A stretch of DNA of 64,000 nucleotides from Bacteroidota bacterium (GTDB lineage Bacteria; Bacteroidota; Bacteroidia; Sphingobacteriales; Sphingobacteriaceae). This document shows positions 1 to 64,000 of the stretch, one piece after another. The position numbers and the translations under genes were made by a program. The stretch covers positions 1 to 64,000 of the forward strand of contig JAJYRG010000002.1 in assembly GCA_021794195.1 (NCBI GenBank). Direction: 5' to 3'. The notes under the pieces are model-generated. The model was not told where the DNA came from and searched no databases. It saw only the letters and a program-made list of their open reading frames with translations. Positions within the stretch are counted from its first letter, which is position 1. Each line of letters opens with the position of its first letter.

Positions 1-344
1 GTGTAATCCCCGCGCACGAAAGGAGCCGTATATTTCTCATAATTCCATAATTTTTGTAAGCGTTTTCGGATCGCTTCTCTGTAGGGAATCTGGGAAAGGT
101 AGTCAAAGGTCACTTCGTTTTGTGCAGCCACCCATTTTTTAGTCTCTTCCGACAAATCATCTTCTAACCAACGATACGGATCTTCTACTGAGTGCCCGAA
201 ATATTCATCTTTATGGTCACTTTTATGGGCTTCAGGGTATTGTTTTGTAGTCATATTTTCTGCAGGATTAATTCTTTGTTCTGGACTGTTATTACAAGCG
301 ACGGCAATAACCGCTATACAAATCAATGCGATGTTCTTATTCAT
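1..344 (-). CDS. Prolyl oligopeptidase family (S9A) lipoprotein, N-terminal part, truncated by window edge
   Basis: Reverse-strand translation from ATG at 344: MNKNIALICIAVIAVACNNSPEQRINPAENMTTKQYPEAHKSDHKDEYFGHSVEDPYRWLEDDLSEETKKWVAAQNEVTFDYLSQIPYREAIRKRLQKLWNYEKYTAPFVRGDY; VEDPYRWLED...W..AQN is typical of the POP N-terminus; lipobox IAVAC. Confidence 0.88.
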   Translation of the reverse strand, partial: MNKNIALICIAVIAVACNNSPEQRINPAENMTTKQYPEAHKSDHKDEYFGHSVEDPYRWLEDDLSEETKKWVAAQNEVTFDYLSQIPYREAIRKRLQKLWNYEKYTAPFVRGDY

Positions 345-440
345 GATAGAGATTTTATTTTGTTAAAAATAAACATTATCAGATAATAAATAAAACTATT
401 CATATTGTGAAAATATGATAATATAAGTAGATTTGGCAAC

Positions 441-1232
441 ATGTTAGAGAGACCAAATATTTATTTTGCTTCAGATTTTCATTTGGGGGTACATGGCGAA
501 AAGGAAGCTGTAGCCCGTGAAAGAAAAATAATATCCTGGTTGAATGGAATACAAAAGGATGCAAAGTCCTTATATTTGGTAGGTGATATTTTTGATTTCT
601 GGTTTGAATATAAAACGGTTGTCCCCCGGGGTTATATACGTTTTTTAGGGAAGCTGGCCGAACTGTCGGATGTGGGGGTAGAGATAGTATTTTTTAAAGG
701 AAATCATGATATGTGGATGTTTGATTATTTTAAAGAGCAATTAAATGCCATTATCATCGATGATGAGCTTGAATTATACGAGCAGGGCAAACGTTTTTTT
801 ATTCATCATGGAGATGGTTTGGGCCCGGGAGATCAGCAATATAAAATTTTAAAAAAAATATTCCGAAGTAAATTTTGCCAGTGGTTGTTTGCAAGACTTC
901 ACCCCAATCTTGGCATTGGGATTGCAAGACGCTGGTCTGCAAAAAGTAGAGCTGCCAATTTACAAACGGAAGTATTTAAAGGGATAGAAAAAGAGTGGCT
1001 TATTACATATACACAGGAGAAGATAAAGAGGGGAGAACTACACGATTTTTATATCTATGGCCACAGACATTTACCTTACGATATACCATTGGAAAATGGG
1101 AGTCGTGTTCTTAACTTGGGAGAGTGGTTCCGGCATTTTACTTATGCAGTATGGGACGGCGAAGCGCTGAAATTAAAAAAATTCACTGAAGGGGGAGAAG
1201 ATCAAAGTATCCCTTTTATACGGAACGGATAA
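441..1232 (+). CDS. lpxH: UDP-2,3-diacylglucosamine diphosphatase-like metallophosphoesterase
   Basis: SDFHLG, GDIFDFWFEY, KGNHD, HHGDG, YGHRH metallophosphatase motifs. Confidence 0.8.
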   Translation: MLERPNIYFASDFHLGVHGEKEAVARERKIISWLNGIQKDAKSLYLVGDIFDFWFEYKTVVPRGYIRFLGKLAELSDVGVEIVFFKGNHDMWMFDYFKEQLNAIIIDDELELYEQGKRFFIHHGDGLGPGDQQYKILKKIFRSKFCQWLFARLHPNLGIGIARRWSAKSRAANLQTEVFKGIEKEWLITYTQEKIKRGELHDFYIYGHRHLPYDIPLENGSRVLNLGEWFRHFTYAVWDGEALKLKKFTEGGEDQSIPFIRNG

Positions 1233-1292
1233 ATGCTTTAAAAACCGTACTTTTGAAACACATACCTTATATTATTAAATAAAATAGGTCTT

Positions 1293-2375
1293 ATGAATGA
1301 TATGTTAGATAAATTACAAGCCATAAAAGATCATTGGAAAGAAGTAGAGCTTGAGCTAAGCAAGCCCGAAACTGTTTCGGATATGAAAAGATTCGCAGCG
1401 CTCAATAAAGAATATAAAGACTTGTCCAAAATTGTAGAGCAGTATCATATTTATAAAAATATGATCAGCAATATAAAAACAAATAAAGAAATTTTGGAGA
1501 ATGAAAGTGATCAGGAGTTGAAAGATATGGCAAAAGAAGAGCTGGATGAACTCGAAGAAGCGGCCGAAGAAAAGGAAGAAGAGATCCGTTTGTTGCTGGT
1601 TCCGAAAGATCCGGAGGATGAGAAAAATGCTATTCTTGAGATTAGGGGCGGTGCTGGGGGGGATGAGGCTGCTTTATTTGCGGGCGATTTATATAGGATG
1701 TATTCCCGTTATTGCGAACAAAAAGGATGGCGTGCAGAAGTAATGGACGTCATGGAAGGTTCTTCAGGGGGTTATAAAGAAGTTATCTTAAAAATAAGCG
1801 GGAATGAAGTGTATGGGCAGCTAAAATACGAATCTGGGGTGCACCGCGTACAAAGAGTACCGGAAACTGAGACACAGGGGCGTGTACATACTTCAGCCGC
1901 TTCCGTAGCCGTGTTGCCGGAAGCAGAAGAAGTGGATGTGGAACTTAATATGGGAGATGTGGACATGCAAACTTCGCGCTCAGGTGGGGCCGGAGGACAG
2001 AATGTGAATAAGGTAGAAACAAAAGTACAGCTTACCCATAAACCTTCGGGTATAGTGGTGGTCTGTCAGGTGGAGCGGTCTCAGCTTGCCAACCGGGAAA
2101 GAGCGTTGGAAATGTTGAGAAATAAGTTATATGAATTAGAAGTGCAAAAAAAACATGGGGATATAGCCGCAAAACGAAAGACCATGGTTTCCACCGGAGA
2201 TCGATCTGCTAAAATCCGTACTTATAATTATCCTCAAGGAAGGGTGACAGAACATAGGATTAATCTTACCCTTTACAACCTTACAGCGATAATGGACGGT
2301 GATATTCAGGAAATAATTGATGCGCTTCAATTTGCCGAAAATGCAGAAAAATTAAAAGAAAGTGCAGAAGTTTAG
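1293..2375 (+). CDS. prfA: Peptide chain release factor 1
   Basis: 360 aa, GGQ motif in [42 protein letters not shown]. Confidence 0.95.
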
Positions 2376-2414
2376 TTTTTTTTATTTTTGTTTAGCAATT
2401 ATCAAAATAAGTAC

Positions 2415-2422
2415 TATATTTG
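2415..2422 (+). promoter_or_regulatory. Putative Bacteroidota -7 element (TATATTTG) for tRNA-Asp
   Basis: Matches TAnnTTTG; a TTTG lies about 24 bp upstream; located in the prfA-tRNA gap. Confidence 0.45.
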
Positions 2423-2484
2423 CACAGCTTCTCGGAAGAAAGCCCATATAACGCGGTTCTTTTGAAAGCAAATGTTCTCATTTT

Positions 2485-2558
2485 GGTCTGGTAGTTCAGT
2501 TGGTTAGAATACATGCCTGTCACGCATGGGGTCGCGGGTTCGAGTCCCGTCCAGACCG
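2485..2558 (+). tRNA. tRNA-Asp (anticodon GTC)
   Basis: Acceptor stem GGTCTGG/CCAGACC, anticodon arm CATGC-CTGTCAC-GCATG, T arm GCGGGTTCGAGTCCCGT, discriminator G. Confidence 0.95.
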
Positions 2559-2682
2559 CATTTTACATCAAAACCTTACAATATTTTTGTAGGGTTTTGT
2601 CGTTTTAAGAACTGTCTGTACTTTAAAGGGACGTTATCCGGATCAGTTTCAAAAGTTGTGGAGGAATTAGATAATAGTTTTT

Positions 2683-3000
2683 ATGTTTACGTTTATGCAG
2701 ACAGAAGAGTTATTAAAGCTATTACTCCCAAAGTACCTAGTAGAGTATTTCAATATCGTTAAAGCTTACGATGATCCTGCAGATTTATTACATATAGAAT
2801 TTGAGGAGAAAAACGCGATCCTCCCTAGAATTTAGTAATCGTCAATATCAATCTAAAGGTTATTTACCCTCTATCACAGTTGAGGATTTTTCCTTGTGTG
2901 GAATGCCCGTTAAACTGCAAATTAAGCGACGGCGCTGGATGGACAAAAACAGTGGTGAAGTCCTCCAACAGAGACTGGAACCTGCTAGCAAAAGACAGGA
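2683..3000 (+). pseudogene. Frameshifted remnant of an ISAon1-like transposase N-terminal region
   Basis: Pieces in different frames form one protein: MQTEELLKLLLPKYLVEYFNIVKAYDDPADLLHIEFEEKNA... / ...SKGYLPSITVEDFSLCGMPVKLQIKRRRWMDKNSGEV... / ...NRDWNLLAKDRN. The pattern resembles ISAon1-family N-terminal proteins (LLKLLLP..LVEYFD.VK...LH.YFEE...KGF...I.DFP.RG..V.L.IKRRRW.DK.TG....RDWNL.AKGTR). Confidence 0.7.
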
Positions 3001-3373
3001 ACTAGCTAAGGTTGGTGGAAAAAAGAAGAACCTTGCACCCAAGTTCTGGAATCCATTCCCCACTGCGCTGTACCTTTTCTTTTCACTGGATAAGTCCTGC
3101 AGGACAAAATACAGAACCAACTCCATCGAAAAAAGGTCAGAAATTAAAAATTTGGACAGATATGGGTTGCTTGACTTTTTCAGTAGCCCTAATTTAATCA
3201 ATATTTGTATACCTTAAAACGTTTTATATTTTCAAGGAATCGGCATACTTGTAATTTTTATCATATAATAAACAATAAATTATAAAAAACTGCGTTATAT
3301 AGATATAATTGTCCCTGATTAAAGGCTATAATTAAGAATTATCAAGGGCAATGTTTGAGATATTTTTAAAATT

Positions 3374-3399
3374 ATAAACTATGATAAACTATGATAAAC
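3374..3399 (+). repeat. 10-bp tandem duplication (atgataaact) over the first gene's start codon
   Basis: ataaact-atgataaact-atgataaac; ATGs at 3381 (short out-of-frame ORF) and 3391 (glycosyltransferase ORF). Confidence 0.8.
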
Positions 3400-4494
3400 A
3401 ATATAAGATTGACCTTATGTACTACAGTTATGAATAGGTTAGATTATCTAAAAATTACGCTTCCTCAAAACATCATAGATAACATTGGTTGTATAAATAA
3501 ATTAGAATTTCTTATTCTAGACTATAGTTCTAGTGACGGTTTAAGGGATTGGTTATATCCAAATTATGATGACATGTTATCGGATGGAACTATGAGCTAT
3601 TATCGAATTGAGAACAAAAGTTCTTACAACCATAGCCACGCTAAAAATCAAGCATTTAAACTTGCTAAAGGTCAGATTGTATGTAACATAGATGCTGACA
3701 ACTTTACCGGGCCACATTTTGCCGAATACCTGATCGATCAGTTCGATGTGAAAGAAAGCATATTTCTATCGACGACGTCACGCACATTCCTTTCATCCAA
3801 AACGAAAGACTGGATTACTGGAGGTAGCGACATTTTAGGCAAAATAGCTGTCCGTAAGAGCGACTTTCTACGCGTACGCGGATATGATGAAGACTTTACC
3901 GGATATGGTTTTGAGGATGCAGATTTGATAAACCGACTGGAATTGTTGGGGTTAAGAAGAATTGTCATGGATGATCATAAATTTAGAAATGCCCTACCAC
4001 ACGAAGATTCCTTGAGAAAAACAGATCGAATCAAATCTGACGTTTATATCAAGCAAAAGACATTTTATGAGACCTATTACTTGGTACTACGTGACGATAA
4101 TTCGCTCGTCTCGGCGGCAATGATCAACACGGCAACGCTACATGCGACAAACAAATCAAGGCTGACAAACCCTATAGAAACACAATTCGAATACGATGTC
4201 CGTGAAGAGTCAGTTTGTACGGGGTTTTGGCAAGACATGGACGAAGGAACACTATTCGTGAACAAACTAAGCTTACCAAGCCAAATGTATTTAAAAACAT
4301 CCTTCGGATTAGAATCGAGTAATTTTCATCGGCCAACCGAATTTCTGCACCACATCAAAAACGAAAAAATGGCACAAGAGATCATCATGTTTCATGAGAC
4401 CATCACGAATCGTCGAAAGATGATGCAGAATTATCATTTCAACACGATTCAAGTGAATACAAAAAATTGGCTGAGCGATACTCCTACTCATTAA
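3391..4494 (+). CDS. GT-A fold family 2 / galactosyltransferase-type glycosyltransferase
   Basis: TLCTTVMNRLDYLKITLPQNI..., DxD in IVCNIDADNFTG, and C-terminal GYDEDFTGYGFEDADLINRL (Glyco_transf_7C-like). Confidence 0.75.
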   Translation: MINNIRLTLCTTVMNRLDYLKITLPQNIIDNIGCINKLEFLILDYSSSDGLRDWLYPNYDDMLSDGTMSYYRIENKSSYNHSHAKNQAFKLAKGQIVCNIDADNFTGPHFAEYLIDQFDVKESIFLSTTSRTFLSSKTKDWITGGSDILGKIAVRKSDFLRVRGYDEDFTGYGFEDADLINRLELLGLRRIVMDDHKFRNALPHEDSLRKTDRIKSDVYIKQKTFYETYYLVLRDDNSLVSAAMINTATLHATNKSRLTNPIETQFEYDVREESVCTGFWQDMDEGTLFVNKLSLPSQMYLKTSFGLESSNFHRPTEFLHHIKNEKMAQEIIMFHETITNRRKMMQNYHFNTIQVNTKNWLSDTPTH

Positions 4495-4502
4495 CATACA
4501 CT

Positions 4503-5375
4503 ATGGAATCAAAAAAATATACTGCGGCACGTTTCAGCGTTTTTATAGGCATGGAAGATTGGCATTCCATCATGCATATTATCAAGCCATTAATCATAGT
4601 TGACAATTCCGAAAAATTCGTCATCTATCTGTCGACTACTCGTGGAGAATGTATCAACTTTACATACCTATTCAGCGAGTTAGATGCAGATCAACAGCAT
4701 CGTCTCCACGCCATTATTGAACATATTGAATCTTTTCTGATGCGATACGATAGCGAATCGACACATGATTTAATCAATAACAACGACGAAATATTTAAGG
4801 ATTTTCCGTCACGAATGATCTATTATAACATACATGATAATACGCTGAAAAATTTCAATCGCGAGGAGAATGACTTATACTTACAGGAGATCAAAGAAGT
4901 TTTGACGCATTTTAGTTTGGATACCTTGCTGACGGAAGAGGTTTCTTATCCGTCGCTACTTTACTGGACCGTATGTTACCTCGGAGTTATTGCAAACAGT
5001 ATACACATTTCTCAAGAGATATTAGAGCACATCCGTAAGCTCGATATTGCCCATCACGGTGATAGCAACCTGTTATCGACAAGCCTAATTGAAGAATACA
5101 TCGAACTCGTTGTTGAAAGCCAAGAAGCGACGCGACGTCCACATCATTTCGCTACACTGGAATCGGCGCTCAAGAAAATAAGCATCCAACTGCACGCGCA
5201 TAAAGAGGAGAGTCGAGACATTTTACACATTGCCTTTGATTTGCTCACACATATAGAAAACCATCTCGGCATTGACATGGCCAATATATTACGCATTATG
5301 GAATGCTGGAATCTCCGAAAGGCCAAACAGCCAGAAAAATGTCGCGGTACGGTGCTTTTTGGACATACATTTTAG
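4503..5375 (+). CDS. Possible stand-alone LanB C-terminal / thiopeptide-type bacteriocin biosynthesis domain protein
   Basis: ATG at 4503 (the track's 4467 start is TTG and overlaps the upstream gene). N-term YTAARFSVFIGMEDWHSIMHIIKPLI and C-term ILHIAFDLLTHIENHLGID resemble the start and the 'LxHMxxNRLxG' end of SpaB_C/TIGR03891-like domains. The call is tentative. Confidence 0.4.
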   Translation: MESKKYTAARFSVFIGMEDWHSIMHIIKPLIIVDNSEKFVIYLSTTRGECINFTYLFSELDADQQHRLHAIIEHIESFLMRYDSESTHDLINNNDEIFKDFPSRMIYYNIHDNTLKNFNREENDLYLQEIKEVLTHFSLDTLLTEEVSYPSLLYWTVCYLGVIANSIHISQEILEHIRKLDIAHHGDSNLLSTSLIEEYIELVVESQEATRRPHHFATLESALKKISIQLHAHKEESRDILHIAFDLLTHIENHLGIDMANILRIMECWNLRKAKQPEKCRGTVLFGHTF

Positions 5376-5433
5376 ACAAACTTGGGAAGCCGAAAACAAG
5401 TACTAGAGTAGGCACAATTTTAAATTTATTTTT

Positions 5434-5595
5434 ATGAAAAAGTTAAATTTCCCGGAAATCAACGCCGTTGATTTCAACAACCTCAAAAAAATGGGTAGAG
5501 GCAGAATGAAAAGTGTTAAAGGCGGATACACAGCCAACACAGTGACGATACCTGGTGGTACCGACGATGGAGACGATGGCATCCGTAACGACTAA
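5434..5595 (+). CDS. RiPP precursor peptide with GG-type leader (53 aa), Bacteroidota natural-product precursor type
   Basis: Read directly: MKKLNFPEINAVDFNNLKKMGRGRMKSVKGG|YTANTVTIPGGTDDGDDGIRND. The MKKL start and RMKSVKGG end resemble C39-cleaved TIGR04149-like leaders; adjacent to ATP-grasp and SPASM maturases. Missing from the track because all listed ORFs are at least 60 aa. Confidence 0.85.
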   Translation: MKKLNFPEINAVDFNNLKKMGRGRMKSVKGGYTANTVTIPGGTDDGDDGIRND

Positions 5596-5607
5596 TCGTT
5601 TTAATAT

Positions 5608-5636
5608 ACTGGGGTGAATACGTGTATTCCCCCAGT
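5608..5636 (+). terminator. Strong hairpin just after the precursor gene (terminator/attenuator or RNA-stabilising element)
   Basis: ACTGGGG-T-GAATAC...GTATTC-CCCCAGT, paired except for one bulged T; 12 nt after the precursor stop; downstream T-tract weak. Confidence 0.65.
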
Positions 5637-5739
5637 TATTTAGTTTGATGATACGCATATAGTTTTATGATGATCTCCTTTGATCATGTATTGTCAGCAG
5701 AACCTATTTAGAGTCGTACACTATTAATAATATACGCCA

Positions 5740-6726
5740 ATGATTTTACTGCTAACCGGTGATGGTGATTTGTCGACAGATCTCGTGATGGATGTGTTGA
5801 AATACTATGATTATCCGCACTACAGAATAAATTCTTACGATCTCCTGGATGCTGGATTTTGTATTGATATTTCCGACAATCGCTACACGATGGCTGTGAA
5901 CGGGCAGGAGATAGATCTGAAAACAGTAGGTGCAGTTTGGTTTCGCAAGTTTGGATTTTTCCGAAAAAGCCAGCAATATCAATCGATATTCCGAACCTTC
6001 GGAACTGACGTGGCAGATAATATATCCAAGGAGTTTTCTTCGGTACTCGGTGCGGTAACCGGCGTTTTAAAAGACAAAACGTGGTTGACATTGCCGGAGG
6101 CAACAAACTTAAACAAGATTGAAGTACTTATCGAAGCCTCCAATTGCGGCATTAATATCCCCAATTCAGTCGTTACTACGTCCAAAACGGTTTTACAAGA
6201 CAATCCCGATTTGTACATCACGAAATCGATTAAAGATCCTTGGATCTTACGAAAATCTGAGGCAAAATCCGACATATTTACCATGTTTACGACCGTTGTA
6301 AAGCAAACGGATCTACCGCATATTCCAAGCGTATTCTTCCCTTCATTGATTCAGAAAAAAGTAGAAAAGGAATATGAAATTCGGAGCTTCTTTCTAGCTG
6401 GAAAGTTCTATTCTATGGCGATTTTCTCGCAATTGGATGATCAAACCGAAGTGGACTTCCGCAGATACAACTGGCAAGTACCCAATAGAACTGTTCCATA
6501 TACACTTCCGAAAGAGTTGGAAAGGAAATTAAAAAAACTCATTAAGCGCTTTAAATTGAATTGTTGCTCGGTGGATCTTATACGCAACAAAGAGGGTAAC
6601 TACTTCTTTTTAGAAATTAATCCTACCGGACAATTCGGAATGGTAGATTTTCCCTGCAACTACAACCTGCATCACGAAGTTGCGCGAACATTGATAAAGA
6701 TGGATCACAAAAGCCTTGCGTCATGA
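5740..6726 (+). CDS. gwsG: ATP-grasp peptide maturase (grasp-with-spasm type, graspetide ligase)
   Basis: MILLLTGDGDLSTDLVMDVLKYYDYPHYRIN...; GAVWFRKFGFF; EYEIRSFFLAGKFYSMAIFSQ; YFFLEINPTGQFGMVDFPCNYNLHHEVA: ATP-grasp architecture of MvdD/GwsG-like ligases. Confidence 0.85.
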   Translation: MILLLTGDGDLSTDLVMDVLKYYDYPHYRINSYDLLDAGFCIDISDNRYTMAVNGQEIDLKTVGAVWFRKFGFFRKSQQYQSIFRTFGTDVADNISKEFSSVLGAVTGVLKDKTWLTLPEATNLNKIEVLIEASNCGINIPNSVVTTSKTVLQDNPDLYITKSIKDPWILRKSEAKSDIFTMFTTVVKQTDLPHIPSVFFPSLIQKKVEKEYEIRSFFLAGKFYSMAIFSQLDDQTEVDFRRYNWQVPNRTVPYTLPKELERKLKKLIKRFKLNCCSVDLIRNKEGNYFFLEINPTGQFGMVDFPCNYNLHHEVARTLIKMDHKSLAS

Positions 6727-6941
6727 AAAAGTTTATCACAGAAATCGATAACCGATCTGATAAGTCGCTCTTATCATTAAATTCCTTATTGGCAGAAGAA
6801 CTCGGCAAATATGCGGAGTTACCTGTGCCTGCGCAGGAATTTATGCCATCTTGCGCGTATCACCACAACAAGAGTTACGATACGCAGCCATTTCATAAAC
6901 ATATTACACGAATGATCGAAAACTTTAAAGATGATGAATAA
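6723..6941 (+). CDS. Small conserved-context protein of RiPP operon, unknown function
   Basis: 72-aa ORF; ATGA overlap with the ATP-grasp gene and overlap with the SPASM gene, so translationally coupled. Confidence 0.6.
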   Translation: MKKFITEIDNRSDKSLLSLNSLLAEELGKYAELPVPAQEFMPSCAYHHNKSYDTQPFHKHITRMIENFKDDE

Positions 6942-7941
6942 ATATTTCCTGCTGTTTTCATGTTGTGTACCCGTTAAAGGTGCCAAAAGAAGTATTGTTT
7001 GCGACCTGCAACGCGAAGACTATCTTTCTATACCCAATGTGCTCTACGAAATCCTAGCCACATTTCGCGGACGCAGTATAGTAGATATTAAAGGATACTT
7101 CAATCACGCGCACGATGCCGTTATCGATGACTACTTTATGTATTTAAAAGATAAACAATATGGATTTTTCACCGACGATCCCGCACAATTTCCACTTTTA
7201 GATACCAAACATTTTTTCAACTATCAGACAATTACCAATGCTGTAGTTGATTTTGATGACAATTCAAAACACGACATGAAAACTATTGTCGATCAATTAT
7301 CGGCATTGGGTTGCGAATCGCTGGAGATCCGTTTTTTTTCATACTATACACTTAGCGCGATTGAAGAACTTCTGAACTCCACACAAGGTTCTACATTACG
7401 ATCAATACAACTGCTGGTGAAATACGGGGACGATTATACGGAGGAAAGCATTTTAATGCTACAGCGGAAAATTCCCCGACTAAAACGCATATTGGTTCAT
7501 TCCGCTCCTACGGATCAATTGCACGAACACACCGACATAATTCTCTATTTCTGTCAGGAAAAAGTTTCATCGGAGCAATGCTGTGGAGTAGTGAATCCTT
7601 GGTATTTCACCATCAACACGCCTTCGTTCGTCGAAGCAAAATCGTATAACTCTTGTTTAAACAAGAAGATTGGCATCGACACGCAGGGACGTATCAAAAA
7701 CTGCCCTTCGATGGAAAAATCGTATGGAAATATCCAAACGAAAACCTTAGATGATATCGTACATCATACAGATTTTAGAAACGTGTGGTCTTTAGCAAAA
7801 GATAAAATTGAGGTTTGTAAGGACTGTGAGTTCAGGTATATATGTCAAGATTGCCGTGCCTACATTAGTGATAAGGACAACATCCTATCAAAACCGATTA
7901 AATGTAATTATAACCCGTATAACGATGTAAACTATGCATAA
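6931..7941 (+). CDS. gwsS: SPASM-domain peptide maturase (grasp-with-spasm type) without radical-SAM cluster motif
   Basis: C-terminal NSCLNKKIGIDTQGRIKNCPSMEKSYGNI...VCKDCEFRYICQDCRAY is a SPASM cysteine pattern; no CX3CX2C anywhere in the N-terminal half. Confidence 0.82.
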   Translation: MMNKYFLLFSCCVPVKGAKRSIVCDLQREDYLSIPNVLYEILATFRGRSIVDIKGYFNHAHDAVIDDYFMYLKDKQYGFFTDDPAQFPLLDTKHFFNYQTITNAVVDFDDNSKHDMKTIVDQLSALGCESLEIRFFSYYTLSAIEELLNSTQGSTLRSIQLLVKYGDDYTEESILMLQRKIPRLKRILVHSAPTDQLHEHTDIILYFCQEKVSSEQCCGVVNPWYFTINTPSFVEAKSYNSCLNKKIGIDTQGRIKNCPSMEKSYGNIQTKTLDDIVHHTDFRNVWSLAKDKIEVCKDCEFRYICQDCRAYISDKDNILSKPIKCNYNPYNDVNYA

Positions 7942-8764
7942 AGTTAGAGTCATAATTTTAACAAAACTAGTAGCTACTTTGCTCTTAAGTGGATGTAGCG
8001 GGTACAAATTTTTGTCAAATGGCGTAATGGTAGATGGAGACCCAACTTACTACAACGAGGAATCTCAAATTGCTTTGGACGTGTTTGGCGATTATACGCT
8101 GTATAATGAAGATACAGAAAAAGGTTTCTCGACGACAAAACTAGATCGGTTGGATAAGAAATTGTTGCGTAAGCTTAAAGTTTCGAAACACGCTAAAGTG
8201 CTTTTTTCAGGCACTCCAGATACGCAACCATTTTATAACGTAGTCGCATTGGTCGAGCAAAATAATATAGACCAAAAGTCGCCAATTGATCAAGGTTACC
8301 AGCCGTTCACGGAAGGAGATCAATTGTTGTATTACTACAACAAATCCGAACTGATGAACAAGCGCATCTACCATGCGATAATTCCACGAGCCACGGCTAA
8401 CATTCATTTACTCTATTATCAAAATACTGACGACGACTGTGTATACTGTGATATTGAGCAACTGGCTAAAATGAACAGTTCATCCGCGGAGCGCAAGGCA
8501 ATATCTTATCCAAACACAACTTTTGAGGCAACGGATGGTATGGTAAAAACTGTTCAAATAGAGATTCCACAGCGCAAGAAAGCAGACGATTTGGGTGTTG
8601 TAAAGTTTTACGATGCAAACAAACGTATGTTTCTTGGCTTTTCAGTAATCGAAGGAAATCAGGATAGCTTAACATTCTCGCTACCTCCGGGTAATTACAG
8701 TTGGAAGTACACTGCGCTTAATGGACAAATCCTGTCAGAAGATACGTTAACTATTCAGCCTTAG
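7934..8764 (+). CDS. Putative lipoprotein of RiPP operon
   Basis: N-term signal with lipobox LLLSGCSG; CVYC pair; C-terminal region looks like a beta-sandwich. Confidence 0.65.
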   Translation: MHKVRVIILTKLVATLLLSGCSGYKFLSNGVMVDGDPTYYNEESQIALDVFGDYTLYNEDTEKGFSTTKLDRLDKKLLRKLKVSKHAKVLFSGTPDTQPFYNVVALVEQNNIDQKSPIDQGYQPFTEGDQLLYYYNKSELMNKRIYHAIIPRATANIHLLYYQNTDDDCVYCDIEQLAKMNSSSAERKAISYPNTTFEATDGMVKTVQIEIPQRKKADDLGVVKFYDANKRMFLGFSVIEGNQDSLTFSLPPGNYSWKYTALNGQILSEDTLTIQP

Positions 8765-10969
8765 ATGGATATTTCATTACCTAGCAGTTTTCCCTATTAC
8801 CGACAATTCGATAGCATGGATTGTGGTCCGGCCTGCCTCAAAATGATTGCCAGGTATTACGGTCATAAATTCGCTATGCATACACTTCGGGAAAAAGTAG
8901 ATATTGAGCGGGAAGGCGGATCGTTGCTAGGTCTATGCGATGCGGCCAATTCGATCGGTTATAAGGCGATGGCTGCTGAGCTTACTTGGGACGAACTTTC
9001 TTCAAAAATTGCATTGCCCTGTATTATACATTGGAACGGCAATCACTTTGTTGTGGTCTACAAGATTTCTAAACCCCACGTATATATTGCTGATCCGTCG
9101 AAAGGAAAAATAAAATATCCGAAAAGCATATTCTTGCATAAATGGATGATGGAAGATGAAAAATACATTCATTCTGGTACACGTGGAGCCGCACTGGTAC
9201 TCTATCCTACCGAAGAAATCATCGAAGAGGAAGATCATGCACAAAATATATCTTCTATGCGTAGTATCTTCGGCTACTTTTTGAGATACAAGAAATTACT
9301 ATTTCAGCTGCTGCTCGGCTTTCTACTCGCGAGCCTCATCCAATTGACCTTACCATTTCTTACGCAATCGTTGGTAGATATTGGGATTAAAGGACAGGAT
9401 TTGTCCTTTATTTATTTAGTATTGCTAGCGCAAATAATGCTTTTATGCGGTCAGGTGCTGATAGACCTCACAAGAGCTTGGGTTTTACTTCACATCAGTA
9501 CGCGCATCAACCTTTCGATCGTATCGGATTTCATCCGAAAATTATTAAGACTACCGATCACCTACTTTGAGACTCGTCAAACCGGCGATATCCTTCAACG
9601 CATCAAAGATCATAAAAGACTGGAAGAATTTATTACTGGAAATACTGTTTCAGTTGTGTTTTCACTTTTCACCGTCGTAATTTTCTCGATTATTCTATCG
9701 TTCTATTACATTCCGATATTCATCACTTTTGTCGCTTTTTCACTCGCCTATATCGGTTGGATTTTTTTCTTTTTAAAATACAGACGCAAGATTGATATAC
9801 AACGCTTTGAAATACAATCGATCAATCAAGGTGCTATGATTGAGTTGATACAGGGAGTTAAGGAGATAAAACTTACCAACAGCGAAAAGCTAAAACGATG
9901 GACTTGGGAAGATATACAATTGAAGGATTTCAAACTGCAAATACGCGGGCTTACATTGACCCAATATCAGGAAGTTGGCGGTACGTTTATCAATCAGGGG
10001 AAGAATATCATAATTACATTTATTTCTGCAATTGCCGTTATTAATGGATTAATTTCGATTGGTGAGATGATAGCCATCCAATTTATTATTGGTCAATTAA
10101 ATAGTCCTATTCAACAGTTCATACAGTTTATACAATCTTTTCAAGATGCAAAATTAAGCTTACTTCGTCTGAACGAAATTCAGCAAGAACAAGACGAGGA
10201 AAATACAACCGATCATCGTGTTGTCCAACTGCCGGAACAAGGCGACATAACGTTCAACAACGTTAGCTTTACCTATCCCGGTGCGGGAAACACCGCAGTT
10301 TTACAAAATTTAAATTTCAAAATTCCACAAGGCAAAACTACTGCAATAGTGGGATCAAGCGGTGGCGGAAAAACCTCGATTTGCAAACTCTTATTAAAGT
10401 ATTACACACCGACTAGGGGAACTATAACAGTTGGCGACGTTGACTTCAGAACAATTTCGCACCGAAAATGGCGCTCGTATTGTTCAAGTGTCTTACAAGA
10501 TAGCTTTATCTTTTCCGACACGATCGAAAATAACATTGGAATTGGATGTGAATCAATCGATACAGACACTATTGTGACTGCAGCAAAGCTGGCCAATATT
10601 CACGAGTTTATCAATGCACTACCTCTCCAATACAAAACACGAATTGGTGATGAAGGAAACGGCATCAGCCAAGGACAACGTCAACGTATTTTACTGGCAC
10701 GCGCATTCGCAAAGAATCCTCGGTTTATATTCTTAGACGAAGCGACTAATGCATTAGATGCAAACAATGAGGGACAAATACTCGACAATCTGGATCACTT
10801 TCTCGCCGGCCGAACGGCATTGATCGTCGCTCACCGATTGAGCACCATCCGAAAAGCAGATAATATTATCGTGTTGAAAGATGGTTACGTGTCTGAACAA
10901 GGTACACACGAAGAACTTATTGGTTTACAAGGCGAATATTATCAATTGGTCACAAAGCAATTGTCTTGA
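8765..10969 (+). CDS. Peptidase-domain (C39) ABC transporter/exporter
   Basis: N-term FPYYRQFDSMDCGPACLKMIARYYG with HWNGNHFVVVYK and DPSKG (C39 Cys/His/Asp); ABC Walker A GSSGGGKTS, ISQGQRQRILLARAF, FLDEATNALD. Confidence 0.95.
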   Translation: MDISLPSSFPYYRQFDSMDCGPACLKMIARYYGHKFAMHTLREKVDIEREGGSLLGLCDAANSIGYKAMAAELTWDELSSKIALPCIIHWNGNHFVVVYKISKPHVYIADPSKGKIKYPKSIFLHKWMMEDEKYIHSGTRGAALVLYPTEEIIEEEDHAQNISSMRSIFGYFLRYKKLLFQLLLGFLLASLIQLTLPFLTQSLVDIGIKGQDLSFIYLVLLAQIMLLCGQVLIDLTRAWVLLHISTRINLSIVSDFIRKLLRLPITYFETRQTGDILQRIKDHKRLEEFITGNTVSVVFSLFTVVIFSIILSFYYIPIFITFVAFSLAYIGWIFFFLKYRRKIDIQRFEIQSINQGAMIELIQGVKEIKLTNSEKLKRWTWEDIQLKDFKLQIRGLTLTQYQEVGGTFINQGKNIIITFISAIAVINGLISIGEMIAIQFIIGQLNSPIQQFIQFIQSFQDAKLSLLRLNEIQQEQDEENTTDHRVVQLPEQGDITFNNVSFTYPGAGNTAVLQNLNFKIPQGKTTAIVGSSGGGKTSICKLLLKYYTPTRGTITVGDVDFRTISHRKWRSYCSSVLQDSFIFSDTIENNIGIGCESIDTDTIVTAAKLANIHEFINALPLQYKTRIGDEGNGISQGQRQRILLARAFAKNPRFIFLDEATNALDANNEGQILDNLDHFLAGRTALIVAHRLSTIRKADNIIVLKDGYVSEQGTHEELIGLQGEYYQLVTKQLS

Positions 10970-11033
10970 TGGTCTTTTAAAGCATCATGTAAGTAACATT
11001 CCCTTTTTAGATAAAAGTATTGATTAGAAAAAA

Positions 11034-11735
11034 ATGGCAAATAAAGATTTGGAAGATATAAACCCGAATGTCAAAGAGGTGATGACCAAAGTGCCTGGAT
11101 GGGTAACCAACTGGGGGACTTTCACTGTGTTCGCGGCTTTGGTTTTATTACTTCTAACGACATTATTGATCCGGAAACGTGTTGTTGCCGATGCTATATT
11201 GACCATCGACATGTCGCGTTCACAAATCGCGATAGCTGTACCGATTGGCACAAAGCAAATTAACACAAGCCTAAAGCATGGCCAACATATCGTGCGGAAC
11301 GATACGATAGGTACTTTCGGAGACGAGAATAACGTGATCGTATCTCCCGAAAGCGGCAACATTTACTTTGCAAACGTTAATGAAAGCGGAAATATATGGA
11401 AGGCGGATTCTGCTTTCCTATTGAGAGTTGAAAACCCCAATATGCTCGGAAGTATGGATATTCCCGCGAAACACTTAGAAAGCATAAAAAGTCAGAAAGA
11501 AATAGAAATGATCTATCAAAACCCCAAAGATGGTAATTCCGTATACGGTAAATACAGCTTTAAAATACTGTCCCCGATACTGGTAAAGAATAATAATTTC
11601 CGCGTATGGCTCGATTTAAAGGATGTGCAGACCGACAACGACCAATTAATGGTCGATGTTTTGGACATGCCTGCACAGGTGGTTATATCCAATGAACGCT
11701 TGTTAACATCCGTGATTCCGGTTTTAACATTTTAA
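11034..11735 (+). CDS. HlyD-like periplasmic adaptor (short)
   Basis: Single N-terminal TM (FAALVLLLLTTLLI), lipoyl-like segment GTKQINTSLKHGQHIVRNDTIGTF...VIVSPESGNIYF; directly downstream of the ABC exporter. Confidence 0.65.
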   Translation: MANKDLEDINPNVKEVMTKVPGWVTNWGTFTVFAALVLLLLTTLLIRKRVVADAILTIDMSRSQIAIAVPIGTKQINTSLKHGQHIVRNDTIGTFGDENNVIVSPESGNIYFANVNESGNIWKADSAFLLRVENPNMLGSMDIPAKHLESIKSQKEIEMIYQNPKDGNSVYGKYSFKILSPILVKNNNFRVWLDLKDVQTDNDQLMVDVLDMPAQVVISNERLLTSVIPVLTF

Positions 11736-11739
11736 TGTC

Positions 11740-14142
11740 ATGAAAAATTATCTAGCTCTACTGTTTCTATTCACTATTGCAGGAGTCACGAAAGGATTTC
11801 AGCGGGACTCCTCGGACGTAATTATAACGGGTAAAGTGTTGGACATGAATGCAAAATCTCCCATAGCACATGTGTTGATTGACATACAGGATCCAGTTCA
11901 AAACACGCATATATCGACATCAATAAGCGATTCAACTGGATCATTCACATTTAATGTTAAAAAAGGGACAGCATACAAATTGATCTTCGACGCAATGACG
12001 CACGTGACGAAAACAATGGATATTAGCGTACCAAAGCAAATCGAACAAACATATTATGACATTGGGCACATAGCATTGACAAAAGACACCATTGCTCTCG
12101 AAGAGATTAGTGTGACTGCCTCTCGTCCTTTGGTCAGACAAGAGATTGATCGCATTGCGTATAGCGTGAAAGACGACCCTGAAAATAGTGTGCAATCCAC
12201 ATTAGATATGATGCAAAAAGTACCGCTCATGGCCGTTGACGGTTCAAATAACGTGGAGCTCAAAGGAAGCCGAAATTTCAAAGTTCTTTTAAACGGAAGG
12301 CCTTCTGCTCTATTCAACAATGACCTGGCGGGTGCTTTGCGTGCCATTCCTGCCAACAGAATAGATCGCATCGAAGTCATTATATCGCCTCCGGCAAAAT
12401 ATGATTCCGAAGGTTTGGACGGTTTAGTAAATATTGTTATGTTGGAAAATAACTTGGAGGGATTCAAGGGAAGCGTTTCCGCTGCATACAATAATCCATT
12501 CGGTGCTATTGGAAGTACTAGTGCAACGTATAAAAAAGGAAAAATTGGCGTGGATGGATTTCTCTATTACTTCAACCAAAGCCAACCGAGTACCGCGTTT
12601 GGCGGAGATGCTAACTTTCCAAATAATGGAAGAATCATTGCGCAAAATGGCACACAAAAGTACAATGGAGATGTACTGAATGGGAATTTGCAGTTGAATT
12701 ACGAGATCGATACTTTGAATACCCTTATCGTGAGCTACAACAGAAAACTCAACGATTTTCATCGAACGGCTCAACTACAGCAAAAAATAACGTCTTCGAA
12801 TCAAGGTATATCGAATTTCATTGATCAGAATTCCTTTCCCAACTGGCGTTCAACGGATGTCGATGTAAATTATCAGCACATTTTCAAAGGCAAGAAATAT
12901 AAAACATTGAATTTCGGATACAAACATGCAAATTCGAAAAACGATATCGCCGATAATATTCGTTTATGGGATATACAAACGCCGGGGCAATCAGATGCAT
13001 TCGATCAAGAGAGCAACACAACATTTCTAGAGAACTCTGTACAAGTCGATTATTCGGACAAGATCAAAAATATTGTTATGGAAACGGGAGCGAAAATTAG
13101 TTTCCGCGAAAATCGAAGCACCTTTTATCAGAGAATACATGATGCAACACCGATCGATTTCCGATACATTCACAATGTGTACAACCTATACAAAAGTCTA
13201 GAATATTCAACCGAAAAATATGGTGTAAAAGTGGGTGCACGCTTCGATGCCACAACTTTACCGACCTTACCCGGCGAAAACGATGGTCGCTTTTTCTGGC
13301 GTATTTTACCCTCGGTTAATTTACAACAGAAGCAAGAAAAAAGTTCTATCAATCTATCGTACAACCAACGCATTCAACGACCAAATATCAATGAAATGAA
13401 TCCATTCGTCGATCAGTCAAATCCGTTGTTCGTTTCTTTCGGTAATCCGTTGTTGAGGCCAACAATTTCCAACAATTTTAATCTTTCATTTTCCAAAATG
13501 GGAAAGGGTGCGACTATTTTTGGTTTGGGATATAGCTTCATCGATAACAACATCGAACAAATCACGCAGTTAGCTAGTGATTCAATATTGAACACCTCAT
13601 TTGTCAATATTGGTCACGCAAGAGATATCAACTTCAATGTCAGTATAAATCAACCAATCACCAAGAAATTGCGTTTAAATGTCAACGGATTAATTAGTTA
13701 TCTTCGATTGAAAGGAAACATCGCCAACGAAGCGTTTGGGAATGATGGATTTCGTGGAAATATCCGTGTTTTATTGAACTATGAGCTTCAGAATAAGCTC
13801 CGACTTGGAACGAGCTTTAATTATATCGCGCCGACCGTATTATTACAAGGAAACACCAATGGATTTCCGACATTTTCATTTACGGCATCTAAAACGTTCT
13901 TGAATGAAAAGCTGACCATTTTCGGATCGGTCAATAATCCGTTTACGAAATTCTATACAAACACCCGAACCTTAAATACAGGTGACTTCCAACAACACGC
14001 ATTTTCTCAGGTATATTACCGATCATTCGTGGTCACGCTGACCTATAATTTTGGTAAGCTAAAAAGTTATTTGGCTTCGCCAACGCGAGCCATTAAATCG
14101 GACGATATCAGACCAACAGAAAATAAACTCGATAAGCTATGA
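11740..14142 (+). CDS. Outer membrane beta-barrel / TonB-dependent receptor family protein with CarboxypepD_reg-like N-terminal domain
   Basis: Signal peptide; VIITGKVLDMNAKSPIAHVLIDI..., plug-like VRQEIDRIAYSVKDDPENSVQSTLDMMQKVPLMAVDGSNNVELKGSRNFKVLLNGRPS, then repeated beta-barrel strands (NLSYNQRIQRPNINEMNPF). Confidence 0.85.
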   Translation: MKNYLALLFLFTIAGVTKGFQRDSSDVIITGKVLDMNAKSPIAHVLIDIQDPVQNTHISTSISDSTGSFTFNVKKGTAYKLIFDAMTHVTKTMDISVPKQIEQTYYDIGHIALTKDTIALEEISVTASRPLVRQEIDRIAYSVKDDPENSVQSTLDMMQKVPLMAVDGSNNVELKGSRNFKVLLNGRPSALFNNDLAGALRAIPANRIDRIEVIISPPAKYDSEGLDGLVNIVMLENNLEGFKGSVSAAYNNPFGAIGSTSATYKKGKIGVDGFLYYFNQSQPSTAFGGDANFPNNGRIIAQNGTQKYNGDVLNGNLQLNYEIDTLNTLIVSYNRKLNDFHRTAQLQQKITSSNQGISNFIDQNSFPNWRSTDVDVNYQHIFKGKKYKTLNFGYKHANSKNDIADNIRLWDIQTPGQSDAFDQESNTTFLENSVQVDYSDKIKNIVMETGAKISFRENRSTFYQRIHDATPIDFRYIHNVYNLYKSLEYSTEKYGVKVGARFDATTLPTLPGENDGRFFWRILPSVNLQQKQEKSSINLSYNQRIQRPNINEMNPFVDQSNPLFVSFGNPLLRPTISNNFNLSFSKMGKGATIFGLGYSFIDNNIEQITQLASDSILNTSFVNIGHARDINFNVSINQPITKKLRLNVNGLISYLRLKGNIANEAFGNDGFRGNIRVLLNYELQNKLRLGTSFNYIAPTVLLQGNTNGFPTFSFTASKTFLNEKLTIFGSVNNPFTKFYTNTRTLNTGDFQQHAFSQVYYRSFVVTLTYNFGKLKSYLASPTRAIKSDDIRPTENKLDKL

Positions 14143-14885
14143 GTACACATGCAAATAGTTCAAACCGTATAGTTCAATCTTTATGGATTGACGATGAAAT
14201 TACCGATCTGCAACGTATGTGCTACAATTCCTTTCGTGCACACGGACACCTCGTGAAGCTGTATTCATACGGACAGATCAATAATTTGCCCCAAGGTGTC
14301 GTGCTATGTGATGCCAACGAAATACTGCCTTTCGACAATGTATTTCGCGACCAATATAATTCGTACGCAACATTTTCCGATTGGTTTAGAATAGCACTTT
14401 TGAATGCGCGTGGCGGATGGTGGGTTGATTCGGACGTGATTTGTTTAAAGCATTTTCACTTGGAAGACGATTACGCATTCGCGACAGAACAGGCAGATCA
14501 AAACGGCAACATTACCATCTGCAACGCCGTAATAAAATCACCAGCAAATGCACCGCTATTACTCGGAATTTTAGCGGACATTGGCGATCTACTAAAAGAG
14601 AAAAATACTACGGATATACAATGGACAGAGATTGGTGCCGGCCTGCTCACGAAGCATATAGTAAATGAAAACAGGCAGGAAAGTGTATTAGATCCGGCTG
14701 TATTTTGTCCGATCAACTTCTTCGACTATAAAAATATGCTCACCAAGGAGGCGAAGCAACTATCTGAAGAAGCGTACGCTATTCATCTTTGGAATAAGAT
14801 GTGGGATTGGTTTGGCATGGAGGGAAACTTAAATCCAGCTGAAAATTCGCTGATGCAGACCCTTCGTAGAACGTATCTTTCCTGA
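14139..14885 (+). CDS. DXD-motif glycosyltransferase (Gly_transf_sug / Gb3-synthase-like)
   Basis: IVQSLWIDDEITDLQRMCYNSFRAHGH, FSDWFRIALLNARGGWWVDSDVICLK, WNKMWDWFGM. Confidence 0.8.
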   Translation: MSTHANSSNRIVQSLWIDDEITDLQRMCYNSFRAHGHLVKLYSYGQINNLPQGVVLCDANEILPFDNVFRDQYNSYATFSDWFRIALLNARGGWWVDSDVICLKHFHLEDDYAFATEQADQNGNITICNAVIKSPANAPLLLGILADIGDLLKEKNTTDIQWTEIGAGLLTKHIVNENRQESVLDPAVFCPINFFDYKNMLTKEAKQLSEEAYAIHLWNKMWDWFGMEGNLNPAENSLMQTLRRTYLS

Positions 14886-16066
14886 TGGATTTATCCAATA
14901 AATTCCAAAAAACCAATAATCGTAGAAGGAGCATGAAAAACAATTTTAGAAAGGATAGATTTCGTACAGTCTCTTTTACTTATACCGAGGACCAGGTAGC
15001 GTATCTGAAAGCAGATTGGCAAGATTATCTATCGGATATCGGCGAATTTCCGCGAGATAGATATCAGGGAAAAGGAATCGTATATACGGCCGGAGGCGTG
15101 AGCTATGTGACCTGCTTGTGGGTATCAATTTCGCAGTTAAGGAATACAGGATGTACATTGCCAATAGAAGTATGGTACGTGGGAAATGAGATTTCGGATG
15201 AGATCATCGCAGAATTTAGGGGTTTGGATGTGATTTTCAAGGATTTTAATCACTATACAAATGTCAATCAAAGAGGTTATATATTGAAACCCTTGGCGAT
15301 TTTGAATAGTAGTTTTAAAGAAGTTTTATTTCTGGATGCAGACAATATCTGTGTAAAAGATCCAAATTACTTATTCGAGAGCGTAGAATACCGAGCGCAT
15401 GGTGCTCTATTTTGGCCAGACTTTTGGAAAACCGGAAAAAGCAATTCTATTTGGAAAATCACAGGTGTAAAACCGAAAGATCTTATTGAACAAGAAAGCG
15501 GACAAATACTCATCGACGTGGAAAGCTGTTGGAAAGCATTAAATCTATGTCTGTATTTTAATCGTCTAGGCGAATACTATTACCGCATTTTATTGGGCGA
15601 TAAAGATACATTCAAGTTTAGCTGGCTCGCCAGTAACACCGACTACTATATGATCGATTTGCTTCCTGGTAGTTGCGGACGAATCGTAGACGGTGTATTT
15701 ATAGGCAACACAATGGTTCAATTTGGTACGGATCATTCCATCCTGTTTTTACATAGAAATCTTTTGAAGTGGGACGTTACACACGACGATGAAAGAGTGT
15801 GGGAATATGTTCAACGGTACATGCCAAACTCAACTAATAAAAAAATATCTCAAAAAATAACAAAAGACGGCTTGTACTCTATTGAGTTATTGGGTGATGT
15901 ATCGGGGACTGACGCTCGAAATTTGGAAATAAATATTCCTGCATTGGAAGATCGATGCCTGAACTACCTAAAGTATTTTCGCCAACTTAAGAGCTACTCA
16001 GATTATCTTTTATTCGATCATTTTGCTAAAAATAGACACAGATCAGGAGTATACTTCAAAGTGTGA
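14885..16066 (+). CDS. Glycosyltransferase resembling alpha-mannosyltransferase (MNN1/GT71-like)
   Basis: GIVYTAGGVSYVTCLWVSISQLRNTGCTLPIEVWYVGNE, VLFLDADNICVKDPNYLFES, GALFWPDFWKTG, ESGQILIDVESCWKAL. Confidence 0.75.
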   Translation: MDLSNKFQKTNNRRRSMKNNFRKDRFRTVSFTYTEDQVAYLKADWQDYLSDIGEFPRDRYQGKGIVYTAGGVSYVTCLWVSISQLRNTGCTLPIEVWYVGNEISDEIIAEFRGLDVIFKDFNHYTNVNQRGYILKPLAILNSSFKEVLFLDADNICVKDPNYLFESVEYRAHGALFWPDFWKTGKSNSIWKITGVKPKDLIEQESGQILIDVESCWKALNLCLYFNRLGEYYYRILLGDKDTFKFSWLASNTDYYMIDLLPGSCGRIVDGVFIGNTMVQFGTDHSILFLHRNLLKWDVTHDDERVWEYVQRYMPNSTNKKISQKITKDGLYSIELLGDVSGTDARNLEINIPALEDRCLNYLKYFRQLKSYSDYLLFDHFAKNRHRSGVYFKV

Positions 16067-16341
16067 TAGGAATATAAGGTTATAAACAGTTCAAGCCAGA
16101 GTATTATTTATCACGGTCTTTCTTTTTAAATAATAACTAACAGAAGGAAAATAAGTGTGAACCATTCATCCAAATTTGAGGGGTTGTTTTTCGTGTTCGA
16201 TTTCTTTTGTTGCATCTTCTCCGTTGCAAGAGCCTTTGTAGGCGGCCATAGCTTTAAGCCTTTATGGGAGCTTTATTCTCTATACCGGCACATTCGATGT
16301 TTTTAAGAGCAGGTACCTAATTCTAACGAATAAAAAAAGGA

Positions 16342-17391
16342 TCAAGTAGCGGTTCTTTTTGAAGCTATTAAAGAAGCCACTACGCTTATTGCTAATATAC
16401 CTATGATGATAAGAAGAGAGTGGGTAGTAGTGAAACCAATGATTTCTAACCAATCGTGTAATAACATTTTCGCTCCTATAAAAACCATTAAAAACGCTAA
16501 GCCGGTTTCTAAATATTTGAATTTGTCTAAGACATTGACCAACAAAAAAAACATGGAGCGCAAACCGAGAATAGCAAAAATATTTGAAAAGAAAACAATA
16601 TAAGGATCTCGGGTTACTGAAAATATGGCGGGAATAGAATCTGTAGCGAAGATCAAGTCTGTAAACTCTATTGCCATTAAAACTAAAAATAAAGGGGTAA
16701 TAAACAGTCGGCCATTTTGTTTAAAGAAAAACTTTCCGCCTTGTAAACTTTCACTCACGTTGAAATACTTGGAAGCGAATTTAACTACCGGATGATCCTT
16801 TGGGTTTACCTCTTCTTTTTTATTCCTTTCGAGGTAGATTTTAATCCCGGTATAAATTAAAAACACGCCGAACACATAGAGTATCCATCCAAATTTTGCA
16901 ATGAGTGCTGCACCGATAAAAATAAAAATAAAACGCAATATGAGCGCTCCTAAAATACCCCAGACCAATACTTTATGGTAATATTTTTCAGGAATCCCAA
17001 AAGAACTGAATAGAATGACAATAACGAGAATATTATCAACAGACAAAGCGTACTCTACTACATATCCTGTGAGGTATTCAAGGGCGAGGTTTTTTCGGTA
17101 ATTAGCTAAACTAACATCAAAACTATCGGGAATGATGTTTACACTGTGTTTATGTTTCAGAACGATATCTTGAAGCTCTTGTATACTTTGGATATCATGC
17201 AGTTCATGTCCCCAATAGTATAAAAGCACACTGAAAAGCAATGATAATAATACCCAAAGAGAGCTCATGAAGGCTGCAGCTTTCAAAGATACTTCTGTGT
17301 TTTTTTTAGTGAAAACACCTAAGTCTATGGCCAGCATAAACCCTATGAAAAGGAGAAAACCTGTAAAAAAGATTACCTCGTGGCTTATCAT
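16342..17391 (-). CDS. TerC family integral membrane protein (Alx-type)
   Basis: EYALSVDNILVIVILFSSFGIPEKYYHKVLVWGILGAL; EFTDLIFATDSIPAIF. Confidence 0.92.
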   Translation of the reverse strand: MISHEVIFFTGFLLFIGFMLAIDLGVFTKKNTEVSLKAAAFMSSLWVLLSLLFSVLLYYWGHELHDIQSIQELQDIVLKHKHSVNIIPDSFDVSLANYRKNLALEYLTGYVVEYALSVDNILVIVILFSSFGIPEKYYHKVLVWGILGALILRFIFIFIGAALIAKFGWILYVFGVFLIYTGIKIYLERNKKEEVNPKDHPVVKFASKYFNVSESLQGGKFFFKQNGRLFITPLFLVLMAIEFTDLIFATDSIPAIFSVTRDPYIVFFSNIFAILGLRSMFFLLVNVLDKFKYLETGLAFLMVFIGAKMLLHDWLEIIGFTTTHSLLIIIGILAISVVASLIASKRTAT

Positions 17392-18356
17392 TTGATTCTA
17401 CTTGTCGTAAAATTTACTAACTGTTCTAACCCTGTTTTATAGGTGCTGTTTGGGAATTGTTCGAGTATTGTAAAAGCTTCTTCTTTAAATTGATTCATTT
17501 TACTTTCAGCATATTCCAATCCTCCGCTTTGACGGACAAAATCAATGACCTGCTCGACCTTTTCTTTCTCGCCTCTATGATTTTTAATTAAATTGATGAT
17601 GCGTCTCTTCTCTACCCAACCCACATTTTTCAATGCATAAATAAGGGGCAAAGTAAGTTTTTTTTCTTTGATATCATTGCCCAAAGGTTTCCCGACATCA
17701 TCTGTTCCAAAATCAAAAAGATCGTCTTTTATTTGAAAAGCTAAGCCTATTTTTTCGCCAAAATCTTTCATTTTGCTTACTAGTTCTTCAGAGGCGCCTG
17801 CTGAAACCGCTCCGCTCGCACAACAGGAAGAAATCAAAGATGCGGTTTTTTTTCTAATGATTTCATAATATACATCTTCTTCTATATCCAAATGTCTTGC
17901 CTTTTCAATTTGCAGTAATTCCCCTTCGCTCATTTCTTCCACTGCTTCTGCTACGATTTTTAACAACTTATACTCTTCGTTTTTAACGGATAACAGCAAG
18001 CCTTTAGCTAATAAATAATCGCCGATAAGGACAGCGATTTTATTTTTCCATAAAGCATTGATTGAGAAAAAACCTCTTCTCTCGTTTGCATTGTCCACCA
18101 CATCGTCATGTACTAAAGAAGCTGTATGCAAGAGCTCCACTAATGCTGCACCTCTGTATGTAGACTCTGAAATCTCTCCGCAAAGGCCTGCTGAAAAGAA
18201 AACAAACATAGGCCGCATTTGTTTCCCTTTTGTCTTAAGAATATATTGAGTTATCTTATTTAACAAAGGTGCTGAACTTCGCATGGATTGTTTGAAGTAA
18301 CTTTCAAACTTCGCGAGTTCATGGGTGATGGGTTTTTGTATCTCTTTTAGTTTCAA
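17388..18356 (-). CDS. Polyprenyl diphosphate synthase
   Basis: HTASLVHDDVVDNANERRG and FQIKDDLFDF aspartate-rich motifs. Confidence 0.95.
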   Translation of the reverse strand: MKLKEIQKPITHELAKFESYFKQSMRSSAPLLNKITQYILKTKGKQMRPMFVFFSAGLCGEISESTYRGAALVELLHTASLVHDDVVDNANERRGFFSINALWKNKIAVLIGDYLLAKGLLLSVKNEEYKLLKIVAEAVEEMSEGELLQIEKARHLDIEEDVYYEIIRKKTASLISSCCASGAVSAGASEELVSKMKDFGEKIGLAFQIKDDLFDFGTDDVGKPLGNDIKEKKLTLPLIYALKNVGWVEKRRIINLIKNHRGEKEKVEQVIDFVRQSGGLEYAESKMNQFKEEAFTILEQFPNSTYKTGLEQLVNFTTSRIK

Positions 18357-18413
18357 GACTTTATTTAATTGCCTTTTTTGAATCCTTAAATCGTTGTAAA
18401 TATAACTAAAAGA

Positions 18414-18977
18414 TTACAGAGCCGCGGCAGCCTTTTCCAATTCTTTATACCATGCTTCGCCATAGCTTTTTATGAGCGGATCTTTAAGGAATTTGTATAT
18501 CGGCACTTTCAATTGCTTGCCTAAGGTACAAGCATCGTCGCAGATACTCCAGCGATCGTAATAGAGTGCGTCAAAATCTGGATATTTTGTAACCCGGATA
18601 GGGTAGAGGTAACATGAAGTAGGCTTTTGCCAGTCGATAACTTTATCTTCATAAGCTTTTTCTATACCACATTTCGCAATGCCGTTTTCAAAAATGGCAA
18701 AAGCACACTCTTTATTTTTATCCACGCAGCTGGTCGTCCATTCACCTTCCCAGTCTAAAACATGTGTGCCTTGTTTTTCAATTGTTTTTATACCTTTATC
18801 TGTGAGGTAAGGTTTTATTTTTTGATATATTTCTGGAAGCATATCTGCTTCCTCTTGTGTGAGAGGGGCTCCTGACTCGCCCTCTACACAGCAAGCACCT
18901 TTGCATCTTTTTATATTACAAACAAAATCATGTGTGATAATATCCTTATGAACCAATACGTTTCCGATTTCAAGCAT
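18414..18977 (-). CDS. DUF3109 family protein
   Basis: Cys-rich CNIKRCKGACCVEGESGAPLT...CYLYPIRV..C pattern. Confidence 0.8.
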   Translation of the reverse strand: MLEIGNVLVHKDIITHDFVCNIKRCKGACCVEGESGAPLTQEEADMLPEIYQKIKPYLTDKGIKTIEKQGTHVLDWEGEWTTSCVDKNKECAFAIFENGIAKCGIEKAYEDKVIDWQKPTSCYLYPIRVTKYPDFDALYYDRWSICDDACTLGKQLKVPIYKFLKDPLIKSYGEAWYKELEKAAAAL

Positions 18978-18983
18978 GTTTTA

Positions 18984-19775
18984 TTATTTAGAATAACTTA
19001 CCTTTTTACCTAAAGTATATTTTAATCCCTTAGCTTTTACAAGTTCCATCGTCACTGAGCCTATGAGTATTTCTACATTGGCTTTTACAGGAATCCTATT
19101 GCCATCGTTGGTCACCCATAAATATAACCGGCTGTCTTTTTTGAAAATTCTACCGGGTTTGATTTCAGGACTGAGTTTAATACATTCTATCTTGCCTAAG
19201 CTGGTGTTGATGGTTTCTATGCCGATATATTCCACTCCGAGGGTTTCTATTTCGTCATTTAAAAAATAGGTAATTTCAAACCTGTCGCCCTTTTTTAGTT
19301 TACTGAGATCTAAGTTTCGAGAGAAATAATAAGCAGACACTAAATCAAAAAATTGATCGGTAGGGCTGGTGAAGGTACCTTTCTTGCCTTTTACTTTACG
19401 GTTTGTATGGTCAAAAGAAGCATGTTCGGTGCGTCTGTATCTTCCCTCCCGGATGTTTTCAGTGTATAAATAGGGCATGTAATTATCGCCATCTATATAT
19501 GATTTGTAATAGTTTTCTACAGTATAGAATACCGAAAAAGCTCCAGAAGTTTTCCCATATGCCTTTAATAAATAGGTATTCGGGTTACTAAATCTCAAGT
19601 TGGATTTTTCTACTTTAAGTGTGCCGGTGGCCGCAGAAATAATCCCATATTTTAATTTATAAGTCAACTCTTCTCCTTCTTTGAAGGTTGGGTTGGGCAA
19701 ATAATCAAGAGATTGGCTCTTCGCAACAACTGTGATAATATTAAAAAGAAAAATAAAATATACTATCTTTTTCAT
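18984..19775 (-). CDS. DUF3108 domain-containing exported protein
   Basis: Signal peptide; FKEGEELTYKLKYGIISAATGTLKVE...LWVTNDGNRIPVKANVEILIGSVTMEL. Confidence 0.8.
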   Translation of the reverse strand: MKKIVYFIFLFNIITVVAKSQSLDYLPNPTFKEGEELTYKLKYGIISAATGTLKVEKSNLRFSNPNTYLLKAYGKTSGAFSVFYTVENYYKSYIDGDNYMPYLYTENIREGRYRRTEHASFDHTNRKVKGKKGTFTSPTDQFFDLVSAYYFSRNLDLSKLKKGDRFEITYFLNDEIETLGVEYIGIETINTSLGKIECIKLSPEIKPGRIFKKDSRLYLWVTNDGNRIPVKANVEILIGSVTMELVKAKGLKYTLGKKVSYSK

Positions 19776-19805
19776 ACAAATATGACCGGAGAAAGTTCGA
19801 ATGGT

Positions 19806-20321
19806 TTAAGATCTGCGTTTATATACGGGGACTGTAGAACAGGGTTCGCCGTACATAATACTCTTTGCCACTCCGTGTAACTTTTTTGTAAAGGAAACAA
19901 AGGCAGCTTCCGGAAGTGGTTTGTCGCTGCATCCTTTTATTACCATGCGTTTGTCTTGATATTGTGAAAAATCGATTTGACGGATAGCTTCCAGATAAAG
20001 GTTTTCCTCAACTTCTTCGCGAGTACCAAAATGAATGCTCGCTGCATAATCTGCAAACTTTGTAGTGAGTAACATATAGGCCCAAGTCGGTACTATAGCG
20101 TCAGCACTACAAGTTATACCAATATGTTTGTCCCTATATTGTGCCCAATCATGTTCTTTGACAAAGCTTCTGAAATCCTTTTCTTTTAGGATAAGACCAT
20201 GGAAAAGGTTCTCCTTGATATCATAAATAACAATTTCTTTTTTAGGTGCAAAATTCTGGAGATCGATGGTAATTAAGCCGCTTTTTGCTACCTTATTTAC
20301 TATTTTCTCTTCTATTTTCAT
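19806..20321 (-). CDS. DUF2480 family protein
   Basis: IDLQNFAPKKEIVIYDIKENLFHGLILKEKDFR...WAQYRDKHIGITCSADAIVPTWAYMLL. Confidence 0.75.
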   Translation of the reverse strand: MKIEEKIVNKVAKSGLITIDLQNFAPKKEIVIYDIKENLFHGLILKEKDFRSFVKEHDWAQYRDKHIGITCSADAIVPTWAYMLLTTKFADYAASIHFGTREEVEENLYLEAIRQIDFSQYQDKRMVIKGCSDKPLPEAAFVSFTKKLHGVAKSIMYGEPCSTVPVYKRRS

Positions 20322-20334
20322 TTTTCTATAAATT

Positions 20335-20364
20335 AAAAAAGCTGGACGAGAACTCTCGCCCAGC
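20335..20364 (-). terminator. Rho-independent terminator for the minus-strand ppiD-like gene
   Basis: gctggacgag-aact-ctcgcccagc hairpin (one mismatch) followed on the minus strand by a T-run. Confidence 0.7.
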
Positions 20365-20386
20365 TTCTAATGTAAGTATTTTTTTG

Positions 20387-22501
20387 TTAATAGAATCTAA
20401 TTCGGTTGTCATCTATTTTTGCTTCTCCTTTTAACGCTTCAAATATAGCGCTGAAGGCTGCTTGCTGATAAGCGGAAAGCTGTATGTCTCTTTGTGTTTT
20501 GATCTCAGATTCGATGAGTTTATCCGGGTTAACAAAACTTTCGACTTCTACGGCATATACGCCTGTTTCCCCTTTTATAGCTTTTGACGGAGTGTTGGGC
20601 TGCAAACCAAAAACTGTCCCAATAACGGCTGGTTCTTGTGAGACTCCGGGTATAACGGGGTTTGCAAAGCTTGCTTCTTCAACATTTGCGATAGATTTGC
20701 CTAACTTTTTGGCGGCAGCTTCTAAAGAACTTCCTTCATCAATTGCCTTGTTGATTTTTTCTTTTAATATTTTTGCCCTTGCTTCATTTTTCACCTTTGA
20801 ATCTATACGTTTTTTTACGGCTTCTAAAGGCAACTGTCCTTTCTTTTGAATACCGACGAGGCGAGCGACGATGAAAGCGTCTTCGCTTTCGTACACCTTA
20901 TCAGATACTGCTCCTTCTTTGGCTTCAAAAGCCCATCTGGCTAAGTCACGAGGTATTTCAGTTGAATTGTACTGAGAAGCCATAGCATTTGTGTTTTCCA
21001 CTTTTTGCAGTTCTAAATCTTGCTTATCAGCTTCCTCTACAAAATTATCTTCGTTCAGTGCGGAGAAGAAATTATTTGCTTTTTTGTAAGCGTCGTTTGT
21101 CGTTTCTTTGCTGCTGTGGATAGGAAAATCTACGATTGCTGCTTTGACAATTTTAGAGTTTCCAATTTGTTTTTCGATGCGGATAATGTGGACACCATAT
21201 TGTGAGTTTACCGTTATTACATCCCCGGCTTTGCCTTCAAAAACAGCTTCTTCAAATTCGGGAATCATTTGTCCTCTCGGGAAAGTACCCAAATCCCCAC
21301 CGTTTATCTTGGATTGTTCATCTACGCTAAACTCTACAGCCAGAGCAGAAAAACTGTCCCCTCCCTCAATTAATTTTTTAATAGAGTCGGCTTTTGCGGT
21401 TGCTTTATCCAGGCCTCCTTCTTTTGTTGCATCCAATAAAATGTGGCTTGCCTGTACAGAATCGGGGCTGAACTTTGTGTCCATCACTTTTGCAATTTGG
21501 TAAGCTCCTTCGTTTAGTATAGGGCCTACAGTTTCTCCTTCCTCTCTGTTGAAAAGTAAAGTATCTAAGCCTGAATTCAGTTCATTTTTTGAGTAATATT
21601 TTACTGGATACTTTGTCTCTGAATGGATGCTTACAAAAAGGGAGTCATCCGTAGATTCAATAAGTTCTTTTTTAAGGTTTTCGATGTTGGTAAAAGCAGC
21701 GGATGTATCTGCAGCGCTAGGTCTTGCATCAAAAACTATATACTCTAGAGAGCGGGTTTCTTCTTTATTAAGAAACTCTTTTTTATGTTCATCATAATAA
21801 GCTTTATAATCAGCGTCGTTTATTTCAATTTCCGAATCTTCCACAGATCCATAATCTAAAACCAAATAGTTGAAATTGGCAAGTTTATTTTCAGATTCAT
21901 ACTTATCTTTAACTTCTAATGCAGTAATGTACAATGAGTTGTTAAGTAAGTTGCTGTATTTTTCACTTTGCTTTTCATTTAACACATTATCTAAGAGCAT
22001 TTCCCACTGCTGGTTCATTTGAGGGTCAACCTGCCCGGATTTCACTTGCTCTAAAAATTGGTTTAAGAAGTTCCGATCAAACTCTCCCGTTTCGGGGTTG
22101 GTAAAAGCTTGGGTGATTTGCATAGACGGGTTAGAGCCGTGTACCATATCATTTAACTCGTCTTTAGAAACATTAAGCCCAATTTTTTTAATTTCTTCTT
22201 TTAAAAGTTCTTGTGAGATATACTGATCCCATACTTGTTCTACGGCAAAGCTTCTCATTTGAGCATTGGCGCTACCTCCTCCCATCTGGTTTTGGTACAT
22301 AGAAACCGTTTGATCTACCTGGCTGTTGAACTCAGTGTAATCTATAGAATTTCCGTTGATACTTCCTACTGCATTTTGGTTTCTTGACCAAAATGGTGTA
22401 CCATAATTAATTACATCTCCTAATAAAAACGCAACAATTGCTAAACCGATTAGAAAGATTAATAATCCTGCGCGGTTTCGCAAATAGCCCATTATTCCCA
22501 T
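20387..22501 (-). CDS. Peptidylprolyl isomerase, SurA/PpiD-like, membrane-anchored
   Basis: N-term TM, SurA_N-like region, rotamase domain VQASHILLDATKEGG...FSVDEQSKINGGDLGTFPRGQMIPEFEEAVF. Confidence 0.88.
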   Translation of the reverse strand: MGIMGYLRNRAGLLIFLIGLAIVAFLLGDVINYGTPFWSRNQNAVGSINGNSIDYTEFNSQVDQTVSMYQNQMGGGSANAQMRSFAVEQVWDQYISQELLKEEIKKIGLNVSKDELNDMVHGSNPSMQITQAFTNPETGEFDRNFLNQFLEQVKSGQVDPQMNQQWEMLLDNVLNEKQSEKYSNLLNNSLYITALEVKDKYESENKLANFNYLVLDYGSVEDSEIEINDADYKAYYDEHKKEFLNKEETRSLEYIVFDARPSAADTSAAFTNIENLKKELIESTDDSLFVSIHSETKYPVKYYSKNELNSGLDTLLFNREEGETVGPILNEGAYQIAKVMDTKFSPDSVQASHILLDATKEGGLDKATAKADSIKKLIEGGDSFSALAVEFSVDEQSKINGGDLGTFPRGQMIPEFEEAVFEGKAGDVITVNSQYGVHIIRIEKQIGNSKIVKAAIVDFPIHSSKETTNDAYKKANNFFSALNEDNFVEEADKQDLELQKVENTNAMASQYNSTEIPRDLARWAFEAKEGAVSDKVYESEDAFIVARLVGIQKKGQLPLEAVKKRIDSKVKNEARAKILKEKINKAIDEGSSLEAAAKKLGKSIANVEEASFANPVIPGVSQEPAVIGTVFGLQPNTPSKAIKGETGVYAVEVESFVNPDKLIESEIKTQRDIQLSAYQQAAFSAIFEALKGEAKIDDNRIRFY

Positions 22502-22650
22502 AATCTCAATACTAAGTTATACGTCAGTGTTTTATTCTTTAATTCTTCTTCATTTTTAAAATGAGGTGCAAGATACAACTTTTATGAAATAAAAGAATAT
22601 TATTTTGCATATAGTCCTATTTTTTTCAAACAGCTATACGCAGTATCTTG

Positions 22651-23268
22651 TTATCTTCCGAAGGATGGAAACTGAGAGTCATCAGTAGAAATATAATAGC
22701 CGGTCATATTTTCTCCGATTATATTTTCAAAGTCTAAATCAGATGTAAAAGAAGAGGCCTGTAAGTCCCCCCGATCATCTTTGAATAAGAGGACGATCGG
22801 CACGGTATTATAGTATCTTTCCTCTTTTTCATCATGGAAGAGTTCTTCCGTTTTAATAACCGAACCATCAGCCCTAGTGACTACCACATTTTTCCTGAAT
22901 TCTGTTAATCCTTTTGATTGTCTTTGAATGGCATAATCCGAACGGATACGTTGCGCTTCTTCCCCATTTTCGTCAAAAAAAAGAATTTCTACTCCTTTTG
23001 TGAACTCATAATTACCGGTTGTATCATGAAAAGTACGCATTTCTGGCGCCTGCAATTCGGCTTTTACTTGAGCTGAATCACTATAAATTACGGTAACGTT
23101 TTTAGAGATGTCTACTGCTTCTTCTTCTTGTATGTTGGCTATGCGCTCTATATCCTTCATATCATTTACGCAAGCACTAAATAAAGGCAGTAAGATAATA
23201 ATGTAAAAAGACCAAGATCCTTTTGCTATCGAAAATGATGATATAGACGTTGTTAGGCCGTTAATCAT
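22651..23268 (-). CDS. lptC: LPS export ABC transporter periplasmic protein LptC
   Basis: Lipoprotein-like N-term; MRTFHDTTGNYEFTKGVEILFFDENGEEAQRIRSDYAIQRQSKGLTEFRKNVVV. Confidence 0.8.
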   Translation of the reverse strand: MINGLTTSISSFSIAKGSWSFYIIILLPLFSACVNDMKDIERIANIQEEEAVDISKNVTVIYSDSAQVKAELQAPEMRTFHDTTGNYEFTKGVEILFFDENGEEAQRIRSDYAIQRQSKGLTEFRKNVVVTRADGSVIKTEELFHDEKEERYYNTVPIVLLFKDDRGDLQASSFTSDLDFENIIGENMTGYYISTDDSQFPSFGR

Positions 23269-24691
23269 GTCTTCTTTTCCGAAACCACGAATCGTTAATA
23301 CTGAGGCTTAAATTTAAATTGATATAACGCTCCCGTACCAAATTATTCGACAAGGTTCCCAATTGCCCCGCTTCTGCAGATATGTTGATAGATGAAAATG
23401 TTTGTCCAAAATTAGTTTCGGGAAGAGGGAAACCAAATCCAACCGTAATAGCCATATCGTTGATATCTGTTCCTTTTAATTTATAAGGTAATCGATTATA
23501 TCGAAAACCTAAGCGATAGTCTACTTGGTTAAGAAAGTTAATTGATGTTGGATCAGGTTTTACTTGTCCGCCTATCGAAAAACCATAGTCTTTGCCCAGA
23601 GGTTGCTCATTTACCCGGGTTTGAAAATCACTCCAGTCTGTATATTTAAAATCTGCGCCGACCATCCAATTGTAGCCTTTTGCAACAGAAATTCCTACAT
23701 TGTGTTTTAAAGGGAGGTTGATTTTTCTTGAAGGGCTTTTGGTAAGGCTGATTGTATCTTTTGCAATTTGATCACTCACATCTGTGCCTGTAAAAGGGTC
23801 GCTTCGGGTGATTAACCGGGTAGAGGTATTTGTCAGTGTGTTGTTTAATGAACCTGAATAACCGATAGTGATGTGCTTATTGTTTCCCAATGGTTTGAAG
23901 TACTGCAGACCGTAATCGACTGTAGCGCCTTTGATCTCCCTTTTCTCACTCAATACGGAGCTGTAGGCACGTAGGTTAACCGGGAAGTCAATGGATGATA
24001 TATCTGACAAGTGTCCGAAGATCAATCCTACATTTGCTCCTACGCTTAATCCTTTGACAGGAGAAACTCCGTAGCCAATAAAAGCTTTGTTTAATCCCCC
24101 TTCTCCTGAAATATTTTGTTTGTACTGAATCGTGTCCAATACTCGTGTTTCAGAATTTGAATAGCCGACATCTGAAAAAGGCAGTAACCCGAATGCAAAT
24201 CCTCCGGCTTTCCCAGATAAAGGGATACCGATTACAATTTGACTAAAGGCAAAGTCAGCTGTATGATCGGAAATCGAACCTTTGCTTAATTGAGTTATGT
24301 TGCCATACATAGCGGCTTCGAAAACAGTTCTCTGCAATCCGGAATAGGCAGCAGGGTTCGAAACATTTAATACAGGCATACCACTTAGATATCTCAGACC
24401 TGTGGAAATATTCCCCATCGCGCGCATTTGGGGAGAATAATCGCCGCGCATCTGACCTATACCGTATTCTGAATAAGGAGAATGTGAGGAGGATTTTTGA
24501 GCAAAACTCACCAAACTCATACTTGTAAATAAAAAGAGTACGAGAATAACTTTCTGAATATTATTAATAGACACCAATTGGGTAAAATTGTTCATAGAAA
24601 ACGAATAACACTTTTTAGCTGTACAGCGCAAAATTATCAAACTGGCCGTGAAAAACAAACTCATTCTCATTAATAGATAGAGTCCCGCCAA
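23261..24691 (-). CDS. Putative outer membrane beta-barrel protein
   Basis: SPYSEYGIGQMRGDYSPQMRAMGNISTGLRY..., beta-strand-rich; genuine start likely internal (MNNFTQLV...). Confidence 0.65.
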   Translation of the reverse strand: MAGLYLLMRMSLFFTASLIILRCTAKKCYSFSMNNFTQLVSINNIQKVILVLFLFTSMSLVSFAQKSSSHSPYSEYGIGQMRGDYSPQMRAMGNISTGLRYLSGMPVLNVSNPAAYSGLQRTVFEAAMYGNITQLSKGSISDHTADFAFSQIVIGIPLSGKAGGFAFGLLPFSDVGYSNSETRVLDTIQYKQNISGEGGLNKAFIGYGVSPVKGLSVGANVGLIFGHLSDISSIDFPVNLRAYSSVLSEKREIKGATVDYGLQYFKPLGNNKHITIGYSGSLNNTLTNTSTRLITRSDPFTGTDVSDQIAKDTISLTKSPSRKINLPLKHNVGISVAKGYNWMVGADFKYTDWSDFQTRVNEQPLGKDYGFSIGGQVKPDPTSINFLNQVDYRLGFRYNRLPYKLKGTDINDMAITVGFGFPLPETNFGQTFSSINISAEAGQLGTLSNNLVRERYINLNLSLSINDSWFRKRRHD

Positions 24692-24772
24692 TTTGCTACA
24701 AAGCTATTTAATTTTTACTTAATCTTTATTGTTAACATGTTAAAAAAGGTTAATAGGTTGATGTTAAGTTGT

Positions 24773-25756
24773 TTACGAATACTGTAGATACAGAATACAA
24801 GCTATGAGTGATAAGAATAGAGGTTCATATACCCATTTATTCTGTGCTGAAGTGTAATAATAAGCAAAACAAATAGCCAAACCTGGCGCCATTAATAAAA
24901 AATGATGAAGTTCAGCAGCTTCAAAAATAAAGAATGAAATAATCAAAAGAGAAATCATATATACGACGAGCTGGAAAGACTTTCGAAGCTGCACTATGCT
25001 TTTGAAAAAATATTTACGAAGAGCAGAAAAGAAAAATATGAGCATGGGCAAAATGGGAATTAAGATCAGGAACTCTTTTATCTCCCAGTTCTTCGGAATT
25101 GAAAGTTTTTTTATTTCGGGGGTTAATAAGGAATAAAACTCCGGTAACCTATCCAACCAGAAATACATTAGACCCAGTAAAAAATAAACGACTCCAAATC
25201 CAAAGAGCGGAGACGCCCATTCTTTCCATGAAAATCCCCGGAAAATATTCAAGCTAATCCATAGGAGAGGCATCATGATAATAAAAGGATAGTATAAAAG
25301 CGTACCAGCAGCCACCATTAACCCTAAATCAAACAACAAGCCCCTTACTTCATTTATTGTTCCAATTTTAAAGAGTTTGCTAAGCATCCATATTATGATG
25401 AAGTTGCACAGAAGGATAGGAGAAAATACCAGAAAGTCTGGTAGTGCGCAAGCAAGAGAAACAAAAAGCAGAACAGTTAAATAGTTAGGTGTCTTTAAGA
25501 GATTGAAATTGACCACAAGCCTGTTGAGAGCGAACCCTTGCATGAAAACAAGAATTAAAGAAATAAACACTCCGTTAAGCGGAGAGATAAAATCTTGCAC
25601 TGTTACAGGCAATGCCTGAGGCTCATCTAAGCTGAAATTTGTTTTTGACAGAAGCTCCGAAGAGTTAAAAAAAATCCCTACACTTATGAGTAGGCCAATC
25701 AAAATAGCATAAAGAATATTGGCAGGTGAGTATTTTCGAAATTGGCGTATTAGCAT
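24773..25756 (-). CDS. Multi-spanning membrane protein (DUF6427-like)
   Basis: About 9-10 hydrophobic segments; MLIRQFRKYSPANILYAILIGLLI. Confidence 0.6.
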   Translation of the reverse strand: MLIRQFRKYSPANILYAILIGLLISVGIFFNSSELLSKTNFSLDEPQALPVTVQDFISPLNGVFISLILVFMQGFALNRLVVNFNLLKTPNYLTVLLFVSLACALPDFLVFSPILLCNFIIIWMLSKLFKIGTINEVRGLLFDLGLMVAAGTLLYYPFIIMMPLLWISLNIFRGFSWKEWASPLFGFGVVYFLLGLMYFWLDRLPEFYSLLTPEIKKLSIPKNWEIKEFLILIPILPMLIFFFSALRKYFFKSIVQLRKSFQLVVYMISLLIISFFIFEAAELHHFLLMAPGLAICFAYYYTSAQNKWVYEPLFLSLIACILYLQYS

Positions 25757-25779
25757 GTTTTAATCGAGTCGGCTTTTCG

Positions 25780-26004
25780 CTATACTTCTCTTTTGTTAAA
25801 CTCTTCTTCCAGTTTAGAGATTTTTTTATCCAATAAAAAGAGATAGAGGGCTATGCCAAAAAATATTACTAAAACAACTAATACGACGACATATATTTTG
25901 CCGGAAGCCCGCAGATCAAATGCCATATCGACGGAGTTTGCAGCCTGGAGTTGCATCATGCCTCCAAATAACATAATTATAAATAAAAAATATTTTAACT
26001 TCAT
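25780..26004 (-). CDS. ccmD: CcmD family protein
   Basis: Short protein with one C-terminal TM and a charged tail, directly after ccmC. Confidence 0.7.
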   Translation of the reverse strand: MKLKYFLFIIMLFGGMMQLQAANSVDMAFDLRASGKIYVVVLVVLVIFFGIALYLFLLDKKISKLEEEFNKREV

Positions 26005-26666
26005 GACATTGAATTTTTTCTATCGTTTAATATTCTAAGTCTATATCGCAAAGAGCACAGCCAGATTCCTATCATAATCCACCCTATCACAGCAGTATAA
26101 AATACCGGTCGCATATTGTTGTCCATATCGAGATCCCCAAACGTAGAATTCCCTCCACTTCCTGGGTGCAGTGAATCAGTCATTTTAGGTAAGATATACA
26201 ACATGACAATCATAATCGGGAAAGCAAAAATATTGTAAACTGCAGATATTTTTGCTTTTTTTTGCTCTTCTTCCAAGGCGTTTCTTAAAACTAAATAAGC
26301 TAAGTACATAAGCGTAGCTATGGCTGAACCATTTAATTTGGGATCATTCGGCCAAGGTTCACCCCATGTAATATTCGCCCAGAGCATACCTGTTACCAAG
26401 CCTAATGCACAAAAGAGCACTCCGGTATTTACAGCTTCCACTGCAAGAATGTCGTCTTTGTGATTACCATTTTTTAAATACTTTATACTGTATATCACGG
26501 AAATCAGATATAAGCTTATCATAGTAAACCACATCGGCACGTGATAGTAAACATTTCGAATTGTTTCGTTGAGTATAGGAAGCTCAGGAACCGGGGCTAA
26601 AAATCCGGCTATTAAGGTTAAGCCTACCAATACAACAGCCAAAACTTTCCACCATTTTTTTCTCAT
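26001..26666 (-). CDS. ccmC: Cytochrome c biogenesis protein CcmC (heme handling)
   Basis: VYYHVPMWFTM and WANITWGEPWPNDPKLNGSA (WWD-type motif). Confidence 0.88.
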   Translation of the reverse strand: MRKKWWKVLAVVLVGLTLIAGFLAPVPELPILNETIRNVYYHVPMWFTMISLYLISVIYSIKYLKNGNHKDDILAVEAVNTGVLFCALGLVTGMLWANITWGEPWPNDPKLNGSAIATLMYLAYLVLRNALEEEQKKAKISAVYNIFAFPIMIVMLYILPKMTDSLHPGSGGNSTFGDLDMDNNMRPVFYTAVIGWIMIGIWLCSLRYRLRILNDRKNSMS

Positions 26667-26688
26667 TTTGACAAAAATTTAGAGGATG

Positions 26689-27348
26689 TTAATCACGCCA
26701 AAGGTACGGAAATAACAACAAAGAAATGGTAATTGTAATAAGATTAATAAATATAAGAAGAAGGATATCTTTAAGACTTGCTGAGGAATTCATCTCTTGT
26801 ATAGCGCCTAAAGAAAGTTTGATGAGCACCATAAGGAGAGGGATGATTATGGGAAAGCTTAATATAGCCATAAGTGTGTTGTTGCCATCTGCTTTAGCAC
26901 TTATGCCCGCGACCATTGTAAAAACAGTTGCGAAGCTTATGCTTCCCAAGAGAATGCTTATACTGTAAAGCCCTAAATTCCCGACCGGATTCTGAAACAT
27001 TAGGCTGTAAATAGTAAAGGCAATGAAAGTCAGCAGTAACATCAACAAGGAATTGTAGATGATTTTAGCTAGAATTATTGCTTTCGGACTGGCAATTGTA
27101 TAGTAGTAAAGTTGTTTTTCCGAACTTTCGGAAAGAAAACTTTTACTCATGGCGTTTATGGAGGCGAAAAGCAAAATAATCCAAAAAAGTGCGTTCCACA
27201 CTTCGGGTTTTACGGCGTTGAATGATTGGTAGCAAACAAAAACAGTGGAAACTATATACAAAATAATACTATTGATGGCGTATTTTGATCGCCATTCAAG
27301 AGTGATGTCTTTATATATTAATGCTCTTATCTGCTTATATAAATTCAT
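26689..27348 (-). CDS. ccmB: Heme exporter protein CcmB
   Basis: Six TM; IRALIYKDITLEWRSKYA, FASINAMSKSFLSESSEKQLYYY. Confidence 0.85.
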   Translation of the reverse strand: MNLYKQIRALIYKDITLEWRSKYAINSIILYIVSTVFVCYQSFNAVKPEVWNALFWIILLFASINAMSKSFLSESSEKQLYYYTIASPKAIILAKIIYNSLLMLLLTFIAFTIYSLMFQNPVGNLGLYSISILLGSISFATVFTMVAGISAKADGNNTLMAILSFPIIIPLLMVLIKLSLGAIQEMNSSASLKDILLLIFINLITITISLLLFPYLWRD

Positions 27349-27399
27349 TGTAGGACAAAGATATACAAAATCTTGTTCCTTGCCCTACAGAAAATCCCC

Positions 27400-27774
27400 T
27401 TAAGCTTTTTTAGCTTTAGTTTTCATACTTCTCGCTTCAGATTCAGCTTTATCGGCTAAGTCAGAGGTTGTCTCTTTTACTTTGGAACTCACTTTTTCTT
27501 TGGCATCTCTTGTTTTATCCACTAGATCTTTCCCTTTTTCCTTTGCTTTATCCGTGAGTTCAGATATTTCTTTTTTTGCTTTCTTTGCGATCTTTTCTGC
27601 TTTTTTTAATTCTTTTTTTGAAAGTTCTTTTAGGCTTTCATTTAGATCTTTTAAATTTTTGTTAGCTCTGTCTAACTGCTTTTGTCCATCTTCCGTAGCT
27701 AATAAATAATAGGCCGCAGTACCTGCAGCTAAGCCTAACAAGGCAAATGCAATTAATCCGTTTTTGTTTTTCAT
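27400..27774 (-). CDS. YtxH-like protein, Lys-rich amphipathic repeats
   Basis: GLIAFALLGLAAGTAAYYLLATEDGQK followed by K/E heptad-like repeats. Confidence 0.7.
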   Translation of the reverse strand: MKNKNGLIAFALLGLAAGTAAYYLLATEDGQKQLDRANKNLKDLNESLKELSKKELKKAEKIAKKAKKEISELTDKAKEKGKDLVDKTRDAKEKVSSKVKETTSDLADKAESEARSMKTKAKKA

Positions 27775-27884
27775 CTTCTTTTCTTTTTATAAGTTAACGA
27801 CATTACACGTTTTTCAAGTGTTTCAATTATAGAAACTACAAGCAATGCCCGTTCCAAAAAATACTCTTCCTCTCTAATCTACTT

Positions 27885-29723
27885 CTAATTAGGATAAATT
27901 TTTTCATTTGATTGTAAAGAATATAAGTAGTGGTACAGGCCTGTTTCTTTCCGTACTAACTCTGCATGGGTTCCTTGTTCAATGACTCTCCCATTTTCAA
28001 TAATTAAAATATTATCGGCATCCATGATGGTAGATAGCCTGTGGGCGATGACTATGGAGGTACGGTCTTTCATGAGTTCTTCGAGAGCCAATTGCACAAG
28101 ACGTTCTGACTCTGAATCTAAAGATGATGTCGCTTCGTCCAAAATAAGTATGGCAGGGTTTTTAAGTAAGGCTCTTGCGATGGCAATTCTTTGTCTTTGT
28201 CCTCCAGAAAGTTTCACCCCTCTATCTCCGACGACTGTATCGTACCCATCTGGGAAATCCATAATAAAGTTATGGGCATTTGCCCGTTTTGCAGCAGTAA
28301 TAATATCTTCTGCATCTTCTTCCAGGTTTCCGTAGCCAATGTTTTCACGAATGGTTCCGCCAAAAAGTAATACATCTTGCGGCACTATAGCTACTTGATT
28401 TCGAATGTCGGTAAGGGAGTAGCCTTCTGCCGGCTCCCTATCATATAAGATTTTGCCTTTGGAAGGTTGATAAAACTGTAAGATCAAAGAGGAAATTGTT
28501 GTTTTTCCAGCACCACTCGGTCCTACCAGTGCGATTTTTTCGCCAGCCCTTGCTTCAAAGGTAATATCTTTTAATGCTTCTGAATCCGGGCGTGTAGGGT
28601 AGGAGAAGCCTACTTTATCAAACATTAAATTTCCAGAAATCTTTTTATTTATACGTTTATTTTCTTTTGATATTTTTATGGGTTCGGGGTTTTCGTTTAA
28701 TATTTCGATTACCCGCTCACTCGCTCCTAAAGTTTTTTGAATATTGGCATATAATTCTGGAAAACTTCCCATGGAGCCAGCAACAAACATGGAGTATAAT
28801 ATATACGTAGTCAGATCACCTACTGAAATTTCTCCGATTGAGACCAACGAAGAACCGTACCATATGACAGCGATGATAGCACCCAAGATACAAAAGATAA
28901 TAAAAGATACGAACCAAGCGCGGTAAGAGGCTCCTTTCATAGCAATGCGTACTACGGCATCCAGTTTTGTTTGGTATCTCCGGGATTCGTAATGCTCATT
29001 GACGAAAGCTTTGACATTGCTTATTCCCAATAAAGTCTCTTGGACAATACTGTTAGAATCCGCTAGTTCGTCCTGAGCTTGTTTTGATAGCTTGCGAATA
29101 AAACGTCCGAAAACTGAAGCCATGATAATAATAATGGGGAGAATACTCAAGTTCATCAACGCTAATTTTGGGGAAACCCAAATGAGTAAAACAACTCCAA
29201 AAATTAAAATTAAAGTCTGCCGGAATACTCCTGCAAGAGTCGTCGTCAAAGTGTCTTGGATCTGAGAAAGATCAGCAGAGAGTCTACTATTCAGTTCACC
29301 GACTCTACGGTTTGCAAAAAAATCTATAGGCAGGACAATAAGCTTACGATAAGTATCCCGTCGTATATTGGCCAATACTTTTTCGGCTACTTCCACAAAA
29401 ATCCGAACTCGAAAAAAAGAGGTCAATGTTTGAAAAACTAAGAGGGCGAAAGCAAGAATACCTATCTGTTGGACAGAGGGTGTTAACCAAGGGTAAGTTT
29501 GGATGCCCTGCGCCGCATCGGTCATCGCACCGAGCAATGCCGGAAAGGTTAATGTGGTAATGCTCGAGAAAAACAAGAACACCATACCTAAGACAAATTT
29601 TCCTTTGTATGGCTTGAGGTAAGCAAAGAGTTGGGATGCTTTTGCCAGTAATGCCTTACTTATTTTTGGTTTGGTAAATTCTTGATTAACTTCATTTCCC
29701 TTATTCAATTTGTTTTTTGCCAT
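27885..29723 (-). CDS. ABC transporter, permease/ATPase fusion (MsbA-like)
   Basis: GPSGAGKTTISSLIL, LSGGQRQRIAIARALLKNPAILILDEATSSLD. Confidence 0.93.
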   Translation of the reverse strand: MAKNKLNKGNEVNQEFTKPKISKALLAKASQLFAYLKPYKGKFVLGMVFLFFSSITTLTFPALLGAMTDAAQGIQTYPWLTPSVQQIGILAFALLVFQTLTSFFRVRIFVEVAEKVLANIRRDTYRKLIVLPIDFFANRRVGELNSRLSADLSQIQDTLTTTLAGVFRQTLILIFGVVLLIWVSPKLALMNLSILPIIIIMASVFGRFIRKLSKQAQDELADSNSIVQETLLGISNVKAFVNEHYESRRYQTKLDAVVRIAMKGASYRAWFVSFIIFCILGAIIAVIWYGSSLVSIGEISVGDLTTYILYSMFVAGSMGSFPELYANIQKTLGASERVIEILNENPEPIKISKENKRINKKISGNLMFDKVGFSYPTRPDSEALKDITFEARAGEKIALVGPSGAGKTTISSLILQFYQPSKGKILYDREPAEGYSLTDIRNQVAIVPQDVLLFGGTIRENIGYGNLEEDAEDIITAAKRANAHNFIMDFPDGYDTVVGDRGVKLSGGQRQRIAIARALLKNPAILILDEATSSLDSESERLVQLALEELMKDRTSIVIAHRLSTIMDADNILIIENGRVIEQGTHAELVRKETGLYHYLYSLQSNEKIYPN

Positions 29724-29796
29724 TTCCTTTTGTACGAAGATTCAATTATGCAAAAGTATAGATATTATTCAGGCAAATCTATCAAACTATCGTCAT

Positions 29797-30351
29797 TTAT
29801 CTGATTTTACGATTTTTCAGAAGTTGGTATAACTTGGGATAGAGTAAAATAAGAAGTAATATAATAGAAGTGAAGATGAAAAAATATACTTTTTCACCGT
29901 TATACTTTTGGTTTTTTATTTGTTTTCTTAGCTTTTCATTCTCATCCTGCAGTTTTTTTAGAGTGCTTATATAAGCTGAGAGTTGGGTTTCATATTCTTG
30001 AGCCAGCCGGCTTGATTTTTGCTGTTCATTTTCTTTTAATTCAATCAGTTTTTTTGTTTCTTGCAGAATCGTATTATCGGCAGAGATGATTGACTGCAGA
30101 ATATTCATGGATTTCTGCATATCTTTTTTTGTTTTGAAAACACCGAAAATACCGGTTTTTTGTTCGAGGCTTTTATCAAAATCCCCAAAACGTTTTTGTC
30201 TTTCGTCTATCAGGGAATTTACTTTTTCCCGTTGGATTTCGAATCGTCCGGAATCTGTAGTTTGAGCTTGTGCGAAAGAAAATCCTATAACCCATGCTCC
30301 TAAGAAAATAGAATAAAATATATTCTTAACTGTGTTTTTAATATTTTTCAT
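29797..30351 (-). CDS. Coiled-coil membrane protein, unknown
   Basis: Signal-like N-term, long coiled coil, C-terminal TM FFIFTSIILLLILLY. Confidence 0.6.
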   Translation of the reverse strand: MKNIKNTVKNIFYSIFLGAWVIGFSFAQAQTTDSGRFEIQREKVNSLIDERQKRFGDFDKSLEQKTGIFGVFKTKKDMQKSMNILQSIISADNTILQETKKLIELKENEQQKSSRLAQEYETQLSAYISTLKKLQDENEKLRKQIKNQKYNGEKVYFFIFTSIILLLILLYPKLYQLLKNRKIR

Positions 30352-31126
30352 GAAACTCTACTCTGATGGTTTCATCTTGGTAAAGACCTAAAAGCTGACT
30401 TGCGTTTCCTTTGTTAATGGCAATTTCCAAACTATTGCTGATGCCAAATAAACAGAGTTTTTCTCCTTCGGGTACTTCACTGTAATGCCAGCTTAGTTTA
30501 TTTATAGTTTCGTTTCTTTTAAAATACAGTGTAAAAGGACGTCCTTTTTGTACTTTATTAAATAGTTCTTTGCTTATGTTACTAATGATGTTTCCGAATG
30601 TATCTACATATGCCACGTGTCCTTTGATATAGGTTTCGGTATATACGGGTTGTAATATGTGCTTTTCGAGAGGCTTGTCCAAAGTTGGGCCTAATCTTGA
30701 TAGACTTTTTCCTTGCACGATATGACAAGCTGCTTTTGTCAATACATCGGCTAAAGGGAAGTGGACATACCTGAGATCTTGTATGAGTTCGATTTCTATC
30801 AGTTCTTCCGGATGCTGATCATTTAGTAAAATACTGAAGATACCATTGTCTGCACCCACAAAGAAGTGGCCGTCATACTTCATGGCAACGTATCGGGTGT
30901 CTTCTTGAAAAAGGGTGTCTATACCAATAATGTGTACCGTTCCCTTTGGAAAGTAATGGTATGCATTTTTTAATACGATGGCAGCGTGTTGCATGCTGAA
31001 AGAAGGAATTTCATGGGTGATATCTACCAAACGCACGTCCGGCAAAAGCGAAATAATGCTGCCTTTAAGTGCCGCTTGATAAAAATCTTGATGTCCTAAA
31101 TCTGTTGTTAACGTAATGACGCCCAT
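30338..31126 (-). CDS. SAM hydroxide adenosyltransferase (DUF62)
   Basis: MGVITLTTDLGHQDFYQAALKGSI; FVGADNGIFS; YVDTFGNIISNI. Confidence 0.9.
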   Translation of the reverse strand: MGVITLTTDLGHQDFYQAALKGSIISLLPDVRLVDITHEIPSFSMQHAAIVLKNAYHYFPKGTVHIIGIDTLFQEDTRYVAMKYDGHFFVGADNGIFSILLNDQHPEELIEIELIQDLRYVHFPLADVLTKAACHIVQGKSLSRLGPTLDKPLEKHILQPVYTETYIKGHVAYVDTFGNIISNISKELFNKVQKGRPFTLYFKRNETINKLSWHYSEVPEGEKLCLFGISNSLEIAINKGNASQLLGLYQDETIRVEFHEKY

Positions 31127-31372
31127 AAAATGCCCTTTTACCCTATACTTAGAAAGACTGCGAAAAAATGTGTTTTAAAAGCAAAATAATCCTGCCATAT
31201 TTGTAAAGTAACAAAAGTACTAAAATCTGAAGTTTGAGCGAAACATTGCGACAAATTTCATGTTGATGATAAACAATTAAATCAGAAATCACAAAAGATA
31301 AAAAGTTTCATTTTTTTCACTGTGGACTTTTGTTTTTGTATATTAATAACTTGTAAATAATTTTCTAAAACT

Positions 31373-32377
31373 TTGAACGAACTTAAAATAACTCTTGAAG
31401 ATGTTAATTTGATTACCCTATGGGGAACAAATAATGAGAATTTCGACATAATAAAAGAAAACTTTCCCAAACTGAAAATTATCGCCCGGGGCGATGAGGT
31501 AAAGGCTATGGGAACACAGGAAGATTTAGGAGTTTTTCAAAAATTGATGACTCAGATTATTTCTTTTGTACGAAGAAAACATTCTTTAACTGCTTTACAG
31601 CTGGAAAACCTGTTAAACACTAAGCATACAAGAGACCATACAAAGAAAAACAGCAATCACCTGGAGGATAAAGAATCAGGAGGGGAAGAAGTGCCGATTG
31701 TGTATGGGCCGAATGGGCGGATTATCCGTGCACGTACTCCCAATCAAAAAAAAATGGTGGAAAGTCTCGAGCATAATGACGTTTTGTTTGCTATAGGTCC
31801 GGCAGGTACGGGCAAAACATATACGGCAGTAGCCTTAGCTGTGCGTGCCTTGAGAAACAAAGAAGTAAAGCGTATTATCCTTACCCGACCGGCTGTAGAA
31901 GCAGGAGAAAATTTAGGTTTTCTGCCAGGGGATTTAAAAGAAAAGGTAGATCCATACTTGCGGCCTCTGTATGATGCTCTCGATGACATGATACCGACCA
32001 CAAAGTTGAAATACCTTTTAGAAAACGGAACTATAGAAGTAGCTCCTTTGGCGTTTATGAGAGGGCGTACTTTAGATCATTGTTTTGTGATCTTGGACGA
32101 AGCTCAAAATACGACCGATATGCAATTGAAGATGTTTTTAACACGGATGGGGCCTGATGCGAAGTTTATCATTAATGGGGATTTGACACAGGTAGATTTA
32201 CCTAAAAAAATTAAGTCGGGCTTATCTACAGCTGTTCGGTTGCTGGGGCATATAAAAGGAATAGAGGTAGTGAAATTAAGCGGAAAAGATGTCGTGCGGC
32301 ATAAATTGGTGCGCAGAATACTTGAAGCTTACGGAGATTTTGAAGGTACGAATTCAGAATTAAAGAGCTCGAATTAA
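31373..32377 (+). CDS. PhoH family protein (TTG start)
   Basis: AIGPAGTGKTYTAVALAVRAL, LDEAQNTTDMQLKMFLTRMGPDAKFIINGDLTQVDLP. Confidence 0.95.
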   Translation: MNELKITLEDVNLITLWGTNNENFDIIKENFPKLKIIARGDEVKAMGTQEDLGVFQKLMTQIISFVRRKHSLTALQLENLLNTKHTRDHTKKNSNHLEDKESGGEEVPIVYGPNGRIIRARTPNQKKMVESLEHNDVLFAIGPAGTGKTYTAVALAVRALRNKEVKRIILTRPAVEAGENLGFLPGDLKEKVDPYLRPLYDALDDMIPTTKLKYLLENGTIEVAPLAFMRGRTLDHCFVILDEAQNTTDMQLKMFLTRMGPDAKFIINGDLTQVDLPKKIKSGLSTAVRLLGHIKGIEVVKLSGKDVVRHKLVRRILEAYGDFEGTNSELKSSN

Positions 32378-32396
32378 AGATTTGGTGCAGTCGGGT

Positions 32397-32423
32397 AGAC
32401 TTGAAAACAAGTCTGTTTTTTTT
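32397..32423 (+). terminator. Rho-independent terminator after phoH
   Basis: AGACTTG-AAAA-CAAGTCT-G-TTTTTTTT. Confidence 0.9.
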
Positions 32424-32504
32424 AAAAAATTGCTGTAAAAGAACATTTTAATCCTTAACTTGAGAAACTGAATAGTTAGAGTCCATATAACAGGGTATAC
32501 GAAA

Positions 32505-32888
32505 TTGATCATGAAGTATGCAATTGAAAAGTACGATAATTTTGTTGTTATCGAGCCTATGAGTGAAGTTTTGAAGGGAGAGGAGGCCATTCAATTAAAA
32601 GTGGAGTTTTTGCTACGCAATAATACCGGTCATAAAAATATTGTTTTGGATCTGCAGCATGTGCGGCGGATAGATGAGTCTGGTGTTCGGATGGGAGTAT
32701 TGGCCAATCGTTTGTGCAAGGCTGTTGGCGGGGTTTTTATACTTATTGAGGTTTGTGATGAAATTTTTGAGTTTTTAAGAATGTGCAGAATCGAAAAATC
32801 ATTTATTATACGAAATGATGTAGAACAAGCTAAACGTTTTATATATCATAAAGATGGAGGAAATCATAATAGAGGAGCGTTCCTATGA
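32505..32888 (+). CDS. STAS-domain anti-sigma factor antagonist-like protein
   Basis: HKNIVLDLQHVRRIDESGVRMGVLANRLCKAVGGVFILIEVCDEIFEFLRM. Confidence 0.8.
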   Translation: MIMKYAIEKYDNFVVIEPMSEVLKGEEAIQLKVEFLLRNNTGHKNIVLDLQHVRRIDESGVRMGVLANRLCKAVGGVFILIEVCDEIFEFLRMCRIEKSFIIRNDVEQAKRFIYHKDGGNHNRGAFL

Positions 32889-33796
32889 TTTTTGAAGTTT
32901 TGATTTTAGGGAATAGTTCGGCGACACCTGTGTACAAGCGCTACCCTACGGCACAATTAATTAATCATAATCAACAGTTGTTTTTAGTAGACTGTGGGGA
33001 GGGGACCCAACACCGGCTAGTTCAGCATGGAATAAAAACGAATAAGATCCAACATATATTTATTAGTCATCTTCATGGAGATCATTATTTTGGCTTGGCT
33101 GGTTTGTTATCATCTATGAATCTGGCAGGGCGGGAACGCCCCCTTACCGTTTATGGTCCAAAAGGATTAAAAGAAATTTTGGATATGCATTTTTTGTATG
33201 CGCAAAGTACAATAAAATATCCATTACGGTTTATAGAAACTGATCCCGAAAAACCAGCATTACTACTTGATACGAAAGAGATAAAAGTGCAGAGTTTTCC
33301 GCTCAAGCACCGGATCCCCTGTACAGGTTTTCGATTTGATGAAAAAGAAAAAAAACCAAATCTAATTAAAGAAAAAATCGAAGAGCTACAGATACCCGTC
33401 GGGCAATTAGCAGAAATCAAGAATGGAGGTGATTATATTGATACGGCGGGTCGTATATTTACACATGAAGAATTAACGCATCCGACACCTAAATTGCGGA
33501 GTTATGCCTTTTGTTCAGATACCCGTGCAGATGACTCTTATATCCCTTTTATTAAAAATGTTTCATTACTATATCATGAAGCTACTTTTTTAGATGAACT
33601 GAAAGATCGGGCTGAGATTACACTTCATACAACTGCACTTGAAGCGGGAGAAGTAGCGGCAGCTGCACAAGCAGGTAAACTGTTAATCGGGCATTATTCA
33701 TCCCGGTATAAAGAATTTGAGCCTTTTCTTGAAGAAGCGCGCTCTGTATTTACTAATACAGAACTCACTGTAGAAGGAAGCTCTTATTCAATATAG
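32885..33796 (+). CDS. rnz: Ribonuclease Z
   Basis: LGNSSATPVYKRYPTAQLI, FISHLHGDHYFGLAGLLSSM, metallo-beta-lactamase fold. Confidence 0.95.
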   Translation: MIFEVLILGNSSATPVYKRYPTAQLINHNQQLFLVDCGEGTQHRLVQHGIKTNKIQHIFISHLHGDHYFGLAGLLSSMNLAGRERPLTVYGPKGLKEILDMHFLYAQSTIKYPLRFIETDPEKPALLLDTKEIKVQSFPLKHRIPCTGFRFDEKEKKPNLIKEKIEELQIPVGQLAEIKNGGDYIDTAGRIFTHEELTHPTPKLRSYAFCSDTRADDSYIPFIKNVSLLYHEATFLDELKDRAEITLHTTALEAGEVAAAAQAGKLLIGHYSSRYKEFEPFLEEARSVFTNTELTVEGSSYSI

Positions 33797-33847
33797 CGAT
33801 TATCAAGATTTTTCTGCATCTTTACATTTCACATTTTATGAATTTTT

Positions 33848-34903
33848 ATGGCTTTTGATGTAAATAAGCTGGTTAGAAACAATATTCGCAGATTACAACC
33901 TTATTCTTCTGCGAGAAATGAGTTTTCCGGTGATGCTTCGGTTATGTTAGATGCAAACGAAAATGCTTTTGGCTCTCCGGTAATAGGAAACTATAATAGA
34001 TACCCCGATCCTTTGCAGAATAAATTGAAAGAGAAATTAGCCGATATTAAAGGGGTTCCTAAAGACTATATTTTCTTAGGAAACGGAAGCGATGAAGCAA
34101 TAGATCTTTTGTTTAGGATATTTTGTCAACCTGGTATTGACAATGTTGTTTTAGTTCCGCCTACATATGGTATGTACGAGGTGTCGGCTCAGATCAATGA
34201 TGTATATTGTAAAAAAGTACCTCTTACCGCCGATTATCAATTGAATTTAGATGAGATTGCAGCCTCCATTGATCAAAATACTAAAATGATTTTTATCTGT
34301 TCGCCCAATAACCCTACCGGAAACAGTATAAAAGCACAGGATATTGAAACAATATTAGTTAATTTTGATGGGATTGTCGTAGTAGATGAGGCTTATATAA
34401 ACTTTTCAAAGCAGCGTTCCTTTACATATACGCTGCCTGAATTTCCTAATTTGGTAATACTACAGACTTTATCAAAAGCTTGGGGATTAGCAGCTTTACG
34501 TTTAGGTTTGGCTTTTGCGAATAAAGGGATTATTAACTTAATGAATAGAGTAAAACCCCCCTATAATATTAATCAAGCTACGCAGGAGATGGTGATGAAA
34601 GCTCTCGATGGGGTGGAACAGGTGAATCAATGGATCCAAGAAGTAGTGAAAGAGCGGGAATCTATTACCCAAGAGTTAGAAAATATAGCCCAAGTAAAAA
34701 AAGTATATCCCTCAGATGCAAATTTTATCCTTGCTAAATTTGAGAAGGCTAAGGAATTGTTTATACATCTGAAAAAAAAGGGTGTAATTGTACGTGATCG
34801 TTCGAATCAAGCTCTTTGCGAACAGGGGTTACGGATTACGATTGGAGCGCCTGAAGAAAATGCACTTTTGCTTCGCGAGATAAAAAATTTTTATGAAGAT
34901 TAA
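33848..34903 (+). CDS. hisC: Histidinol-phosphate aminotransferase
   Basis: LDANENAFGSP, FLGNGSDEAIDLLFRIF, SPNNPTGN, TLSKAWGLAALRLG. Confidence 0.95.
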   Translation: MAFDVNKLVRNNIRRLQPYSSARNEFSGDASVMLDANENAFGSPVIGNYNRYPDPLQNKLKEKLADIKGVPKDYIFLGNGSDEAIDLLFRIFCQPGIDNVVLVPPTYGMYEVSAQINDVYCKKVPLTADYQLNLDEIAASIDQNTKMIFICSPNNPTGNSIKAQDIETILVNFDGIVVVDEAYINFSKQRSFTYTLPEFPNLVILQTLSKAWGLAALRLGLAFANKGIINLMNRVKPPYNINQATQEMVMKALDGVEQVNQWIQEVVKERESITQELENIAQVKKVYPSDANFILAKFEKAKELFIHLKKKGVIVRDRSNQALCEQGLRITIGAPEENALLLREIKNFYED

Positions 34904-34918
34904 TTTTCAAAACAGAAA

Positions 34919-36049
34919 ATGAAAAAAACACTTTTATTTATCGATAGAGATGGGACACTGATATTAGAGCCTGAAGACGAGCAAATTGACTCTTTCGAGA
35001 AATTAAGATTTTATCCCAAAGCTTTACAGTATTTGCCCAAAATTGCTCAAGAGCTGGATTTCGAATTAATATTGGTATCCAATCAAGACGGTTTAGGTAC
35101 AGCCTCTCACCCCGAAAAAAACTTTTGGCCGGTTCATAATTTTATTTTGCAGACTTTTGAAGATGAAGGGGTGCATTTTGCACGTCAGCATATTGATCGG
35201 ACTTTTCCACATGAGAATGCGGACACGAGAAAGCCATCAATAGGTATGTTGCAAGAATATCAGGATAAAGAAAAGTATAATCTTGCTGATTCCTATGTGA
35301 TAGGAGATAGAATAAATGATGTGAAATTGGCGGAAAATTTGGGTTGTAAAGCTTTATGGCTGAGAAATGATGATGGTTTAGGAGAGTCTGAAGGTATTGA
35401 TTTCCAAGAAAGGGCTGTAGCTCTGGAAACGCAAGATTGGCAGGATATTTATGAGTTTTTGAAATTAAAACGCCGATCTGGAAGCCTTTCTCGAAAAACC
35501 AGTGAAACAGATATACAGATGGAGCTTCATTTAGACGGTACGGGAAAAGCTGATATTTCTACAGGATTGCCGTTCTTTGATCATATGCTCGATCAAATAG
35601 CCCGCCATGGAAATGTAGATTTGACTATAAAGACAAAGGGAGACTTGCATATAGATGAACACCATACGATTGAGGATACAGGAATTGCTCTTGGAGAGCT
35701 TTTTCGAAAAGTACTCGGTGACAAACTGGGTATTGAGCGGTATGGCTTTACATTGCCTATGGACGATTGTCTGGCGCAGGTAGCTTTAGATTTCGGAGGA
35801 AGGAGTTGGCTGGTATGGAATGCAGAATTTACGCGGGAAAAAATAGGCGATATGCCTACGGAAATGTTCTCTCACTTTTTCAAGTCTTTTTCAGATGGGG
35901 CAAAATGTAATTTGAATATAAAAGCTGAAGGGCATAATGAACACCATAAGATTGAGGCTATTTTTAAAGCTTTTGCAAAAGCAATTCGTACAGCCATAAG
36001 AAGAGATGTGAACAATATGCGTTTACCGAGTACTAAAGGTTTGTTGTAG
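34919..36049 (+). CDS. hisB: Bifunctional histidinol-phosphatase / imidazoleglycerol-phosphate dehydratase
   Basis: HAD motif [14 protein letters not shown] plus [15 protein letters not shown]...[15 protein letters not shown]. Confidence 0.96.
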
Positions 36050-36067
36050 ATTTTAATCTAAAACAAA
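36040..36067. repeat. 28-nt inverted repeat overlapping hisB stop
   Basis: TTTGTT-g-TAGATT-tt-AATCTA-a-AACAAA. Confidence 0.75.
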
Positions 36068-36166
36068 TTTCTTTGGTGTCAAAATAGATGATTAATTTTA
36101 CACACTTATAAATATTAAAAGCGAAGAAAATATCTTTGTTTGAATTGGAATTTAACTTTTGAAAAT

Positions 36167-36919
36167 ATGTATATCATACCGGCTATTGATGTTTTAGATA
36201 AGAAAGTGGTGCGATTGCGAGAAGGAGATTATAATGAGGTTACGACCTATGATACATCTTTGGAGGAACAGATTGAAAAATACTATGCCAACGGAACCGA
36301 AATTGTACACATTATTGACTTGAATGGCGCGAAAGGAGATTTGAGCAATCAGTCTTATCTTTTCGATATTGTTCAGAAAACGGAAATGAAAGTGCAATAT
36401 GGAGGAGGGGTTCGAAGCATCGATATGATAAAGAGATTGATCGATGGCGGGGTTTTTAGAGTAATAGTAGGTACCCAAGCCATTACTAACCCCGATTTTT
36501 TAGAAGAATTAAGTAACCTAAATATAGGAAGGATAAAGTATACAGATCGTATTGTCATTGCTATTGATGTATTAGATGAAGTGATAAAATATTCAGGATG
36601 GTTAGAGAGCTCCTCTATCAAATTAAAAGAATATATAGATCGTTGCCTGAGTTTAGGTTTTTATCGTTTTTTGTGTACAGATATCAGTAAAGACGGTAAA
36701 TTAGGCGGGGCAGGGGTCGAACTTTATAAAAAGCTATTGGATCATAGTCCTATTATTAAACTTATAGGCTCAGGGGGAATCAGTTCTATGAAAGATATAC
36801 AAGCCTTGGCTGATTTGGAAAAAATGGAATCTTGTGTCGTAGGGCGGGCGATTTATGAAGATAAAGTTAGCATTGAAGAGATTAAAGAATGGAATTTAAA
36901 ATCGCTGATAAAATTTTAA
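36167..36919 (+). CDS. hisA: Phosphoribosylformimino-5-aminoimidazole carboxamide ribotide isomerase
   Basis: MYIIPAIDVLDKKVVRLREGDYNEVTTY; VQYGGGVRS; ATG at 36167 preferred over the track's 36140. Confidence 0.93.
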   Translation: MYIIPAIDVLDKKVVRLREGDYNEVTTYDTSLEEQIEKYYANGTEIVHIIDLNGAKGDLSNQSYLFDIVQKTEMKVQYGGGVRSIDMIKRLIDGGVFRVIVGTQAITNPDFLEELSNLNIGRIKYTDRIVIAIDVLDEVIKYSGWLESSSIKLKEYIDRCLSLGFYRFLCTDISKDGKLGGAGVELYKKLLDHSPIIKLIGSGGISSMKDIQALADLEKMESCVVGRAIYEDKVSIEEIKEWNLKSLIKF

Positions 36920-36920
36920 A

Positions 36921-37676
36921 ATGAAAAACAAACGGATTATTCCTTGTTTGGATGTAAAAGAAGGGCGTACCGTCAAAGGGGTTAATTTTTTTGGGCTAAA
37001 GGATGCGGGTGATCCCATAGAGTTGGCATTGAAATATTCAGAGGAAGGAGCAGATGAACTGGTCTTATTAGATATTGCCGCCAATGAGGAAAGCCGCGAA
37101 ACGACATTACATCTTGTAAAAACAATTTCTAAACAAATTGACATTCCTTTTACGATCGGGGGAGGGATACGGAAGCTCGAAGATGTGGAGAGAATGTTGA
37201 AGGCTGGAGTAAATAAGGTGTCTATCAATTCGGCAGCTGTCAAAAATCCCGCGCTAATAGAGGAAGTAGCAAAGGAGTTTGGTTCGGAAATCCTTGTGGT
37301 AGCTATAGACAGTAAAAATGTAGATAAGAAAAATTGGGTTTATTTAAGTGGAGGAAAAGAAAAAGCTCCTGTAACTGTTGAAAAATGGGCAAAAGAAGCC
37401 CAGGAAAGAGGAGCTGGAGAAATTCTCTTGACTTCTATGGATAAAGACGGTACAAAAGATGGTTTTGATATAGTTCTCTTGAAAACGATTAATCAGTTGC
37501 TGGATATCCCTGTTATTGCGTCGGGCGGAGCGGGCTCAATAGATAGCTTTTTAGAGGTTTTTCAAGAGGCAGATGTGGATGCTGCTCTGGCTGCTTCTAT
37601 TTTTCATTTTGGTGAAGTTAAGATCCCTGAATTAAAAATCAAGCTGAAAGAAAGGGGCATTCCGGTAAAGATCTAA
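36921..37676 (+). CDS. hisF: Imidazole glycerol phosphate synthase cyclase subunit
   Basis: RIIPCLDVKEGRTVKGVNFFGLKDAGDPIELA. Confidence 0.97.
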   Translation: MKNKRIIPCLDVKEGRTVKGVNFFGLKDAGDPIELALKYSEEGADELVLLDIAANEESRETTLHLVKTISKQIDIPFTIGGGIRKLEDVERMLKAGVNKVSINSAAVKNPALIEEVAKEFGSEILVVAIDSKNVDKKNWVYLSGGKEKAPVTVEKWAKEAQERGAGEILLTSMDKDGTKDGFDIVLLKTINQLLDIPVIASGGAGSIDSFLEVFQEADVDAALAASIFHFGEVKIPELKIKLKERGIPVKI

Positions 37677-37686
37677 TAAATATATT

Positions 37687-38271
37687 ATGATTGACTTTGA
37701 AAAAGGGCAAGGGTTGATACCCGCAATTATACAAGATGCCCAAACATTAGAAGTATTAATGTTGGGCTATATGAATGAAGAAGCGTGGTCAAAGACACAG
37801 GAAGAGAAGAAAGTGACTTTTTTTTCCAGAAGTAAAGAAAGGTTATGGACAAAGGGCGAGGAAAGTGGGAATTTTTTAGAAATGGTAGACTTTGCAGTGG
37901 ACTGTGATCAGGATACGCTGCTTATTTGGGTAAATCCTCATGGACCTACCTGCCACACAGGTTCACGCTCCTGTTTTGATACAGAGTATTCGCAGAACTT
38001 TATCTTCAAGCTTGAACATATTGTGAACGATCGGTACGTCTTTCCTCAAAAAAAATCTTATGTCAATAAACTACATGAAAAAGGTATAGAAAAAATTGCT
38101 CAAAAAGTAGGAGAAGAAGCTGTGGAAACGGTCATAGCTGCTCTGAGCGAAACTGAAGAAGATTTTATTAATGAAACTTCAGATTTGCTTTTCCACCTTT
38201 TGGTGTTGTTAAGAGAAAAAAACATAGACTTAAAAACTATTTCGAAAAACTTGGAAAACCGCCATCGATAA
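37687..38271 (+). CDS. hisIE: Bifunctional phosphoribosyl-AMP cyclohydrolase / phosphoribosyl-ATP pyrophosphatase
   Basis: MNEEAWSKTQEEKKVTFFSRSKERLWTKGEESGN; KVGEEAVETVIAAL. Confidence 0.96.
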   Translation: MIDFEKGQGLIPAIIQDAQTLEVLMLGYMNEEAWSKTQEEKKVTFFSRSKERLWTKGEESGNFLEMVDFAVDCDQDTLLIWVNPHGPTCHTGSRSCFDTEYSQNFIFKLEHIVNDRYVFPQKKSYVNKLHEKGIEKIAQKVGEEAVETVIAALSETEEDFINETSDLLFHLLVLLREKNIDLKTISKNLENRHR

Positions 38272-38303
38272 TCTAATTGATGTCATATTTCTGAATCAAA
38301 AAT

Positions 38304-38336
38304 AAAAGTGCTGTGTATTTACCAGCACTTTTTTTA
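38304..38336 (+). terminator. Rho-independent terminator after hisIE
   Basis: AAAAGTGCTG-tgtatttac-CAGCACTTTTTTT. Confidence 0.92.
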
Positions 38337-38346
38337 TGTTGGGCGA

Positions 38347-39264
38347 ATGAAAGCAAATTTAGTAGCTACATTAATTGGTCATCAAAATCCAATTTATACT
38401 CTTGCATCAAGTTATGATCCTCGATTTTTATTTACAGCAGGTAATGATAAAGGTATTGTTGAATGGGATCTGGAAAAAATGACTTTCAAACGTATTCTTT
38501 GTTCGGTCCCCGCTTCAGTGTATCATTTGCATCTTATTCCGGGCTCAAATATACTTGCTGCTGCTTTAAGAACAGGGGATATTTATTTGATTGATATCGA
38601 TAATCAAGAATTAGTAGCTTCATTAAAAGTAGATTCGGGAGCAGTTTTCTCGGTAAAAACTTTGCCTGGAAAAAAAGAAATCATTGCTACAGGCGAGGAT
38701 GGATATGCCTATGTATGGAGCTTAGAAAGTCATAAACTCTTGAGCCGTTTTAAAGTCAGTGAAAATACAGTTCGGGTCATTGAGCCCGATCCTGATAAAT
38801 CGTATATTTGTTTTGGGGATAAAGAAGGTTGGATACATGTATATTCTTTTTTGGATTTTGAACATCTGGGTTCGAAGAATATCCATTCCCGTCCGGTAAC
38901 CAGTTTATTGATAGAAGATGGAAAATTGTATTCAGGCGGGCGGGATGCAAAGATGTATGTTTTAGAGTTGCCGACTTTACGAAGCGAGCGATCTTTAGTG
39001 CCTCATATGTTTACCGTATATGATATTGTTAAGCATCCGACGAAAGAGTGGTTAGCGACTGTCAGTAGAGATAAAACAACCAAAGTCTGGGCTCAAGACG
39101 GCTTAAAACTATTAAGGAATATTTCTCGTGATCGGAAGTTTGATGCGCATATGCTTTCTATTAATGCTTGTATTTGGTCTGACTATCGAGAATGGCTTAT
39201 TTCTGTAAGCGATGATAAAACAGTACGTATTTGGTCAATTCAAGAAGAGGGTGATGGGGAATAG
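38347..39264 (+). CDS. WD40 repeat protein
   Basis: Repeats ending EWDLE, YVWSLE, KVWAQ, VRIWSI; start moved from 38308 because that lies inside the hisIE terminator. Confidence 0.88.
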   Translation: MKANLVATLIGHQNPIYTLASSYDPRFLFTAGNDKGIVEWDLEKMTFKRILCSVPASVYHLHLIPGSNILAAALRTGDIYLIDIDNQELVASLKVDSGAVFSVKTLPGKKEIIATGEDGYAYVWSLESHKLLSRFKVSENTVRVIEPDPDKSYICFGDKEGWIHVYSFLDFEHLGSKNIHSRPVTSLLIEDGKLYSGGRDAKMYVLELPTLRSERSLVPHMFTVYDIVKHPTKEWLATVSRDKTTKVWAQDGLKLLRNISRDRKFDAHMLSINACIWSDYREWLISVSDDKTVRIWSIQEEGDGE

Positions 39265-39361
39265 AAAATGCAGGGGTATAAAAGCGAGTAAATGTATAAG
39301 CGATTGAAAAAAGGGTCTAGAGCGTTGTTTGGTGTAATAAATGAGTGAAAAAAGTTTAACA

Positions 39362-42300
39362 TTACTGCATTATCAATCTTAGGTTTATACCAAAATAAGT
39401 GTAAGCGGTGGCAAAATTTTGAGATGTATAAGGCCTTACAACATTGGAGTTATAGAAAAAGCTGATATTATACATTTGGTTGAGAGTAAAATCTAATGTA
39501 GGGTTAAAACTAATGCTTTTATTACCACCAGATATTTCTGTTTGATTGAGATCCGATCTATAGACGACAGTTTTCCGGTCATTAACAGCTACGTCTAACT
39601 TAAAATTCACATCATTTGTCCATTGTTTATCTCCAAACCATCCGAAGGGAAGCTTGGTGTTGTTTTTTCGATATCCCATGCCGAATACAAAAGCATCATC
39701 TGTCATCATTGCCATTTGGCTGTTTTGTAAGCTGAAATTTAGATTTCGAGAAGTCCTGTACTCCGAATTTGCGGAAATGTTATTTTTAAACCGAATATCA
39801 GCCCCTATCAAGGGTAAAAATTGATCGATAATAGAGACCTCTTGGTACAAGTTTTTTGGCAGAAAGTTATTATCTCCATCCCGTGCACTTGGCATTTCTG
39901 AGACTTCTTGATATCTCAATACGGAATTGTATCCAGAGATAACATATTGAGAATTGTAACCATGATGGATACTTATATTATTAAATATTTCCCGTAAGAG
40001 TGGAAGCTTTCCTAACCCATTATAATTTATACGCCAGTTTGGTAAAGGAATAGTTGGTTTTTTGTTTAGGCTGCTGCTCGATAAGTTTTTTCCTAAATAT
40101 GTGCTTAAAAAAGAATTGACAACTACATCTTGTTGAGACTTACCATATCCGTCGGCATACATTTCAGAATCTTGGCCCACAGAATTAATGTTATCTTCTG
40201 CCAGTATATGCGAAATGGTTTGCCTGTGTTCTTCAAATTCCCGGAATAGGGTTTTGTGATTTTTGAATGAAGTTCGGATGGCTATCTGAGAAATGTTGTA
40301 GTTGCCTGTAACATACGGTGCTGTGCGTGTCAATTGATCGGTATTTGGATCTGTTTCAAAAGCTGCCGAATAATTGTGATTATCCACTCGGGTAGCTATT
40401 AAATCTATACGTAAATCTTTGATAGGTTCAAAATTAACGAGAGCAGAAAGGTTTTCTGCATACGTTTTGGTATACATTTGGGACTGTAAAGTGTCGTTAC
40501 TTATCCATCCTTTTTCGAAAGCAGAAGACAAGATATCCCTTTGACTTCCCATTAAAAAGCTCCATCCCGGTGCGCTTTTGTCGAAATCATACCCTAAGAG
40601 GTTTGTCTTTGGGAGGTATCCAGGCAGATATGTTCCTTCGATTCGGGTATAGGCGCCCTCTATTTTTCGGATACCTGTAAGCAGTTGTGTGAAAAAAGCA
40701 CCTGATCCGGAGGCCCCCCTTCCCCTGTTACGCCGAATAAAGTTGAATTTTTCATAAAGCTTATTCATATCTAAACGCGGATTAATTTGTATTGTTCTAT
40801 TATTTTGAATACTGTTGCCTAAGCTCATATCTGGAGATTGCAAAGAGAGCAAAGGCTCGCTTTGCCAATTGAATTGCGTACCGTATCGTGCTTCTATATC
40901 AACCCATTCTAAATAAGGTATTTTGTTGATTGGGAGAGAATAGGTCAGATTCATCATATGATTATAATCGGACGTACGTCCCATTTTCCAAAAATTAGAC
41001 CATACCGTATCTCTTTTGATGCCGTTCAGCCGTCCATCCGGTTCATCTATAATAGAATAATTTGTGGCGTTGAAATCCAAACGTATCGATTTAGTTAAAT
41101 CCCAACTTATCCCATAAATACGGTTCATATTGAAGTTTTTATTGAAATAAGTAGGCAACAGATTGTCTGTCGTATTATCTCTCAAAGTATTTTCGTTGTA
41201 CACACGATTGACATCCATTCTAAAGTTGAGAAGGCTGGGTAATAAATTGAAGTTTAAATCTTTAAATATTTTCAGATAGTCAGATCTTACCCATTTAAAA
41301 GGTTCGACGACAAATTCCTCACGGCTGGAATAATTGTAATCTAAAGCTCCTCTATATGTTTTTTGGAGTGAAACTGCCGTATTATGATCACGGTGGTTGT
41401 ACTCAGAGAAGGCATAGCTTACACTGAAGTTTTCTATATGCCAGGGTTTGATTGTTTTTTCAGTATCGGTATTAATTTTCCGAACATTATTGAAACTAAA
41501 GCTCTTGCGAGAGGTATAGTCTTGAACCAAGCGTAATAAAGAGTCTTGTTGAGAGCGGGATAGATTTTGTAATGCGGTATTGAGTTCTATATCCGGATTG
41601 ATGGGGTTATACTCTGGCGTAGACTGTTGTTTTGAATAGTTAAAGTAAAATGGAATTACAACTCCATGCCTGGGGTGGAAGAACTTTCCTAATTCGGCAT
41701 TGGTTGTAATATCTAAAAGCAGATCTTCTGAACGGCTTCTCTCATGAAATCGTTGATTGATATATCCGAACCCCATGGATGTTTTTGTGCCTGAGAAAGC
41801 AATATTTGCAAAGTCGGCTAATTTTATGTCCATCTGCGCCGAAGCTGCCCAGCCGCCTTGGTCATCAAAATCGGTTAAGCGTAGCTCATTAAACCAGAAT
41901 ACTCCTGACAACTCTCTCCCATCATCTAAATCAGTGCTGGTTGTAGAGCCTTTGAGAGGGTTTCTCACCCCAACCATATAGAAACGTACTTTACTGATAT
42001 CAGGGTTGCCCAGCACGACGATGCGGTTTTCTCCGTCTTGGTATTCAAAAGGAATATCGTGAGGCCAGGGTTGGCCATTGTAGAGGGCATTTTCCCTTGC
42101 CATTTTTGCTTCTTGAAATAACTTAATTCGAATTTCCATCCGGTTCTCCTCCGGCCACACTCTATCCGGAGAGGTAGTTCCATATGGAGTGATGGATAAA
42201 GGCATATCGTATTCATAATAGTTATATCTATCATCTGTACCTATCCGTAGAAAAGCTCTGAAATCACCTGCTCTTAGGTACTCGCCCTCCGCATGGATGA

Positions 42301-45300
42301 ACATTTTTAATCGTCCGTAAGCTCTGAAATCATGAGAAGACATTTTGTAAGCTGCCCGGCCGTAGCCGTCTTTCAAATCGTTAACTTCCAAAGATAAGGC
42401 TTGTTCGTTGAGCTGCACATCCAAATTATTGTTCTGCCAATCGATTTGCCTGTTGATTCCGGGGGGAACTACGTATGGAATGGGTTCCCTTCCGCTGTTT
42501 TCCTCTATATTGACATGGGAAACATGATAGGTGGAATTATCTGTACTCACTGCTCCCATGGAGGGGTCGCTTATTACTTTACTGGCAATATCTTCACTAT
42601 TATATTTCCTCCATTCTCCGCGGACGAGTTGAAATTTTGCCAATCTGAGCACTGTTGTATCTTCATAGTCAGTTAAGAACATCCGAATGAACCGGATGGA
42701 TTTAAAATCATCGATACTTCCATATTTACTTTCGTATTCACTGATCGGAATACGTATTTTGTACCAAGTTACTTCTTCTTGGGAGCCGTCCACTAAGGTG
42801 CTGTTAGTCGTTTGTTTATCTACGATAAAATTTTTTCCTACTTCGAAGTCTTGTGGTCGGGTGGATAACCGATATTGATAGTAATTATCATTTTCATGCA
42901 TCGTGTTATCCCGGTTTACATCTTCACCGTCAGGCAAGAGTGTATTAGAGGAGGTCTCTACCCCAAAGTCAGCCTGTGACTGTTCGTTTGTTCGGGAATT
43001 GCCTTCCAAACCATTAAACTTTTCATATCTTTTCAGAATACCTACATCTGAGGAGAAATGCTTGCCTCTAAAATATATATAGTCATCACTTGAAGGATCA
43101 TTATGCAGTTCGGTCATCGCTTCTGGGTTAAGCATCCCTTCCATTTGATTTAAAAAGTTTTGGTGGAATTCTGTTTCTTCTTGATTTCCCATCCCATCTA
43201 AACCTACATCTTGTTTAGCACGATTGTCAGGATTATTGTCGAAAGCTTGGATAGCCGGTTGATTTTTGCTGACGTACCCCCAATTTGTTTTATCGACTAA
43301 TGACATATCTCCATTTACTGGCACTGCATTTTCTAAAGATTTTCTTCCGTCTTTTAGAATATCTTCTGAAATATTTCCTAAATTTATGTATATGTCTCCG
43401 CCACTACTGTGGGGGTTTGTCAATAAAGGATCCATCATCCACATTTCGATGAATTCGATGTTCTGGGCTTCAAAATCATTCTGATCTATTCCTCTAAACA
43501 TCCCACCCCAGTTTGATTTAGGGTTTTGCAAGGTTCCGTCATTATTTATATCGTTGGTTCTATAATTATAAGGTCCTCTTTTTTTTGGATAGTACGTTAT
43601 ATCCAAGGTGGTAATAGGTGTCGGCTGGCCAGATACAGGCTCTTTAAAAGGGAATACGTCTTGCTCATAAATCAGACGTACGCGTGGATCTTTTAGCTGT
43701 TGTATGGATAGGCCTGGATTATCTCTTGATCGCTGTATATAAAATACAGGATCAATATTATAAAATGCCATCCGTGCCCGGTTGAACCCATAGGCTAAGT
43801 CATCAGAGAGATCAGACTCGGGAAACATCCGGGGGGTACTCGAAATTTGCCAGTTGTATTGGGCTTTGAGGTCTATATAAGAAACACTTTGTTCAAAATC
43901 ATCAATATAGGTTGTTCCCGATTGCTCATTATCTGTATTCAAGCCTTTGGGATGCCCGGGAAGAAAGTGTGCATATTCACCATAAAAGGAAATATTAGAT
44001 TCTTCTTTTGTACTGATAAAAGGTATTTTATCGACCATTCTGGTTAACCATCTCGATGGAGTACTGTAGGTAATATCAGCTCCAAGCATGGTGTTGGATA
44101 TGGGTTCGTTTCCGATGGTCACTTTTTCTGACAAAGGTTTTTCCGTCATGTGCAGTGCGGTGGCTCCGAACTGTAAGTTTTCGTTGGCATAATAATCAAA
44201 TCTACCTCCTAAAAAACTTTTTTGTTGGAGAGAAGACATCCCATCATCTTCTAAACTAACTGTTATGGGCTGCCCTGAAGCGACTAAAGCTTCGTTAAGA
44301 ATTCTTAAATTGCCCAATTGGTAATCTACCATATAATCTTCTCCTTCTTGCAGAAGAGCTCCTCCTGCCATCACCCGCAGAGAACCGGGACGCAGATTGA
44401 GTGCTCCCAATTGAAACTCACTGCCGGATCCGGCATTATAACGTCCTTTTAAGACATATCTGTTCTTTTCGGGGTGATTTTTAACGGCATCGGATTGTGT
44501 TTCGGAGTAAAGTTCAGAGAAAGTATATTTTTCTATTAAATCTTGCTCAGAATCTGAAAACTGGGCTTCCAGATCTTTACCCAGAGGCTCAACTAAGGGA
44601 ATGATAATTTTACCGAGTTTAGAATCAACAGTTACAGAATCGATAAAATCAAATAACCCGTCTGCGCCCGAACCAAAATTATGAGTTACTCTATCTAATG
44701 CGAAGACTTGTAACCATGTTTTTTCAGCTGTATTTTGCCCCTCATATATTGCTGGTCTTTCTGCTCCACTTTCGTTCTCTATCCTATAAATCTGTGCGAA
44801 AAAATCCTGCTCTGAAATGTTCGTTGCATGTATGGAATAAACGTTTTTCATCATCAGATCCCATACGGGTAAGTTTGTGTTGATGACTTCTCCTTTTAGA
44901 AGTTTGGTATAAAGCATTTTTGGATTTGAAGGAGTGACCGGTACATCTGTGGAAAACTCTCCAACTTGATACTCTCTGCCGTTTGCGATGTACTTATAGG
45001 CTACGGATAAGACTTGGTCGCCTGTCAAATGATGTCTTAAAGATATGTATCCTAGTCTTCTATTGAGAGTATAATCTCTTCCTTCTTCAAGTTTTCTGGC
45101 ATTTGAAAGTTTGGAATAATTATCTTCGCCGCCAGCTGGCGCAAAAAAGGACTTTATAAAACTTCCGTTTGACTCTCTTCCACTTTCTCCCAATTGGCTT
45201 AACAAATCATTGGAGGTAGGTGTGTTCGGATCTCCGGGAATTCCCGAGGAGGGAAGCCTGGAGTTTCCTTGATTTATCAACGTATTGCTATGAGGATTAT

Positions 45301-46393
45301 ATTCACCAATATCCATTAAGGCAAGAACGTCTCTTGCATGTTCATAAGAGTTGCTTCGATTGTTTATCCAAACCTCGATTTGTGTAATATTTACTGGTGA
45401 ATTAATAATGGGGGCGTGTTCCAAACTTTTGTTGAAGTTTTCACGAAAATATTGAGCTAAAAAGAAATGTTGATTTTCTTCATATTCTGCCAACTCTATA
45501 CTGAAGTCTGTTTCACGATTTCCTCGGGAAATAGTGAACTCCTGCTGCCGCGACCTTTGTTGTGACAGTACTCCCGTAAAGTCTAACTTACCAAATTGCA
45601 GTTGTGCCTTCACTCCAAAAAGGGATTCGCTGCCTTGAATCAAGGTAGAGGTGAGAGGTAGATTGACATTTCCTATTTCCAATCGTTGCAGGATAGCATC
45701 ATCTTCACCCACATAATCAAACCGTACCTGATTTTCAAAATCAAACTGTGCTCTTGAATTAAAATTAGCATTTACATTTACTCGCTCCCCCACACTGCCC
45801 GCCAAATTTAAATTGATATTCTGATCAAAATCGATACCCCACTGTTTACGTTGGTACTCACTAAGCAACGGGTTTTGGTTTTTATTATGCTGGCCAATAA
45901 GTCTGAGGTCTAAACTTCCCTTCGGACGGATATCAATAATATTCCCGCCAAATATTTTTTCGAAAGCTGGGCTTTCCACTTCTATTTGCGGAATTAACCT
46001 TCTTTCCCGTTCTTGTTGCAGCTTCTTGTGTGATAAAGATTCCCAATATTCCTTTTCATCACTTTTATAAATTAAATCTTTGTATTCGGGAATAGTCATA
46101 TACAAGGGGGGACGGTATTCTTTTGTTCCCAGTTTTTCCCGTATTCTATATTGTTTGCTGATGGGATCGAATAAAATTTCGCGTTGGATATTTTTAGGCG
46201 GTTTTAAACTTATTGGCTTATAAGTATTATGTAATCGTAAAAAAGGATCGTCGTGAAAAGGATAAACTAATCTTATAGAATCTTTCTCTTCTTTATCTAA
46301 CGACTGAGCTAAACCGTTGTTAGGTAAACCAGAGAAACAAAAACAGAGTATAATTACCCAAAAGAGTCTGCCCGCTATAGGAATTTGATCCAA
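39362..46393 (-). CDS. sprA: Cell surface protein SprA (gliding motility / T9SS outer membrane translocon)
   Basis: 2343 aa; QWGIDFDQNINLNLAGSVGERVNVNANFNSRAQFDFENQVRFDYVG, NIEFIEMWMMDPL, GVFWFNELRLTDFDDQGGWAASAQMDIKLADFANIAFSG. Confidence 0.93.
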   Translation of the reverse strand: MDQIPIAGRLFWVIILCFCFSGLPNNGLAQSLDKEEKDSIRLVYPFHDDPFLRLHNTYKPISLKPPKNIQREILFDPISKQYRIREKLGTKEYRPPLYMTIPEYKDLIYKSDEKEYWESLSHKKLQQERERRLIPQIEVESPAFEKIFGGNIIDIRPKGSLDLRLIGQHNKNQNPLLSEYQRKQWGIDFDQNINLNLAGSVGERVNVNANFNSRAQFDFENQVRFDYVGEDDAILQRLEIGNVNLPLTSTLIQGSESLFGVKAQLQFGKLDFTGVLSQQRSRQQEFTISRGNRETDFSIELAEYEENQHFFLAQYFRENFNKSLEHAPIINSPVNITQIEVWINNRSNSYEHARDVLALMDIGEYNPHSNTLINQGNSRLPSSGIPGDPNTPTSNDLLSQLGESGRESNGSFIKSFFAPAGGEDNYSKLSNARKLEEGRDYTLNRRLGYISLRHHLTGDQVLSVAYKYIANGREYQVGEFSTDVPVTPSNPKMLYTKLLKGEVINTNLPVWDLMMKNVYSIHATNISEQDFFAQIYRIENESGAERPAIYEGQNTAEKTWLQVFALDRVTHNFGSGADGLFDFIDSVTVDSKLGKIIIPLVEPLGKDLEAQFSDSEQDLIEKYTFSELYSETQSDAVKNHPEKNRYVLKGRYNAGSGSEFQLGALNLRPGSLRVMAGGALLQEGEDYMVDYQLGNLRILNEALVASGQPITVSLEDDGMSSLQQKSFLGGRFDYYANENLQFGATALHMTEKPLSEKVTIGNEPISNTMLGADITYSTPSRWLTRMVDKIPFISTKEESNISFYGEYAHFLPGHPKGLNTDNEQSGTTYIDDFEQSVSYIDLKAQYNWQISSTPRMFPESDLSDDLAYGFNRARMAFYNIDPVFYIQRSRDNPGLSIQQLKDPRVRLIYEQDVFPFKEPVSGQPTPITTLDITYYPKKRGPYNYRTNDINNDGTLQNPKSNWGGMFRGIDQNDFEAQNIEFIEMWMMDPLLTNPHSSGGDIYINLGNISEDILKDGRKSLENAVPVNGDMSLVDKTNWGYVSKNQPAIQAFDNNPDNRAKQDVGLDGMGNQEETEFHQNFLNQMEGMLNPEAMTELHNDPSSDDYIYFRGKHFSSDVGILKRYEKFNGLEGNSRTNEQSQADFGVETSSNTLLPDGEDVNRDNTMHENDNYYQYRLSTRPQDFEVGKNFIVDKQTTNSTLVDGSQEEVTWYKIRIPISEYESKYGSIDDFKSIRFIRMFLTDYEDTTVLRLAKFQLVRGEWRKYNSEDIASKVISDPSMGAVSTDNSTYHVSHVNIEENSGREPIPYVVPPGINRQIDWQNNNLDVQLNEQALSLEVNDLKDGYGRAAYKMSSHDFRAYGRLKMFIHAEGEYLRAGDFRAFLRIGTDDRYNYYEYDMPLSITPYGTTSPDRVWPEENRMEIRIKLFQEAKMARENALYNGQPWPHDIPFEYQDGENRIVVLGNPDISKVRFYMVGVRNPLKGSTTSTDLDDGRELSGVFWFNELRLTDFDDQGGWAASAQMDIKLADFANIAFSGTKTSMGFGYINQRFHERSRSEDLLLDITTNAELGKFFHPRHGVVIPFYFNYSKQQSTPEYNPINPDIELNTALQNLSRSQQDSLLRLVQDYTSRKSFSFNNVRKINTDTEKTIKPWHIENFSVSYAFSEYNHRDHNTAVSLQKTYRGALDYNYSSREEFVVEPFKWVRSDYLKIFKDLNFNLLPSLLNFRMDVNRVYNENTLRDNTTDNLLPTYFNKNFNMNRIYGISWDLTKSIRLDFNATNYSIIDEPDGRLNGIKRDTVWSNFWKMGRTSDYNHMMNLTYSLPINKIPYLEWVDIEARYGTQFNWQSEPLLSLQSPDMSLGNSIQNNRTIQINPRLDMNKLYEKFNFIRRNRGRGASGSGAFFTQLLTGIRKIEGAYTRIEGTYLPGYLPKTNLLGYDFDKSAPGWSFLMGSQRDILSSAFEKGWISNDTLQSQMYTKTYAENLSALVNFEPIKDLRIDLIATRVDNHNYSAAFETDPNTDQLTRTAPYVTGNYNISQIAIRTSFKNHKTLFREFEEHRQTISHILAEDNINSVGQDSEMYADGYGKSQQDVVVNSFLSTYLGKNLSSSSLNKKPTIPLPNWRINYNGLGKLPLLREIFNNISIHHGYNSQYVISGYNSVLRYQEVSEMPSARDGDNNFLPKNLYQEVSIIDQFLPLIGADIRFKNNISANSEYRTSRNLNFSLQNSQMAMMTDDAFVFGMGYRKNNTKLPFGWFGDKQWTNDVNFKLDVAVNDRKTVVYRSDLNQTEISGGNKSISFNPTLDFTLNQMYNISFFYNSNVVRPYTSQNFATAYTYFGINLRLIMQ

Positions 46394-46522
46394 TTTTACT
46401 TCAGTTAATTATGGCCTAAAGTGTAAATATCAATTTTTTTACAATTAAAACCAATATAAACTGAATGATTTATGTTTTTAAAGTGTTAAAAAAACTTAAA
46501 TCTTTAATTTTGACACAATAAA

Positions 46523-47110
46523 TCATAATTTCTTAAGGGCAGCTTTAATTAATGCTTCTACACTTAGGTCGTTGTTTTGCTTATAAATTGTTTGCAAAGC
46601 TTTATCGGCAGTTTTTTTGGCGAAACCTAATAAAATGAGAGCAGATAGTGCTTCTTCTACTACATTGGGCTTTGTGTCTGAAATAGAACCACCCGACACA
46701 CCTTCATCTGTCTTTTTAAGTTTATCCTGTAGTTCTAAGATAATCCGTTGAGCAGTTTTAGGGCCTATTCCCTTTATTTTTTTCATTGTTTCTACTTCGC
46801 CGTTAATGATAGCCCGTTGTAACTCTTCTGAAGTACTTGATGAAAGCATCATACGTCCAGTACTGGGACCTATACCGGAAATGGAAATAAGGTGAGTGAA
46901 AAGTTGTCTTTCCTCTTCAGTGGCAAATCCGTATAAATTATGCGCATCTTCTCTCACTTGAAAGGAAATAAAAAGCTTACATTCATCTACATCTTTAATC
47001 TGAGAATAAGTAGAAAGTGTAATGTGCACGTAATACCCGATACCCCCTACCTCTAAAACAACATAAGTGGGAGCTTTAGTGATGACGCTCCCACGTAAAT
47101 ATTCATACAT
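46523..47110 (-). CDS. ruvA: Holliday junction branch migration protein RuvA
   Basis: MYEYLRGSVITKAPTYVVLEVGGIGYYVHI; SGIGPSTGRMML; IKGIGPKTAQRIILELQDKL. Confidence 0.96.
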   Translation of the reverse strand: MYEYLRGSVITKAPTYVVLEVGGIGYYVHITLSTYSQIKDVDECKLFISFQVREDAHNLYGFATEEERQLFTHLISISGIGPSTGRMMLSSSTSEELQRAIINGEVETMKKIKGIGPKTAQRIILELQDKLKKTDEGVSGGSISDTKPNVVEEALSALILLGFAKKTADKALQTIYKQNNDLSVEALIKAALKKL

Positions 47111-47113
47111 AAT

Positions 47114-49393
47114 TTATATTTTATTTTTTTCATGAGCCTGTACATCCACTACCGCAATCGTTACCATATTGACAATTTCACGTACAGAACTATCTAATTG
47201 CAATACATGGATGGGCTTATTCATTCCCAACAAGATGGGGCCTACAGCTTCTGCTCCTCCTGCTTCTTGAAGGAGTTTATAAGCAATGTTACCTGATTCA
47301 AGGTTTGGGAATATAAGTGTGTTTGCCATCTCCCCATCTAATGTACTAAAGGGGAAATTACTGCTGAGTAACTTTGGATTTAAAGCAAAGTTTGCCTGGA
47401 TATCCCCGTCAGCGATTATTTCTTTCCGTTCTTTATGGAGTATATTTACAGCTTCTCTTACTTTGTTGGCAATGACGCCTTCGTTTGAGCCAAAGTTAGA
47501 ATACGATAACAAAGCGATTCGGGGTTTGATACCATATCTGGATACTGCATCATGCAGAAGTACGGTTATTTCTGCTAATTCTTGACTGCTTGGATTTTCA
47601 TTGATAGTGGTATCTCCAAAAAACAGGGTTCCTTTTTCTGTAATCATCATGTACATCCCTGCTACGCGGCTTCCTTCTTTTACCCCGATAACTTGTAGTG
47701 CGGGCCGTATAGTTGGAGCATAGTTTTTCGTCAGTCCAGAAATCAACGTATCGGCATCTCCAAATTCGACCATGCTGGCAGCAAAGTAGTTGCGGTTGAT
47801 CATGAGTTTTCGTGCATCGGTTCGGGATACTCCACGTCTTTGTCTTTTATGATAGAGGTGTTCCACATATTTTTTAAATCGTTCGGAATCCACTTCTTGA
47901 GTAGGATCTATCATTTCTACTCCCTTTAAGTCGAAAGCATACTCTTCGATCAAGCTTTTTATAATTTTTGTATTGCCCAATAAGATAGGGATAGCAATGT
48001 TTTCTTCTTTTACGATTTGTGCTGCGCGGAGTGTTTTATAATTGTCTGCCTCAGCAAAAACCACTCGTTTGGGATTTCGTTTTGCTCTTTCTGTCAGTTT
48101 TCGCATTAATCCTTCATCCCGGCCCAATCTTTTGCGAAGTTTTTCTCTGTAGGCTTCCCAGTCTTTAATTTCATGTCTTGCTGCTCCGGAGGCAATAGCT
48201 GCTTTTGCTACGGCGACAGATACTTCCGTGATTAACCGCGGATCCGTAGGTTTTGGAATGATATAATCTTTGCCGAAACGTAAGTTTGTTTCGTCGTAAG
48301 CTTGGTTTACTTCTTCAGGTACAGCTTTTTTTGCGAGATCGGCTAACGCTTTTACAGCAGCTAATTTCATTTCTTCATTTATAACAGTAGAGCGTACATC
48401 CAGCGCCCCGCGGAATATGTATGGAAACCCTAAAACGTTATTTACCTGGTTTGGAAAATCAGAACGTCCTGTACCCATAACCACATCATCTCTCGTAGCA
48501 ACTACTAGGTTATAATCAATTTCGGGGTTGGGGTTTGCCATAGCAAGTACGATGGGATTTTTATTCATCATTTTGAGCATTTCTGTGGTCAAAATATCTT
48601 CTTTGGATAAACCGATGAAGACATCCGCATCTTTAATGGCTTCTTCTAAAGTATGAATATCCCTGTCTGTAGCTTGTCGGGCTTTATTCGCATCTAAGCC
48701 TTTTCGATCTCTTCGGATTACACCTTTGCTGTCCAGCATGACGACGTTTTCTTTTTGTGCACCCAGGCTAATATAAATATCCGTACAAGACATGGCTGCT
48801 GCGCCTGCTCCGTTGACGACAATTTTACAATCTCTAAGCTTTTTGTTTTGCAGCTCACAAGCGTTTAATAGGGCAGCACCTGAGATAATAGCTGTGCCGT
48901 GCTGATCGTCATGCATCACCGGGATGTTGCATTCAGCTTTTAATCTTTCTTCAATTTCAAAACACTCTGGAGCTTTGATATCTTCAAGGTTTATTCCCCC
49001 AAAAGTAGGTTCCAACGCTTTAACTATCTTAATGAATTCATCTACATTTTTTGTGTCTAATTCGATGTCAAATACATCAATGTCTGCAAAAATTTTAAAT
49101 AACAAACCCTTTCCTTCCATGACCGGTTTACTTGCCTGCGGCCCAATATCACCCAGGCCTAATACTGCTGTTCCATTGCTGATCACAGCTACTAAATTGC
49201 CTTTTGTGGTATATTTATATGCATCTTCTTCCTTTTCTGCAATAGCTAAACAAGCTTCCGCAACCCCCGGAGAATAAGCTAAAGATAAATCCCGCTGCGA
49301 ACTGTGAGGCTTCGTAGGGACTACTTCTATTTTACCAGGCCTTCCTTGGGAATGGTATTTTAAAGCTTCTTTTTTACGTTTGCTTTTCTTCAT
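47114..49393 (-). CDS. maeB: NADP-dependent malic enzyme (malic + phosphotransacetylase-like domains)
   Basis: RDLSLAYSPGVAEACLAI, MPVMHDDQHGTAIISGAALLNA, C-terminal PTA-like domain. Confidence 0.95.
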   Translation of the reverse strand: MKKSKRKKEALKYHSQGRPGKIEVVPTKPHSSQRDLSLAYSPGVAEACLAIAEKEEDAYKYTTKGNLVAVISNGTAVLGLGDIGPQASKPVMEGKGLLFKIFADIDVFDIELDTKNVDEFIKIVKALEPTFGGINLEDIKAPECFEIEERLKAECNIPVMHDDQHGTAIISGAALLNACELQNKKLRDCKIVVNGAGAAAMSCTDIYISLGAQKENVVMLDSKGVIRRDRKGLDANKARQATDRDIHTLEEAIKDADVFIGLSKEDILTTEMLKMMNKNPIVLAMANPNPEIDYNLVVATRDDVVMGTGRSDFPNQVNNVLGFPYIFRGALDVRSTVINEEMKLAAVKALADLAKKAVPEEVNQAYDETNLRFGKDYIIPKPTDPRLITEVSVAVAKAAIASGAARHEIKDWEAYREKLRKRLGRDEGLMRKLTERAKRNPKRVVFAEADNYKTLRAAQIVKEENIAIPILLGNTKIIKSLIEEYAFDLKGVEMIDPTQEVDSERFKKYVEHLYHKRQRRGVSRTDARKLMINRNYFAASMVEFGDADTLISGLTKNYAPTIRPALQVIGVKEGSRVAGMYMMITEKGTLFFGDTTINENPSSQELAEITVLLHDAVSRYGIKPRIALLSYSNFGSNEGVIANKVREAVNILHKERKEIIADGDIQANFALNPKLLSSNFPFSTLDGEMANTLIFPNLESGNIAYKLLQEAGGAEAVGPILLGMNKPIHVLQLDSSVREIVNMVTIAVVDVQAHEKNKI

Positions 49394-49413
49394 TGTTTTG
49401 GTCTATTTTTTTG

Positions 49414-50838
49414 TTATTTTAATACGTTTAATAAATGGAACATACGCTGTCTCATAGCTTGACTGTTCCCATGATAATTATTGATCAATAAACTGAAAGC
49501 TACCTCTTTATTTTGTGTCGAAGTTTGATAGCCTGTATAACCCAATGTGCCGCCTATAGTTCCACTTTTCATTTTCATTTTATTTATATTCGGGAGACTT
49601 TTAGCAAAAACAGGAAACCATTTTTGACTTTTAGCATAATGCATGATCTGGGTCATAGCATTTGTAGTGACCCGGTTTTGTTGTGACAAACCTGAGCCGT
49701 CATATGTTTTAATCTCTTCTTTTGGAATAGAAAGCTTTTGGTGCCAATAATTTTGAACGATTTGGCTTGATTTTTGAATATTTGTTGCTCCGGCTTGTTG
49801 TTTACCTATAGCTATTAATAACGCTTCTCCATATAGATTGATGCTTTTTTTATTAAACCAATATATAATTTCATGTAATGGAGGGGACGTGTGTTTGTGT
49901 AAAAGCTTTTTATCTTGATCTAATGTGGGAGCCTCGACTAAAGGGTTTAGGCTATGAGGTTTTTCCGATACAGAAATGTGGACGTTGTTTAATTTTGTGT
50001 ATAAAGCGTAGGCCGCATCTTGAGCTGGATTAGGTGAGGAGAGTTCAATGGTTTTTTTTAAATCAGAACCATAAGATCCCCGTAGAAAAATGATCGAAGA
50101 ATAAGGCGCAGAGAAACCATAAACATTGTCTCCAGACCCCAAAGATCCGGTCGTAACTTCATTGATGAAAGTAAGATAGTTGAACTGTTTTGCCGGAGGG
50201 ATGAGACGGGCTTCTTCTTTGATTTTTTGGGGAGTAAAATTAATCCCAATTTTATTTTCCCGCCAATTAAGAGAAGATATTCCTGCTCCATAATAATTCC
50301 CTAGATCGCTCCAGTTATACCCACCCGGAGCGTGGTATCCATTGTATAAGCGGTCGTCGCCTATGATTGTGCCTTCTATTTCTTTTATGCCCGCCTGGCG
50401 GATAGCTTGCTCCCAATGCTGAAGCAAGGTGGATTCATCTTCAGCATACCGTTCACTTGCCAAAGTGGGATCTCCCCCGCCCTTTATAATAATGTTTCCA
50501 TGCAATACGCCTTGATCATCTATGTCCCCCGAGTAATATAAAGAGGTAGAAAAAGTAAAGTCAGGGCCTAAAATATCCAAAGCTGTGATAGAAGTGATAA
50601 CTTTTAATGTGGATGCCGTAGGCATTCCTTTTTGCCCGTTGCTTTCAAAAATTACTTCTTTGGTTTTATTGTCTATTACGGTGAAGGCAGCCTGACCGTT
50701 TTGTAAAGAAGCATGATTAGCAAATTTATAATATGCATCTTGTATTTTTTCATGGATATTTTGACCATGAACGGTGCTGATAAACAAAACACAAAAAAAA
50801 GTAAAAAATACTTGACGCAGCATGAAAATATTTTTCAA
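49414..50838 (-). CDS. dacB: D-alanyl-D-alanine carboxypeptidase/endopeptidase (PBP4/DacB family)
   Basis: MPTASTLKVITSITALDILG (SxxK), YDGSGLSQQNRVT, MKSGTIGGTLGYTGY (KSG). Confidence 0.93.
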   Translation of the reverse strand: MKNIFMLRQVFFTFFCVLFISTVHGQNIHEKIQDAYYKFANHASLQNGQAAFTVIDNKTKEVIFESNGQKGMPTASTLKVITSITALDILGPDFTFSTSLYYSGDIDDQGVLHGNIIIKGGGDPTLASERYAEDESTLLQHWEQAIRQAGIKEIEGTIIGDDRLYNGYHAPGGYNWSDLGNYYGAGISSLNWRENKIGINFTPQKIKEEARLIPPAKQFNYLTFINEVTTGSLGSGDNVYGFSAPYSSIIFLRGSYGSDLKKTIELSSPNPAQDAAYALYTKLNNVHISVSEKPHSLNPLVEAPTLDQDKKLLHKHTSPPLHEIIYWFNKKSINLYGEALLIAIGKQQAGATNIQKSSQIVQNYWHQKLSIPKEEIKTYDGSGLSQQNRVTTNAMTQIMHYAKSQKWFPVFAKSLPNINKMKMKSGTIGGTLGYTGYQTSTQNKEVAFSLLINNYHGNSQAMRQRMFHLLNVLK

Positions 50839-51112
50839 AACTTCGGTTGTTTTTAATAATTAAAGAGTAAATATAGTACATTACTTCGACGATATGAACA
50901 TTATTTGGACTAAGATCTACAGGTATACTTAAATCGGGCTTTTAGTGAATTTAGCTTTATGAGGATAGATGATACTTAGCTTTTAACAACTAGCGTCTTT
51001 ATCAGGAAGTTTATACTAAGAGTAGAAATAGTAAAGAGGGTTATTCAAGTTAATTTCTTACCCTAATAACTTCACTTTTCTTACCTTGCATTGATTTTTA
51101 AATGGATTTACT

Positions 51113-52888
51113 ATGAAACATATAGAAAAATTAAATTTAATAAGAGAAAAAATGGATGAAAGGGGGATAGATGCTTATCTTATCCCTTCATCTGATCCTC
51201 ATATCAGTGAATATTTGCCAGATCGCTATAAGTGTGTAGAATGGGTGTCGGGTTTTACTGGTTCGGCCGGAACGTTGGTTATTACACAGAGTTTTGCTGG
51301 ATTATGGACGGACTCCCGTTACTTTGTCCAGGCAGGAGAACAGTTGCAGGGAACGGGATTTGAGTTGGTGCCGCTGAAAAAGCAAGGGGCTTTTGAATAT
51401 GTATCGTGGATAGGAGAACATTTACCAAAAGGATCCGTTGTGTCTTTTGACGGAAAATTGGCCTCGGTACGGGTAGCTCATGTACTTGATACTGAATTGC
51501 AATCAAAAGGCTTCAGAATTGAAGGGAATGTTGATGTTTTAACGGATATTTGGCAAGACAGGCCTGAGCTTCCGACAGAAAAGGCATTTTTATTAACGGT
51601 AGAGGAAGTTGGACAATCGGTTAAAGAAAAGCTGAAACTTGTTCGTAAGCACCTCCGAAATAAAGAGGCAGACATGCATGTTGTGTCTTCTTTAGATGAT
51701 GTTGCATGGATTTTAAATATTCGTGGAAGTGACGTGCCTTGTAATCCGGTTGTTTTATCTTTTTTATGGATTTCGCAAGAATCGGCTACATTATTTATCG
51801 ATCCGATAAAACTCAATTCGGAAGAAATTTTCATACTGGAGCAAGCCGGAGTGAAAATTGAAAATTATACAAAGATATTTCAAGTATTAAAGGCCGTGAA
51901 TAGCGACAAAACCGTGTGGTTAGATCCCCAGCGTACCTGTTATGCTGTTTATAGCGCTTTAATGGATAAGAATATTGTTGAAGAAATGAATCCTTCCACC
52001 TTGTTGAAGTCTGTTAAAAATGACACGGAAATACAGCATGTTCGGAATGTGATGGTAAAAGATGGGGTAGCGTTGACTAAATTTTTTAAATGGTTGGAAG
52101 AAAATGTTGAAAAAAGAGAATTAACAGAAATTTCTATCAGTGAAAAATTAAGGGAAATCCGATCCGATCAAAAAGGCTTTGTGGATATTAGTTTTGATAC
52201 TATAGCTGGGTATTTGGCCCATGGCGCACTTCCGCATTATAAAGCTACCGATAAAAGCAATGCTGTCTTACAATCGAAAGGACTTCTGTTGGTTGATTCG
52301 GGGGGACAATACAGAGATGGTACGACAGATATTACCCGGGTAATATCTTTAGGAGGGATTACAAATGAAGAAAAAAAGGATTATACGTTAGTATTAAAAG
52401 GGATGATTGAAGGATCTACAGCCGTTTATCCGAAAGGGACATGCGGATATCAAATAGATGCACTCACTCGGAAACCTCTTTGGGATGCTTTCCGCAACTA
52501 TGGGCATGGTACCGGACACGGCGTAGGATTTTTCTTAAATGTGCATGAAGGTCCTCAGATTCTTAATCCTTCTAATACCAATATTCCTCTTGAAAAAGGA
52601 ATGATTTCGTCCATAGAGCCGGGACTGTACAGAGAAGGGAAATACGGTATTCGAATTGAAAATTTAGTATTGACAAAAGAATTAGAAAGTAATGGCTTTG
52701 GTGATTTCTATGGTTTTGAAACACTTACGCTTTGCTATATAGATACAGCTTTGGTAGACAAACAATACCTTGAACAAAAACATATAAGCTGGCTCAACAA
52801 TTACAATAAATTGGTTTTTGAAAAGCTTTCTGAAAGTTTAAATCCAGAAGAAGAACAATGGTTGGCAGAAAAAACTAAAGCTATTTAG
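51113..52888 (+). CDS. Aminopeptidase P family (M24) protein
   Basis: LLLVDSGGQYRDGTTDITRVISLG; GHGTGHGVGFFLNVHEGPQ; GMISSIEPGLY. Confidence 0.95.
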   Translation: MKHIEKLNLIREKMDERGIDAYLIPSSDPHISEYLPDRYKCVEWVSGFTGSAGTLVITQSFAGLWTDSRYFVQAGEQLQGTGFELVPLKKQGAFEYVSWIGEHLPKGSVVSFDGKLASVRVAHVLDTELQSKGFRIEGNVDVLTDIWQDRPELPTEKAFLLTVEEVGQSVKEKLKLVRKHLRNKEADMHVVSSLDDVAWILNIRGSDVPCNPVVLSFLWISQESATLFIDPIKLNSEEIFILEQAGVKIENYTKIFQVLKAVNSDKTVWLDPQRTCYAVYSALMDKNIVEEMNPSTLLKSVKNDTEIQHVRNVMVKDGVALTKFFKWLEENVEKRELTEISISEKLREIRSDQKGFVDISFDTIAGYLAHGALPHYKATDKSNAVLQSKGLLLVDSGGQYRDGTTDITRVISLGGITNEEKKDYTLVLKGMIEGSTAVYPKGTCGYQIDALTRKPLWDAFRNYGHGTGHGVGFFLNVHEGPQILNPSNTNIPLEKGMISSIEPGLYREGKYGIRIENLVLTKELESNGFGDFYGFETLTLCYIDTALVDKQYLEQKHISWLNNYNKLVFEKLSESLNPEEEQWLAEKTKAI

Positions 52889-52897
52889 CTTGATTAT

Positions 52898-52942
52898 AAT
52901 TCTCGAAAAAGGAAAAATAATATACTTCCTTTTTCGAGAATT
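52898..52942. terminator. Bidirectional terminator between convergent genes (17-bp perfect inverted repeat)
   Basis: AATTCTCGAAAAAGGAA - aaataatatac - TTCCTTTTTCGAGAATT. Confidence 0.88.
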
Positions 52943-52949
52943 GTAAATG

Positions 52950-53885
52950 TTATAAATTATCGACTATCTCTTCCATCATCTCTTTAGTAGAGATGAGTCC
53001 ACCTCCCGACAAATACCATACTGCGGGATCTAAATAAATAATTTTATCGTTTTTTGCGGCTTTCGTTTGCTTGATCAAAGGATTTTCTATTTCATCTCGA
53101 TTACTGGCCTTCTGGTTGACCACTTTGTTTCTGTCGATGATAAAAATATAATCCGGATCGGCATTTAAAATAAACTCATTAGACACTACTTGACCATGCG
53201 TGGATACTTCTAAATCTTTTACAGAAGGAGCTATATGCATGACATCGTGGATAAATCCGAATCTTGAGTTTTTGCCATAAGCACTGAAGCGGGTGTTGTT
53301 ATACAGCAAAATTAAAGCTTCTTTATCCGTGTCTTTTGTTTTTTCCTGAGCTTCTGCTATCTTTTTTTCGATATCTTCTATTTTCTCTTGTGCTTCTTCA
53401 TCTTTATTGAAAATCTGTGCCAATGTCGTTGCGTTCTTTTTGAATGAGCCCATATAATCTTTCGCATCTACTTCTAAAAATAAAGTAGGGGCGATTTTAT
53501 TCATTTCATCATAGTATTTTTCTAATCTTCCGGAGATGATAATCAGATCAGGGTTTAAAGCGTTTACTTTTTCGAAGTTGGCTTCTGCCAATGAACCTAC
53601 ATCTGTTACATCCGGGTCATTTTTATAACTGTCTAAATAATCCGGCAAAGCTCTTTTAGGTATCCCCACTACTTCTTCATTTATTCCTAATTCGTGTAGT
53701 GTCTCCAAACTTCCCAAGTCAAATACGACAATTTTTTTTGGGTTTTCTACGACTTCTATACTTCCTAATTTATGCTCGATTGTGTGCGACTCTCTCTCAT
53801 CAGAAGATGTGTCGCTTGAACTGTTGTTGCAGGCTGTGAAAAAAATAAAACAAGCCAGGCTTAAGGTTATATGTAATTTATTCAT
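52950..53885 (-). CDS. Siderophore ABC transporter substrate-binding lipoprotein
   Basis: Lipobox FFTAC; VENPKKIVVFDLGSLETLHELGINEEVVGIPK; NALNPDLIIISGR. Confidence 0.9.
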   Translation of the reverse strand: MNKLHITLSLACFIFFTACNNSSSDTSSDERESHTIEHKLGSIEVVENPKKIVVFDLGSLETLHELGINEEVVGIPKRALPDYLDSYKNDPDVTDVGSLAEANFEKVNALNPDLIIISGRLEKYYDEMNKIAPTLFLEVDAKDYMGSFKKNATTLAQIFNKDEEAQEKIEDIEKKIAEAQEKTKDTDKEALILLYNNTRFSAYGKNSRFGFIHDVMHIAPSVKDLEVSTHGQVVSNEFILNADPDYIFIIDRNKVVNQKASNRDEIENPLIKQTKAAKNDKIIYLDPAVWYLSGGGLISTKEMMEEIVDNL

Positions 53886-53896
53886 GATGTGTTTGT

Positions 53897-54658
53897 TTAG
53901 TTATTAAAATAGTTGCATATTTTCTTTTTGTTGTGTTCGATAATATCAAATTCTATCCCAAAGATTTCTTTGAGCTTATTTTTAGTAATAAACTCGTGCG
54001 TGGGCAAATGGTATTTTATTTTAGCGTCCTTCATAGCGATGATGTAATCCGCGAAATGGGAAGCAAAATTGATTTCGTGTATGACAATAACTATTGTTTT
54101 GCCTAACTCATCCACCATTTTCCGTAGTGTTTTCATCATTTGAATAGAATGTTTTAAATCCAAGTTGTTTAAGGGTTCGTCCAATAAAATGAATTCTGTG
54201 TCTTGTGCAATGACCATAGCTAAGAATGCACGCTGTCTTTGCCCTCCGCTTAATTCATCTATGTAAGCGTGTTCATATTCGGATAATTCGGAAAAATCAA
54301 TGGCACGATCTATAATTTCATTATCTGCTTTTGTGAGCCGTCCTTGCGAGTAAGGAAATCTGCCAAAAGCAACTAATTCTCTCACCGTGAGCTTCATGTC
54401 TATTTGATTTGCTTGTCGCAGGATAGAAAGTCTTTTTGCCAGCTCATTGTTTTTATATTTACTTAGCTCTTTTTCATAAATGCTAACTTTTCCTCCGTCT
54501 TTTTGTATCAAACGGCTTATGATAGAGAGCAAAGTACTTTTGCCAGCCCCATTCGTGCCAATTAAAGCGGTGATTTTTCCTTTATGGATTTTAGCGCTGA
54601 TATCTTTTAAGATGACGCGTTCTCCATAGCTTTTTTTTATATTTTCAAAAGAGATCAT
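53897..54658 (-). CDS. Iron-siderophore ABC transporter ATP-binding protein
   Basis: GTNGAGKSTLLSIISRL, LSGGQRQRAFLAMVIAQDTEFILLDEPLNNLD. Confidence 0.93.
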   Translation of the reverse strand: MISFENIKKSYGERVILKDISAKIHKGKITALIGTNGAGKSTLLSIISRLIQKDGGKVSIYEKELSKYKNNELAKRLSILRQANQIDMKLTVRELVAFGRFPYSQGRLTKADNEIIDRAIDFSELSEYEHAYIDELSGGQRQRAFLAMVIAQDTEFILLDEPLNNLDLKHSIQMMKTLRKMVDELGKTIVIVIHEINFASHFADYIIAMKDAKIKYHLPTHEFITKNKLKEIFGIEFDIIEHNKKKICNYFNN

Positions 54659-55602
54659 AAACTCCTTCTTGTTTTAATAATGAGGTAAATAAAATATATA
54701 CCGCCGATAAAGTTGATGATTACACTTACTGCCGTAGAAAAATTAAAAACATGTTCTACTAGAAATTGCCCCACAATAACAGTGATGCAAGAGATGACAC
54801 AGCAAGCAAACAGTAAATACTTATGCTTATAGCTTTTCAGGATTTGATAGGTGATGTTCGTCACGAGTATTCCTAAAAAAGTGATAGGTCCTACGAGGGC
54901 GGTAGATACCGAAACCATCACTGAAATCAAAACCATGTATATCTGTACAAGTTTGTAATAATTCAAACCCAAATTTATCGCGTGCTCTCTGCCGAGTGCG
55001 ATGACGTCTAAATACTTGATATACCGTGCGCCAATAAGAAAAGTCAATCCAAGAGTGATGCCCGCCACCAGTAACAGATCCGTATTCATTTTGTTAAATG
55101 AAGCGAATAAATGGGATTCGATAATGCTAAATTCATTCGGATCAATGATAACTTGCATAAATTTTCCAGCGGTTTCAAACAAAGTACCCAATATCAATCC
55201 AATCAATAACAAGTGATATATGTTGTTTCTGCCTCGTTTAAATAAAAGGATATACATAAACATCGAAAATACCATCATTCCCAGTATTGAAATGAAGAAA
55301 TTGGATGTGTGGGAAACTACTTGAAAGGTTTTATCGCCGTAAATAAAGACAATAATAGTTTGCAATAAAATGAAGACAGATTCATACCCCATGATAGAGG
55401 GGGTTAGTATCTTGTTTTGAGTCAATGTCTGGAATATCAAAGATGAATAGGCGATACTGCTGGCGACGATAATCATGGTGCCTAGACGGATGAACCGTTT
55501 GGGAATGACATAAGATAAATTGACTCCTGTATCGTAGGTCATAAATGCTACAGCCGACAATAAGAAAACGATAAGTGCTATATATATTTTTTTTCTCTCC
55601 AT
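54655..55602 (-). CDS. FecCD-type iron-siderophore permease
   Basis: Multi-TM; NKILTPSIMGYES, ALGREHAINLGLN, TALVGPITFLGILVTN. Confidence 0.9.
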   Translation of the reverse strand: MERKKIYIALIVFLLSAVAFMTYDTGVNLSYVIPKRFIRLGTMIIVASSIAYSSLIFQTLTQNKILTPSIMGYESVFILLQTIIVFIYGDKTFQVVSHTSNFFISILGMMVFSMFMYILLFKRGRNNIYHLLLIGLILGTLFETAGKFMQVIIDPNEFSIIESHLFASFNKMNTDLLLVAGITLGLTFLIGARYIKYLDVIALGREHAINLGLNYYKLVQIYMVLISVMVSVSTALVGPITFLGILVTNITYQILKSYKHKYLLFACCVISCITVIVGQFLVEHVFNFSTAVSVIINFIGGIYFIYLIIKTRRSL

Positions 55603-56546
55603 TATTTATTGATTCGCATAAGTAATAAAAAGAAAATAAGCCCGCCCAGCATGCCGACCATTAATCCTATAGGAATTTCATAAGGAGCTATAATGATACG
55701 TCCCAATATATCTGACACCACTAAAAAAACAGCGCCAAACCAAGCTGTCAAAGGAAGTACCTTTTTAAGATTATCTCCTTTGTATATACGCACTACATTG
55801 GGGACGATAAGTCCCAGAAAAGGAATGGTACCCACAGTTACTACCGTTACACTTACTGTTAAAGACACACAAAGGAGGCCTAAAAACATGTAGGTGTTGT
55901 AGTTTAATCCCAGGTTTTTCGAAAAATTTTCACCCATTCCAATGAGTGTAAATTGATTGGCAAGGATGTAAGTGACAATAACTACAGGAAAGATCAAGTA
56001 AATGGTTTCATACTGTCCTTGCAACACGCCCGAGAAATCGCCTATTAACCAACCTTCGACATTTTGAACAATATTGTATTTAATAGCAAAGAATGTAGCA
56101 ATAGCACTTAATATACTACCAAACATAATTCCTATAAGTGGAATAAGAATTACATTTTTTATTTTTAAACGTTTGATGAGTAAGATAAAAGCGACTCCTG
56201 CAGCGAAACAAAAAAGAAGAGACAAGAGTATTTTTTGAATCAAGCCCAAGTGCGGAAACCACAATAAACCCACTAATATCCCCAGTTTCGCGGCATCCAA
56301 AGACCCCGCAGTGGTTGGCGAAACAAACTTATTTTGTGCAATTTGCTGCATTATAAATCCTGCAACTGCTATACCGGCTCCGGAAAGAAGCAAAGCTAAT
56401 GTTCGAGGTATTCGGCTCACCGTAAAAACTAAAAATTGAATTTCGTCCATCCCGAAAACCCGGGAAGGAGCAATAGCCTGATTCCCTACGAAAAGGGAGA
56501 TAAACGAAACAATTAAAAGTATTAAAACCAGAAATAATACCCGCAT
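55602..56546 (-). CDS. FecCD-type iron-siderophore permease
   Basis: SRIPRTLALLLSGAGIAVAGFIMQQIAQNKFVSPTTAGS; GTIPFLGLIVPNVVR. Confidence 0.92.
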   Translation of the reverse strand: MRVLFLVLILLIVSFISLFVGNQAIAPSRVFGMDEIQFLVFTVSRIPRTLALLLSGAGIAVAGFIMQQIAQNKFVSPTTAGSLDAAKLGILVGLLWFPHLGLIQKILLSLLFCFAAGVAFILLIKRLKIKNVILIPLIGIMFGSILSAIATFFAIKYNIVQNVEGWLIGDFSGVLQGQYETIYLIFPVVIVTYILANQFTLIGMGENFSKNLGLNYNTYMFLGLLCVSLTVSVTVVTVGTIPFLGLIVPNVVRIYKGDNLKKVLPLTAWFGAVFLVVSDILGRIIIAPYEIPIGLMVGMLGGLIFFLLLMRINK

Positions 56547-56549
56547 GTA

Positions 56550-56566
56550 TTTAGACTAAATCTAAA
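56550..56566. promoter_or_regulatory. Palindromic putative iron-regulator operator upstream of siderophore operon
   Basis: TTTAGA-CTAAA-TCTAAA immediately 5' of the permease start codon. Confidence 0.5.
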
Positions 56567-56574
56567 CAAAGGTA
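56567..56574 (-). promoter_or_regulatory. Putative Bacteroidota -7 element TACCTTTG for siderophore operon
   Basis: Minus strand TACCTTTG fits TAnnTTTG and abuts the palindrome. Confidence 0.55.
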
Positions 56575-56654
56575 GGCAAAACAAGTATTATACATAAATT
56601 TTTTATAAAATTTTGAAATTTAGTGGACTTTTGCTCTTCTTTTTTGCAGGGGAA

Positions 56655-57230
56655 CTACTTGTTATCTGTTTGTGAACGAGCAAGAAGTAGATTTTTTAAA
56701 GCGGTCAGGCCGTTTTGAAAACGTTCTTCTTTTAAGCCCGACACTTTTATGTAATTGGCTTTTAACAGCGTTAATTCTTTCTCCCAAACTTCCATAAAAT
56801 GGGCTCTTTCGTTTGGGAAATCCCTAAGGGGATCATCTTCCCAAGGAAGATCTATGTCCATTAATAAGTATCCCTTATAAGGCCGATGTTTGATTTCTTT
56901 CAAGATATATTCGGGCGTGTGATCAAATAGATGATCGCACCAGATTTTCACATTTAATACAGTGGTATCGCAAATTAGAATTTCATTTCTTGCAAAAGGT
57001 GTAAGGGCGTCCTCTACAGCGATTTGCCCATAAAACATATTGACTTCATCTTGAAGAGTGTAACTCCGATTTAATTCTGCACAATAATATCTTGCATATT
57101 CAGGAACAGCTATTGTCTTCAGTTCTTTTGATAAGAATTGAGCCATAGCGGATTTTCCAGTAGATTCGGGGCCTACAATAGCTATTTTATTCAAAGGTTT
57201 ATTTTTCACCATATGCCAAATCTCCTGCAT
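56655..57230 (-). CDS. NadR-like AAA ATPase / nicotinamide riboside kinase-type protein
   Basis: KIAIVGPESTGKSAMAQFLSKELKTIAVPEYARYY; CDTTVLNVKIWCDHLF. Confidence 0.82.
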   Translation of the reverse strand: MQEIWHMVKNKPLNKIAIVGPESTGKSAMAQFLSKELKTIAVPEYARYYCAELNRSYTLQDEVNMFYGQIAVEDALTPFARNEILICDTTVLNVKIWCDHLFDHTPEYILKEIKHRPYKGYLLMDIDLPWEDDPLRDFPNERAHFMEVWEKELTLLKANYIKVSGLKEERFQNGLTALKNLLLARSQTDNK

Positions 57231-57840
57231 CTCCTAACCCAGGGACTATATATGATTTTGTGGTCATTTCATCGTCTACATCAGCGACCCATATTTTAGC
57301 TCGGGGTATCGAAGCTTTCACATGTTGTATGCCTTCTTCTGCTGCAATAATGCTTGCGATATGTAGTTCTTTGATGTCGTATTGTTTTAAGAGCTCCTTA
57401 CAGGTTAAGACCATACTTTTTCCTGTAGCCAGCATAGCGTCTATAACGATCACTATTTTTCCATTTAATTCGGGTGTGATACTATATTTATTCAACATTT
57501 CCATCTTACCACTTTTTTTTGTGTGGCGGAATGATCCGAAAAATCCAGAATCAGCATGATCAAAAATATTTAAGAACCCTTGATGAAAAGGAACCCCGGC
57601 GCGAAGTAATGTAATTAATGCCGGCTGTTCTTTTAATAAATGAGTGTCCACAGTGCCTAAAGGAGTCTGCACTTGTTTATGGCTATATTCGAAACTTTTA
57701 CTGATTTCATAAGCTATTATTTCTCCTAAGCGTTCTAAATTCTTTCGGAAACGCAAGCGATCTTTTTGAATAGAGACGTCTCTCAACTCTGCTAAAAAGT
57801 TGTTTGCGATACTGTTTTTTTCTGTGAATATAGTTACCAT
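57199..57840 (-). CDS. upp: Uracil phosphoribosyltransferase-like protein
   Basis: ITLLRAGVPFHQGFLNIFDHADSGFFG; IVIVIDAMLATGKSMVLTCKEL; VPGLGDAGDLAYGE. Confidence 0.88.
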   Translation of the reverse strand: MVTIFTEKNSIANNFLAELRDVSIQKDRLRFRKNLERLGEIIAYEISKSFEYSHKQVQTPLGTVDTHLLKEQPALITLLRAGVPFHQGFLNIFDHADSGFFGSFRHTKKSGKMEMLNKYSITPELNGKIVIVIDAMLATGKSMVLTCKELLKQYDIKELHIASIIAAEEGIQHVKASIPRAKIWVADVDDEMTTKSYIVPGLGDAGDLAYGEK

Positions 57841-58005
57841 AGTTGAATGCTTTCTCTTCCAAAATAAGAAAAATTATGAGAGTAAAGGAAAATTGGTTTC
57901 TGTTTTTTTATAAAACAATAAAGTCGGTAAATTGAAAAGATGAGAATTTATTGAAACATCATATAAGATAAAAATGATAGCTTTGTAAGAATAGGAAGGA
58001 TTTGC

Positions 58006-60036
58006 ATGAAATTTCAATTAACATCAGAATTTAAACCCACAGGGGATCAGCCAAGTGCAATTAGGAAACTGGTAAAAGGAGTAAAGGAGGGAGAGCTACA
58101 TCAAAACTTATTGGGTGTGACAGGCTCAGGAAAAACATTCACGATTGCTAATGTTATCGAGCAAACAGAGCGGCCGACTTTGGTGCTCAGCCATAATAAG
58201 ACCTTGGCTGCACAGCTTTATGGGGAGTTTAAACATTTTTTTCCAAACAACTCTGTGCAATATTTTGTTTCTTATTATGATTATTACCAACCTGAGGCGT
58301 TTATTGCTTCTACGAACACGTATATAGAAAAAGATTTAGCCATCAATGATGAAATTGAAAAATTAAGGTTGGCCACTACCTCTGCTTTGATGTCTGGAAG
58401 GCGGGATGTAATTGTTGTATCTTCTGTTTCATGTATTTATGGAATGGGAAACCCGGAAGATTTTTCTCGATCTATATTTCGTTTTGCGGTGGGTACGGTT
58501 ATCAGTAGAAATGCTTTTTTACATCGTTTGGTTGAAATTTTATATTCCCGGACTACTACAGACTTCAAACGAGGTACATTTAGGGTGAAAGGGGATACGG
58601 TAGATGTGTACCCAGCCTACTTGGATTATGCTTATCGGGTGACTTTTTTTGGGGATGAAATCGATGAAATGAGTATCGTTGATCCGCTCTCGGGAATGAC
58701 TATAGAAAAAATGGAGGACATAGCTTTATTTCCAGCTAATCTTTTTGTTACGCCCAAGGATAAGTTTTTGGAATCTATTTATGCGATCCAAGATGAATTA
58801 GTCCAGCGAAAAGCCCAATTGGAAGCAGAAGGGAGAATGCTCGAGGCAAAGAGATTGGAAGAACGCGTAAATTATGACTTGGAAATGATGAGAGAGTTGG
58901 GGTATTGTTCGGGTATTGAGAATTACTCTCGTTTTTTTGACGGGCGTAAACCCGGTATGCGTCCTTTCTGTTTATTAGATTATTTTCCTGAGGACTATTT
59001 GTTGGTCATTGACGAAAGTCATGTTACTCTTCCACAATTGCGGGCGATGTACGGAGGGGATAGATCACGAAAAATATCGTTGGTTGAAAACGGGTTTCGT
59101 TTACCGGCAGCTTTGGACAACCGGCCTTTAAACTTTGATGAATTTGAATCGTTGGCAAACCAAACCATATATGTTTCTGCTACACCGGGAGATTATGAAT
59201 TGCAACAAACGGAAGGGGAGATAGTTGAGCAGGTGATTCGTCCCACAGGGTTGTTAGATCCATCCATTGAAGTCCGGCCTGCAATGAGTCAAGTCGACGA
59301 TTTGTTGGATGAGGTTGAAAAAACCGTCCAAAAAAATGGAAGGGTGTTAGTGACTACACTTACCAAACGTATGGCGGAAGAATTGACAAAGTATATGAGC
59401 AGACTCAATATAAAAGTACGCTATATACACTCGGAAATTAAGACTCTCGAACGGGTGGAGATATTACGCGGACTCCGTCTGGGGGAATTTGATGTATTGG
59501 TAGGTGTAAACTTATTGAGGGAAGGGCTGGATCTGCCGGAAGTCACCCTAGTAGCTATATTGGATGCAGACAAAGAAGGGTTTCTGCGTTCAGAGCGTTC
59601 TTTAATTCAAACTATAGGGAGAGCGGCAAGAAACAGTGAGGGACATGTTATCATGTATGCAGATAAAGAGACTGAAAGCATGAGGAAAACCTTGGAAGAG
59701 ACGAACCGCCGTCGGCAAAAACAAATGGACTACAATGCTGAACATGGCATTACCCCACGAACAGTCGGAAAGAGTAAAGAAGAGATTATAGATCAGACTT
59801 CGGTAGCAGATTATCAAGTAAAAAATGCCCAAGCCTATGTCGGACCTGAATCAACAAATCTAGTAGCTGCAGATCCGATTATCCAGTATATGAGTGAAAA
59901 GGATTTAAAACAGTCTATTCAAGATGCCAAGAAAAAAATGGAAAAAGCATCTGAAGATTTGAATTTTTTAGAAGCAGCGAAGTATAGAGATGAAATGTTT
60001 GCATTAGAGAAGGTTTTAACAGAAAAAAGTAAGTGA
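58006..60036 (+). CDS. uvrB: Excinuclease ABC subunit B
   Basis: FKPTGDQPSAIRKLVKGV, GVTGSGKTFTIANVI, YYDYYQPEAFI, LREGLDLPEVTLVAILDADKEGFLRSERSLIQTIGRAARN. Confidence 0.98.
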   Translation: MKFQLTSEFKPTGDQPSAIRKLVKGVKEGELHQNLLGVTGSGKTFTIANVIEQTERPTLVLSHNKTLAAQLYGEFKHFFPNNSVQYFVSYYDYYQPEAFIASTNTYIEKDLAINDEIEKLRLATTSALMSGRRDVIVVSSVSCIYGMGNPEDFSRSIFRFAVGTVISRNAFLHRLVEILYSRTTTDFKRGTFRVKGDTVDVYPAYLDYAYRVTFFGDEIDEMSIVDPLSGMTIEKMEDIALFPANLFVTPKDKFLESIYAIQDELVQRKAQLEAEGRMLEAKRLEERVNYDLEMMRELGYCSGIENYSRFFDGRKPGMRPFCLLDYFPEDYLLVIDESHVTLPQLRAMYGGDRSRKISLVENGFRLPAALDNRPLNFDEFESLANQTIYVSATPGDYELQQTEGEIVEQVIRPTGLLDPSIEVRPAMSQVDDLLDEVEKTVQKNGRVLVTTLTKRMAEELTKYMSRLNIKVRYIHSEIKTLERVEILRGLRLGEFDVLVGVNLLREGLDLPEVTLVAILDADKEGFLRSERSLIQTIGRAARNSEGHVIMYADKETESMRKTLEETNRRRQKQMDYNAEHGITPRTVGKSKEEIIDQTSVADYQVKNAQAYVGPESTNLVAADPIIQYMSEKDLKQSIQDAKKKMEKASEDLNFLEAAKYRDEMFALEKVLTEKSK

Positions 60037-60163
60037 AGCAAAGCGTGAAAGCACACTATTGGGAAAAAACTGTTTTTTGTGATTTATTTAAACTCTCAAG
60101 CTCCTTCATTATCTTTGTAATTTAATATTACAAACCTTTATTGAGATTATTATTATTAATAAC

Positions 60164-61195
60164 ATGCATAAGCCTGTTTTAGTTGTCAAGTTTGGTTCTT
60201 CTTCCCTCACATCAAATGGGGAGATAGACGAAAGGGTCGTATTAGAGATTGCACGCCAAACTGCTATTTTACAAAGAGAATACAACATAGTGATTGTTTC
60301 TTCGGGGGCGGTAGCTGCCGGGAAACGGCATTTAAAAAATTATAGAAACTCGTTAGTAGAAAGAAAAGCTGCTGCTGCTATTGGTAATCCCTTGCTGATT
60401 CGGACTTATGGTCAATACTTCAAGCCTTTTAATATTGAAATTGCACAAAGTTTATGTGAAAGGCAACACTTTGCAAATAGAAATCAATTCTTGCAATTAA
60501 AAAGTACTTATGAGTGCTTATGGAGAAATAATGTGATCCCTATTGCCAATGAAAATGATGTAGTGAGCAATAAAGAGCTTAAGTTTTCGGATAATGACGA
60601 ATTGGCTACGCTGATAGCTGTAGGTTTTGGGGCTAAAAAAATGCTGTTTGCGACTTCGGTGGGAGGTGTTTTGGATGCAGAAGATAACATCATTGATAAA
60701 ATTGATAAAATTGATAAAAATATCCTTTCTTTAGCCCGGGATGAAGTTAGTGGCGTAGGACTGGGAGGAATGACTTCGAAACTGAATTTTGCACGTATTG
60801 CGACCCGATTGGGAACAGAAGTAGTTATTTTCAATATGGACGAAGAAGATGGTCTGCTGAAAGCCGAACAAGGGAAAAAAGGTACGCTATGCACAGTACA
60901 AGGGGAACGTTTGGGTTTGAGGAGAAATTGGCTGGCTACGGGGAGTTTGATTACAGGACTTGTGAAAGTAGATGAAGGAGCAAAAGAAGCACTTCTGAAC
61001 CGAAATAGCCTGTTGGCCGTAGGTGTACTCGAAGTGGTTCATCAATTTGAAGAAGGAGAAGTATTCCATATTATCGATGAAGAAGAGAAAGTATTTGCAA
61101 TAGCGAAAGCAAAAATAGATTTTGATAAAGAAGCAGGACAACGGAAGACAAAAAACTTGGAAATTGCTCATGCAAATGATATCATTATTTTATAA
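60164..61195 (+). CDS. proB: Glutamate 5-kinase
   Basis: VVKFGSSSLTSNGEID, VSSGAVAAGKRHL, IPIANENDVVSNKELKFSDNDELATLIA, GLGGMTSKL. Confidence 0.92.
   Translation: MHKPVLVVKFGSSSLTSNGEIDERVVLEIARQTAILQREYNIVIVSSGAVAAGKRHLKNYRNSLVERKAAAAIGNPLLIRTYGQYFKPFNIEIAQSLCERQHFANRNQFLQLKSTYECLWRNNVIPIANENDVVSNKELKFSDNDELATLIAVGFGAKKMLFATSVGGVLDAEDNIIDKIDKIDKNILSLARDEVSGVGLGGMTSKLNFARIATRLGTEVVIFNMDEEDGLLKAEQGKKGTLCTVQGERLGLRRNWLATGSLITGLVKVDEGAKEALLNRNSLLAVGVLEVVHQFEEGEVFHIIDEEEKVFAIAKAKIDFDKEAGQRKTKNLEIAHANDIIIL
60692..60718 (+). repeat. Three exact 9-bp tandem units (attgataaa) inside proB
   Basis: attgataaa x3, encoding IDK-IDK-IDK. Confidence 0.95.
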
Positions 61196-61491
61196 AGTAA
61201 AACCTACTCTGTTTTCACAGATCTACTACATGTTTTTTGCTGCTTTATGTCAAAAATAAATAGGCAAATAAGGAGTTTTTTAGATTTTTTCAGCGGGAAT
61301 AAAAGGGCGAAAATAAGAAAGTTTTGTACCGAAATTAGAAAATCAACTTACTCCTATAGGGCTTGTAGGGTATTATGAAGCGATGTGCCTTATTTAATTG
61401 TCAAATTATCACAGTTTCTTTGGTTTTTTTTGGTATTTTGTGTGTATAATTTCTATATTCATCCTTTCATATAAATTAAAAACATAAAAAA

Positions 61492-62127
61492 ATGAGTTTA
61501 AGATTAGGAGATAAAGCGCCAAATTTTACAGCGCAAACATCAATTGGAGAAATCGATTTTTATGATTTCATAGATGGAAAATGGGCAGTATTATACTCTC
61601 ATCCGGCAGATTTTACGCCGGTTTGTACCACAGAACTTGGAAGGACCGCTCAACTGGATGAAGAGTTCAAAAAGAGAGATGTCAAGGTGTTGGCACTAAG
61701 TGTAGATTCTGTAGAAGGACACTTGGGTTGGATTAAAGATATTAATGAGACGCAAAACACAAATGTCCAGTTTCCTATCATTGCAGATGAAGATCGGAAA
61801 GTGGCAGAGTTATACGACATGATTCATCCGAATGCTTCGGCGACAGCTACAGTCCGTTCTGTTTTTATTATTGATCCGGATAAGAAAGTCCGATTGATTC
61901 TAACTTATCCAGCGTCTACAGGAAGAAATTTTGCGGAAATTTTACGGGTTATCGACTCTTTACAGTTAACAGATAACTATTCTGTAGCTACTCCAGTGGA
62001 TTGGGAGCATGGGCAGGATGTAATTGTTTCTCCTGCTATTAAGACAGAAGATATTCCTGGAAAGTTTCCTAAAGGGCATAAAGAGATTAAACCGTACTTG
62101 AGAACAACTCCACAGCCGAATGTGTAA
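61492..62127 (+). CDS. Peroxiredoxin (AhpC/TSA, 1-Cys Prx6-like)
   Basis: HPADFTPVCTTELGRTAQL; LSVDSVEGHLGWIKDI; GRNFAEILRVIDSLQLTD. Confidence 0.95.
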   Translation: MSLRLGDKAPNFTAQTSIGEIDFYDFIDGKWAVLYSHPADFTPVCTTELGRTAQLDEEFKKRDVKVLALSVDSVEGHLGWIKDINETQNTNVQFPIIADEDRKVAELYDMIHPNASATATVRSVFIIDPDKKVRLILTYPASTGRNFAEILRVIDSLQLTDNYSVATPVDWEHGQDVIVSPAIKTEDIPGKFPKGHKEIKPYLRTTPQPNV

Positions 62128-62163
62128 TGGAGTGAGATGTAAATATTTTCTGAAAGTACAATT

Positions 62164-62207
62164 AAAAGAAGCCGCATTGAATAAAAACATGTGGCTTCTT
62201 TTGTTTT
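62164..62207. terminator. Bidirectional terminator between peroxiredoxin and protease genes
   Basis: AAAAGAAGCCGCA...TGTGGCTTCTTTT with A/T tracts on both sides. Confidence 0.85.
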
Positions 62208-63315
62208 ACTGAACTTTCACCATATAAATATACTTTTGGAGTTCTTTAATACGTTCTGTTTTTGAGAGATCGAGCAATGTGTTACGACGGTTAAGTTCAA
62301 TCTTTCCAGTAGTTTTTTCTTCAGGAATATCTTCTAAAGTAGCCACGAGCGCTTTTGTTTTAATAGCAAAGGCTGAACCTTCCAATCCGGTTTGCTTTCC
62401 ACTGATCATACCTATGATATTTCCGCGGCCGTCTAATACCGGTCCCCCGCTGTTACCTGGGTTTACGGGGATGGATATTTGATAAGAGATGGTATCTCCT
62501 TCGTATCCTGTTGCTGAGCTCAAGTAGCCTTGACCGTATACTGCTTCATCTTTCGGATAGCCGATTGTGTAAATATCTTCACCTAATTCCGTGTTTTCGG
62601 AACTGAAGGTGTAAGGTACCGGCTTTGATTTTTGAAACTCCTTATCGTCTATATGTAGTATTGCGATGTCTTTTGCTGTATCTGAATGCACCACACTTGC
62701 TTGAAACATTTGGTTATTATGGTTATATAGCCAAATAGAATCAGCTCCTGAAATAACGTGGAAGTTAGTAATGGCATACCCTTCATTAGAAAGTAAAAAG
62801 CCTGTGGCTCCATAATGTTTATCCTCATCGTCTTTACTGTCTTTGTTTATACTGTTTATCGCAATATTCTGAGCATTCACATTCTTTTTTACTGTATTCA
62901 TGTCTCTTCGTAGAGCACTATAATCTGAGGTGGATTTTTTTATTGCAGAATAAAACCCACTGAGCCAAAGAGTAGAAATAGCGGATACTAAAGCAATGAG
63001 GACAGCTATTGCAATATTTACTTTATACTTCGTGAATGAATCCCACAATCGTATAATGGGTGTTTTTCTCTTTTTATTTTGAACGTTTTCAAAATATTTG
63101 TTTTCGGCATCCGACAGATAGTGTAAAAACTGCTTCCGGTCTTCTGTATCTTTAAATAGGCTAAGAAAAGTTTTATGCTCTTCAAAAAAGGAGAGATAGG
63201 AGGGGTGATTTTGGCAAAATTGTTCAAATTCTACGCTCTCTTCTTCAGTCAACTCTTTTCTCAGATAGTTGTCTGCCCAATTTATAAATTCTTGTTTTGT
63301 TATTTGTTCTTTCAT
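62206..63315 (-). CDS. Membrane-anchored trypsin-like (S1C) serine protease with anti-sigma-like N-terminal domain
   Basis: N-term WADNYLRKELTEEESVEFEQFCQNHPSY..., TM IAIAVLIALVSAISTLWLSGFY, triad ITNFHVISG / KDIAILHID / NPGNSGGPV. Confidence 0.85.
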   Translation of the reverse strand: MKEQITKQEFINWADNYLRKELTEEESVEFEQFCQNHPSYLSFFEEHKTFLSLFKDTEDRKQFLHYLSDAENKYFENVQNKKRKTPIIRLWDSFTKYKVNIAIAVLIALVSAISTLWLSGFYSAIKKSTSDYSALRRDMNTVKKNVNAQNIAINSINKDSKDDEDKHYGATGFLLSNEGYAITNFHVISGADSIWLYNHNNQMFQASVVHSDTAKDIAILHIDDKEFQKSKPVPYTFSSENTELGEDIYTIGYPKDEAVYGQGYLSSATGYEGDTISYQISIPVNPGNSGGPVLDGRGNIIGMISGKQTGLEGSAFAIKTKALVATLEDIPEEKTTGKIELNRRNTLLDLSKTERIKELQKYIYMVKVQ

Positions 63316-63321
63316 TTTACC

Positions 63322-63903
63322 TCACTCTGATGAAGGATTGAAAAAGTGTTTTTTCAACCGTTGCAAGCATTTGTACTTTTGGTTTTTGGCATTGCTGGCG
63401 TTTGTATAACCAAAATACTCGCTAATTTCCTTCATGCTTTTCCCTTTTATATAAAAATGTGTTAATATTCCCCTACACGGATTTCCCAATTTGTTTAAAG
63501 CAGATTCCATTCTCTCGAACTCTTCTTGGCGATTATCTTCTTCTGTTGCATTTTCATCTACTAATTCATTTTCAAACTCGGTAATATCAGAAGTATTATA
63601 GGCTGTATTCTGATCTCTTAGTTGCTTCAGCCAGATATTTCTACAGACTGCATACAAATAAGTTTGGAGTTTACTTTTTAAAACAAAGTCGCCTTTTTTA
63701 ATTTTGTCGTAAAGTAAAAGTACTGCTTCTTGGAAAATATCTTTTGCTGCGTCTTGGCTTCCATTGTTTTGCAGAACCATATACCGGATAGCCGGAAAAT
63801 AATGTTCATACACTTCGTTCAGTACAGAATATTCGCCTTTTGAGATCGCCCTTACTATTTGACGATCAAATTCTTTTGTATTTACCTTTTTCTCTCCGCT
63901 CAC
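63322..63903 (-). CDS. ECF-type RNA polymerase sigma factor
   Basis: Sigma70 r2 DAAKDIFQEAVLLLYDKI...LQTYLYAVCRNIWLKQLR; r4 LNKLGNPCRGILTHFYIKGKSMKEISEYFGYTNASNAKNQKYKCLQRLKK. Confidence 0.9.
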   Translation of the reverse strand: MSGEKKVNTKEFDRQIVRAISKGEYSVLNEVYEHYFPAIRYMVLQNNGSQDAAKDIFQEAVLLLYDKIKKGDFVLKSKLQTYLYAVCRNIWLKQLRDQNTAYNTSDITEFENELVDENATEEDNRQEEFERMESALNKLGNPCRGILTHFYIKGKSMKEISEYFGYTNASNAKNQKYKCLQRLKKHFFNPSSE

Positions 63904-64000
63904 CTATTAATACTTTCTTTTATCAAAATGTAACCCTTTGTAATGCAGTTTTTACTTTGAGCGTAAAGGGCTGCAACGAATTAAGTCAAATATAGAAAAT

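What the first reader, a model, noticed from the sequence alone, without database searches (positions are those of the whole stretch)
5434..5595. Un-tracked 53-aa RiPP precursor with a Thr/Asp-rich core
The ORF track starts at 60 aa and skips this gene. It translates to MKKLNFPEINAVDFNNLKKMGRGRMKSVKGG|YTANTVTIPGGTDDGDDGIRND. The predicted 22-aa core after GG has four Thr and five Asp with no Lys, Ser or Cys. An ATP-grasp ligase could therefore form Thr-Asp omega-esters, with an N-terminal TxxTxT donor block and a DDGDD acceptor block. The absence of Cys argues against lanthionine rings even though a LanB-C-like protein may be present. Four Thr could alternatively be O-glycosylated or dehydrated.
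Basis: partly seen in the sequence, partly recalled or inferred. Interest (0 to 1): 0.82.

Follow-up and report, generated by a model that had tools for sequence, protein, structure and literature searches.

The report
Graspetide precursor in a Sphingobacterium cluster
This overlooked 53-residue gene is very probably the raw peptide of a "grasp-with-spasm" natural product, in which an adjacent enzyme is expected to tie three threonines to three aspartates; it belongs to a known but chemically uncharacterised kind, with an unusual set of sugar-transfer genes attached.

Summary
The ORF is real and exactly as described. It lies 144 bases upstream of an ATP-grasp ligase that passes NCBI's curated cut-off for the grasp-with-spasm (GwS) graspetide family, followed by an LPL-like small protein, the SPASM partner, a lipoprotein and a C39 (double-glycine) exporter. 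Eight further homologues of the precursor, from seven other genomes (Sphingobacterium to Tannerella), sit directly upstream of gwsG. Their alignment keeps GG, exactly three Thr (core T2, T5, T7) and exactly three Asp (core D16, D17, C-terminal D22). The fourth Thr and D13/D14 are not invariant. The suggested LanB-C-like protein is not supported. GwsS has a SPASM domain but no radical-SAM motif. What is unusual is three glycosyltransferase genes in the same tight gene run; one of them recurs in Sphingobacterium beside C39 exporters, double-glycine peptides and LanB genes (6 of 7 informative genomes), so a glycosylated graspetide is possible. GwS is a known, uncharacterised graspetide group (branch 5 / group 14), so this is a new member with an interesting accessory module.

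The parts
5434..5595 (+). Precursor peptide: 31-aa leader ending in GG (5434-5526), 22-aa core (5527-5592), stop
   Evidence: homologue alignment A7; weak sub-cut-off leader hits to NF047798, NF047792 and TIGR04149
5608..5636 (+). RNA hairpin between precursor and gwsG, probably an attenuator or processing stem giving more precursor than enzyme
   Evidence: z -4.1 here, hairpins at the same place in 5 of 5 loci tested (z -2.4 to -6.1); a U-A to A-U compensatory pair between window and L002
5740..6726 (+). GwsG, grasp-with-spasm ATP-grasp peptide ligase (graspetide synthetase)
   Evidence: TIGR04192 275 bits over cut-off 230; profile matches solved AMdnB, 5ig8/5ig9 ATP-grasp ligases and CdnC; E213, R215, D279, E292, N294 invariant in 11 homologues
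6723..6941 (+). 72-aa LPL-family-like small protein, putative leader-binding or partner protein
   Evidence: Directly upstream of the SPASM gene; L[SP]LN motif shared with relatives; compare PMC8939145
6931..7941 (+). GwsS, SPASM-domain peptide maturase without a radical-SAM motif
   Evidence: TIGR04193 311 bits over 175; no CX3CX2C in any of 11 homologues, N-terminal CC invariant
7934..8764 (+). Lipoprotein (lipobox LLSGC) in the place of the 'cluster 23' lipoproteins of branch 5
   Evidence: Cys21 invariant among six lipoproteins of GwS loci, otherwise very divergent; cluster 23 membership not tested
8765..10969 (+). Peptidase C39 (double-glycine) ABC exporter, expected to cut after GG and export the core
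   Evidence: PF03412 E 9e-37, PF00005, PF00664; the only C39 match found in the own genome
11034..11735 (+). HlyD-like periplasmic adaptor (weak match)
   Evidence: PF13437 E 0.07, below cut-off; position after the C39 exporter
11740..14142 (+). Outer-membrane beta-barrel (TonB-receptor-like)
   Evidence: PF14905 E 1.2e-67 and PF07715; homologues in other GwS loci
3391..4494 (+). Glycosyltransferase (GT2 / GT7C-like), first gene of the run
   Evidence: PF10111, PF02709, PF00535 over cut-off; 81% identical orthologue in L002
4503..5375 (+). Orphan 290-aa protein of unknown fold
   Evidence: No family hit, useless model, orthologue only in L002
14139..14885 (+). DXD glycosyltransferase (Caps_synth / Gly_transf_sug / Gb3_synth)
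   Evidence: PF05704, PF04488, PF04572 over cut-off; overlaps the gene before it by 4 bases
14885..16066 (+). Mannosyl_trans3-type glycosyltransferase
   Evidence: PF11051 E 6e-39; homologues in 12 of 94 Sphingobacterium genomes, mostly beside C39/GG/LanB genes

Best explanation
5434-5595 encodes the precursor of a grasp-with-spasm graspetide. SHOWN: the ORF, its conservation next to gwsG, the family of GwsG and GwsS, the C39 exporter, and three invariant Thr and three invariant Asp in the core. INFERRED: GwsG, helped by the leader, the LPL-like protein and the SPASM partner, phosphorylates the side-chain carboxylates of core D16, D17 and D22 and lets the hydroxyls of T2, T5 and T7 attack, giving three omega-ester macrolactones (net -3 H2O, core [M+H]+ 2212.97). 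The C39 exporter then cuts after GG and secretes the core. The chain linking donor and acceptor blocks varies from 7 to 25 residues between relatives, so the rings tie two fixed ends of a loop whose middle is free. The glycosyltransferases may decorate the peptide; that step is only suggested by gene context.
For: Nine precursors from eight loci, each just upstream of gwsG, with invariant GG, T33, T36, T38, G46, D47, D48, D53. TIGR04192 and TIGR04193 over their curated cut-offs, C39 exporter present. GwsG is homologous to solved graspetide synthetases and keeps the candidate ATP/metal residues. Loci with precursors of the T..T.T/GDD type fall on one side of the GwsG tree (support 77/84, 78% of bootstrap trees; 0 of 500 label shuffles as low). 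Hairpin between precursor and gwsG in 5 of 5 loci. Branch 5 and group 14 graspetides have the same core genes (PMC8939145; PMC13097080).
Against: No member of this group has a solved product in the papers I could read, so esters, ring number and connectivity are unproven. Conserved Thr and Asp could serve another chemistry (glycosylation, recognition). D14 is kept in most homologues and could be an acceptor. Support for the precursor-type clade is moderate. No expression data.
Confidence: 0.75

Rival explanations
1. Same graspetide backbone, but with the peptide also glycosylated by the cluster's glycosyltransferases, one of the Thr (for example the non-conserved T12) carrying sugar while T2/T5/T7 form esters.
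For: Three glycosyltransferase genes in one tight run with the precursor. The PF11051 glycosyltransferase recurs beside a second glycosyltransferase, GG-leader proteins and C39 or LanB genes; 6 of 7 informative genomes have it within 12 kb of a C39 peptidase, chance about 4e-12.
Against: Homologous precursors with the same core (G053, Tannerella) have no such glycosyltransferases nearby, so sugar is not part of the conserved chemistry; T12 also occurs in a G053 copy without them; the acceptor of these enzymes is unknown.
Confidence: 0.35
2. The glycosyltransferases build a surface glycan that protects the producer or displays the peptide, and do not touch the peptide.
For: GT2, Caps_synth and mannosyltransferase families are common in surface glycan synthesis (established knowledge); an outer-membrane beta-barrel is in the cluster.
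Against: Only three transferases, no flippase, polymerase or sugar-nucleotide genes among the proteins typed in the run; recurrence with peptide exporters.
Confidence: 0.3
3. The SPASM protein makes radical carbon or thioether cross-links in the core in place of, or besides, esters.
For: [quoted passage not shown]
Against: No CX3CX2C radical-SAM motif in any of 11 GwsS homologues, and the window core has no Cys.
Confidence: 0.07
4. A lanthipeptide or dehydrated peptide (Dhb from Thr).
For: Leader weakly resembles Bacteroidota GG leaders; LanB genes occur in other loci with the same glycosyltransferase.
Against: No Lant_dehydr_N or Lant_dehydr_C hit among the cluster proteins scanned; no Cys in the core.
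Confidence: 0.03

Closest known systems
Grasp-with-spasm (GwS) system, NCBIfam TIGR04192 + TIGR04193; branch 5 of Makarova et al. 2022 (PMC8939145); probably graspetide group 14 (PMC13097080)
   Same: ATP-grasp, small LPL-like protein directly before the SPASM gene, lipoprotein, C39 exporter, outer-membrane barrel, MKKL-type leader with GG, core with conserved Thr and Asp
   Different: This sub-family keeps three Thr in T..T.T and three Asp in GDD...D-end; three glycosyltransferase genes and an orphan protein are attached in two Sphingobacterium genomes. The motif was not in the text I could read; figures, supplements and the paper defining groups 13-24 are not held.
Rosaritide (group 21, PMC13097080)
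   Same: Three N-terminal hydroxyl donors (S8, S9, T11) joined to three C-terminal Asp (D22, D24, D26); partner-protein dependent
   Different: Different synthetase group, PPIase-like partner instead of SPASM/LPL, different spacing
Microviridin and chryseoviridin (group 1)
   Same: Homologous ATP-grasp (PDB 5ig8, 5ig9, 7m4s, 7mgv), ring formation between Thr and acidic residues
   Different: TxKxPSD core with Lys lactams and no SPASM partner (from the literature); the window core has no Lys

Membership tests
Grasp-with-spasm graspetide system (GwS) | ATP-grasp over the curated cut-off of TIGR04192 | tested here: met
   275 bits vs 230
Grasp-with-spasm graspetide system (GwS) | SPASM protein over the cut-off of TIGR04193 next to it | tested here: met
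   311 bits vs 175
[quoted passage not shown]
Grasp-with-spasm graspetide system (GwS) | LPL-type small protein directly upstream of the SPASM gene | tested here: met
   72-aa ORF 6723-6941; LSLN here, LPLN in L003 and L041. Motif and position only; the published LPL alignment was not available
Graspetide | Side-chain ester or amide macrocycles made by the ATP-grasp | not testable with these tools
   Needs MS; only conservation of Thr and Asp shown
Graspetide group 14 | Group consensus core and position in the published similarity network | not testable with these tools
   Defining paper not held; [quoted passage not shown]
Radical-SAM modified peptide (sactipeptide or ranthipeptide) | CX3CX2C radical-SAM motif in the maturase | tested here: not met
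   Absent in all 11 GwsS homologues
Class I lanthipeptide | LanB dehydratase domains and Cys in the core | tested here: not met
   No PF04738/PF14028 hit in the scanned cluster proteins; core has no Cys
Glycosylated RiPP | Sugar covalently attached to the peptide | not testable with these tools
   Only glycosyltransferase context

The most novel reading that the evidence does not exclude
The cluster makes a glycosylated graspetide: a 22-residue peptide with three Thr-Asp ester rings that is also decorated with sugar by a glycosyltransferase module which Sphingobacterium re-uses across unrelated double-glycine peptide clusters. The secondary graspetide modifications named in PMC13097080 (acetylation, methyl ester/aspartimide, aminomalonate, 5-hydroxylysine isopeptide) do not include glycosylation.
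Probability: 0.3. Interest if true: 0.65.

Novelty: new member of a known kind. Interest (0 to 1): 0.45.

Why it matters
Grasp-with-spasm clusters are widespread in Bacteroidota, including oral species such as Tannerella forsythia, yet I found no solved product in the papers held. A short precursor with exactly three invariant donors and three invariant acceptors makes the ring chemistry directly testable and shows which residues matter. It would also test what a SPASM protein without a radical-SAM motif does in peptide maturation, and whether Sphingobacterium glycosylates its exported peptides.

Tried and rejected
Structure of the 290-aa upstream protein: pLDDT 38, not used. Homologues of it in 247 class-level genomes: only itself. 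PADLOC: nothing. Precursor on plasmids: none; gwsG on plasmids only at 35% identity or less (ten of 14 records listed). Viral contigs: three distant ATP-grasp hits at 28% or less, not relevant. A first GwsG tree was discarded because some rows were GwsS by mistake; redone. dN/dS for the lipoprotein and HlyD genes used a wrong register and is ignored. The promoter/terminator scan was no better than shuffles. Lanthipeptide and radical cross-link readings were set aside on missing LanB, Cys and CX3CX2C.

Full report
OBSERVATION. It belongs to a tight rightward gene run from 3391 to 16066. The own genome is placed in the same genus as G057, which carries the same locus as Sphingobacterium sp. JB170 (L002), with a 92% identical ATP-grasp. 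The own genome has a single TIGR04192 match, the one here.

CONSERVATION. Precursor homologues were found directly upstream of gwsG in JB170 (L002), twice in G053, in Candidatus Symbiothrix (L003), Paludibacter (L004), Tannerella forsythia (L005), Porphyromonadaceae COT-184 (L006) and G935 (L071). Alignment A7 of nine sequences keeps G30 G31 T33 T36 T38 G46 D47 D48 D53. In core numbering these are T2, T5, T7 and D16, D17, D22: three hydroxyl donors and three carboxylates, the last being the C-terminal residue. T12 and D13 vary; D14 is kept in all but G935. The stretch between T..T.T and GDD is 7 residues in Sphingobacterium and G935 and 18-25 in the other Bacteroidales. Each core rarely shows the pattern when shuffled (4-133 of 200,000). 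The precursor is under purifying selection between window and JB170, on few changes.

ENZYMES. GwsG and GwsS exceed their curated cut-offs. GwsG matches solved graspetide synthetases in the PDB (AMdnB 7m4s, ATP-grasp ligases 5ig8 and 5ig9, CdnC 7mgv). GwsS has the SPASM cysteines, but none of 11 homologues has a CX3CX2C motif, so radical-SAM chemistry by this protein is unlikely. The 72-aa ORF before it fits the LPL family by position and by its L[SP]LN motif (PMC8939145). A hairpin lies between precursor and gwsG in all five loci folded, which would favour precursor over enzyme transcripts (inference). The tree of GwsG puts the loci with this precursor type together with moderate support.

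GLYCOSYLTRANSFERASES. Three lie in the run: 3391-4494 (GT2/GT7C), 14139-14885 (Caps_synth/Gly_transf_sug) and 14885-16066 (Mannosyl_trans3). They are shared only with JB170 among the GwS loci compared, although G935 has two DUF6734 genes in its GwS locus (function of DUF6734 not established here). The Mannosyl_trans3 protein has homologues in 12 of 94 Sphingobacterium genomes. At seven of the eight further loci read it stands by GG-leader proteins, a C39 exporter and/or LanB. Within 12 kb of a C39 peptidase: 6 of 7 informative genomes besides the window and JB170, against a chance of about 4e-12 from C39 counts per genome; the seventh, G366, is far from its C39, and G018 could not be judged because its contig ends. 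This suggests a re-used module for exported peptides, but does not show what is glycosylated.

KNOWN KIND. Makarova et al. (PMC8939145) describe branch 5 with GG precursors, MKKL leaders, conserved Thr/Ser and Asp/Glu, LPL, SPASM and lipoproteins, and note very diverse precursors. Carter et al. (PMC13097080) state that all group 14 members co-occur with a SPASM protein. The word DGDD is absent from the Makarova main text, but figures and supplements were not readable. The product of this group is, as far as I could find, unsolved.

VERDICT. The acceptor set should be read as D16, D17 and D22. It is a new member of a known kind; the glycosyltransferase module is the part that could turn out to be new.

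Noticed in passing
L072 (plasmid NZ_CP114769.1), 4936-6719: About ten nearly identical tandem GG precursors (MQNSLQTLE...AGG...) directly before gwsG on a Hymenobacter canadensis plasmid.
   Followed up: partly
L041, 8208-8507: Putative precursor next to another gwsG (genome G101) with the order reversed: Asp-rich block before a Ser/Thr block.
   Followed up: no
L071, 2254-13068: The G935 GwS locus also holds a true radical-SAM gene, a second GG peptide and two DUF6734 genes.
   Followed up: partly
L077, L089, L091: GG-leader proteins of 300-370 aa (MKKKLKLAFEELERELALVSDVELVQVVGG...) beside the glycosyltransferase pair and C39 exporter; unusually long for exported GG peptides.
   Followed up: no
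window 2485-2559: tRNA-Asp about 0.8 kb upstream of the cluster, a possible insertion site; no attachment repeats were searched for.
   Followed up: no
L007 10138-11133 and L010 10135-11130: Chryseobacterium GwsS homologues lack some SPASM cysteines that the others keep.
   Followed up: no
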